DNA from: a virus
Virus record (IMG/VR): IMGVR_UViG_3300035698_011925
Coordinates: 1 to 39,335 of that record
Direction: 5' to 3' (one strand)
DNA length: 39,335 nt
Shown one piece after another: positions 1-39,335 of the stretch. Both the position numbers and the translations under genes were made by a program. The first letter of the stretch is position 1; every line of letters begins with the position of its first letter. Below the pieces are notes generated by a model, which searched no databases, was not told where the DNA came from, and saw only the letters and a list, made by a program, of their open reading frames with translations.

Positions 1-1
1 A

Positions 2-364
2 TATGATGATATTGTAGCTGAGGATGAATGGATAGAACCACAAAATTTTCACAAGTACAAAGGTAAATCAACAGCAGTAATCAGACAAGAATTATTAGAG
101 TTCATTGGACAACCTCTCGTAGAAGGTACAGAAATTCCTGAATTTTGGGCTTATTTCTGTAATTATGATTGGGTCGTATTCTGTTGGATATTTGGACACA
201 TGATAGATTTACCACGAGGATGGCCTATGTTCTGTAATGATTTGAAACCATTATTGAACGAATCAGGACTACCTCATCCAGGAGAACCAGAAGGAGTTCA
301 CAATGCTCTAGCAGATGCAGAGTGGAATGAAATGTTACATAAATATATATTGGAGAACATATAA
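2..364 (+). CDS. 3'-5' exonuclease, DnaQ-like (Rv2179c-type), 5' end outside window
   Basis: The visible 120 residues are the C-terminal part of a DnaQ-fold 3'-5' exonuclease. Seen: a YDWVVFCWIFG segment, then a LPRGWPMFCNDLK segment, and finally GVHNALADAEWN, which supplies the late His and Asp of the exonuclease active site. This arrangement matches the family of small stand-alone 3'-5' exoribonucleases typified by Rv2179c and found in many T4-like phages. It could trim RNA or proofread DNA; the latter is attractive because the polymerase at 21956 seems to lack a working exonuclease domain, but that link is inference. All tryptophans are TGG. It ends with TAA overlapping the next start (TAATG). 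Confidence 0.8.
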   Translation, partial: YDDIVAEDEWIEPQNFHKYKGKSTAVIRQELLEFIGQPLVEGTEIPEFWAYFCNYDWVVFCWIFGHMIDLPRGWPMFCNDLKPLLNESGLPHPGEPEGVHNALADAEWNEMLHKYILENI

Positions 365-615
365 TGTTATTGGGAAGTAAATTAAGTGTTGACGAAATAT
401 TGGAACTTAACGTAGGTGACATCATTCATGAAACTGAATATGGAATGAGAATATCAGCAGAAATTACAAGTAAACCAGTACTCGAAGGTAAGAAACTAAC
501 ATGGACAGGTAATACAATTGCTGGTAAATATGCAAAGGCTGACAACGAAATTAACTATTTAGTGACTAAAGGAATGGAACACTACGGACCTAAAATTCAC
601 TTGGAAGTGAAATAA
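364..615 (+). CDS. hypothetical protein, 83 aa
   Basis: This small soluble protein is not recognised. It starts at an ATG that overlaps the stop of the exonuclease gene (TAATG), so it is probably translationally coupled to it. The N-terminal stretch (LSVDEILELNVGDII) resembles a small barrel or DNA-binding entry, but this is too weak for a function. It ends with TAA; its one tryptophan is TGG. The codon pattern and tight spacing support a real gene. Confidence 0.7.
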   Translation: MLLGSKLSVDEILELNVGDIIHETEYGMRISAEITSKPVLEGKKLTWTGNTIAGKYAKADNEINYLVTKGMEHYGPKIHLEVK

Positions 616-669
616 ATCTGTATTTGAGGTTTTAAGGTAATATATATAGATATACAAAGATAAGTTTTT

Positions 670-698
670 ACGACTTTTTTACGACTTTTTGATATGTA
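670..698 (+). promoter_or_regulatory. putative early (sigma70-type) promoter
   Basis: ACGACT, 17 bases, then TATGTA, followed by TTAGTAG. The promoter at 9214-9242 has the same layout, including the ATTAGTAG after the -10 box. The -35 box matches less well than in the other copies, and the sequence ACGACTTTTT is tandemly repeated here. It would drive the short unit ending at the terminator at 907-929. Confidence 0.45.
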
Positions 699-716
699 TT
701 AGTAGAAAGGATTACG

Positions 717-877
717 ATGGGACGATTAAAAAAATAGCAAGTGAATTTAAAGCATATATGACTTCAAATTCAACCGCGTTATTATATTTTTATGAAGCAT
801 ATACCCAAGTGGTGTATGATTATAATTCATTTTCTCCGATATACAATATAGTATGTAGATTTGCCACTATAAAATAG
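717..877 (+). CDS. possible small protein (about 53 aa) needing a -1 shift at an A7 run
   Basis: An ATG at 717 has a good ribosome site (AAAGG at 707-711) and sits just after the promoter at 670-698, but its frame stops after six codons (MGRLKK, TAG at 735). A -1 shift on the A AAA AAA run just before that stop joins it to a long open frame (IASEFKAYMTSN... to TAG at 877). The join gives one smooth protein with a proper start; the long frame alone has only a TTG start inside the promoter. A missing A in the run would do the same. The product is not recognised. It could also be a non-coding RNA, since the unit is closed by a promoter and a terminator. Apart from this, bases 616-983 hold only regulatory sites. 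Confidence 0.35.
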
Positions 878-906
878 TACTCCAAATTAACAAATAAATA
901 AAATCA

Positions 907-929
907 CCCACTTTCGAGTGGGTTTTTTT
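907..929 (+). terminator. rho-independent terminator
   Basis: CCCACT, TTCG tetraloop, AGTGGG, then seven T. It closes the small early unit at 670-877 and separates it from the late operon that begins at 984. Confidence 0.9.
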
Positions 930-947
930 GTGGTTTTACGATAATCT

Positions 948-962
948 GATATTTATATATGA
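948..962 (+). promoter_or_regulatory. putative late promoter motif
   Basis: GATATTTATATATGA, identical at 10469 and 13121 and close to copies at 1716, 5566, 5964 and 11847. It lies 21 bases before the start at 984. The recurrence upstream of structural operons suggests a phage late promoter; the assignment is inference. Confidence 0.6.
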
Positions 963-983
963 CTAACTATATTAGGAGATATT

Positions 984-1466
984 ATGATTAGAATGTTAGA
1001 CCTCATACGAGAATTTTTAAAATCCGATATTGAAGCGGGTGCTGACCAAGCTCGTACAATTCGTGGGCACGGAGTAACTGCTAAATACGTAGGTTCTAAT
1101 AAAAGAACTAAAACAGCAATTTTCAAGGCGCGTGACCCCAATGGAAGTGGAAAAGTTCATGAGGTACGAATAAGATTTCCAGATTATTCTCAAGTATCGA
1201 GACAACGAAAAAACATAACTCGTGAGGAAAAAGTTGAAATGGCTCTTGAGGCCGGAGATTTAAAAGTTCATTGTACATGTCCTGATTTTCTATATGGTGG
1301 GTTTAAATATATGGCAACTGAAATGGATTACGGTATTCGGAAAGAATTATTACCGCCTGATGTTAATAATCCGAATAGAGAGGGTACGGTTTGTAAGCAC
1401 ACGTTAGGAATATTTGATAACATTGAAAAGTACATAACCAAGATTTCAGAGGACATGAAGTGATAG
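984..1466 (+). CDS. SWIM-like zinc-binding protein of unknown role
   Basis: The protein has about 160 residues. It begins at ATG 984 behind AGGAG and the late promoter motif. The central part carries CTCPDF (two Cys in C-x-C) and, about 38 residues on, VCKH (Cys-x-His). That is the spacing style of a SWIM zinc finger, which binds DNA or proteins. The end is ambiguous: the frame reaches TGA at 1461 immediately followed by TAG at 1464. If TGA is read as Trp the protein gains one residue and stops at TAG; if TGA stops, the overlap with the next GTG start is a GTGA. The late operon position next to neck genes suggests a virion or assembly role, not proven. Confidence 0.7.
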
Positions 1467-1690
1467 TTGCAGGTGGAGACAACGATGGTACAATAACAAT
1501 ATTTGAGGATACAGATACGAATGGAAATAGGTTCTTTAACGGATACGTTCAAATTGCGAACAAGAGCACATTTACGTGGTATATGCCAGACCAAATAGCA
1601 CATCCTTCAGCGGCAATAGATAATGTATTGAAAGTGACAACCACTTCCGCCATGAAGATAGACATAATGGCTTATGGGTATGAAATTTAA
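1460..1690 (+). CDS. hypothetical protein, 76 aa
   Basis: It starts at GTG 1460, overlapping the TGA/TAG end of the preceding gene, and ends with TAA. The sequence is beta-rich with no obvious membrane segment (residues such as DGTITIFEDTDTNGN and FTWYMPDQ). I do not recognise the family. Its position between a zinc-binding protein and the neck protein in a late operon suggests a minor structural protein. One TGG tryptophan, no TGA inside. Confidence 0.6.
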   Translation: MIVAGGDNDGTITIFEDTDTNGNRFFNGYVQIANKSTFTWYMPDQIAHPSAAIDNVLKVTTTSAMKIDIMAYGYEI

Positions 1691-1715
1691 TAACCTTACG
1701 AATAATAAAGTGTTT

Positions 1716-1730
1716 GATATTTATTATAGA
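1716..1730 (+). promoter_or_regulatory. putative late promoter motif
   Basis: GATATTTATTATAGA, a one-base-shifted variant of the motif at 948. It lies 23 bases before the start at 1754, with AGGAG at 1741-1745 between them. Confidence 0.5.
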
Positions 1731-1753
1731 ACACACATATAGGAGCAATATAG

Positions 1754-2905
1754 ATGAGTCAAACAGCAATATGACCAGGTAGTGGATCCGCCGCAAGTGG
1801 ATCAACACCATTTGGATTTTATGATACCGATACTACATTTCAGACTGAGGCTCCTCAATTTGCAAAATGGTCTGCTCAAATGATGGGCTATCCAATTGTA
1901 GATATTGAATTACAGTCACAAAATTTTTATGCTTGTTTTGAAGGATCTATTTCAGAATATTCTGCTCAAGTAAATCAAATCAATATCCGTGACAATTTGT
2001 TGACATTACAAGGTATGCCAACAAGCTCGGATATTACTCAGAAACTTATTACTCCGACACTTGGTAGAACAGTCCAAATGTCAGAACAATATGGCACGGA
2101 AGTCGGTGCAGGCGGAAACGTACAATGAAAAATGGGGCATGTTAATACATCCGCATATAGCCAATCTTACGATCTTCAGGAATGGTCAACGGTCTCTGAA
2201 AGCGGATCACCAATTGAAATTAAACGTGTATTTCACGATGGTACTCCTGCAATCGCAAGATATTTCGATCCGTATGCAGGAACAGGTGCAGGCTCATATA
2301 ATATGATGGACAGTTTCGGTTGGGGTTCGATGACACCTGCAGTTCAATTTATGATGATGCCTATATATGCTGATCTATTGAGAATACAAGCCATTGAGTT
2401 TAATGATCAGATTAGAAAAAGTGGATATAGTTTTGAAATAACAAACAACCACTTAAAATTATTCCCATTACCTACCTCGAAATTTCGTGTCTATTTTCAA
2501 TATGTTGTTAAAAGTGAACGAGATGATCCAACTAATCGTCCTTCAGGAAGTGACATGAGTGTAATTTCAGATTATTCAAATGTTCCATATAACAATATGA
2601 CATACAATGAAATTAACTCAGTTGGCAAGCAATGAATCCGTAAATATGGATTAGCACTTGTCAAAGAAATGTTGGGTATGGTTCGTAGTAAATACCAGTC
2701 ACTTCCAATACCAAACGCGGAAGTAAACTTGGACGGTGAAACATTACGGGCAGAGGCAATCGCTGAAAAGGAACAATTAATTACAGAATTACGTGAGACG
2801 CTTGAGGCGGTCAGTCGCAAAACATTAATGGAAAATGATAAGGAAGAAAGTGATGCATTACAGGAAAAACTTAAAGGCGTACCACTTTCGATTTTTATAG
2901 GCTAA
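1754..2905 (+). CDS. neck/tail structural protein with three in-frame TGA (Trp)
   Basis: Reading TGA as Trp gives one 383-residue protein. Under the standard code it falls into several fragments, the first only six codons long. TGA codons are at 1772, 2126 and 2633; TGG is also used (for example FGWGS). The segment around 2633, NSVGKQ-W-IRKYGLAL, matches a conserved motif of T4-like virion proteins where Trp is expected before IRKY. The C-terminal 70 residues are charged and helical (EKEQLITELRETLEAV), possibly a coiled coil. The start has AGGAG 9 bases upstream. The place in the neck region suggests a portal-proximal or neck protein; the exact T4 equivalent is not certain. Confidence 0.8.
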
Positions 2906-3275
2906 ATGAAATTACTAGCCTTAATAAGTGAAGATGCTCGAGCTGATATGATGCGAGAGGAACAACAAAATGCTGAAAAAGTATTCAAACAATTACGACA
3001 AATGTATCCAGAATTGCCGAAATTCCCAATAATTTTTAAACGAGTTAGTAGGGGTGGTGGATATTTGACTACTTCAAAACTACGTGGCGGTAAATTTACA
3101 TTTATTGATAAAATGACCATTGATAATACAGGTATGGGGGTCATTTGAAATGGATTATGTAGTGTGTCATGAATTTGCTCATGCTGTCTTAGCACATAAA
3201 AATGGAAATTTATCACATAACAAAACACATACGAATCTAACTGCTAAATTAGCACGAAAATTCGGATTATTATAA
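2906..3275 (+). CDS. HExxH metallopeptidase-like protein, frameshifted at G5
   Basis: It starts directly after the TAA of the previous gene. The first frame runs to a TGA at 3146, while the next frame carries DYVVCHEFAHAVLAHKNG and ends with TAA at 3273. HEFAH is a zinc-metallopeptidase HExxH motif and a later HNKTH could supply further ligands, as in SprT-like proteins. Dropping one G from GGGGG at 3136-3140 joins the two parts without a break (NTGMGSFEMDYVV), giving 122 residues. So this is one gene with a +1 base, either an error in the sequence, a real mutation or a programmed shift. The role may be virion maturation or lysis; this is inference. Confidence 0.7.
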
Positions 3276-3285
3276 AGGAAATTAA

Positions 3286-3771
3286 ATGCCAGGACGTTTT
3301 GTAAGTACTCGTGACATGAATTTATTTGAAACCCTCAATGGTGAGTTATTAGGCGAACCAACCCTTAATAGGGATGGGTTTGTTAATCAAACTGCTATAT
3401 GGTATAAAATATCTGCTGAAAACACGAAGACTAATTTATATGGTGAAGCGGCAACTGGAAAAGTTTTCAACCCAGGTGTTAAACTTGCTTGTCTTATTGA
3501 AGCAGATGATTTTGATTGGCAGACTGAGGAGTTTGGGCCAGATGAAAATCAGAATGCTCAATTTTTCATACTGAGACAAAATTTAATTGATTTAACAATT
3601 GTCCCTGAAATGGGTGATATTTTTGAATGAAACACGGCATATTTTGAAATCAATGCTATAAATGAAAATCAACTCTTGGCAGGTGATCCAGACAAAAACT
3701 GGTCATTTAATTGTACCTGTCATAGAATAAGAAAATCAAATTTGAATATAGAAGAAATTAGGAGTAAATAA
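3286..3771 (+). CDS. neck protein, gp14-like, with one TGA (Trp)
   Basis: 161 residues, start ATG 3286 behind AAAGGAA. The TGA at 3628 falls in GDIFE-W-NTAYFEI. A Trp or aromatic residue is expected there in the T4-like neck protein family, where this segment is strongly conserved. The same protein uses TGG three times (AIWYK, FDWQT, KNWSF). The N-terminus ([20 protein letters not shown]) is typical of virion proteins from this part of T4-like genomes. The likely role is joining the head portal to the tail. It ends with TAA overlapping the next ATG. The gp14 assignment is moderately sure. Confidence 0.7.
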
Positions 3772-4451
3772 TGAAAAAATCAGAACTAAGACAAATGATC
3801 CGAGAGGCTATAAAGGAAGAAACTGCAGGTACTATTCACGGTACCGGTAAAATCGTTGCTAAAAAATACAAAATAAAAAATCCGATAACCGGCTGGCTCA
3901 AAGCATTGCGCTTCGCAGATCAAGATTTTCATATTACCCTACCAAAAGGATTTGTTATGGACGGCGTAATTGTACATAAAAACGGCAAATATTCTATGTA
4001 TAAGAAAGCTAAAATGAAGGATTTTGGAATGAAGCTTTTTAAGGATATAACGGTTACGTTTGAAAGTGATATATTAGATTTAAAAGACTACAAAAAGGAA
4101 GAACTTCAAACGGAAGCAACCGATCCTAAATATGATAAAGCATTACAACAATTTCATGCATTTATTACTAAAAAATTCGATGCTCATGCTAAAAAACAGA
4201 ATCCGAAATTTTATAAATTAGGATATGTAGAAACACCTACATTGAAAAAAGGAAAACGCTGGGACAAAATTACTATGAAAAGATGAGACAGCAACCATGA
4301 CGGTGCCGTTCATTGTTTCATAGATAAAACAACAGGAAATATACATAAACCTGCAGGTTATAGCTCAGCCGCAAAAGGACCGAGGGCTTCAATCTATGAT
4401 CCAAAAACATATAAAAATGCTGATCCATACGGTGGATGGCTTTACAGATAG
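3771..4451 (+). CDS. virion-associated hypothetical protein with KKSELRQ leader
   Basis: 226 residues, starting in the TAATG overlap. The first residues, [17 protein letters not shown], form a basic-acidic helix shared with the proteins at 4458 and 11023. TGA at 4284 (KR-W-DSNHDG) is read through into a conserved-looking C-terminal module (GAVHCFIDKTTGNIHKPAGY) that ends in GGWLYR and TAG. That module, with its CFID and KPAG words, looks like a small beta domain found in many environmental phage proteins of unknown function. I cannot assign a role. A virion protein is likely from position and from the leader. Confidence 0.7.
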
Positions 4452-4457
4452 GAGCAA

Positions 4458-4754
4458 ATGATGAAAAAATCAGAATTACGACAAATAATTAGGGAAGAAC
4501 TTAATATTAGATTTTGGAATATGTTAGCGGGTGTTGTTAATAATGCATGGGGCGAGAGTCCATTAATGCTCAGACAACGTAAAGATGGAAGACATCATAT
4601 GCAATTAGTCAATACTGCACATTCTTTGCCTAAGGAATTTGTAAAAGCGGCAAAATCAATTCAAGGCGCAGAAATAGACACATCAAAAAAATTGATAATT
4701 CTATCCGATGACGGATGGAAAAAAATCTATGCAATAGCTAAAAAATCGAAATAG
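4458..4754 (+). CDS. hypothetical protein with KKSELRQ leader, 98 aa
   Basis: It starts at ATG 4458 (or the next codon, also ATG) behind AGGAG and opens with [14 protein letters not shown], almost the same leader as the gene before. The rest is a small basic domain with three TGG tryptophans (RFWNM, NAWGE, DGWKK). No family is recognised. The shared leader suggests that both proteins go to the same place, for example into the head. It ends with TAG. Confidence 0.7.
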   Translation: MMKKSELRQIIREELNIRFWNMLAGVVNNAWGESPLMLRQRKDGRHHMQLVNTAHSLPKEFVKAAKSIQGAEIDTSKKLIILSDDGWKKIYAIAKKSK

Positions 4755-4762
4755 GAATTTAA

Positions 4763-5557
4763 ATGGCCTCACGTAGCAAACCACTCCCAGTAGACGAACG
4801 ACACCTAACAGGCCGTGAAGTCAATCGGGCAGAACAAGTATCACGCAAAGATGATACCTCGAATAATGTATCCGTCGGATTGATGGACATTGATTCTGCT
4901 ATCATGTATTATTTTTCAGAAGTCATTAAGCCTTCAGTAATTGATAACGGTGAGTTGGTTAATGTCCCAATTTTATATTCAAATCCAGAACGCTGAAAAT
5001 CAGCACAAAAGGATGGATATATCAGGGACAATAAACGTCAAATCATTTTACCCGCAATTACATTTAGACGTACATCGGCAGGAAAAGACGATGCTATAAC
5101 AATGAATGCCATGGATGCAAATGACCCGAAATTACATTATGTATTCGAGCAGAAATACTCAAACAAAAACAGATACCGTCAATTCCCACTACTCCGAGAA
5201 GAAATTCCGTCACATGAATTTTTTAAAGTAGCCGTTCCTAAATATATGACAATTGAATATGATTGCATTATGTGGGCTACATACATTGAACAAATGAATA
5301 AACTTACTGAAAAAATAAATTATTCAGCCGGTGCCTACTGAGGCGAACCTGGCCGTTTCAAGTTCAGATCAGAAATTTCAAGCTTTGATGATAGCACGGA
5401 AGTCGGAGACGGAGAACGCATCAACAAAACTACATTTTCATTATCAATATCGGGTTATTTACTACCAGAATCTTTTAATGAAATAATAACAACACAAAAG
5501 GTTTTTTCACCCACAAAAACAATTATGTCTTTTGGAGAAAAAACAATCATAAAATAA
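4763..5557 (+). CDS. tail completion / sheath terminator, gp15-like, two TGA (Trp)
   Basis: 264 residues when TGA at 4994 and 5339 are read as Trp. The architecture follows T4 gp15, which caps the tail tube and sheath. After an N-terminal lead-in comes VNVPILYSNPER-W with ILPAITFRR, then a central KYMTIEYDCIMWATYIEQMN (compare the gp15 segment with YELSIFTRYEDDM), a GRFKFRSEISS strand, and finally an ERINKTTFSLSISGYLLPE segment (compare RRRIEWSLTFEVNGWMYP). The length is close to the 272 residues of T4 gp15. Other residues differ widely, so the call rests on motif order. Confidence 0.7.
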
Positions 5558-5565
5558 AAGTTTAT

Positions 5566-5580
5566 ACTATTTATATAAAA
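5566..5580 (+). promoter_or_regulatory. putative late promoter motif
   Basis: ACTATTTATATAAAA, matching the TATTTATATA core of the motif at 948. It lies 21 bases upstream of the start at 5602. Confidence 0.5.
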
Positions 5581-5601
5581 TAACAATAAAGGAGAAATGT
5601 T

Positions 5602-5904
5602 ATGACAAAAGATACAGCAATTAAATTTACCGAAGAACAAATGAAATCACTTGGAGAATTAAGCCAAGTATACCAGCAGATTCAAGCTGAGTTTGGAGCT
5701 CTTGATGTTCGAGGTATTGTGTTAAACCGTGAAGTGGATGCCATCGAAGCACGCCGCAATGAACTAGAAGTTAAATATATTGAGAATACAGAAACCGAGC
5801 AAACTTTGCTTAAGGAACTGACTGACCAGTATGGCCCAGGTACTCTAAATCCTGAAACTGGAGAGTTTACACCACAAATCGTGCCGGAAGCCCCTGCAGA
5901 GTAA
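5602..5904 (+). CDS. coiled-coil protein, 100 aa
   Basis: It starts at ATG 5602 behind AAAGGAG. The middle 60 residues are heptad-like and charged (MKSLGELSQVYQQIQAEFG, then EVDAIEARRNELEVKY) and should form a coiled coil, followed by a Pro- and Gly-containing tail. No tryptophan is present. Proteins like this occur next to sheath genes in environmental T4-like phages, without an assigned role. It ends with TAA. Confidence 0.75.
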   Translation: MTKDTAIKFTEEQMKSLGELSQVYQQIQAEFGALDVRGIVLNREVDAIEARRNELEVKYIENTETEQTLLKELTDQYGPGTLNPETGEFTPQIVPEAPAE

Positions 5905-5931
5905 AAAAACTTCTCAAAATTAGAAAATAAT

Positions 5932-5962
5932 AGCCAATCTATTATCGTTTGATAGATTGGCT
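5932..5962 (+). terminator. strong hairpin, likely terminator or processing site
   Basis: An 11-bp perfect stem, AGCCAATCTAT and ATAGATTGGCT, with a 9-base loop. It is followed by an A/T run rather than a T run, and the late promoter motif at 5964 begins right after it. It could end transcription from upstream while the next promoter restarts it. Confidence 0.6.
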
Positions 5963-5963
5963 A

Positions 5964-5978
5964 TATATTTATATATAA
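5964..5978 (+). promoter_or_regulatory. putative late promoter motif
   Basis: TATATTTATATATAA, 21 bases upstream of the TTG start at 6000. It shares the TATTTATATA core with the other copies. Confidence 0.5.
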
Positions 5979-5999
5979 TAGATATATTATAGGAGAAGT

Positions 6000-6803
6000 T
6001 TGTTGAAGTGTAAATTATGTGATAAAACATTTTCGGAATTGAGATTTTTGGCTAGCCATTTAACGCTGAGTCATAAAAACATTTCAAAAAAAGAATATAC
6101 TCTTAAATATATGTATAATAATATTCATCCGACTTGTAACTGTGGGTGTCTTGAAAAAACAACATTTAAATATTTCGGCACTTTTAGAACTTATGTTAAT
6201 GGTCATAATAATAAGGATAATAATCCTTTCAAAAATGGGTTAGGATATTCTAAAGAAAAAATGACCGAAATATATCAGCGTAGATATATTGGTGGAGTTT
6301 GAAATAATCCGAGAAAATTTCCTGAAATAAAGTTTAAATGTGTTGGGTGTGGAAATGTTAGTATAATTCCAGGTTCTCAAAAAAATAGAAAATATTGTAC
6401 AAAATCTTGCTATTTGATGAATACGAACATGACTGGAACCGCACCTGAAAATGAGGTTGCTCTTATATTGGATAAAAATGATATAGAATATATTAGAAAT
6501 AAAAAAATAGAGAAATTTTTTGTAGATTTTTATTTACCTACATTAAATTTAGGACTTGAAATAGACGGTGATTTTTGACATTGTAATCCAGATGATTATG
6601 CATGGGATTATTTTCACCCAATTAAAAAGAAAACTGCTAAGGAAATTTGAAGTGCTGACATTGAACGACAAAAACTTATAGTCGGTACGGGAGTATCTAT
6701 AAATAGAATTTGAGAACGTGATATATCAGAATGTAATATTTTAGCCTTAGTAAAAGGAGAAAACATAATGACAACAAACAACACAAGTAAAGGAGACAGA
6801 TAA
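6000..6803 (+). CDS. zinc-finger, Vsr-like homing endonuclease with four TGA (Trp)
   Basis: 267 residues from TTG 6000 (a second TTG follows at 6003), with AGGAG upstream. Three Cys-rich modules come first: a C2H2 finger (CKLC...HLTLSH), a short CNCGC, and a C4 knuckle (CVGCGNVS...YCTKSC). The C-terminal nuclease domain has FFVDFYLPTLNLGLEIDGDF-W-H and later ADIERQKLI and INRI-W-ERDI. These are the marks of EDxHD/Vsr-fold homing endonucleases such as I-Bth0305I. TGA supplies Trp at 6300, 6576, 6648 and 6711, against one TGG, so the gene is adapted to the phage code. It is a free-standing gene just before the tail sheath. Its last 11 codons (from an ATG at 6768 with AAAGGAG) may be an older leader of the sheath gene. 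Confidence 0.82.
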
Positions 6804-9148
6804 TGGCCGAACGTATCGTATCACCAGGTGTATTTACGTCTGAAACTGATGCTTCATTCCTTCCACAAGGAATTTCTGAAATAGGCGCCGCAATTCTTGG
6901 TCCGACTATCAAAGGTCCAGCATTCGTACCTACAATCGTCAGGTCTTGACCTGAGTTTGAAGATATTTTTGGAAGCACAGATTCTAGATTTTATACTCCT
7001 TACGCAGTAGAACAGTACTTGAGAAGTGCAGGAACGGTAACAATTGTTAGAGTTCTTGGAATCGGTGGATATTCATCGGATTACATGGCATTGCAAGTCA
7101 CAAGTTCACGAGGTTTAGAAACCGCTGCAGTTTTAGCACCTTCAAGAGGTGGCAATAATGGAACAACTAATTTGGACGAATTTAGTTCAATTACAGGCGA
7201 TTGGGATTCCTCAGTCATATCCATCAGTGGAAGTAGTTATACTTTTTCATATAACACTTCAAGTGCTAATTACATTGAAAATGTATTCAGCAAGAGTCCA
7301 CAAGTTCAGAAATCTGGACTTAATACAGTCGAAGTGTATCTGTATAAAAATTATAAAACATTTCAGTCAACTGCAACATTCACCGGTGCAGAAACCTCAT
7401 CAATCGCAAGTGGTTCATTGAATTTTTCAGGAACCGATTATTCAAACGCATACACACCTTATATTCAATCTCAATTAGTCAATGGTGCACGTTATAACTT
7501 GTTTAAAGTTAAAACTCGCTCCCACGGCTCTGATATTAATGATAAATATAATGTGGTTGTTTCTGATGTAAAAGCGGCAGGTGCAATTCCTGGAACTGAT
7601 TTTGGTTCATTTTCACTCCAAGTTCGTAAATTGAAGGAAAATTCTTGGAAACAGTCCAATGAAGTGGTAGTTGAATCTTGGGATAGCCTTAACTTTGATC
7701 CGGCAAGTGTAAATTATTTTGCACGTGTTATTGGTGATAGATATGTGACTATTGACAGCAATGGTAAATTGACATATAACGGTGATTGGCCTAACAAGTC
7801 TAATCATATTTACATGAGTGATTTTGATGATATTGCTGATAGTTCAATTCCTAAGACAGTTTCACCAATGGGATTTGCCGCACTGAGCGTAACCGATCCT
7901 ACAACTACATCAATTCCATCTGCATCGTTCACAACTGGTTCGCAGATTGATGATCAAGGACAGTATAATCCAAATTACTATTTTGGATATGATTTTACTA
8001 AATATGATAATAGAGAATATTTAGGTGCTATTCCATCATCGGCCGGAATTGGTAACAATGTAACAATGAGTTTAGAAGATGAATTTGGTAACACCGGTGC
8101 AAGTACATTAGGTACCCCATATTCTGATAATACTGAAAAAATTACATTAACTGATTCACATATTAAACAACGTATATTCTCAGTTCCTTTCCAAGGTGGC
8201 TTTGACGGAGACAATCCTGCAAATCCTAAATTGACTGGTGCTAATATCACAGCAGGTAACACACAAGGATTTGATATTACAAATTCATTGTCAAGTGGTT
8301 CAATAGCATACAAACGTGCTATCAATGCTGTAAGCAACCCTGATGAGTTCGATATTAATCTAATGATCACTCCTGGCGTACTTCATAAAGTTCATAGTTC
8401 AGTAACAAACTGGGCAATTACAAAACTTGAAGCACGTGGAGATGCATTTTATATAATGGATTCAGCAGATATTGATGACAGCGTTTCAACAGCGTACGGC
8501 AATGTTTCTACATTAGATACCAATTATGCCGCAACATATTATCCTTGGGTAAGAATTGTTGACCGTAATACCGCTTTACCACTTTGGGTACCGCCTTCAG
8601 TGGTCATGGGTGGAGTTATTGCATACACGGATAAGGTTTCTCACGAATGGTTTGCTCCTGCAGGCTTGAATCGTGGTGGTCTTACAACCGTTGTAGATGC
8701 AAAAACTCGTTTAACTCATGAGGAGCGCGATGACCTTTATGAAAATAGAGTTAATCCGATTGCATCATTCCCAGGACAAGGTGTTGTTGTTTGGGGTCAG
8801 AAAACACTTCAATCATTACCATCCGCACTTGACCGCGTAAATGTTCGTAGACTTTTAATTAAGTTGAAGAAATATATCGCATCTTCAAGTCGTTACTTGG
8901 TATTTGAAGGCAATGATTCTGTCACACGTACACGCTTCTTGAATATGGTCAACCCATATCTTGAGTCAGTGCAACAGAATAGTGGTTTGACAGCATTCAG
9001 AGTTATTATGGACGAGTCAAATAACACTCCTGAGGTGATTGATAGAAACAAACTTGTCGGTCAGATTTGGATTCAACCAACTCGTACTGCGGAATTCGTT
9101 ATCTTAGATTTCACAGTAATGCCAACAGGTGCAACATTCCCATCATAA
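6803..9148 (+). CDS. 18: contractile tail sheath protein
   Basis: 781 residues, starting at ATG 6803 in a TAATG overlap with AGGAGA upstream. The N-terminus (MAERIVSPGVFTSETD) is the classic sheath opening (T4 gp18), in which the first strand links neighbouring subunits. TGA at 6947 is Trp in VRS-W-PEFEDIFGS, a motif that leads to the FG turn conserved in sheaths. Without read-through the first 49 residues would be lost. The C-terminal 200 residues (LTHEERDDLYENRVNPIASFPGQGVVVWGQKTL, split here only for naming, then NVRRLLIKLKKYIASSSRYLVFEGND) are diagnostic for the sheath core domain. About ten other Trp use TGG. A terminator follows. Confidence 0.95.
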
Positions 9149-9172
9149 AACCTACAACCTAATAAAAATCAA

Positions 9173-9198
9173 AAGCCTCGTTTTTCGAGGCTTTTTTT
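9173..9198 (+). terminator. rho-independent terminator after sheath
   Basis: AAGCCTCG, five-T loop, CGAGGCTT, then T run. It ends the sheath transcript just before the early promoter at 9214. Confidence 0.92.
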
Positions 9199-9213
9199 GT
9201 CCAAAAATAGTCC

Positions 9214-9242
9214 TTGACTTTTGACTTTTTATTGCCTATATT
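9214..9242 (+). promoter_or_regulatory. early sigma70-type promoter
   Basis: TTGACT, exactly 17 bases, TATATT. It follows a terminator and precedes three small genes starting at 9267. Confidence 0.85.
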
Positions 9243-9266
9243 AGTAGTATGATAAAGGAGACCTAA

Positions 9267-9419
9267 ATGTTAGTAACTAAAGATACAAGTATGGATGAAG
9301 TCATGAACGAAATAGACCGATGTAAAGAACGTGGCGCAGTAGGCGACATGAGCACATTGGCTTATCAGTTGGTCATTCAAATAACAATATTGAGAAAGGA
9401 ACTTGAGGTAAAGAAATGA
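9267..9419 (+). CDS. small early protein, 50 aa, TGA stop in ATGA overlap
   Basis: It starts at ATG 9267 behind AAAGGAG and runs 50 residues (MLVTKDTSMDEVMNEIDRCK... to LRKELEVKK), a helical soluble protein without tryptophan. The frame meets TGA at 9417, which overlaps the next start as ATGA. Reading through would add an unnatural tail (WNYLQNNWYLPNPC) and place a second TGA in it. So TGA most likely stops here, in contrast to the late genes. No function is recognised. Confidence 0.65.
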   Translation: MLVTKDTSMDEVMNEIDRCKERGAVGDMSTLAYQLVIQITILRKELEVKK

Positions 9420-9620
9420 AACTATTTACAAAACAATTGATATTTGCCGAATCCGTGTTAGCGTTTATGATACTTGCAGTTCATGTTTTAGCTCCGGGTT
9501 ATGGAGTTGATTTTTGGGGGTATTTTTGGGTGTGAAGGTATAGTACATGCAACAATTGTATTCTCTGTACTTATTGCATTTCTGTTTGAATACTTTGGAC
9601 TCACCGGGGAGAATGAATAA
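9416..9620 (+). CDS. small membrane protein, frameshifted at G5
   Basis: It starts at ATG 9416 in the ATGA overlap. The first frame gives MKLFTKQLIFAESVLAFMIL followed by AVHVLAPGYGVDFW, a clear transmembrane segment. After GGGGG at 9516-9520 this frame turns to nonsense, while the next frame continues as GCEGIVHATIVFSVLIAFLF, a second membrane segment, then EYFGLTGENE and TAA. Removing one G joins both into a smooth two-helix protein of 67 residues. The function is unknown. The stop overlaps the next start (TAATG), which supports the joined reading. Confidence 0.65.
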
Positions 9621-9844
9621 TGAAATGTACAAACATAGTGCCGATATATGTTAATATTAAAGCTCTTGAAAATGTCTATATTGAAAATATTGTAACAAAG
9701 GATGCACCGGATTATTGTGATGCATTTCTAGGCGAGGCATACAGCCTTGAATTAGATCGTAATCTAACGGATGAAGAATGTGGCTGGGTAACTGAAAATG
9801 ACCCTGACTTTATTTATGAAAGTATTCAATCTCAGCTCTATTAA
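9620..9844 (+). CDS. hypothetical early protein, 74 aa
   Basis: It begins in the TAATG overlap with the membrane protein and ends with TAA. Acidic and soluble, with one TGG tryptophan (ECGWVTE). No recognisable family. It belongs to the short early unit driven from 9214. Confidence 0.65.
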   Translation: MKCTNIVPIYVNIKALENVYIENIVTKDAPDYCDAFLGEAYSLELDRNLTDEECGWVTENDPDFIYESIQSQLY

Positions 9845-9848
9845 AAAC

Positions 9849-9877
9849 TTGACTTTTGATACTTATAATTATATATT
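9849..9877 (+). promoter_or_regulatory. early sigma70-type promoter
   Basis: TTGACT, 17 bases, TATATT. It lies between the stop at 9844 and the gene at 9904. Confidence 0.85.
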
Positions 9878-9903
9878 GTACTAACAATTAAAAACGAGTT
9901 TTT

Positions 9904-10101
9904 ATGAATAGTGTGTATGTGATTTTAAAGGAAAACACTAAAGGCCCGAGAGAGGCTATGTGTGTGTCCAAAGGTTATGCAACTCGTGAACTAGCAACCA
10001 AGGGAGCAGAACTATTAAAATCACAGTCAAGACGTTCTCCTGCCGGAAGAGCTGAAAAGCCCGAGTTCAGAGTTACAAAAATTTCAATTCCAATTGGGTG
10101 A
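9904..10101 (+). CDS. hypothetical early protein, 65 aa, probable TGA stop
   Basis: It starts at ATG 9904 with only a weak ribosome site (ACGAG), about 25 bases after the expected transcript start. The protein is basic (MNSVYVILKENTKGPREAM, later SQSRRSPAGRAEKPEFRV) and of unknown function. The frame meets TGA at 10099. Reading through would run eight codons into the stem of the terminator at 10112 (GWELVEATY, stop at 10123). A stop before the terminator is more natural, so I end it at TGA, with some doubt. Confidence 0.6.
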   Translation: MNSVYVILKENTKGPREAMCVSKGYATRELATKGAELLKSQSRRSPAGRAEKPEFRVTKISIPIG

Positions 10102-10111
10102 GAATTAGTGG

Positions 10112-10141
10112 AAGCAACTTATTAAATAGTTGCTTTTTTTT
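10112..10141 (+). terminator. rho-independent terminator
   Basis: AAGCAACT, 8-base loop, AGTTGCTT, then a T run. It closes the unit of the gene at 9904, and the next early promoter begins at once. Confidence 0.88.
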
Positions 10142-10143
10142 GC

Positions 10144-10172
10144 TTGACTTTTAATCTGTTATTTCTTATCTT
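10144..10172 (+). promoter_or_regulatory. early sigma70-type promoter
   Basis: TTGACT, 17 bases, TATCTT. It drives the gene at 10211. Confidence 0.8.
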
Positions 10173-10210
10173 ATAGCAAGAGAAAGAAACTAAATAAAAT
10201 GGAGTCTCAC

Positions 10211-10411
10211 ATGACAATCGTAGCAGATACACCTGATAAGATCGAAGCATTTAGAATCCTCGCACTCAAGGGTGCTTTAAAACTGGAGATAGCAGGAATG
10301 AAGCGAAGGGGCAAAAGTGCTTACTCAATCCTGAAATCTGAATATGGTTTTAAAGGATCACGAAAATCAGTCCTAGACCAACTCCAAACAATAGTCGATG
10401 AATTTATTTAA
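10211..10411 (+). CDS. conserved small early protein, 66 aa
   Basis: I chose ATG 10211 because TGGAG lies 7 bases before it; an in-frame ATG at 10199 has no ribosome site. The protein (KIEAFRILALKGALKLEIAG then MKRRGKSAYSILKSEYGFKG) is a helical basic domain. Small early proteins with the same LKLE-x-x-GMKRRG-x-SAYSILK pattern are common in environmental T4-like phages, with unknown function. It ends with TAA. No tryptophan. Confidence 0.72.
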   Translation: MTIVADTPDKIEAFRILALKGALKLEIAGMKRRGKSAYSILKSEYGFKGSRKSVLDQLQTIVDEFI

Positions 10412-10468
10412 CTTCTAAAAAACTTCTAAGACGTTCTTTGTACGATCTATCATATTTTTTCAGTTCGT

Positions 10469-10483
10469 GATATTTATATATGA
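10469..10483 (+). promoter_or_regulatory. putative late promoter motif
   Basis: GATATTTATATATGA, exact copy of the motif at 948 and 13121, 33 bases before the tail tube start at 10517. Confidence 0.65.
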
Positions 10484-10516
10484 ATATGAATACACTAACT
10501 TTATAGGAGAAAATAC

Positions 10517-11005
10517 ATGGCAGATTTAATTGACCCTTCGGAAATAATGTTTACGCCTTTTGAACCAAAAGTTGCAAATCGCTTTATCATGTATATTGAG
10601 GGTTTACCTGCATATACTATTAAAACGGCCGCGAGACCAACTATTACGTTCGAGACAATAACCTTAGAACACATGAATGTTAAAAGATACGTAAAAGGTA
10701 AGGGTGAGTGGGGAACCGTTGAAATTACTTTATATGACCCAGTTGTCCCGTCTGCCGCTCAGGCTGTAATGGAATGAGTCCGTCTATCACATGAGTCCGT
10801 AACAGGTCGTGACGGATATTCTGATTTTTATAAAAAGGATGTTACTATTGATGTATTAGGACCAGTCGGAGACAAAGTTGAAGAATGGACTGGTAAAGGC
10901 GCATGGATTGAAGAAGCAAACTTTTCAGATTTAGACTGGGGTTCAAATGAAGCCGCAGAAGTTTCAATTACCCTAAGAGCAGATTATTGGATATTACAAT
11001 TCTAA
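10517..11005 (+). CDS. 19: tail tube protein
   Basis: 162 residues, ATG 10517 behind AGGAGA. Length and layout match T4 gp19 (163 residues), which stacks in rings to form the inner tail tube. Features: FEPKVANRFIMYIEGLPAY near the start, HMNVKRYVKGKGEWGTVEIT in the middle, and ADYWILQF at the end. TGA at 10775 is Trp in VME-W-VRLSHE, in the helix region. Five other Trp are TGG. The gene follows the sheath, as in T4, but an early cassette (9214-10411) has been placed between them. Confidence 0.93.
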
Positions 11006-11022
11006 ACAAATAGGAGCTACAT

Positions 11023-11229
11023 ATGAACAGGAAAGATTTACGAAATATGATCAAAGAAGAAATGGCCGCTAAAGAGGAAATTGTTGAAGTACAGATTTCC
11101 GTTAAAGGCACCGACAAAGTGTTAAAAACAGAGTCATTTAGTTCTTTTGAAGATGGTTTAAAATGGATTAAAACACAATCTGAAAAATCCGGTAAATTTG
11201 AATATAACGTGTACGCCGTAAACGGATAA
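11023..11229 (+). CDS. small protein with KDLRNMIKEE leader, 68 aa
   Basis: ATG 11023 behind AGGAG. The leader MNRKDLRNMIKEEM resembles the MKKSELRQ-x-IREE leader at 3771 and 4458. The rest (VQISVKGTDKVLKTESFSSF then DGLKWIKTQSEKSG) is a small alpha/beta domain of unknown function. It ends with TAA. Confidence 0.7.
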   Translation: MNRKDLRNMIKEEMAAKEEIVEVQISVKGTDKVLKTESFSSFEDGLKWIKTQSEKSGKFEYNVYAVNG

Positions 11230-11233
11230 TATC

Positions 11234-11422
11234 ATGAATGTACAGCAAAGAAAATTAACTGGCGCCTCTGTATTATTTGTAACAGCAACAGCAATATTGT
11301 TTCTTACAGATTTAGCAACTTTCGATCAATGATCTAATTTTAGTCAGGTTATTTGAGGATTGTATGTCGCCGGTAATGTAGGAGAACACGGGGCAAACGC
11401 CTTAAAAGCATCCAAGGAATAA
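11234..11422 (+). CDS. small membrane protein, 62 aa, both Trp encoded by TGA
   Basis: It starts at ATG 11234, four bases after the previous stop, without a strong ribosome site. The product MNVQQRKLTGASVLFVTATA continues as ILFLTDLATFDQ-W-SNFSQVI-W-GLYVAGNVGEHG and ends with TAA. TGA at 11330 and 11354 encode both tryptophans and no TGG is used, so the standard code would leave only 32 residues. There is one clear membrane helix and a second weaker one, which is holin-like in size, but nothing else supports lysis. Because the gene only exists with TGA read as Trp, it is easily missed. Confidence 0.75.
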
Positions 11423-11424
11423 AC

Positions 11425-11808
11425 ATGTTAAAACTCACTCCATTATTAGAAACAGCTACTAAAGAAGCATTTGACAATGTTGCTAAGGAAACATTGAAAG
11501 GTCGCATTTATAAAGAAATTCGCCCTATCATACGGGGACTTTTTAAGGATGAACACTGGAAACCTATCCACAAGGTTTTCGATAAATTAACTGAATTAGG
11601 ACTTGACTGGGATATTTATGAAAGTCATTATGGCAATCATAAATATGACAAAACCATGCCAATGGAACGCAAAGTCCGGTATTTTGAAATTCACTTCACA
11701 AATCAACGAGGCAAGAAAAATAAAATTCACGGTTCAATGACTGCGGCAGGTGCCGGATCAGTCGAAGACCCGTTAGATAGATATGATGTCACAGTAGTAT
11801 TAAGCTAA
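11425..11808 (+). CDS. hypothetical virion-type protein, 127 aa
   Basis: ATG 11425, two bases after the stop of the previous gene, with AAGGAAT as ribosome site. The start MLKLTPLLETATKEAF is similar in style to the leader sequences of nearby virion proteins. The remainder is an alpha/beta domain with two TGG tryptophans, ending in DRYDVTVVLS. The family is not recognised. It ends with TAA. Confidence 0.7.
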   Translation: MLKLTPLLETATKEAFDNVAKETLKGRIYKEIRPIIRGLFKDEHWKPIHKVFDKLTELGLDWDIYESHYGNHKYDKTMPMERKVRYFEIHFTNQRGKKNKIHGSMTAAGAGSVEDPLDRYDVTVVLS

Positions 11809-11846
11809 AATAGTTTTAAACAAATAAGTTACTTTTTCAATTTCTT

Positions 11847-11861
11847 TATATTTATATGTAG
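11847..11861 (+). promoter_or_regulatory. putative late promoter motif
   Basis: TATATTTATATGTAG, a variant of the late motif, 23 bases before the start at 11885. Confidence 0.45.
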
Positions 11862-11884
11862 AAATATAAATATCGGAGATTGTA

Positions 11885-12040
11885 ATGGCATCACATAAAA
11901 CAAAAAATAAAAAATTATTATCCGTATCTATAAATGATAAAATTTTAAAAGAATTTAAAGACACGGCTAATAAAAAGTGTATTAATAAATCCTTATTGAT
12001 AGAAACATTTTTAAAATCTTGGATTAAAGACAATGAGTAA
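11885..12040 (+). CDS. ribbon-helix-helix-like DNA-binding protein, 51 aa
   Basis: ATG 11885 behind CGGAGA. The sequence KKLLSVSINDKILKEFKDTA then KKCINKSLLIETFLKSWIKD has the pattern of a ribbon-helix-helix repressor: one beta strand with alternating side chains (LLSVSI), helix 1 (KILKEFKDTA), a turn, and helix 2 (KSLLIETFLKSWI). Such proteins bind DNA as dimers. It is the first gene after a late promoter motif and could control that operon. It is too short for a firm family call. It ends with TAA, overlapped by the next ATG. Confidence 0.6.
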   Translation: MASHKTKNKKLLSVSINDKILKEFKDTANKKCINKSLLIETFLKSWIKDNE

Positions 12041-12152
12041 ATATATACGAAATCACTTGCTATGTATGTTTATGCGGGTTAAACAAAAAACATTTAATTA
12101 TGATAAATTAAAACAAAATGTAAAGGAGTTACACAATGACAGAAGAAACTAA
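12033..12152 (+). CDS. possible small basic protein, 39 aa
   Basis: ATG 12033 overlaps the end of the ribbon-helix-helix gene, and its stop (TAA 12150) lies inside the start of the gp26-like gene. The product (MSKYIRNHLLCMFMRVKQKT then FNYDKLKQNVKELHNDRRN) is basic and helical. The two overlaps suggest translational coupling through the operon. No family is recognised and the gene is short, so it may be chance. Confidence 0.4.
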   Translation: MSKYIRNHLLCMFMRVKQKTFNYDKLKQNVKELHNDRRN

Positions 12153-12909
12153 ATTCCCGAGCGAAATCGTAGATTTGCCGTCCAAGGGATTTTTCTATCC
12201 GGAAGATAATCCATTATCAACAGGTAGTGTAGAAATGCGTTACATGACGGCAAAGGATGAAGATATTTTAACCTCACAAAATTTAATACGGAGGGGGGTG
12301 GTTATCGACAAGTTATTAAAGTCTCTTGTTGTTGACAAATCCATTAACATGGATTCAATGCTTGTCGGTGACAAGAATGCATTGATGGTAGCGGCCCGCG
12401 TATTAGGATATGGCAAAGCTTATGACTTTGAACTAGATTGTCCTGCTTGTGCAGAACATAATAAGGACAACATTGATCTAACCAGTTTAGTTGAAAAAAC
12501 AGTCAATTTTGATGGTCTCGAAGAAGGAGTAAATGAATTTGCGTGAACACTCCCAAATTCTAAATTAGACATTAAATTTAAACTATTGACCCAGTTAGAC
12601 GAACGAGATATTGAAGCTGAATTAAAAGCATTGAAGAAAATCTCAAAGGGTCAAGCTGAAAAAGAAGTTACCACACGATTAAAAAAAGTGTTACTTGAGG
12701 TCGATGGTAAATCTGACCGAAAGAGCATTAATACTTTTGTTGACACTAGCTTTCTAGCAGTGGATTCATTAGCCTTCAGAAATCACCTAAAAACAATCAC
12801 TCCAGATATAGACATGCGCTATAATTTTGAATGTTCCTTGTGTACATACGAGGAGGAGGTGACCGTCCCGATGACGGTACAGTTTTTTTGGCCTAGCACC
12901 AAATCATAA
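12136..12909 (+). CDS. 26: baseplate hub assembly protein, gp26-like
   Basis: 257 residues with TGA at 12544 read as Trp (EFA-W-TLPNSK). ATG 12136 follows AAAGGAG. The opening FPSEIVDLPSKGFFYPEDNP and the segment EMRYMTAKDEDILTSQNL are hallmarks of the T4-like baseplate protein family annotated as gp26 in cyanophages. Two Cys pairs (CPAC near residue 108 and CSLC near residue 234) may bind zinc. The last residues, MTVQFFWPSTKS, end at TAA. A T7 run, an upstream AGGAGGAGGTGA and a hairpin just before the end suggest that some ribosomes shift into the frame at 12890. Confidence 0.8.
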
Positions 12910-13114
12910 AGCAATAGTTCACGAAGAAGTTTACCTTCTTTGTTATCATGGAAATGGAGGGTTTACACATTCAGAGGTATATTTTATGCCTGTGTGGCTC
13001 CGCCGTTTTTATTTGAAACAAATCGAAAAAACCAAATTAAGCGAAAAGAAGGAAATGGACAAGGCGCAAAATAAAGGCGTGGGTGTTCAACGAGGTCCTC
13101 AAGTGAAAACTTAG
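12890..13114 (+). CDS. gp51/tail-assembly-like partner, apparently reached by frameshift from gp26
   Basis: This open frame of about 74 codons (GLAPNHKAIVHEEVYLLCYH, GGFTHSEVYFMPVWLRRFYL, KQIEKTKLSEKKEMDKAQN) has no usable start codon of its own before an internal ATG at 12986. It begins in the +1 frame exactly at the T7 run 12883-12889, near the end of the gp26-like gene. The sequence resembles small baseplate-hub or tail-assembly partners that follow gp26 in T4-like genomes. Two readings fit: a +1 or -2 programmed frameshift making a fusion, as in G/GT tail chaperones, or one extra T. The start given is the first codon after the shift. Confidence 0.6.
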   Translation, partial: GLAPNHKAIVHEEVYLLCYHGNGGFTHSEVYFMPVWLRRFYLKQIEKTKLSEKKEMDKAQNKGVGVQRGPQVKT

Positions 13115-13120
13115 AACTTT

Positions 13121-13135
13121 GATATTTATATATGA
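13121..13135 (+). promoter_or_regulatory. putative late promoter motif
   Basis: GATATTTATATATGA, exact copy, 33 bases before the start at 13169. The same distance is seen at the tail tube. Confidence 0.65.
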
Positions 13136-13168
13136 ACAAAATCATATTGAATAATCACGGAGAATATT

Positions 13169-13402
13169 ATGGGTAATACGCAACAAATGATCACGGAAAC
13201 TATAGTTGATAAAGTACTGTGGTTTTTACTGAGAAACAGGGAAGCCGATGTTAAGGACATGATTCAGAAGCACCCCGAGTTAAAGGCTATGCGGAAAGAC
13301 ATCGAAAAAGCCAAGAAAGAGATGGAAAAGGTTTCTGGTAAACATATCAAGGATTTACAGAAAAAATATAAAGGTACACCGTACGAAAAATATTTTAAAT
13401 AG
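13169..13402 (+). CDS. helical protein, 77 aa, upstream of tape measure
   Basis: ATG 13169 behind CGGAGA. The product is helical and basic with long charged stretches (MIQKHPELKAMRKDIEKAKK then EMEKVSGKHIKDLQKKYK) and one TGG tryptophan. It ends with TAG nine bases before the tape measure start. It may be an assembly partner of the tape measure; there is no family evidence. Confidence 0.7.
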   Translation: MGNTQQMITETIVDKVLWFLLRNREADVKDMIQKHPELKAMRKDIEKAKKEMEKVSGKHIKDLQKKYKGTPYEKYFK

Positions 13403-13411
13403 AGAGCATAA

Positions 13412-15661
13412 ATGGCTACTAAAACACAAACGCAGATAAAGGAATTACGTGAACAAATTCGCTTACTAAATGAGCAGAAGAAGGTTGCTGGCAAATTAAC
13501 CGATGAGCAGAATGAATATCTACAATTATTGGTAAAGCAGAAAAAGGAACTGACACTAACCGCCAAATTACGTAAAAAAACCTCAGCATACACCGAACGA
13601 GAATTACAGATACAGGACTTGCTTAATAAAGGCCGTGTTAAATCCCGTGAAGGTGCATCCCAATTATTAGACGATCTAGAATCTGCGCAGGAATCTTTTA
13701 GGACCACATTTTCAAATTTAACAGCAGAACAACAAAATTTTGCAAAAAGTAGTTTACGAATAAATGACCTAAGTAAAATACATGCAGAGTCGGTATTACG
13801 CGGCGGAAAAGGATATAATGAGTTAGGCAATATAACAGATTCAATACACGCAAAATTAAGTGAGGTTGCAAAATCTCAATTTGCAATCGGTGATGAAGCA
13901 TTCAACACAATAGATTTAGAACGCGAATCCTTAAAATTAGCAGAATTGAAATTAAAATATGAAAAAGAATACAATTACATTAAATCAAAATATTCTAAAG
14001 ATGTATTAGCAAGTATTGCGGCTGAAGAATCATTGTTAAAAAATGCAGAAAGCACAGTTAGGTGGCAATCCGCATCAAACGACATGGCTGAAAAATGAAA
14101 TGAAAAAATAGGGGAAGCTAAAGAAAAATGAGCAGATACTAAAACTCAAATAATGGGCATTGTTGCAAATCCTATGACAGCATTGAAATTGGGCATTGTT
14201 GCAATCGGCGCCGGATTAATTGCATTGGGTAAATCATGATTCGATTTCGCCCAAGATACTGGATTGTCCTATACACAAGTAGCTAAAATCGGGCCTACGT
14301 TAATGTTTGCTCGTGAGGAAGCCTCAGCATTGTTATCTGAATTTGGTTCACTTGAACATGTTACGAGTATGAATTTAATGCAAATGAAAGCACTGGGATT
14401 TCAATATGGAGTAAGTGCTGACGCGGCCGCAGGCTTAGCCGCACAAATGATGGCAGTTTCTGGTTCAACATTAGAATCAGCTATTAACAGCCTTTCAATG
14501 GTCGGCGAATTGGCACAGGCAAATGGAGTTGCACCAGCCGCAGTTATGGAAGACTTGGCAAGTGATACTGAATTTTTTGCAAGTTACGCAAAAGATGGAG
14601 GAAAGAATTTAGCAATCGCGGCAATCGAGGCTCGTAAATTAGGATTGAGTATAGCAGAAACGGCAAAGATAGCAGATAGCCTATTAGAGTTTGAAAGTTC
14701 TATTGAAAATCAAATGGAAGCTTCTGTATTATTAGGAAGAACTATTAATAGTGATATGGCAAGGCGAATGGCATTGAGCGGGGATTTGGCTGGTATGCAA
14801 CGTGAGGTATTGAAACAGGTTGGTAGCCAAGCAGAATTTGAAAGAATGAATGTTATTCAGAGAAAAGCATTAGCTGGAGCATTTGGACTCGGCGTTGATG
14901 AACTTTCAAAAATGATCATGAATCAAGAAAAATTAAATGATATGACTACCGATCAAAAACAGGGAATGTCAGTCATACAGAAAATACTAGGAGTTGTCAG
15001 ACAGGCATGGGAAAAAATTCAAAGTAAAGTTTCTGAGTTTGTAGGTAAGTTATCATTTGGTCAAGACTTATTGGATAATTCCGCAAAGTATGTTGATATT
15101 ATTGCAGACAAAGTTTCAGGCTGGGTTACTGGAATTATTGCATGAGTTGAAGCAATGGGTACAGGTAAAGACGGATTATTTAGTTTGAATACTCTTATTG
15201 ATGGATTAGTTGGTAAATTAACAAGTGCATGGGAAAAGGGTAAGAAGTTGTTAAAAGTATTCATTCTCTTGAAATTGGCAACCGTGGCAATGGCATTAAT
15301 GGGAGCGGCCGGCGGAGCAGGCTTCGCCGCGTTATCGACGGGCTTGGTAGCACTAGCACCTGCGATTCCAATAATTTTAGGCATTTCAGCCGCAATGGTA
15401 GGACTTGGCCTCGCTCTTAATCTTGCAGGTAAAGGAATCGCCGCGATGAGAGGTCTCAATTCAGCAGTTGATGTACAAGGAGTAAAAGAGTCAAATCTCA
15501 GATCACCGATGTCTCAAAAAGAAACAACATCCTCACAGTCAAAGGATCCTGTAAATGTAACTGCAGTAGAAACGAATACATTACTAAAACAATTAATAGA
15601 TGATAACAAAATGTTAATGGGCAAATTAACTAATAAGGTTGGCGACTTAGGAGTAGCATAA
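13412..15661 (+). CDS. tail tape measure protein, four TGA (Trp)
   Basis: 749 residues when TGA at 14096, 14129, 14237 and 15143 are Trp. The standard code would give several unlinked pieces. The N-terminal 230 residues are a long coiled coil (IKELREQIRLLNEQKKVAGK). Hydrophobic stretches follow at about residues 247-275 (IMGIVANPMTALKLGIVAIG) and 610-680 (LATVAMALMGAAGG, then LAPAIPIILGISAAMVGLGL). The middle is Ala-rich and helical (VSADAAAGLAAQMMAVSG). Long coil, central helices and membrane-like segments are typical of tape measures, which set tail length and enter the cell envelope during injection. T4 gp29 is shorter (590 residues). The stop overlaps the next ATG (TAATG). Confidence 0.8.
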
Positions 15662-18597
15662 TGGGTTTGATAGACTTAACAAGTGATTTAGCAATTGGTG
15701 CAGGAACCAATTTCAGTCAACACGGCGGAAGACACGGTGGAACTGAATCCGGTGGATTGCCACCGCACCCTGATCACTCAGTTTATGATAATTTAGGAGA
15801 AGTTAATTATTTTAGTGGCACGATGGGACTATGAGGCGGAGCAACCTTACCCGAAGGATTCACTTCAAATTTTACTACGTCAAAACTTGCTCCTGATAGT
15901 ACAATGGTATTGCCATCATTAAGACATTCACCTAATCAAATAACATTGACAGGACCATTTGGAAACGAAACATATCAAGATTCGTTAAATACGATTCCGA
16001 TAGCTTCAAACGCTCATGGAAGTGCTTTTATGACCAGTCCTATTTCAACATTTGTAAGTCAATATTCAGTTCCTATAGGATCAGCTACTCATGTTGTAGG
16101 TTCTTATGGATTAGATACTACATCTATAGCTCCGGATGCATACGGAAGTGATTTCATGACTACTCCGATTGCATCGTTTGTAAGTAGATATGCTCCGCCA
16201 ACCACAGTCTCAGTTACTACACCTGACGCAACATATAATACTCCTGCAGTTACTACACCGACCACATATGCTAAAACTCGAAGTGTGTTTGATCATTACG
16301 GTTCAGTATCATTTGGAGATTCTTTACATTGGGTAGACGGTGATGTCAATTTACCGATCAATGACCCAACCACAATTGTTACACGACAATTAGGGCGCAT
16401 AGAAACGCCGCCTGTTTGGCCTACAACAAAAGCATCAATTAAAACATCGTTTCCTACTACAGGACAACCTACATTCAATATTCCTAAACAACACGCGTTA
16501 ACGGGCACCTATGGACTCCAGACACGTACTTTTAATGAAGATGACCCAGATAATCCTTTATGGGAAGGAACGTATTTATCTAATTTTGCGAACCCGATTC
16601 CTGGTACACCATTACAATTTGCAAATTTAAGTATTCCAATAAAGGCTAGTAGATTTTATAATGAAGGTGCAATGAGTCTTCCCACTACAGACATATTTGG
16701 AACTTCGTACGCTACATTAACATCTCCGGGGATTCCGCCAACCACAAAATATGGAACTTATCCAGTTATCGGCAACCTTGTCAAAGAGGCTTATACAGGG
16801 ACATTATCCAAATATGCAGGAACGCATGATTCAGTTATTGGCAGACCAGTTATTAATATGAATAAATATGCGTCAGCCTTCGCTACTCCGGAAAGTGATT
16901 CTTGGAATAATATTCCAATTAACGTACCTTACACACAAGCTCCAGGAGAACTTCAAAAATCATTAGTGGTAGGCGATTTCAACTTGAACACTCAGTTAGG
17001 AAAAGGCTCACCAGATTTTGGTAATTTAGGATTCAGTAAGACAAATAGATATCCGAATGAGCCTTCAGCAGATGCAGGATTTTTACTTGCAAAGTACGCA
17101 GAACCAAATACTCTAGGTACTGGATATAAATACGGGGAACGGTTAAAAGGCGGAGACCGATTGGGCGGATTACTTAGTGACGGTACTGGATTATATGATA
17201 AATTTCCTAAAAGACGTTATGATGGTGGCCTAACAATACCTCAACCATTTATCAACAAAGATATAGGTGATAGATGGGGAATTGACATACTAGGCGATGC
17301 TGATCTAGGAATAGTACGAGGCGGATTAAACACTTCAATTGCACGAACAATCGCAGATGAATTGAGATTAGCACAATTTATATTAACGCCTAAAGGAATT
17401 GTATTCGGCATTAAGCAGTTAGCATTACAAAGATTAAATACGAAATCAGAAACACGAACTTGGAATCCACTTTCAATATTCGGTTCAATCGTTCCTACAA
17501 TCCATGTCAAACGACATGTAGATATTACATTACCAGATTCAGAAATGGCATCGTTCACATCGGGACCTACGGCGTGAGTAAAATCTAAACTCGCCGCATC
17601 TGCACCCGGGGAATCGCTAAATGATAGCAAAACTTCTTTAACCAAACATATAGACAAAGAGAATGCTATAATTGATCTAGCCGGAAGTCCGGGTGGCTTA
17701 TTATCCAGTCTAGATAGTATATTTGGAAAAAATGAGGAACAAAGTAGAAAAATTGATAATTACACTAAAAACATGTGGGACGCCGTTAAAGGTGTCGGAG
17801 ATCAAGGACCACTAGGAAATATAGTGGCCGCACCGGAAGCTACAAAATTAGGCTTTATTTATAGTGATACAACCGCGAATTACGATCTTAGAACTTCTAA
17901 GGTTGACAAGGTAAATGCAATACCATATGGTAGTATTGACGGCAAAGAACCTGGAACTATTGAGGGTAAAGGTGGAATTGTTAAAGATTTCATACCATTC
18001 AAATTTTACGATAAGGTAAATAAAAAGTGGATTATATTCAGAGCATCATTATCAGGCATTTCTGATAGTATTACGCCGGAATGAAATTCTGAAAAATATA
18101 TCGGTCGTCCTGACAAAGTTTATACGTATTTGGGAGTTGATCGAAAAGTCAGTTTTACATTTCAAATATATCCTAAGACAAAACAAGAATTGCCAATCTT
18201 ATGGGAGAAATTGAATTATCTTGTAGGCTTGTGTTATCCGACTTGGGATACGGATTCTAGAATGGTTGCGCCATTTGTTGATCTAACAATAGGTGATATG
18301 TGGAGAGACACTCCCGGAATAATTGAAGGAGTTTCAATCACAGTCGAAGACGAAGGAACTTGGGAATATGACAAACATTTTCAACTTCCTAAATATTTAT
18401 CAGTTAATATAGATTTCACGTACATTGGCAAATACGCTCCGGAGTCTCAGGCATTGCATTATGAGCTTGACTGGATTACTCTAACAGATGATAATCGACC
18501 AGGAACAATAAATAACTATCCGCTACGTAAAGGGAAAAGGGGCGCAAAAGACGGGCCTAATCTTACTGTATTATATGACAAGTTAGGACAAGGATAA
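15661..18597 (+). CDS. large baseplate structural protein, 978 aa, three TGA (Trp)
   Basis: It starts in the TAATG overlap. TGA at 15832, 17575 and 18082 are Trp. The N-terminal two thirds are Gly/Ser/Thr/Pro-rich with imperfect internal repeats: AHGSAFMTSPISTFVSQYS near residue 117 returns as AYGSDFMTTPIASFVSRYA near residue 159. The C-terminal 220 residues form a conserved module (FKFYDKVNKKWIIFRASLSG, SITPE-W-NSEKYIGRPDKVY, FTFQIYPKTKQELPILWEKL, NYLVGLCYP). It is found at the ends of baseplate or tube-initiator proteins of environmental myoviruses, before a gp53-like gene. About 13 Trp are TGG. The exact T4 counterpart is not known. Confidence 0.72.
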
Positions 18598-18899
18598 TGA
18601 AAAGATACATGCATACTAGCATAGGCAAGGATAAGGATAACAATAGAGTATTCAAGCCAACCCTATATCCAAAAATAGATATTGATGACAGAGATACATT
18701 TATATTGACGCGTGACCAGGACAGACTTGATTTGTTAGCATTTAAATATTACAAGGATGTTACGTTATGGTGGATTATAGCAACTGCAAATGATATTACT
18801 CAAGCGAAGTTTTCATTGGACGCCGGAATAGAATTACGCATCCCATCTAATATACAAAAAATATTATCGGATTTAGAACAACTAAATAAAGGGTTTTAA
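18597..18899 (+). CDS. 53: baseplate wedge protein, gp53-like
   Basis: 100 residues, ATG 18597 overlapping the previous stop. The core (FILTRDQDRLDLLAFKYYKD, VTLWWIIATANDITQAKFSL, DAGIELRIPSNIQKILSDLE) is the LysM-like fold of gp53-type wedge proteins. The key signature is RLDLLAFKYY followed by LWWIIATAN and an IPSN turn. It would join the wedge to the hub. It is shorter than T4 gp53 (196 residues) but normal for distant relatives. Both Trp are TGG; it ends with TAA. Confidence 0.82.
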   Translation: MKRYMHTSIGKDKDNNRVFKPTLYPKIDIDDRDTFILTRDQDRLDLLAFKYYKDVTLWWIIATANDITQAKFSLDAGIELRIPSNIQKILSDLEQLNKGF

Positions 18900-18901
18900 T
18901 T

Positions 18902-21334
18902 ATGATTAATCTTGCTCCAATAGATTCAAAAATCAGAGCAGAGTTACACCGTAGGCAAAAAGTGCTGAACAGAGAAAAACCTCCTGTAAATGAAACGCAA
19001 ACAAGTGACGATTCAACTCCTAAAACAGAAATGAATAATATTTTTGTAAAATCAACATGGATGAGAATGTCTTCTTTTATTCAGCCGAAAGATGAACCAG
19101 CAGAAAGTTCTATTAAAACTAGAGTAATTAATGGCGGTTTGCTAAATGATGACCTTTCTTTGAAATACGGATTCGATGATATTTATACTTCCACTCAGAG
19201 TGGCGGAACCCAATTTAAACCGATGCCCGGTGTGACCAGCATAAATGTTGAATTTAAGGGAGCACTTGCATCCTTACGATCAGCAACAATTCAGTGGACT
19301 TGCTGAACACTTGATGATTTAGATTTATATGAACCAAATTTTTTAACAGTCGGCGCAAGTGTACTTTTAGAGTGAGGATACTCTTATGGTAAGACTAATA
19401 TTCCAGTGCTTACTGAGGCTGACTATAGCCTAGATAAAATATATCAAACAATACATAAAAAGGTGATTCAATCAAATGGCACGTATGACGGCCTTGTAGG
19501 CGTAGTTACAAATTTTGAATGGTCAGTGCGAGACGATGGTGGAGTTGATTGTACCACAACTTTAGTTTCAATGGGAATTGATATGTTAAAGCAACAACTA
19601 ATCCCAGAAAATACAACCAACATAGTTTATAACTCGGAAGCAAAAACAACCTCAGTTATACCTACATTTTCAGAATTTATTAAGGATCTTGATGATAAAC
19701 TAACACTCAAAACTCCAGACAAGCCTTCACAGAATACATGAAATAATAGCAATCAAAATATATATTTTTTAGGAGATGGAAAACCTCAATTGTATATGAC
19801 CTGGGGCTGAATAGAGGATAACATTATTAGCAGATTTTTAGGTAATGTCAACCGTGAAAATGAGATAATAAGTTATTTGCGAAGCATTGAGCCGTGGATA
19901 AATGATAAAGGTACACACTTGACAATTGGAGATATAAAAGGTGAGCTAGCGCAAGGTGACAGGAAAAACTTAAAGCCGGATACTGAATTGGCTTATAAAT
20001 CTATCACTATTTCAAATCATAAGGATTTAATATCGCCTAATTTTAAATTTTTCATTTTACCAGGTCAAGTTTCTAAAAATTCATCGGATATTACTAAACA
20101 TACAATTTTACGTGATGCAAAAAGGCTGACTGCTAGCAGGCCTTTTTCTGCGGGAAAATCAACTACCGTACGAGGGAAAGGATACATCAGGAATATATTA
20201 TTCAATTGGGAGTTTTTAATTTCAAATGTTTTTGATAACGCAAATAATATAGATTCTGCATTAACAAAATTATTTCAACTTATGAATGAAAATGTGGGAA
20301 TATGAAATTTAAAATTAATGGCCGCGCCTGAAAATAATGCACGGTTAAAAATAATAGATCAAAATATAGCAGAATATTCACTTAGAGATTTAATCAATAG
20401 TCCTAGTAAATTGGATACTAATAATTGGTCTACAGTTGAAGGGAAATTATTTGTATTTCCAGTTTGGGGTAAAAATAGTATAGTTCTATCACAACAATTA
20501 TCAGGTAAATTACCTTCAGCAATGGCGGTATCTGCGATGTATGCAAATAATAGTTCCAATTCAAGTCCGTCATTACAGGCTGAGGCACTGGCGAAATTGT
20601 CAAAACCAACAGATGATAAATTATTGTCTGAATTAACACGCGGCTACCAACATTCAAGATTTGGGTCGGACTCCGGCTCGCCAAATAGCCAATTCGGAGT
20701 AAACTCAGGGCCAGCATTGCCCGCATATGAATCTAAATCACCTGCAGAACCTGTAGAAACGGCTTCCTTATTTGATATATTAGACGAACAAACAAAAGAA
20801 ATTCAACTACGAGAAGACAGCGTTACTCAATGAAAAATTAACGAATGAAAAAAAGACAAGATCACAAAGTCAGTCTATAGCGTGTGCGGAACTTTAAAGA
20901 ATGGTAGCGGCCTTAAATATTTAGATGTGATGAAATATGTAATGAACGGTGATCCGATTGATTCTGTTAGGAATGACTCTGCACCTCTTATCCCGTTACA
21001 TTTGGACATAGAGTTAGAAGGTATAAGTGGAATTTATCCTGGAAACTGTTTTGCAAGTGATTATGTCCAAAAACGATATAAGGAAAAGGCATTGTTTCAA
21101 ATAATGGGCGCAGAGCATGAATTAGATTCAACCAACTGGAAAGTCACGTTAAACGGACAAATACGAGTTGATACAACTCCTGACACTCCTCCTCCAAAAC
21201 CACCCGCAGATATTGAAGAAACTACCAACGCAGATGAATCTCCATTAACACCTGGCACAGATGATTCTCAATTTGATTTAAAAATTGGGGTCGAACGCAA
21301 AGACTTGAAAATGAATACCACTACTGGAGGATAA
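18902..21334 (+). CDS. baseplate hub protein, 810 aa, seven TGA (Trp)
   Basis: One frame from ATG 18902 to TAA 21332 with TGA at 19304, 19373, 19739, 19808, 20303, 20831 and 20846. This is the richest TGA user in the window, against about nine TGG. The N-terminal part has GVTSINVEFKGALASLRSAT, and the C-terminal part carries PLIPLHLDIELEGISGIYPG, then FQIMGAEHELDSTNWKVTLN. That Gly-Ile-x-Pro-Gly with the late NWKV strand is typical of tail hub proteins (gp27 type) that sit under the tube. A Pro-rich linker (PDTPPPKPPADIEETTNADE) ends the protein. The hub assignment is moderately sure. Confidence 0.68.
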
Positions 21335-21918
21335 TGATGCTGTCAGAAATCAAAGAAAAAATCAATAGAAAAGTCGAGGGAAAATTTACTCAAGTAAATG
21401 AGTTCAAATACGACAATGGCAAATGAGTGAGACCTGATATTTCTTATACCATTTATTATACAGATGACAAGGAGGAATATTTTGTAACAAATACTCCGAT
21501 ACCAAAAATTATTACAAATACACGAACACGAACCTCTTTTTCTCAATATAAAGAAGCGTCACAAGGAGCATTAGCATCTACATTATTTGTTCGACCTCAT
21601 AAGCCGGTACCGACTAAAAAGAATAAAAAGGCTGGGTATTTGTATCGCTACTTTGTAAGACAATACAATAATGAACACGCTCCTATTATTGAAATAAAGG
21701 ACAGCATGTATTCCAAAGACTTGTCGTATTATTTAAAATTGAAGGTTATCTGGCAGATTGTCGGAACTAAACAAAATGTATCAATATATAATTCTGACCA
21801 AATATTGGATGTGCGTAAATTTTTTGATGCTCCAAGATTTGTATTGGATCCGCTAGAAATGTGGCAACATACATTAACAAAAAAAGAGGAGACATTGAAA
21901 AAATTACATCGTTTGTAG
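21334..21918 (+). CDS. virion structural protein, 194 aa
   Basis: It starts at ATG 21334 in the TAATG overlap (a second ATG follows at 21337). TGA at 21424 is Trp (NGK-W-VRPDISYTIYYTDD). A central region is basic (KPVPTKKNKKAGYLYRYFVR), with FVRQYNNEHAPIIEIKDSMY following. It ends with TAG. This is the last gene of the tail operon. Position suggests a baseplate or fibre-attachment protein; no family is recognised with confidence. Confidence 0.7.
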
Positions 21919-21927
21919 CATTTGGTT

Positions 21928-21942
21928 AATACTTATAATAAA
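21928..21942 (+). promoter_or_regulatory. possible late-type promoter motif before polymerase
   Basis: AATACTTATAATAAA resembles the late motif with C for T in the core. It is close to the start of the polymerase gene (14 bases), so the match may be chance. Confidence 0.3.
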
Positions 21943-21955
21943 GGTTATATAAAAT

Positions 21956-23251
21956 ATGGTTATAGTGGAAACACCAAAACAATTTGAGATATTCAAAAAG
22001 TGCGCATTTGAGCATGATTGGATAATTGTACCTATTTTATCAGATACCAAAATACACCCTATTATCAATTCATTATGTGGATTATATATTAGAATCATAG
22101 ATGGTGATGATTATTTACTTCCGTTCACCCACACCGAATCATTGAACCTATCATTAGATTATCTGAATGAATTGAACATTGATAATACTAAATATATTTT
22201 TGATAAAAAGGAGATGATTCATATCTTCAATTTTAAAAATATGGTCGATGTTAATTTATTGCACTACATGAGAACAAATCATGCGCTAGAAATTGACCAT
22301 CTAACAACACCGTCACATCAATTTTTCCATGTCAAGTATTATAAACTGAAAAACGTCAACCGGGTAATCCCGCTTATAAAACACCTTGAATATTGTCGAT
22401 TATTAGCAAGTGAGATGGAACGCTTCATTGATATGACATTTTACAATAAATTGTACAATAATGAAATTATACAAAATTTAGTGAACATGGAAGCTCCTGG
22501 GTTATATACAACAGATGGAGTGCTGTATAGCAATTATAATATGTTTACGGTAACCGGACGAGCCTCAAACAGGTACGGTGGAGTTAATTTTTCAGCACTG
22601 AATAAAAAGGACGAAACTCGTAACAAATACGTTTCAAGATTTGAAAACGGATATTTAGTAGATTTTGATTATAGTGCAAATCATTTAAAAATTATAGCCG
22701 GTTTAGTTGATTATACGTTTCCAGAATCACCGCATGAATATTTGGGTAAAATGTACTTTGAAACCGAAAAATTGACACCGGAACAATATTCAGAGTCTAA
22801 AACTCTGTCATTTAAATTATTATACGGCGGAATTCCGGAAGACCTTGAAAAAATAGAGTTTTTTAGAAAAGTCAATATGTATATACGAAAACTGTGGAAG
22901 ACGTACAAGAAACAAGGTTATATTGAATCACCTCTTACTAAAAAACGATTATATGCTGAAAACTTAGGAAAAATGAGTTCTCAAAAATTATTTAATTATT
23001 TATTACAGTTAGTTGAATTTGAGGAAATGCAACCTATATTCTTACAAATAAACGAATACCTAGATAATAAAAAATCAAAATTTATATTATATTTGTATGA
23101 TTCGATGCTATTTGATTTCAATAGTGATGATACGACTGAAATTCTTTTTGATTTGAAGGCGATATTAGAATTTGGAAACAAAGATGTAACTGCAAAGATG
23201 GGTAAAAATTACGGAGAGATGAAAAATATTGATAATTATTTTTATCAATAG
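21956..23251 (+). CDS. family A DNA polymerase, polymerase domain only
   Basis: 431 residues, ATG 21956 behind AAAGG. Pol A motifs: motif A is DFDYSANHLKIIAGL near residue 236, with the metal-binding Asp kept but His where Pol I has the steric-gate Glu. Motif B is SKTLSFKLLYGG near residue 282, keeping the Lys, Phe and Tyr of the O helix. Motif C is LYLYDSMLFDF near residue 380, with YDS in place of HDE. FTVTGRASNRYGGVNFSAL before motif A is the Pol A TGR segment. The N-terminal 150 residues look like a degenerate exonuclease domain without catalytic acids (inference). T4 uses family B gp43, so this is a replacement. Both Trp are TGG. Confidence 0.85.
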   Translation: MVIVETPKQFEIFKKCAFEHDWIIVPILSDTKIHPIINSLCGLYIRIIDGDDYLLPFTHTESLNLSLDYLNELNIDNTKYIFDKKEMIHIFNFKNMVDVNLLHYMRTNHALEIDHLTTPSHQFFHVKYYKLKNVNRVIPLIKHLEYCRLLASEMERFIDMTFYNKLYNNEIIQNLVNMEAPGLYTTDGVLYSNYNMFTVTGRASNRYGGVNFSALNKKDETRNKYVSRFENGYLVDFDYSANHLKIIAGLVDYTFPESPHEYLGKMYFETEKLTPEQYSESKTLSFKLLYGGIPEDLEKIEFFRKVNMYIRKLWKTYKKQGYIESPLTKKRLYAENLGKMSSQKLFNYLLQLVEFEEMQPIFLQINEYLDNKKSKFILYLYDSMLFDFNSDDTTEILFDLKAILEFGNKDVTAKMGKNYGEMKNIDNYFYQ

Positions 23252-23274
23252 TTATATATAAATAGGAGACAGTT

Positions 23275-23601
23275 ATGAAGTTAGACAACGAATATTGGGA
23301 TGAATTAGTAGATAGCATATTAGTGGAATGGGCATATAAAGTCAATGATGGCAAGCCAGACCCAGAAAATCTAGGACACCAATTGACATTGAGGGAAATT
23401 TTAAAAGATTTTGGTTGGGAGCATCATGTTATAAATGAATTTATTACTGCCATGATCGAAGGTCCAAAAGAGGTTATTGCTGAAGATGTCAAGGAAGAAG
23501 TTGAAGTTGAGGAAAAAGTTGAAGTTGAGGAAAAAGTTGAAGTTGAGGAAGTTGAGGAAGTCGAAGAAAAATTGGAAGACGAACCCGACTCAGAGGAGTA
23601 A
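23275..23601 (+). CDS. small protein with acidic repeat tail, 108 aa
   Basis: ATG 23275 behind AGGAGA. The N-terminal 65 residues (WDELVDSILVEWAYKVNDGK, PDPENLGHQLTLREILKDFG) form a compact helical domain seen in other environmental T4-like phages. The C-terminal 40 residues are almost only Glu and Val in VEVEEK units, encoded by an 18-base tandem repeat. The acidic tail could mimic DNA or bind a basic partner. Three TGG Trp, no TGA. It ends with TAA just before the next start. Confidence 0.75.
   Translation: MKLDNEYWDELVDSILVEWAYKVNDGKPDPENLGHQLTLREILKDFGWEHHVINEFITAMIEGPKEVIAEDVKEEVEVEEKVEVEEKVEVEEVEEVEEKLEDEPDSEE
23500..23550 (+). repeat. 18-base tandem repeat coding for VEVEEK
   Basis: Two full units GTTGAAGTTGAGGAAAAA at 23500 and 23518, then a partial third unit and degenerate GTTGAGGAA units up to about 23571. 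It lies inside the acidic tail of the gene at 23275 and could vary in copy number by slippage. Confidence 0.85.
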
Positions 23602-23604
23602 ACA

Positions 23605-23724
23605 ATGATCGTATTCAGTCGATTGGCAAAAAAATATAATCTTAGTTCTGACTATTTAGGTCAGTTAATTTCGGGCAAAAAAAAAGTATATAAACAATGA
23701 ACATTGTTAGAAAGGAGTATATAA
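23605..23724 (+). CDS. mini helix-turn-helix-like protein, 39 aa, TGA (Trp)
   Basis: ATG 23605 behind GAGGAG. The product MIVFSRLAKKYNLSSDYLGQ, LISGKKKVYKQ-W-TLLERSI has the look of a small helix-turn-helix: a helix, the turn NLSS, a recognition helix DYLGQLISGKKK, and a terminal Trp packing residue. The TGA at 23698 is that Trp. The stop TAA overlaps the next ATG (TAATG) and the region contains the next gene's AAAGGAG. It may regulate or bind DNA; this rests on pattern only. Confidence 0.55.
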
Positions 23725-24131
23725 TGCGCTCTCAGCTATTATGCACCTTTACCACCAAAGAAATGATGAACGATGCTATTGATTTAATCATTGGCTATCA
23801 CACGGTTTTATTTAATAAAATCTATGTTTTTGATAACTCCGAAGAACCTGACCAATTAATTTGCACATACAATATTGAGCAAACTGATGAGGATTTTTTG
23901 ACGAATACAAACACAATTTCATTACATAGGAAAAAACAAACTAATACCCTGTACACAATCAACAGCCTGAATGAAATAATCAGGCAAAAGAATAATGGAG
24001 TGCTTGACAAGTCATATTCGATAGATTGAACAGAATTTCAGAATAGCTTGTTATTAACTACAAAAAATGGTTTTAAACAGATACACACAAAAATTCACAC
24101 AATTGTCAACACCACTGAATGGCAAACTTAA
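23724..24131 (+). CDS. conserved phage hypothetical protein, 135 aa
   Basis: I start at ATG 23724, which has AAAGGAG 9 bases upstream and overlaps the previous stop; an upstream in-frame ATG at 23697 lacks a good site. The N-terminus (MRSQLLCTFTTKEMMNDAID) and the segment NTISLHRKKQTNTLYTINSL look like a conserved phage family seen near replication genes in marine T4-like phages, without known role. TGA at 24027 is Trp (SID-W-TEFQNS); a TGG Trp follows near the end. It stops at TAA before the early promoter at 24145. Confidence 0.75.
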
Positions 24132-24144
24132 ATTAAATAAATCC

Positions 24145-24173
24145 TTGACTTGTCAGGGATTTTTTTTTATATT
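24145..24173 (+). promoter_or_regulatory. early sigma70-type promoter
   Basis: TTGACT, 17 bases, TATATT, followed by GAGGAGG and the gene at 24191. It is the first promoter of the early accessory operon. Confidence 0.85.
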
Positions 24174-24190
24174 GTGTGAGGAGGTTATGA

Positions 24191-24757
24191 ATGATAAATT
24201 ATGAATATATAAACGATTCAATAAAGTACTATGAGCAGTGCGGTTTTGAACGTATAGAAGTGCCATGGACTGTTTCTGAGTATGTTAGTGGCATAACACG
24301 ACCTCCAGGCGTTGACCCGCATCAACTACGAAACGGAGAATGTTTAGTTGCATCAGGTGAACAATCGTTCCTTGATTTGTATCTCAAAAAACATCTTCCA
24401 TTAGGACAATTTCAAGCGGTAACGCCATGTTTCAGGCCTGATACAATTGATGCCTTGCATTGTGAACATTTCATGAAAAATGAATTGATAAAAACGGATG
24501 TGGTAACTAAGGAAGCACTCGCCGAATTGGTGCATCATGCTCACCAATTTTTTATGAAATATTTTGAAAGAGTTGATTGGGAAGAAACTGATGATGGATT
24601 TGACTTGACATATGGTGGCTCCGAACGTAAAGATGGCGGTTACGAACTTGGCAGTTATGGAATCAGAAAATCAGAATTTTTAACATGGATATATGGTACA
24701 GGGTGTGCTGAGCCAAGATTATCACGAATATTGGAGATTAAAAATGGGTTATCATAA
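24191..24757 (+). CDS. class II aminoacyl-tRNA synthetase-like core protein, 188 aa
   Basis: ATG 24191 behind GAGGAGG. The sequence has class II synthetase marks. GEQSFLDLYLKKHLPLGQFQ leads to TPCFRPDT (residues 78-85), which matches motif 2 (an Arg followed by an acid). YGTGCAEPRLSR (168-179) matches motif 3, with its Arg in a Gly-rich turn. ELGSYGIR lies just before. There is no anticodon-binding domain and the protein is far smaller than real synthetases, so it may be an amino-acid ligase or tRNA-modifying paralogue. Trp synthetase is class I, so it does not explain the TGA code. All three Trp are TGG. Confidence 0.65.
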   Translation: MINYEYINDSIKYYEQCGFERIEVPWTVSEYVSGITRPPGVDPHQLRNGECLVASGEQSFLDLYLKKHLPLGQFQAVTPCFRPDTIDALHCEHFMKNELIKTDVVTKEALAELVHHAHQFFMKYFERVDWEETDDGFDLTYGGSERKDGGYELGSYGIRKSEFLTWIYGTGCAEPRLSRILEIKNGLS

Positions 24758-24986
24758 ACGAGAAATACCACGTGGAAAATACAAAGAATTTTCAAAAGTC
24801 GTTGAGGAATATTACGAGCTATTGGATGCATATGAACAACAAGATGCCATACTCCAACTATGTGAAATGGCAGATTTGATCGGGGCAATTGAGGGATACG
24901 CAATAAATGAATTTGGAATAGAGTTGGAAGACTTGATAAAATTTAAGAACAAGACGAATGAAGCATTTATAGAAGGTGATAGATAA
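24744..24986 (+). CDS. MazG-like nucleotide pyrophosphohydrolase, 80 aa
   Basis: I choose ATG 24744, with GGAG upstream, overlapping the end of the previous gene by 14 bases. The motif EEYYELLDAYEQQDAILQLC, then EMADLIGAIEGYA, follows the MazG pattern of ExxE...ExxD acids that bind Mg2+ and cleave nucleoside triphosphates to monophosphates. The family is frequent in phages, where it may clean up nucleotides or alter stringent signals. It has no tryptophan. It ends with TAA in a TAATG overlap. Confidence 0.72.
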   Translation: MGYHKREIPRGKYKEFSKVVEEYYELLDAYEQQDAILQLCEMADLIGAIEGYAINEFGIELEDLIKFKNKTNEAFIEGDR

Positions 24987-25126
24987 TGAAAAAACTGAAA
25001 TGGGCCTTCATGTATATCAGGCATTGGTTTTGGAAAATTGACAAGCCGTATGAACAGAAAAAACGATTTACGCCATGTGAAGGTTGTCAGGAAGATTGGA
25101 AAATAATTAGAGGAGATTATGATTAA
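24986..25126 (+). CDS. small Trp-rich basic protein, 46 aa
   Basis: It starts in the TAATG overlap. The product MKKLKWAFMYIRHWFWKIDK, PYEQKKRFTPCEGCQEDWK has a CEGC pair that could bind a metal and four tryptophans, all TGG. The N-terminus may be membrane-associated (basic and aromatic). No family is recognised. Its stop TAA overlaps the next gene's start region (25119). Confidence 0.6.
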   Translation: MKKLKWAFMYIRHWFWKIDKPYEQKKRFTPCEGCQEDWKIIRGDYD

Positions 25127-25325
25127 ACTATCAGATTTAAAACCATACGATTCATTGACATTCAGAAACAACCGAGTGTACCTTACGTATGCCGGTTCTA
25201 TTTGGGATACCCATAACGAAGATTTTACATCCAAGAAAAATATAAAATTTGACATCGTTCGTGTAGAACGAGACGGAAAAATTTTATTTGAAGATGAAGA
25301 ATATAGGAGATTACACGATGGATAA
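25119..25325 (+). CDS. hypothetical early protein, 68 aa
   Basis: ATG 25119 behind GAGGAGA, overlapping the previous stop. Small beta-rich protein (MIKLSDLKPYDSLTFRNNRV then YLTYAGSIWDTHNEDFTSKK) with one TGG Trp, ending in TAA. Unknown function, part of the early operon. Confidence 0.65.
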   Translation: MIKLSDLKPYDSLTFRNNRVYLTYAGSIWDTHNEDFTSKKNIKFDIVRVERDGKILFEDEEYRRLHDG

Positions 25326-25494
25326 GAAAACAAACTCAGCAGAATTTTATCATGATGAGCATGAAGATTACTTGCAAGAGCAAGCTATGTGGAATTGGCT
25401 CGAAAAATGGTGGTGGACATTGATTCCGCTTCTGCCAATTTTAATCATGGCAATACCTGCTATGATTGTTCTTACAATATTGTTTAAAAATTAG
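25318..25494 (+). CDS. small membrane protein with WWW motif, 58 aa
   Basis: I choose ATG 25318, which has AGGAGA upstream and overlaps the previous stop. After an acidic head (AEFYHDEHEDYLQEQAM) come NWLEKWWWTLIPLLPILIMA and IPAMIVLTILFKN, one membrane helix with a Trp collar. All five tryptophans are TGG, which in this phage marks early genes. Unknown role. It ends with TAG four bases before the next promoter. Confidence 0.68.
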   Translation: MDKKTNSAEFYHDEHEDYLQEQAMWNWLEKWWWTLIPLLPILIMAIPAMIVLTILFKN

Positions 25495-25497
25495 TAC

Positions 25498-25526
25498 TTG
25501 ACTTTTGTATTTTTATTCCTTACATT
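25498..25526 (+). promoter_or_regulatory. early sigma70-type promoter
   Basis: TTGACT, 17 bases, TACATT, then the gene at 25566. It is an internal booster for the early operon. Confidence 0.82.
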
Positions 25527-25565
25527 ACAGTAGGAAATAAAATATAACCTAAAAAGGAGATCAAT

Positions 25566-25775
25566 GTGAATGATCAAGTAAAGTTATTTTTAAGAAACAA
25601 AGGAGTAGAATTGTCCAGTTTTGCGGCAAATGTTATTTCAATTATAGCACTTGCACTTTATGGATTTATGTTGCTATTCGCTGGAATCATTGCGTTGGAA
25701 ATAGCGACAGACCCGGAATATGTTGTGGAGTCGTGGATGGCTGTACCACTTACCGTAGGTCAAATTTCGTGACAT
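25566..25775 (+). CDS. small membrane protein; end uncertain (TGA stop or frameshift)
   Basis: GTG 25566 behind AGGAG. The product MNDQVKLFLRNKGVELSSFA continues into ANVISIIALALYGFMLLFAG and IIALEIATDPEYVVESWMAV, one membrane helix. The frame meets TGA at 25773. Read-through would give a Cys/Arg/Trp-rich tail that is clearly the shifted translation of the gene at 25789. So either TGA stops here, or one base too many around 25757-25773 hides a fusion with the frame of 25789 (giving a 133-residue protein). I end it at TGA. Confidence 0.55.
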
Positions 25776-25788
25776 CGGAGACGAAATT

Positions 25789-25968
25789 ATGGTCAACGGA
25801 TTGAACGGAGATCCGGCTGAAGGATATGTTGTCAGACTTGCAGATGGATTTCATTATGATGCTTTCGCTGACAGTATGGGAAAATGTGTCAGAAAAGGTC
25901 ATGTTGGAAAAGATGACATTCATTGGATGAGTGATTGGAATGAATCAATGGTAAATAAGTTAGGATAA
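25789..25968 (+). CDS. hypothetical protein, 59 aa
   Basis: ATG 25789 behind GGAGA. Product MVNGLNGDPAEGYVVRLADG, FHYDAFADSMGKCVRKGHVG, KDDIHWMSDWNESMVNKLG; both Trp are TGG. The open frame extends upstream (VKFRDIGDEI) to a TAG at 25756 without a start codon, and those residues fit the protein well. It may therefore be the second half of the gene at 25566 or have lost its own start. Unknown function. Confidence 0.6.
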   Translation: MVNGLNGDPAEGYVVRLADGFHYDAFADSMGKCVRKGHVGKDDIHWMSDWNESMVNKLG

Positions 25969-25972
25969 AATT

Positions 25973-26035
25973 ATGACAAATGTATCTGCTGTATATAATC
26001 TTTATGTAATTGACCCTAAAGGAAACAGACCGTAA
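25973..26035 (+). CDS. possible micro-protein, 20 aa
   Basis: ATG 25973, four bases after the previous stop, with TTAGGAT upstream, ending at TAA in a TAATG overlap with the next gene. Product MTNVSAVYNLYVIDPKGNRP. The overlap suggests a coupling peptide; it is too short for more. Confidence 0.35.
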   Translation: MTNVSAVYNLYVIDPKGNRP

Positions 26036-26181
26036 TGGATATTGTTGACGGAAAACTAACATGGTCACGTGATGCAGATGATTTGCACATAGGTCAAGAT
26101 GAACTTGATTTATTGTATAAATTGGAAGTGTTATTACAGAGTGAATATTTTCTAAACGGGGATGGTGAAAAAGATGACTAA
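26035..26181 (+). CDS. hypothetical acidic protein, 48 aa
   Basis: It starts in the TAATG overlap and ends at TAA inside the next gene. Product MDIVDGKLTWSRDADDLHIG, QDELDLLYKLEVLLQSEYFL with an acidic end; one TGG Trp. Unknown function, part of the early operon. Confidence 0.5.
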   Translation: MDIVDGKLTWSRDADDLHIGQDELDLLYKLEVLLQSEYFLNGDGEKDD

Positions 26182-26368
26182 AGACTATTTCAATTTAGGA
26201 AAAGTGGATATGTTGCAAACTAGGTTAGGAATTGCAATTAAGCATCTTATCAATTGTAAAATTTATGCAAGCGATAAAATACCTGAGTCTCATATGGAAG
26301 ACATAGATAATTTTATTGAAATGTGTATGGAGGATATTAGAGATGTGGCCATTCAGAAAAAAGATTAA
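26162..26368 (+). CDS. hypothetical early protein, 68 aa
   Basis: ATG 26162 (ATG 26174 is an alternative), overlapping the previous gene by 20 bases. Helical protein (FNLGKVDMLQTRLGIAIKHL then INCKIYASDKIPESHMEDID) without Trp. It ends with TAA, overlapping the start of the next gene. Unknown function. Confidence 0.6.
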   Translation: MVKKMTKDYFNLGKVDMLQTRLGIAIKHLINCKIYASDKIPESHMEDIDNFIEMCMEDIRDVAIQKKD

Positions 26369-26544
26369 ATTAACTTGGGACCAAAAGGTCATAATTGTGG
26401 ATTCAATACCTGATCAGGATGTTACCGATTGGTTGTATGACACTAAAGGTCCAGTTGTAGGCGGATTCTGCACTAAAGCGTGGAAATCAGTTTGCGAAAG
26501 CGTGGAAAATGTTGGATGAATTGTTTGAATACAAGGAGATATAA
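26343..26544 (+). CDS. hypothetical early protein, apparent one-base frameshift
   Basis: ATG 26343 behind GGAGG. The first frame reads MWPFRKKIKLTWDQKVIIVD, SIPDQDVTDWLYDTKGPVV and then degrades to a TGA at 26517. The next frame reads ADSALKRGNQFAKAWKMLDE, LFEYKEI and stops at TAA 26542, right at the following gene's ribosome site. Dropping one base near GTAGGCGG at 26457-26464 joins them into 66 smooth residues. The shift point cannot be placed exactly; it lies between a TAG of the second frame at 26458 and 26517. All Trp are TGG. Unknown function. Confidence 0.55.
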
Positions 26545-26545
26545 A

Positions 26546-26725
26546 GTGAAGGATACAACCGCAACTGTAGAAGAGTTGGATGCACTGATGCAGGAACTTA
26601 TGACCAACACACGGTCAATTGAGCGAACTTCTGCAATAGCTTTCGTCTCGGGTGCTATGTCAATCAAGGCTGGAAGCTCTGCTGACTCCATCCGACGTGA
26701 ACTCAATAGAATTTTCGGATTGTAA
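26546..26725 (+). CDS. hypothetical early protein, 59 aa
   Basis: GTG 26546 with AAGGAG 7 bases upstream. Product MKDTTATVEELDALMQELMT, NTRSIERTSAIAFVSGAMSI, KAGSSADSIRRELNRIFGL: helical, no Trp. An ATG further upstream in frame lacks a ribosome site. It ends with TAA one base before the next ATG. Unknown function. Confidence 0.6.
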   Translation: MKDTTATVEELDALMQELMTNTRSIERTSAIAFVSGAMSIKAGSSADSIRRELNRIFGL

Positions 26726-26726
26726 T

Positions 26727-27032
26727 ATGAAACTATTATCAATAGAAATCGTGCCGAATACCAAGGCGGAATGTGAAGATGGTCAACGTGCATATACCCT
26801 CGATTTGACCTACCGAGGATTCATGGGAAAAATTAAGAGGGTGCTTATGACTCCAACCGGCATGGGTAATGTTAACAAAGAAACAAACGCCGTGCGATAT
26901 TTTTGCTTTGCAGATGAGCTTGGAAACGATGCTGGACAAGACTTGAATATTCAACTTACAAATTTTTGTAGAACAGCAATAGACCCCGCTACGGAAACGC
27001 AGGGTGAACAAGGAGTACAAGATGTCAAGTAA
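26727..27032 (+). CDS. hypothetical early protein, 101 aa
   Basis: ATG 26727 directly after the previous stop. Product begins MKLLSIEIVPNTKAECEDGQ and continues RAYTLDLTYRGFMGKIKRVL with a later RYFCFADELGNDAGQDL: a soluble alpha/beta protein. No Trp. It ends with TAA, overlapping the next gene by 11 bases. Unknown function. Confidence 0.65.
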   Translation: MKLLSIEIVPNTKAECEDGQRAYTLDLTYRGFMGKIKRVLMTPTGMGNVNKETNAVRYFCFADELGNDAGQDLNIQLTNFCRTAIDPATETQGEQGVQDVK

Positions 27033-27153
27033 ATATTGGTGGGATTTTGAAGCATCCGACACTGAAGCCGCACGATTATTAATTGACAATGGAGATGTTG
27101 TATTGATGGATAGATATAAACAAAAATTGGAGACATATAAATGCAAACTTTAA
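27022..27153 (+). CDS. hypothetical early protein, 43 aa
   Basis: ATG 27022 behind AAGGAG, inside the end of the previous gene. Product MSSKYWWDFEASDTEAARLL, IDNGDVVLMDRYKQKLETYK, two TGG Trp. Its end overlaps the start of the polynucleotide kinase gene and contains that gene's GGAG. Unknown function. Confidence 0.6.
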   Translation: MSSKYWWDFEASDTEAARLLIDNGDVVLMDRYKQKLETYKCKL

Positions 27154-28092
27154 TGGTTCTTAGGGGGAATTCCGGCATCAGGAAAAACTACAAAAGCAAA
27201 AGCCCTCGTAGCCAAAAATCCAAAGTCATGGGTTAGAATCAACCGTGATGATTTCAGAGATATGATGAACAGCAAGGTTTACAGTCAGAAAAATGAAACC
27301 ATAATCACCAAAGTTACTCAGGCGATGGCACTTGATGCTTTGAAAAAGGGATTGAATGTTGTTACTGATGACACTAACCTGCGTCAAAAGACTGTCAATG
27401 AGTGGCACGCTATTGCTCAAAAAGTCGGTGATGTAAAAGTAGTTGAAACATTTGTTGATACACCGCTTAAGGTTTGCCTTGAGCGTGATAAGGTTCGTAA
27501 AGAAAAAGTCGGTGAAGATGTTATACTGAAATTTTATAACAAGTACATCAAGGGTGGAAATCTTAGATTGGTACCTGAAAGTTATTATCAGCCTAATGCA
27601 ACCAATTCATTCTACATTCAGCAAGACGAAACATTACCAAAATGTATCTTGGTTGATATTGACGGTACAATCGCCAAAATGACTGGTAGAAGTCCATTCG
27701 ATTGGTCTGCTGTGTATGAGGATGATGTGAATGAACCTGTTCAAAAGTTATTGAGTTTCATTCAGTATGATAATGGAAGTCGTGATGAACATGGTGTCGG
27801 AGACGAGACAAAAATCATCTTCTTATCAGGTCGTGATGGAAATGCTCGTGACGAAACTATCCGTTGGTTCAAGGACAAGACTGATTTCAATGTTACTTAT
27901 GGTGACAACCTGTTCATGAGAGCACCCAATGACCAACGTAGGGATTCAATTATCAAGGATGAGTTGTACGAGGCTAACATCCAGGGAAAATACAACGTGT
28001 TATTCATATTGGATGACCGTGATCAAATGATAGAACACTGGAGAGAGGTAGTTGGAATACCAACATTTCAAGTGGAATTTGGGTCGTTTTAG
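27141..28092 (+). CDS. pseT: T4 PseT-type polynucleotide 5'-kinase / 3'-phosphatase, frameshifted at G5
   Basis: ATG 27141 behind GGAG. Dropping one G from GGGGG at 27163-27167 gives MQTLMVLRGIPASGKTTKAK, a P-loop opening like T4 Pnk, in frame with WVRINRDDFRDMM. The whole is 316 residues against 301 in T4. The N-terminal kinase phosphorylates 5'-OH ends. The C-terminal HAD phosphatase starts at ILVDIDGTIAKM (nucleophile Asp in DIDGT near residue 171) and has FLSGRDG and FILDDRDQM, matching T4 VVVSGRE and AIDDRTQ. In T4 it repairs tRNAs cut by host defence. All five Trp are TGG. Without the join the P-loop is lost. Confidence 0.88.
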
Positions 28093-28114
28093 AAATCACT
28101 TTATTCAATTTCTT

Positions 28115-28129
28115 TATACTTATATAAAA
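28115..28129 (+). promoter_or_regulatory. possible late-type promoter motif before GIY-YIG gene
   Basis: TATACTTATATAAAA, 19 bases before the start at 28149. If real, the endonuclease has its own late promoter inside the early operon, which fits its use of TGA for Trp. Confidence 0.45.
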
Positions 28130-28148
28130 GAATAAGGAGATTTTTAAG

Positions 28149-28844
28149 ATGAAAACGTACAATTTTATTTACTTGACAGTTAATTTGACAAATGGAAAAA
28201 CATACATGGGCGCTCATTCAACTAATGATTTAGACGATGATTATTTGGGTAGTGGCGTCTTTCTGAGAAAAGCGGTTGATAAATATGGCGAAGATAATTT
28301 TAAGCGACATATTGTAGAGCACCTAGATGATCCTTATGCTATGTATGCACGTGAGCGTGAACTTGTGAATGAGGAGTTTGTAAAACGTAGAGATACATAT
28401 AATATGGAAATTGGGGGTCGAGGAGGCAAGGTATGAACGGACGAAATGAAACAAGACATGTCCGATTCTATAAAACGAAACTGACCGAATGGACGCCCAG
28501 CTTGAAACAAAGGATTGACAAAGGAAAACAATGAGATAATGGCACGTACTGCTGAAAAATGTAAAGGTCCTCGACCACACACAGCGGGCGAATACAATTC
28601 AATGTACGGTGTGAATTACAGAGGCTTAATGACGGATGAAGATTTAAAAGAACATGATAACAAAATTAGCATTGCCAATAAAGGTAAAAAACGAACCGCT
28701 GAACATAAGAAAAATTATAGCGAATCGGCAAAAAAGAGAATTTGACTTGTAGACAAAGATGGCAACCGTAGCCATACATCAAACGAAGATGATCCTAGGT
28801 TATCTAGTGATCAATGACAACGAGGAAGAAAATGGAAAAACTAA
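28149..28844 (+). CDS. GIY-YIG homing endonuclease with NUMOD-like domain, five TGA (Trp)
   Basis: ATG 28149 behind AAGGAG, 231 residues. The N-terminal nuclease has FIYLTVNLTNGKTYMGAHST (the GIY and YIG parts), a catalytic-type Arg nearby (LRKAVDKYGEDNFKRHIVEH) and YNMEIGGRGGKV. The C-terminal DNA-binding part has RN-W-PNGRPA-W-NKGL, the NUMOD3-like word where Trp is conserved, then a basic region. TGA at 28434, 28482, 28503, 28743 and 28815 supply five of the six Trp. It is a SegA-type free-standing gene sitting between early genes that use TGG only, so it was probably inserted from a recoded late context. Its end overlaps the next start. Confidence 0.88.
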
Positions 28845-29038
28845 TTCGATACACGTTCACTAAAAAAGACATATCAAAACTCATTGAAGAGCATGTCCGA
28901 AAACTTGACAGTGGAGTTGCAGGTGGCAAACATGCACACACGTATAAAGTTGATATGATGTTTGATGGTGACATAGTTTTAGAGGCTGAAAAACTCACAT
29001 GTGAAGTGGATATATATCCTGAGGAGGACACGAAATAA
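28832..29038 (+). CDS. hypothetical early protein, 68 aa
   Basis: I choose ATG 28832, behind GAGGAAG; ATG 28814 is an in-frame alternative. Product MEKLIRYTFTKKDISKLIEE, HVRKLDSGVAGGKHAHTYKV and further beta strands; no Trp. It overlaps the end of the homing endonuclease and ends with TAA in a TAATG overlap. Unknown function. Confidence 0.62.
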   Translation: MEKLIRYTFTKKDISKLIEEHVRKLDSGVAGGKHAHTYKVDMMFDGDIVLEAEKLTCEVDIYPEEDTK

Positions 29039-29370
29039 TGGGTTATTTAACTACAATTACATTTTACAACGATCATGCCAGTGACCTTGACACGCATGGA
29101 GAGGAAATGACATCGGCCATTAGCGATCATATGTCAAGCGGGTCCGGTGCTAAGAATTTATGGCCAAGTCAAATGATCGCTCAGAAAACACGCCATGCAG
29201 ATGATCACACAACGTATGTGCACATGGGAAATACGGTTGTTGAAATGAACCCATATTCTCAGTACACCAGAGACCTGGCAGAAAACACTCCTGAATTTTA
29301 TGACAAATTATTGTCATTTTTACAAGGTGAAGTCAAACAATTGCAGAAATTAAGAGGAAGCCTAAGATGA
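29038..29370 (+). CDS. hypothetical early protein, 110 aa, TGA stop in ATGA overlap
   Basis: It starts in the TAATG overlap. Product MGYLTTITFYNDHASDLDTH with a later NTVVEMNPYSQYTRDLAENT and a helical end. One TGG Trp. The frame ends with TGA at 29368, overlapping the next ATG as ATGA. Reading through would add only FHYQI between two more Trp codons before TAG at 29389. The tight ATGA junction favours TGA as a real stop here. Unknown function. Confidence 0.65.
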   Translation: MGYLTTITFYNDHASDLDTHGEEMTSAISDHMSSGSGAKNLWPSQMIAQKTRHADDHTTYVHMGNTVVEMNPYSQYTRDLAENTPEFYDKLLSFLQGEVKQLQKLRGSLR

Positions 29371-29876
29371 TTTCACTACCAGATTTGATAGCACAGGTAT
29401 GGCACAGTTTGTATGGACAAATACTCTTTCACGGGTGGTTAGGCTATATCAGTATTTTAGTTGTATATGCAGGTATTATACCGATGGGAGCATACATCAA
29501 AATGTATCTCAATGATCAGAAACATTCTATTGCACCTGATTGGTGGGTGTCAATACGAAAGTATATTTTCTTTCTACACGGAATGGATTACGACCCAAGT
29601 TTCGGACTCAAGAAGAAAAAACAATCGGGAATTTCAATACCATATAGACGATATGATTATGACAGTTTGTATGGTTATTTCTTTGCTCATACATTCGGAT
29701 CATTTGTAATCGCATTATTCTTTCCAGCATTTGCTGTATATTATGGTACATGGGGATTGATGATCTTTTTACGGATACTTGTACGATTATCTAAACGAGT
29801 AAATATTTTAGCTAAGTATGCACATAAACATTCAGGTGATGTAACTCACACTCCTGTCAAAATAAAGGAATATTAG
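29367..29876 (+). CDS. membrane protein, 169 aa
   Basis: ATG 29367 in the ATGA overlap. At least two membrane helices: GYISILVVYAGIIPMGAYI near residues 28-46, and SFVIALFFPAFAVYYGTWGL near 111-130. A basic cytoplasmic loop (FGLKKKKQSGISIPYRRYDY) lies between. All five Trp are TGG. Unknown function, maybe an early host-envelope modifier. It ends with TAG. Confidence 0.65.
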   Translation: MISLPDLIAQVWHSLYGQILFHGWLGYISILVVYAGIIPMGAYIKMYLNDQKHSIAPDWWVSIRKYIFFLHGMDYDPSFGLKKKKQSGISIPYRRYDYDSLYGYFFAHTFGSFVIALFFPAFAVYYGTWGLMIFLRILVRLSKRVNILAKYAHKHSGDVTHTPVKIKEY

Positions 29877-29878
29877 AA

Positions 29879-30064
29879 ATGATTAACGTAAAAAAAATCT
29901 ACAACGACTACATGAAGTTAGCGGAGAAATTTTTTGAAGACACACTCGAAAGTGGTTGGTATGTAGCCGTAGCCAAACATTTTAAAGACTTGGGATTTAT
30001 GACTAATGTTAGATATGACGGAGTAAAAATTGAATGGTACAAAGGAGACAAAAATGAACATTAA
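29879..30064 (+). CDS. hypothetical early protein, 61 aa
   Basis: ATG 29879, three bases after the previous stop. Product MINVKKIYNDYMKLAEKFFE, DTLESGWYVAVAKHFKDLGF; two TGG Trp. It ends with TAA inside the next gene. Unknown function. Confidence 0.6.
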   Translation: MINVKKIYNDYMKLAEKFFEDTLESGWYVAVAKHFKDLGFMTNVRYDGVKIEWYKGDKNEH

Positions 30065-30209
30065 AAGAATTTTAGAATTTTGGCCGGTAGGAATACTGTT
30101 TACATTATGTTGTGGCTTAGCAGTATTGGACGGCGGGTGGTTTATGGTATTCGCAGGCTTTGCATTTTCATTTGCCATGACATTACAAATGATTAAACGA
30201 GGTGTTTAG
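30054..30209 (+). CDS. small membrane protein, 51 aa
   Basis: ATG 30054 behind AAAGGAG, overlapping the previous gene by 11 bases. Two membrane helices: EFWPVGILFTLCCGLAVL and GWFMVFAGFAFSFAMTL, with a basic end. Both Trp are TGG. It ends with TAG one base before the next ATG. Unknown function. Confidence 0.65.
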   Translation: MNIKRILEFWPVGILFTLCCGLAVLDGGWFMVFAGFAFSFAMTLQMIKRGV

Positions 30210-30842
30210 ATGACGGCAATTAGAAAACTCACATGCGGTGACTGTGACAGTCCTGAGGTGTACTTCATGGTCAGTATCCGAGACGATGGAATGGACCTCG
30301 TACAAATTGACAAAGACGGATCGGTGTATGATGACAACGGAGAATATACTCCGTACAGAGCAGACATACAATTTTGTGACCCAGAGTATGCAATTTGTAC
30401 AGGAGAATGTAGGGATGAAATTAGTACGATCACAGCAACATTTGAAGACAATACCACGGTCAATGGAACTGATATTGAAATTTTTGACCTGTTGAAAAAA
30501 GCTCTAAACGATAACATATTTTATTTCTATGCAATTCAATCTGGTACACCTAAAGCAGACACGGAGTATGAGGACTATGACTATGCACTTTATGTAGGTG
30601 ATGATTCATGTGATGACAATATCGGAAGCCATACCTCAGGGGTAGGCTCAGTACTAGCCGAATTGGGAATCCACCATGAGCAAATGGAATGTACGTTTGC
30701 AGGAGATTTTACGGAAAAATATAAAACGCTAGAATCTGTCATTGAATATTTAGAAAAAAGTGAATGGATTCAAGATACCGGTATGTTGCCATATGAAGAC
30801 GAAGACGGGAATCCGTCTGCATTTGACCCAGATTTTCAATAA
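30210..30842 (+). CDS. acidic hypothetical protein, 210 aa
   Basis: ATG 30210, adjacent to the previous stop. Very acidic protein with an N-terminal CGDC pair, a later CTGEC pair and DDSCDD, so metal binding is possible. YEDYDYALYVGDDSCDDNIG shows the charge bias. One TGG Trp. No family recognised. It ends with TAA, followed by AAGGAG for the next gene. Confidence 0.62.
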   Translation: MTAIRKLTCGDCDSPEVYFMVSIRDDGMDLVQIDKDGSVYDDNGEYTPYRADIQFCDPEYAICTGECRDEISTITATFEDNTTVNGTDIEIFDLLKKALNDNIFYFYAIQSGTPKADTEYEDYDYALYVGDDSCDDNIGSHTSGVGSVLAELGIHHEQMECTFAGDFTEKYKTLESVIEYLEKSEWIQDTGMLPYEDEDGNPSAFDPDFQ

Positions 30843-30851
30843 GGAGAATTT

Positions 30852-31124
30852 ATGAAAACACTAGTTGTAGAATCATGGACAGAGCATGAACGAGGATGGG
30901 GACAACGACCTGACGGTTATTCATACCATCTCAGTCGCACGCAGTATGATCAGTATATGAAGGAATTCTATATCAGGCGAGAAGAAAATAATCCATCCGG
31001 GATTGTACCTGATGACTATTCCTCTGCTGATGAATCCTTGGAAGTCATTGATGTGAGTGATGAACTATATGCAGAAGTCGAAAAATCAGAAAATGGTGTC
31101 AGAAGTTGGCAAAAACGACACTAA
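30852..31124 (+). CDS. hypothetical early protein, 90 aa
   Basis: ATG 30852 behind AAGGAG. Product MKTLVVESWTEHERGWGQRP, DGYSYHLSRTQYDQYMKEFY, IRREENNPSGIVPDDYSSAD; three TGG Trp. It is the last gene of the early operon and ends with TAA. No family is recognised. Confidence 0.65.
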   Translation: MKTLVVESWTEHERGWGQRPDGYSYHLSRTQYDQYMKEFYIRREENNPSGIVPDDYSSADESLEVIDVSDELYAEVEKSENGVRSWQKRH

Positions 31125-31140
31125 AAATAATTGAAAATAA

Positions 31141-31169
31141 TTGAAAATAAATGTGTTTTTCTCTTATAT
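31141..31169 (+). promoter_or_regulatory. possible promoter upstream of the SSB gene
   Basis: TTGAAA, 17 bases, TTATAT (or TATATA one to two bases on), within a duplicated TTGAAAATAA. It starts the 136-base leader before the gp32-like gene. The -35 box differs from the early set, so it may be a middle promoter or a weak one. Confidence 0.4.
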
Positions 31170-31209
31170 ATACACTATATATTAATGTATAAAGGTTGTA
31201 ACTGCAAAT

Positions 31210-31237
31210 AATGACAGTTAACCAATGACAAATGACA
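31210..31237 (+). repeat. three AATGACA repeats in the SSB leader
   Basis: AATGACA at 31210, 31224 and 31231, in an A-rich leader 24-51 bases upstream of the SSB start at 31261. T4 gp32 represses its own translation by binding an unstructured leader, so this could be such an operator; inference only. Confidence 0.35.
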
Positions 31238-31260
31238 ATTAAAAAATAGGAGAAACAACC

Positions 31261-32034
31261 ATGTCTAAAGTCGATTTCAGCGCGTTGCGCAAAAAGCTAA
31301 ACCATCTAAACACCGAATCAAACAAAACCACAAGTCTGTGAAAACCAACACCAGGTGAAACAATTATAAGGATTGTTCCTTATAAATATGTTCCTGAAAA
31401 TCCTTTCATTGAACTACAGTTTCATTACGGTATCGGTGGAAAAACCTTTCTATCACCATTATCTTTTAAACGTCCAGACCCAATTGAGGAGTTTGCTCAA
31501 AAACTTCGTCAAAACGGTGACAAGGATTCGTACCAAATGTCCAAGACTCTTGAGGCAAAAATGCGTACTTTCCTTCCAATTGTTGTACGTGGCGAAGAAA
31601 ACTCCGGAGTTAAATTTTGGGGTTTTGGAAAACTAGTCTACCAGGAATTGTTAGAATTTTATGGTGACGCGGATTACGGAGATATTTCAGATCCGTTGAC
31701 CGGAAGAGATGTTGTTGTAAAATTCATCCCTAAGGAAGAATCCGGTTCTAACTTCCCTAAAACACGAATCAAAATTAAGCCTTTACAAACACCGCTTTCT
31801 GAGAATAAAGCTCAGTTAGATGCGTTGCTTAATAACCAAAAAGACATCAAAGAAGTCTATCAGGAATTATCATATGAGGAACTGCGCACTGCGTTGGAAA
31901 CATATTTGAACCCTGATGAAGATGATACTGATGGTGGTAGTGATTCCGCAGAACCAACTGCAACTACAACACAAGAAGCGATTACTTCTAAAGCCGCAAC
32001 GTCTGATGACTTCGCCGCTTTATTTGATAAATAA
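31261..32034 (+). CDS. 32: single-stranded DNA-binding protein, gp32-like, one TGA (Trp)
   Basis: ATG 31261 behind AGGAGA. 257 residues. The N-terminus MSKVDFSALRKKLNHLN is the gp32 homotypic-interaction helix. TGA at 31339 is Trp in TSL-W-KPTPGETIIRIVPYKY, the conserved opening of the OB-fold core. FHYGIGGKTFLSPLSFKRPD, FLPIVVRGEENSGVKFWGFG and SDPLTGRDVVVKFI follow. The C-terminal 50 residues are acidic (NPDEDDTDGGSDSAEPT) and end in FAALFDK, the site that recruits partners. The T4 zinc ligands are not visible. It coats single-stranded DNA during replication and recombination. Confidence 0.9.
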
Positions 32035-32043
32035 ACTAATAAC

Positions 32044-32065
32044 GGGGTGGGAGCAATCTCACCCC
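32044..32065 (+). promoter_or_regulatory. strong hairpin between SSB and UvsX genes
   Basis: GGGGT and ACCCC pair, GAG and CTC pair inside, with a CAAT loop and a two-base bulge. No T run follows, so it is more likely an RNA-stability or translation element than a classic terminator. Confidence 0.6.
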
Positions 32066-32087
32066 ACTTGTGATTTGGAGTACAACT

Positions 32088-33206
32088 ATGACAAAAGAAA
32101 AAACCATGGATAGAGAGGAATTTCTAGCGTCTTCGGTTGCTGATTCCCTAAATTCCAAAGATAAAGGTATGAAAGTTGCATATTTTTTAGGAGATGAATT
32201 TAATGATTCTCCGTCAAATATTAGTGACTGAATTTCTACCGGTTCGAGCATCCTAGATTTACGTATCTCAAACAGACCTCACGGTGGAATACCTGTCGGT
32301 CGAATATGTGAATTTACAGGACTTGAATCATCAGGTAAAAGTCTTATCGGTGCCCACATACTTGCAAACACTCAAAAGAAAGATGGAATAGCAGTTTACA
32401 TTGATACTGAATCTGCTGTAAGTCCTGAATTTTTGTCTGCGATCGGTGTGGATATTGACAAGATGATTTATATTCCCGAGGAAACGGTTGAAGATATATT
32501 TGAAACAATTGAAACAATTATTTCAAAGGTACGGGAAGGCTCAAGCACCAGGCTTGTAACTATTTTAGTTGACAGTCTTGCAGGAGCATCTACGAAAGTA
32601 GAAATGGATGCTGATTATGATAAGGACGGTTGGGCAACATCAAAGGCAATTATTTTGTCTAAGGCAATGCGTAAGATCACAAATTTAATCAGCAAAGAAA
32701 ATATCGCAATCGTTTTCACAAATCAGTTACGAGTTAAATTGGGAGCTATGTTCGGAGATAAATATACAACATCAGGTGGAAAAGCAGTAGGCTTTCATTC
32801 ATCCGTTCGAGTACGCTTATCAAATTTAGGACAGATTAAAGATTCCACAAAAACAATAATTGGTATGAAAACCAAGTGTAAGGTTACTAAGAATAGAATG
32901 GGACCACCATCAAGGATAGCTGAGTTTCATTTGTATTTTGATTCTGGTATAGATGATTATGCAAGTTGGCTAGTGACTCTAAAAGAGTACAAATTGATTA
33001 AATCAGGTGGTGCTTGGATGACCGTTGATTTTAACGGCGAGGACATCAAATTTCAAGCGAAAGACTTTCGAGAGAAACTTGAAGTTCATCCTGGATTAGA
33101 GGAATTTCTATACGGTAAACTCTGTGATGCTTTGATTATGGAATATAAACAAGATGTTGTCCATGATGAAAGTGAACTTGAGATAGGGGAACCCGAAGAA
33201 GAATAA
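32088..33206 (+). CDS. uvsX: RecA/UvsX-like recombinase, one TGA (Trp)
   Basis: ATG 32088 with TTGGAG upstream, 372 residues. TGA at 32229 is Trp in SNISD-W-ISTGSSILDLRIS. The Walker A is GLESSGKSL (near residues 78-86). YIDTESAVSPEFL and TILVDSLAGASTK (Walker B region) follow, then VFTNQLRVKLGAMFGDKYTT and SGGKAVGFHSSVRVRLS, the RecA-fold L2-type stretch. The C-terminal end is acidic. It pairs and exchanges DNA strands with gp32 and supports recombination-dependent replication as in T4. Three other Trp are TGG. It ends with TAA. Confidence 0.9.
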
Positions 33207-33210
33207 AATT

Positions 33211-33242
33211 AAGTAGAAGGCGGGACGCCAGAAAATCTACTT
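33211..33242 (+). ncRNA. two-level RNA hairpin downstream of uvsX
   Basis: An outer 7-bp stem AAGTAGA/TCTACTT encloses an inner perfect stem GGCG/CGCC with a GGA loop. It has no T run. It lies between the uvsX stop and the small gene at 33258 and may control the following genes or stabilise the mRNA. Confidence 0.5.
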
Positions 33243-33257
33243 AGAGGATAAACGAAA

Positions 33258-33323
33258 ATGGGTATTTTATTAGGTTGTAGTGTATGTTCGTATATAAGTA
33301 TATGGTTATATAAAAAAGAATAA
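33258..33323 (+). CDS. possible 21-residue membrane peptide
   Basis: ATG 33258 behind AGAGGA, product MGILLGCSVCSYISIWLYKK plus a final residue, ending in TAA. Hydrophobic with a basic end. It lies between two RNA hairpins, so it could be a leader peptide for the nuclease gene at 33358. Confidence 0.4.
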   Translation: MGILLGCSVCSYISIWLYKKE

Positions 33324-33328
33324 AATAC

Positions 33329-33354
33329 CTGTTCGTTTGTCTAGAAACGGACAG
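33329..33354 (+). promoter_or_regulatory. 10-bp hairpin directly before the 5'-nuclease start
   Basis: CTGTTCGTTT pairs with AAACGGACAG (one G-U pair) around a 6-base loop, three bases before ATG 33358. No free ribosome site exists apart from the stem, so it looks like a translational operator. Confidence 0.6.
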
Positions 33355-33357
33355 TTT

Positions 33358-34410
33358 ATGATTGACAAAGATATTTTCAAACGATTACTAAATGAAATTG
33401 AACAAGACCATGAAAATCTAAAATCAGAAGTACCGAACAGTAAGGTTTTGTTGATAGACGGACTAAACACCTTTATCAGAGCCTTTGCTGTATCACCGGT
33501 TACAAATGTTGACGGAGTTCATGTAGGCGGAGTTATAGGATTTTTACGTTCTATTGGATATGCAATTGAAACGCTTCAGCCAACACGGGTTATAATCACA
33601 TTTGACGGAAAAGGTGGATCTTCCCGTAGACGAAAGTTATATCCCGAATATAAGGCAAATCGTAAAATCGCTTCCAAGTTAAATAGGACAGATGCCTATA
33701 GTTCACCGGCAGATGAGCGACAATCAATGGAAGTTCAAATTCAAAGATTATTTCAGTATTTACAGTATTTACCTGTTTCAATTGCCATGATTGAAAATAT
33801 CGAGGCTGATGATTCAATGGCTTATATTACCAAACAACTTTTAACAGATAGTCAAGTAATTATAATGAGTACTGACAAAGATTTTATACAATTAGTGAGC
33901 GACCGAATTTCAGTTTGGTCTCCGACTAAAAAGGTTCTATACAATCCTCACACCGTTGTTAGGGATTATCAAATTCCTGCACACAACTTTCTCACATACA
34001 GAATATTAGAAGGCGACAAGTCTGATAATATCCCCGGAATTCGAGGAGCAGGATTAAAGACAATAGTTAAACGATTTCCTGATATTTTAACCGATGTTGA
34101 ATTTGGTATAGATAATTTGCTAGTTGAGGCAGAAAAAGGGAGTCTTTCGATACATGAGACTATACTTAATAGTAAGGAAACACTAAATTTAAATCATAAA
34201 TTAATGCAACTGGATGAAGTTGACATTAATGCTCGAGCGAAATCTACGCTAAGAGCGATAACTCACGGTGACATTTCACCACTAAATAAATTTCAATTTG
34301 AACAAATGTTTTTTAAAGATCAGTTACATCAAAATATTCCGAACGTAGAAACTTGGATTCACCGAGTATTTTCAAAGTTGGATAAATTTGCGAAAGAGCA
34401 TAATGGGTAG
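33358..34410 (+). CDS. 5'-3' exonuclease / RNase H (Pol I 5'-nuclease domain type)
   Basis: I choose ATG 33358; the open frame reaches up to a TTG at 33337, which lies within the hairpin. 350 residues. Family motifs: VLLIDGLNTFIRAFA with the first catalytic Asp; IITFDGKGGSSRRRKLYPEY and KANR; MIENIEADDSMAYITKQL with the metal-binding acids; MSTDKDFIQLVSD; and ILEGDKSDNIPGIRGAGLKT, the helix-hairpin-helix. It matches T4 RNase H, which removes primers and flaps. Here the Pol A domains exist as separate proteins. Both Trp are TGG. It ends with TAG inside the next gene. Confidence 0.9.
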   Translation: MIDKDIFKRLLNEIEQDHENLKSEVPNSKVLLIDGLNTFIRAFAVSPVTNVDGVHVGGVIGFLRSIGYAIETLQPTRVIITFDGKGGSSRRRKLYPEYKANRKIASKLNRTDAYSSPADERQSMEVQIQRLFQYLQYLPVSIAMIENIEADDSMAYITKQLLTDSQVIIMSTDKDFIQLVSDRISVWSPTKKVLYNPHTVVRDYQIPAHNFLTYRILEGDKSDNIPGIRGAGLKTIVKRFPDILTDVEFGIDNLLVEAEKGSLSIHETILNSKETLNLNHKLMQLDEVDINARAKSTLRAITHGDISPLNKFQFEQMFFKDQLHQNIPNVETWIHRVFSKLDKFAKEHNG

Positions 34411-34585
34411 AAAAAAGAAGTATAATTCAATAGAGGAAAAACGAGAGGCACAACGAACGTGGCAATCAGAACACTATGAGCGAAATCGTAAAGAAATTTT
34501 ACGAAAAGCACGAGAATTATACAAGCGCAAAAAAATTGAAAAAGATAAGCAGGAACGGAGCAGAAAGTTATACGATGAAAGTTAA
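34403..34585 (+). CDS. small basic protein, 60 aa
   Basis: ATG 34403, overlapping the end of the nuclease gene. Product MGRKKKYNSIEEKREAQRTW, then QSEHYERNRKEILRKARELY and KRKKIEKDKQERSRKLYDES: very basic and helical, likely nucleic-acid binding. One TGG Trp. It ends with TAA and overlaps the helicase start by 11 bases. No family is recognised. Confidence 0.6.
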   Translation: MGRKKKYNSIEEKREAQRTWQSEHYERNRKEILRKARELYKRKKIEKDKQERSRKLYDES

Positions 34586-36230
34586 TCACGAAGCTGTAAT
34601 TTTACAGAGTTTTGGAAAATATGCCATGACTCCTCGAGACAATCAATTGGACTTGATCAGTCAGATTTTAGATGCATATTTAACTGACAAGAAAAAGCAC
34701 GTAGTATTATCAGCACCCACAGGAACTGGTAAATCAATTATTGCTGTCATTGTAGCTGACTGTATGGCAGTCCTTCAACAGAAAGAACGAGCGTCCTCAT
34801 ATATCTTGATGCACACCAATACTTTAACCGAGCAATATAGAAATTCATTTTCTCAGTATGGTAACAGATTTGCTACCGTCATGGGTGCAAGTAATTATGG
34901 ATGTAGCGTGTTGAAGGATACCGCAGATAATTGCATTTATCAGGAACTTAAAGGACCCAAAAAATTAATGTGTAATTCATGTGATTATCATGATCTAAAT
35001 TCTAGGAAATTTAAGTCTGAGCATTTCATTACGAATTATTCATATTATTTCATATCTTGTATGTATAACCAAGGATTTCAAGAAAGACAGATTGCTATAT
35101 TTGATGAAGCACATTTAATAAATGAGGTATTTAGTTCACATTTATCAATTACCATTTCAATGAAAAATAATAAGTATTTGATTGCGAGAATGCAACGCTA
35201 TCAAACTTCTGGTTATGTTCGATTTGTAGATGTTCTGACAAAAGTTTCTGAGGCTATAATGTCTGAAAAAGTGAAAATGTCAAATCACGGATCATTTTTA
35301 TTGAATATGAAGGATTTATACAAAGAGATAGAACGAGAATATGCGCATCAGGCTCGGCATTATCGAGACAACGGAAACTATGATGCATTTACTTCATATA
35401 ATAAAATTGCTAAAATGGTAGGCGGCCTATTTGCTAAAATTCAAGAATTAGAAATATCCAATTATGAGCATGTAGTGGACATTCAAGCTACTGCCGTTGT
35501 TGTGTCGCCCATATTTGTCGGTGATATGTTCAAGAAAATTAATAAGGCAGATTATCATTTGTTTATGTCTGCAACAGTGGATGCAAATTTTATTTCAAAT
35601 ACGTTGAAAATTAATAAGAATGATATAACTTACATTAAATCTCCGCCAGTGTTTAAGGCTGAAAATAAGACTTTGGTGTTAGTAAATCATGATAATTACA
35701 ATTATTCAAAATTACAAGACAAATCAAATTTGGTAAAAATTGCAAATGTGATTCAAGAAATCTTAAAAGAGAATGAAAAGAAAAATGGCATCATATTAAC
35801 GCCGTCATATTACATCAATGAATTTATGGCAACGATGATAAGAACACGAACAAAAACAAATTTGATAGAACATGAGCGAGGCACTAAATTACTAGATTCC
35901 CTAAGTCAACATAAACAAGATGCAAGGCCGTCTGTTTTAATATCGCCTTCATTGTTTGAAGGTATTGATTTACCAAACGAACAATCCAGATTTCAAATAT
36001 TCGTAAAGGCGCCTTACCCATCATTGGCAGATAAAAGAATAAAATACATTTTTGAACGATACCCTGATATATATGAAACAATGACGGTATATAAAATTAT
36101 ACAGGGATTGGGTAGATCAACCAGGAATAATACTGATTATTCTATCACGTATGCACTGGATAGGAACATATCACGTTTGTTTCACAGTCCGAAAAATAAG
36201 TGAAAAAATGAATTTAAGGTCATTAAATAG
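34575..36230 (+). CDS. XPD/DinG-like superfamily 2 helicase with Fe-S-type cysteines
   Basis: I choose ATG 34575, because an upstream in-frame ATG at 34476 lies deep inside the previous gene. 551 residues. Walker A APTGTGKS near 47, a Cys set (GCSV, NCIY, MCNSC near 110-135) like the iron-sulfur cluster of XPD/DinG, DEAH box FDEAHLI near 177, then motifs V/VI (ISPSLFEGIDLPNEQSRFQI, KIIQGLGRSTRNNTDY). TGA at 36201 is read as Trp in SPKNK-W-KNEFKVIK, an end that fits this family, with TAG at 36228. It would unwind DNA 5' to 3'. T4 Dda and UvsW are other families, so this is an extra helicase. Confidence 0.85.
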
Positions 36231-36270
36231 TAGTATATATGATAACTATATCTACACAAAGGAGAAGGTT

Positions 36271-36669
36271 ATGAAATTACAAAGGTATGGAATGCACGGT
36301 GTTAGTGATATGTGGGGTGGCACCGATGAAAAAGAATTTGGTAAATATGGCGGTGGAGCATACGTTAAATTTAAAGATGTTATGGAGTTGTTAGAAAGTC
36401 CTGAGACAGTTGAAAAATTATCAGATTTAGAACATCAGCAATGGGAAGACTGGAGCAAGTCAATAGCCAAACTACTCGAGGAGGCACTCGATTTTACATG
36501 GGACGGCGAAGGTAATCCAGACGAACTTTCAAAAAAGATCAGAGCAAAATTAGATAATTGGAAATCCTACTGGGTTCCATATTCAGAATTAACAGACGAA
36601 ATCCAAGAGTATGACCGAGAATATGCTCGTAAAATCATAGAAGTTTTAAAGGAAAATAATGACAGATAA
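36271..36669 (+). CDS. conserved phage hypothetical protein, 132 aa
   Basis: I choose ATG 36271, behind AAAGGAGA; the open frame upstream overlaps the helicase gene. Product MKLQRYGMHGVSDMWGGTDE, with LEHQQWEDWSKSIAKLLEEA, NWKSYWVPYSELTDEIQEYD and REYARKIIEVLK. The HQQW and PYSELTDEI-x-EYDRE words recall the RyR-like domain seen in some phage proteins (weak). All six Trp are TGG. It ends with TAA, overlapping the next gene by 11 bases. Confidence 0.7.
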   Translation: MKLQRYGMHGVSDMWGGTDEKEFGKYGGGAYVKFKDVMELLESPETVEKLSDLEHQQWEDWSKSIAKLLEEALDFTWDGEGNPDELSKKIRAKLDNWKSYWVPYSELTDEIQEYDREYARKIIEVLKENNDR

Positions 36670-38032
36670 TTTATCAGGGTTTGGCAACAGTTTCCAAACT
36701 AAAGTTGTAGCGTCTCTATTAAAAGATACCCAATTTATTCAGCAGATAGGCGATATCCTCCAACCTGAAATGTTCGATAGTGAAGGTAATAAGTGGCTAG
36801 TCGAGCATATCTCAAAATACTTTTTCAAGTATAAAACGATTCCTACACTCGTAACATTGAAGTATGAAATTGATGAAATTGATAATGATATTTTGCAGGT
36901 TGATGTTACTGAAAAATTGAAACATTCATGGGCACAATTAGAGGCAACCGATTTAACATTTGTACAGGAAAAAATACTTGAATTTTGTAAAAATCAGGTG
37001 TTAAAAACTGCAATCATTGATTCAGTTGATTTATTAGAATCCGGAGATTATGATGGAATAAAGGGATTAGTCGATGAGGCTATGAAAGCCGGAGCTCCGA
37101 GAGATTTGGGACATGATTATATTACAGGTTTAAAAGAACGATTGACAAGCATCACTCGGGCAACAATATCCACTCCTTGGAATCCATTATCAGAAATAAT
37201 GGATGGCGGTCTAGCCGGCGGAGAATTAGGTGTTGTAGTTGCACCGGCAGGAATCGGTAAGTCTTGGATTCTACAAGCAATCGCGGCAGGTGCAGTTAAG
37301 GCAGGTCTGAAAGTCGTTTACTATACTATGGAATTGAACGAACAATATGTCGGTACACGGTTTGACACCATTTTCAGTAAAGTGCCAACGGCAAATATTA
37401 AGTACCATCAAGACGAAATTGAAAAAGTTCTAGGTGGATTAAACGGTGAAATGATTATCAAATATTTTCCACAAGGTAGTGTTGGTGTATCATCTTTGAT
37501 GGCACATATGAAACAAATGGAATTACAGCAAATTGAGCCTGACCTTGTGGTCGTAGATTATGCAGATTTACTGAGAGATACCTCGGGACAAAAAGATTTA
37601 AGATTTCAGTTAAGGCGAATTTATGAAGATTTACGTGGAATGGCAGGAGAACTTAATGTACCAGTTTGGACTGCATCACAAGCATCAAGATCAGCTCTTG
37701 AAGAGGATATTATTGAGGCAGGCAAGATCGCTGAAGATTATTCAAAAATTATGACTGCTGATTTTGTAATGTCAATCAGTCGAAAAGTTGAAGACAAAAT
37801 TGCAGATACTGGACGATGTCATATTATTAAAAATAGATTCGGCAGAGACGGAATAACGCTACCAATGAAAATACGAACTGATACCGGTACGTTTGAAATG
37901 TACGAGGAATTATCACAAAACGGTCAAGAACAACAGACTAAAATGGATAATCACAAGGAATACGGAAAGCAAATGTTGGCAAAGAAATATAAATTATTGA
38001 TGACTGATGACAACAAAGAGGGATTTGAATAA
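36659..38032 (+). CDS. 41: replicative DNA helicase, gp41/DnaB-like
   Basis: 457 residues, ATG 36659 behind AAGGAAAA. The N-terminal domain has QTKVVASLLKDTQFIQQIGD and FKYKTIPTLVTLKYEID. The RecA-like ATPase has LAGGELGVVVAPAGIGKSWI with Walker A (residues 195-202), VVYYTMELNEQYVGTRFDTI with the DnaB-type Glu, VVVDYADLLRD (Walker B) and PVWTASQASRSALEEDIIEA. It forms a hexamer that unwinds DNA at the fork and works with a primase, which is not in the window. All five Trp are TGG. It ends with TAA in a TAATG overlap. Confidence 0.92.
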   Translation: MTDNLSGFGNSFQTKVVASLLKDTQFIQQIGDILQPEMFDSEGNKWLVEHISKYFFKYKTIPTLVTLKYEIDEIDNDILQVDVTEKLKHSWAQLEATDLTFVQEKILEFCKNQVLKTAIIDSVDLLESGDYDGIKGLVDEAMKAGAPRDLGHDYITGLKERLTSITRATISTPWNPLSEIMDGGLAGGELGVVVAPAGIGKSWILQAIAAGAVKAGLKVVYYTMELNEQYVGTRFDTIFSKVPTANIKYHQDEIEKVLGGLNGEMIIKYFPQGSVGVSSLMAHMKQMELQQIEPDLVVVDYADLLRDTSGQKDLRFQLRRIYEDLRGMAGELNVPVWTASQASRSALEEDIIEAGKIAEDYSKIMTADFVMSISRKVEDKIADTGRCHIIKNRFGRDGITLPMKIRTDTGTFEMYEELSQNGQEQQTKMDNHKEYGKQMLAKKYKLLMTDDNKEGFE

Positions 38033-38253
38033 TGAAATGTAAATACAGAGAACAAACATTTTATCCTAGTCCATTAGAAATGGAGAAGATACAGGAACTA
38101 TTCAACAATTTGGATATAACAAATCTAAAGGACTTTACATTACCGCGTGTTAGACAAGCATTCCCTGCGTTAGTCGCCAGTCAATTAGTTAGTGTTCAAC
38201 CCATGATGCCTACATTCGGTAGCATGTTACCAAAAATATTAGAGGAGAAATAA
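38032..38253 (+). CDS. small protein with gp23-like capsid word, 73 aa
   Basis: It starts in the TAATG overlap. The C-terminal half, LPRVRQAFPALVASQLVSVQ then PMMPTFGSMLP, resembles the N-terminal arm of T4-type major capsid protein gp23 (pattern R-x-x-FPALIAN-x-LVGVQPM). The N-terminus has CKYREQTFYPSPLEMEKIQE. It may mimic or chaperone the capsid protein or be a copied fragment. No Trp. It ends with TAA. The similarity is short and may be chance. Confidence 0.6.
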   Translation: MKCKYREQTFYPSPLEMEKIQELFNNLDITNLKDFTLPRVRQAFPALVASQLVSVQPMMPTFGSMLPKILEEK

Positions 38254-38254
38254 A

Positions 38255-38518
38255 ATGGAAAAAGAATACAAGGTTCCGGTAGAAATGCAAGATGTTTGGT
38301 TAGACTATCTAGCCGCAGACAAGGTACGTGACATACACGTGGAAAAACGATTTGGATTTAAGAAAGCAATCAAAGCATCTAAATTAGCAGAAGCAAGTCG
38401 TGCAAAATTTTGGGAAATGGCAGCAGAATTATTTCCAGATTTGTATGAAGGAGTTACAACCGTAAACTACAATCATGCCAAACAATTAATAGTGAAGGAT
38501 ATACCCGAGGAGAAATAA
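38255..38518 (+). CDS. hypothetical protein, 87 aa
   Basis: ATG 38255, behind GAGGAG and two bases after the previous stop. Helical soluble protein (MEKEYKVPVEMQDVWLDYLA, later RFGFKKAIKASKLAEASRAK and FWEMAAELFPDLYEGVTTVN). Both Trp are TGG. It sits next to the ribonucleotide reductase gene. No family is recognised. It ends with TAA one base before the next start. Confidence 0.7.
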   Translation: MEKEYKVPVEMQDVWLDYLAADKVRDIHVEKRFGFKKAIKASKLAEASRAKFWEMAAELFPDLYEGVTTVNYNHAKQLIVKDIPEEK

Positions 38519-39335
38519 ATGTTTAATTTATCAGATACTTTCATAAATAGTTACAAAAGAAAAAGAGCTCCGTTTGGATTTAACGGACTCGGAGCACTCG
38601 TGTATATGAGAACATATTCCCGTATTAAAGAGGATGGCTCAAACGAACAATGGTGAGAAACCGTTCAGCGGGTAGTTGAAGGCACGTACAACATGCAGAA
38701 ACAGCATATCGAAACTCATGGTCTTGGGTGGCATCAATGGAGAGCTACACGCTCTGCCAAAGAGATGTATGACCGTATGTTTAACATGAAATTCCTACCC
38801 CCTGGTAGAGGACTATGGGCCATGGGCTCTGTCCTCACCGAAGAGAAAGGTATCTTCGCTGCACTGAACAACTGTTTTAGTTATGATACTAAAATAATTA
38901 CAAATGATGGTTTACAGAAAATAGGTGATTGTTCTGGAACACATCAAAGTATTCTTACTAAAAATGGTAAGTGGGTTGAGGCACCAATTAAGTGCTTTGG
39001 GACACAAAAACTAAGTAAGTTAGTTTTATCACGTCAGGGTATTGAAAAAGTAATTTACGTTACACCTGACCATGAGTGGTTCGCAAAGAGTCCGTCAGAA
39101 GTAAGTCATAGTAAAGGATATAATACTTACAAAACGACAGACCTAAAACCAAAATATAGATTACAATATATATTTGGCTAAGGAATTAAAGATATAAGAC
39201 CCTCACCATTTGGAATAGCACACGGTATATCATTTGGTGATGGCACTGGAAGTCACTTATACTTATGCGGTGAAAAAGATAGACAATTAGAAAAATGGTT
39301 TCCACTTAATAGTAAATCAAGAGATGAAAATAAAT
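38519..39335 (+). CDS. nrdJ: class II ribonucleotide reductase N-terminus, split by an intein, TAA inside, runs off window
   Basis: ATG 38519, with GAGGAG upstream. The N-extein (MFNLSDTFINSYKRKRAPFG, later FLPPGRGLWAMGS and AALNN) looks like adenosylcobalamin-dependent ribonucleotide reductase, whose LPPGRGLWAMG word is typical. TGA at 38654 is Trp (EQW-W-ETV). After Asn118 the intein starts at Cys119. An in-frame TAA at 39179 interrupts the intein, yet the same frame continues with good intein endonuclease sequence to the window end. If this TAA is real, no functional enzyme is made unless it is read through. The enzyme would make deoxynucleotides for replication. Confidence 0.75.
38873..39335 (+). 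other. intein with LAGLIDADG-type endonuclease domain (partial)
   Basis: Block A is CFSYDTKIITNDGLQKIGD from Cys119, a standard intein start after LNN. Block B is VTPDHEWF (T-x-x-H). After the TAA at 39179 the frame reads IKDIRPSPFGIAHGISFGDG, TGSHLYLCGEKDRQLEKWFP, a LAGLIDADG/DOD endonuclease segment. The C-terminal splice site is outside the window. Confidence 0.82.

Follow-up and report, generated by a model that had tools for sequence, protein, structure and literature searches.

Gene content of the locus

The window, that is, the whole stretch of 39,335 bp analysed here, contains a short family A DNA polymerase (PolA) gene of the family named divPolA1, an open reading frame of 431 codons with an ATG start and a TAG end (Table 1). 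In the window and in its relatives the genes follow the order baseplate genes, divPolA1, often a long variable protein, a protein of about 135 residues, gp32, UvsX, 5'-nuclease and DnaB. The polymerase gene stands at the head of the module formed by the last four of these.

Table 1. Positions of genes, domains and motifs in the window
Feature	Position	Strand	Remarks
3' part of a DnaQ-fold exonuclease gene	2..364	+	Rv2179c-like by Pfam/PHROG matches; no piece of Pol I
Baseplate-region protein	18902..21331	+	Upstream of divPolA1; continuous only with TGA as sense codon
divPolA1, short family A DNA polymerase	21956..23251	+	431 aa; dead exonuclease domain and truncated thumb
Degenerate 3'-5' exonuclease domain	21956..22405	+	Residues ~1-150; from Pol I alignment and AlphaFold2 model
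Motif A region	22652..22696	+	DFDYSANHLKIIAG; catalytic D238, and His243 at the steric-gate Glu710 position, both 87/87
Motif B / O-helix	22787..22831	+	Y278...K282...F286...Y290-G291; K, F, Y and G 87/87, Y278 86/87
Motif C region	23084..23119	+	ILYLYDSMLFDF; catalytic D382; Tyr381 at the His881 and Ser383 at the Glu883 position
Acidic ORF, 108 aa	23275..23601	+	Downstream of divPolA1
Constant divPolA1 partner, ~135 aa	23724..24131	+	In-frame TGA read as conserved Trp
gp32-like single-strand DNA-binding protein	31270..32034	+	In-frame TGA
UvsX/RecA recombinase	32097..33206	+	In-frame TGA
5'-nuclease, FEN / T4 RNase H type	33337..34410	+	
DnaB/gp41-like replicative helicase	36656..38032	+	

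Identity of the polymerase

Profile searches and structure prediction were employed to identify the polymerase. The match to Pfam DNA_pol_A was barely above the cut-off (34.4 bits, with a cut-off of 34.3), and that to PHROG 17 'DNA polymerase' reached 7e-11. A single-protein phmmer search of the PDB with the window polymerase gave no match, whereas a profile built from seven relatives matched Klenow fragment structures with an E value of 8e-8. An AlphaFold2 model made from 57 aligned sequences was confident throughout (pLDDT 94.1, pTM 0.90). Using this model, Foldseek ranked Klenow first (1kfd, E 2e-20, TM 0.77; 1kfs, TM 0.80), with DNA polymerases leading the top 50 matches and RNA polymerases absent from them. 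The reading frame, the Pfam and PHROG matches, the Klenow profile match and the predicted fold agree with a preliminary description of the locus, which had recognised, in a T4-like genome, a free-standing enzyme of PolA type whose motifs are unusual.

Between close pairs of relatives dN/dS was 0.05-0.19, so that the frame is not a chance one. Judged from the aligned sequences, divPolA1 is a strongly constrained protein with a complete two-Asp site and not a decaying gene. The window has no match to phrog_262 or PF00136, the profiles of T4 gp43 (family B), so the protein does not count among the gp43 enzymes. A parallel had also been drawn to Rhodothermus phage RM378, a myovirus in which exonuclease and polymerase are encoded separately. 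This parallel was not borne out, as the RM378 pieces (22149-22853 and 80145-81146) match phrog_262 and are of family B, whereas the window protein is of family A, and the short PolA profile found no divPolA1 in RM378.

Active site, exonuclease domain and thumb

Residue equivalences were obtained by aligning the window protein to E. coli Pol I, and conservation was counted over 87 aligned members of the family. The shared Klenow fold is accompanied by retention of R202 (Arg668), D238 (Asp705), K282 (Lys758), F286 (Phe762), Y290-G291 (Tyr766-Gly767), Q351 (Gln849) and D382 (Asp882), all of them invariant in the 87 members. Five positions differ from Pol I, with Glu710 replaced by His243, Arg754 by Tyr278, His881 by Tyr381, Glu883 by Ser383 and Gln677 by Asn211. 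His243, Asn211 and Tyr381 are likewise invariant, together with Tyr379, Glu354 and Asn205, and Tyr278 is found in 86 of 87 members. Motif A reads DYSANHL, in which His occupies the place of the steric-gate Glu, as the preliminary description had stated; the change at Arg754 is a further one that it did not contain. The His and Tyr at these two positions probably change the hold on the sugar and triphosphate of the incoming nucleotide.

Motif C, reported earlier as an unusual YDS, is unusual in one of its residues. The change from His to Tyr is found in 87/87 members, as is the Asp that follows, while at residue 383 Ser occurs in 74 members and Ala in the other 13. Loss of Glu883 was considered as a special feature and rejected, since the ordinary phage PolA enzymes of Twort, EF24C, LfeInf, BM15 and CRP-3 read HDS. 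In the full-length PolA of phage immuto, motif C reads HDQ.

The protein had been described as a 431-residue Pol A core. It is a PolA, but its first ~150 residues form a degenerate exonuclease domain, so that it is more than a core; an N-terminal exonuclease remnant had in fact been suspected, and the domain is seen in both the Pol I alignment and the model. The exonuclease positions D355, E357 and D424 of Pol I read P, L and K in the window protein, and D501 falls in a gap. From Tyr146 to Asp238 there are 92 residues, compared with 208 between the equivalent Tyr497 and Asp705 of Pol I, which means that most of the thumb is gone; about 115 residues are missing before motif A. The earlier proposal that the domains of Pol I are split over three genes fails on these features, because divPolA1 carries a dead exonuclease domain of its own and lacks most of the thumb. 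The first ORF of the window, which had been taken as the exonuclease part, does have a DnaQ fold, but it matches Rv2179c-like and 'RNase H' families.

With Glu710, Arg754 and His881 all replaced, the predicted activity may prove weak or different in kind. The family-wide replacement of these three residues, the reduced thumb and the dead exonuclease would also suit a catalytically dead polymerase fold that the replisome retains as a subunit for structural or regulatory purposes. We regard this reading as improbable, since the invariance of both catalytic Asp residues and of the equivalents of Lys758, Tyr766, Gln849 and Arg668 in 87/87 members is not expected if catalysis has been lost.

Relation to known divPolA1 phages

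The divPolA1 family was described in 2024 (Yutin et al., Virol J 21:200, PMC11348598), with Flavobacterium phage vB_FspM_immuto as the type phage. According to that article, divPolA1 has a family A palm with its catalytic residues, an inactive 3'-5' exonuclease and a truncated thumb, and is present in addition to a regular polymerase. The window protein is a member of this family of phage PolA proteins with dead exonuclease and reduced thumb. It is 30% identical to immuto gp001 over 94% coverage (E 3e-58) and shares with the immuto protein the catalytic palm, the dead exonuclease, the thumb truncation and the downstream replication genes. No difference in kind was found between the two, the window member coming from a branch in which TGA is read as Trp. 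A genome of 155-190 kb is a further criterion for the family; the window contig has 39,335 bp. The name divPolA1 was found, in the literature searched, only in PMC11348598 and its preprint. What is already known is thus the family; the present analysis adds the fixed, altered active-site residues, the constant partner gene and the TGA-recoded branch. The word 'steric' does not occur in PMC11348598, and its accessible text names no partner gene.

Full-length relatives were found in 6 of 50,697 phage records, namely four immuto entries, Microcystis phage Mel-JY01 and the 484-kb LR756508. At least 589 loci in IMG/VR match divPolA1, compared with the 14 genomes listed in the article. Among 84,980 bacterial and archaeal species genomes there were matches on four contigs only, three of them in Bacteroidota MAGs, and this near absence from cellular genomes marks divPolA1 as a phage family. 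In a tree of the palm region, the short members all fall on one side of a branch with support 100/100, and the window protein pairs with that of locus L022. Descent from immuto's own full-length PolA received no support from this tree, in which that branch is too long to place. In Mel-JY01 (PP395634.1), the divPolA1 gene at 50397-51623 is annotated as 'hypothetical protein', and the gene at the 5'-nuclease position, 55792-56832, as 'DNA polymerase I'.

Barbaviruses and vibriophages likewise carry an additional, divergent PolA next to a regular PolB; it is called divPolA2 (AUR84708; PMC11348598). Unlike divPolA1, it has retained the steric-gate Glu, has FDE as its motif C and has no exonuclease domain, and the two show no clear similarity.

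TGA recoding

Proteins of relatives aligned to the window cross 26 in-frame stops, and all 26 are TGA. Examples lie at 2126, 2633, 4994, 5339, 10775, 12544, 18082, 19304, 19373, 20303, 24027 (partner gene), 31339 (gp32) and 32229 (UvsX); the codons are found in tail genes as well as in these three. Of the 25 sites with an aligned residue, 13 have Trp opposite the TGA, and the residues at the others are scattered. The nearest relatives (L022, L132, L133 and L134) have the same pattern; the other relatives sampled are without it and use the standard code. The contig evidently needs TGA to be read as Trp, and by these alignments belongs to a small recoded branch of divPolA1 phages, in which recoded codons occur within the replication-module genes themselves. 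The many short tail ORFs and the truncated RecA of the first ORF list arose because the contig had been read with table 11. Assembly frameshifts were considered as the source of the short ORFs and rejected, the breaks being in-frame TGA codons. The start and end of the divPolA1 frame are the same under either reading.

Gene neighbourhood and the constant partner

A region homologous to the baseplate-region protein lies upstream of divPolA1 in 49 of the 58 loci with at least 3 kb of upstream sequence. The acidic ORF that follows divPolA1 in the window resembles, in its N-terminal half, the start of a protein of 655-787 residues that often follows divPolA1 in relatives. The separate 5'-nuclease that the preliminary description had placed near 33358 is real. 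Between it and DnaB lies a DEAD/Helicase_C_2 helicase (phrog_2488, 34476-36203). It is present in only one of the 31 loci that extend at least 9 kb downstream, and its window ORF ends in TGA and may continue if recoded.

In the same 31 loci, the ~135-aa protein was found downstream of divPolA1 in every case, followed by gp32 (29), UvsX (28), the 5'-nuclease (27) and DnaB (26). The reverse test, starting from loci found with the partner profile and having at least 4 kb upstream, recovered divPolA1 in 30 of 30. Among the 50,697 phage records the partner occurs in exactly the six that hold divPolA1; a copy in a relative lies at L025:13240-13671. Searches of Pfam, PHROG and the PDB gave no convincing relative of this protein. 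Its model is confident (pLDDT 92), and the best structural match reached only E 0.056. The TGA-coded Trp of the window copy is an invariant Trp of the partner family. A physical partnership between divPolA1 and this protein is put forward only as a proposal, because shared descent of the gene block could explain part of the linkage. Between the partner gene and gp32, at 24191-24757, lies a fragment resembling histidyl-tRNA synthetase (phrog_4806, E 1e-37).

Main replicase of the divPolA1 phages

The divPolA1 enzyme is carried by marine T4-like phages besides a normal replicase. The three long reference genomes all hold another regular polymerase, which is a separate 778-aa PolA in immuto and a PolB in Mel-JY01 and LR756508. 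Using the T4 gp43 profile phrog_262, a gp43-type PolB was found on 11 IMG/VR contigs that also hold divPolA1. In every case it shares the strand of divPolA1 and lies about 10.8 to 23.6 kb downstream. A further five contigs, picked up by way of the partner gene, hold PolB as well. Three contigs longer than 50 kb are without PolB, and these end soon past divPolA1 (G006 after 377 bp, G030 within less than 7 kb and G032 after about 9 kb). The suggestion that the enzyme takes the place of gp43 is therefore contradicted by the three reference genomes and the 11 contigs.

No PolB was found in the window, which extends for 17.4 kb past the polymerase start. In this phage gp32 lies 9.3 kb downstream of divPolA1, and in L027 and L037, where the corresponding spacing is 9.5 and 9.3 kb, PolB follows at 21.8 and 17.5 kb. 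These spacings give strong grounds to expect a gp43 gene beyond the contig end. The preliminary description had named a gp43 gene outside the window as the finding that would tell against it; PolB is found in the relatives, and in this phage itself the gene is not seen directly because the contig ends first.

The lack of PolB within the window, together with the separate 5'-nuclease and DnaQ-fold genes, would fit a sole replicative polymerase with Pol I split over three genes. This is very improbable, because the reference genomes and the 11 contigs have another replicase, the window stops short of where PolB lies in the two relatives of matched spacing, divPolA1 has kept its own dead exonuclease domain, and a separate 5'-nuclease is normal for T4-like phages.

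Proposed role

In the reading we consider likely, divPolA1 serves a T4-like phage as a second family A or accessory DNA polymerase beside a main replicase, most likely a gp43-type PolB, that is encoded just past the right contig end. The enzyme would be catalytically active, of low processivity and without proofreading, and may carry out short-patch synthesis, for instance by extending primers, by filling the gaps that the neighbouring 5'-nuclease leaves or by acting at recombination intermediates. The ~135-aa protein probably acts together with it. As the His and Tyr are fixed in the family, it is plausible that the sugar or triphosphate of the incoming nucleotide is handled in an altered way. 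Location in the replication module does not tell which of the steps is served. According to PMC11348598, the main replicase differs among divPolA1 phages, being of family A, B or C. That divPolA1 is retained throughout suggests a core job.

That the enzyme deals with damaged phage DNA, as a translesion or repair polymerase, is a possible though unlikely alternative. Such a role would agree with the missing proofreading, the reduced thumb, the accessory status beside a main polymerase and the presence of UvsX in the same module; however, across a large group of phages divPolA1 is a fixed component of the core replication module instead of occurring sporadically, and no lesion-specific feature was seen in it.

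The invariant loss of the steric-gate Glu, the loss of Arg754 and the position in a helicase/SSB module could also point to a ribonucleotide-tolerant or RNA-synthesising PolA derivative, a primer maker or extender comparable with the single-subunit RNA polymerases of the same fold descent. We find this decidedly doubtful. The His is not small like the Gly of T7 RNA polymerase, and the top fold matches are DNA polymerases, with no RNA polymerase in the top 50. Each of the three long reference genomes (immuto, Mel-JY01 and LR756508) has a primase of the gp61/DnaG type (phrog_47), so that none is missing and a primase role for divPolA1 is not needed; replacement of the primase as a necessity was rejected on the same grounds.

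A further reading is that divPolA1 and the ~135-aa protein make up an obligate two-protein module, in which the His and Tyr alter sugar or triphosphate selection and which extends or makes mixed RNA-DNA primers, as a phage counterpart of Pol-alpha that passes synthesis on to the replicase of the phage, be it of family A, B or C. This must be called distinctly improbable and speculative. Given the invariant changes at the steric-gate and Arg754 positions and the constantly linked partner, what was loosely an 'extra polymerase' becomes a defined pair of proteins that can be purified.

In LR756508.1 the gp43-type PolB (259363-267278) is split into two long ORFs (1022 and 625 aa). Its conserved blocks are separated by additional sequence, possibly an intein or an inserted endonuclease. 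Near the right end of the window, at 38693-39181, the start of an adenosylcobalamin-type ribonucleotide reductase (PF17975) runs into an intein-like N-terminal sequence (NCFSYDTKIITNDGLQKIGD...), which is followed by a TAA stop.
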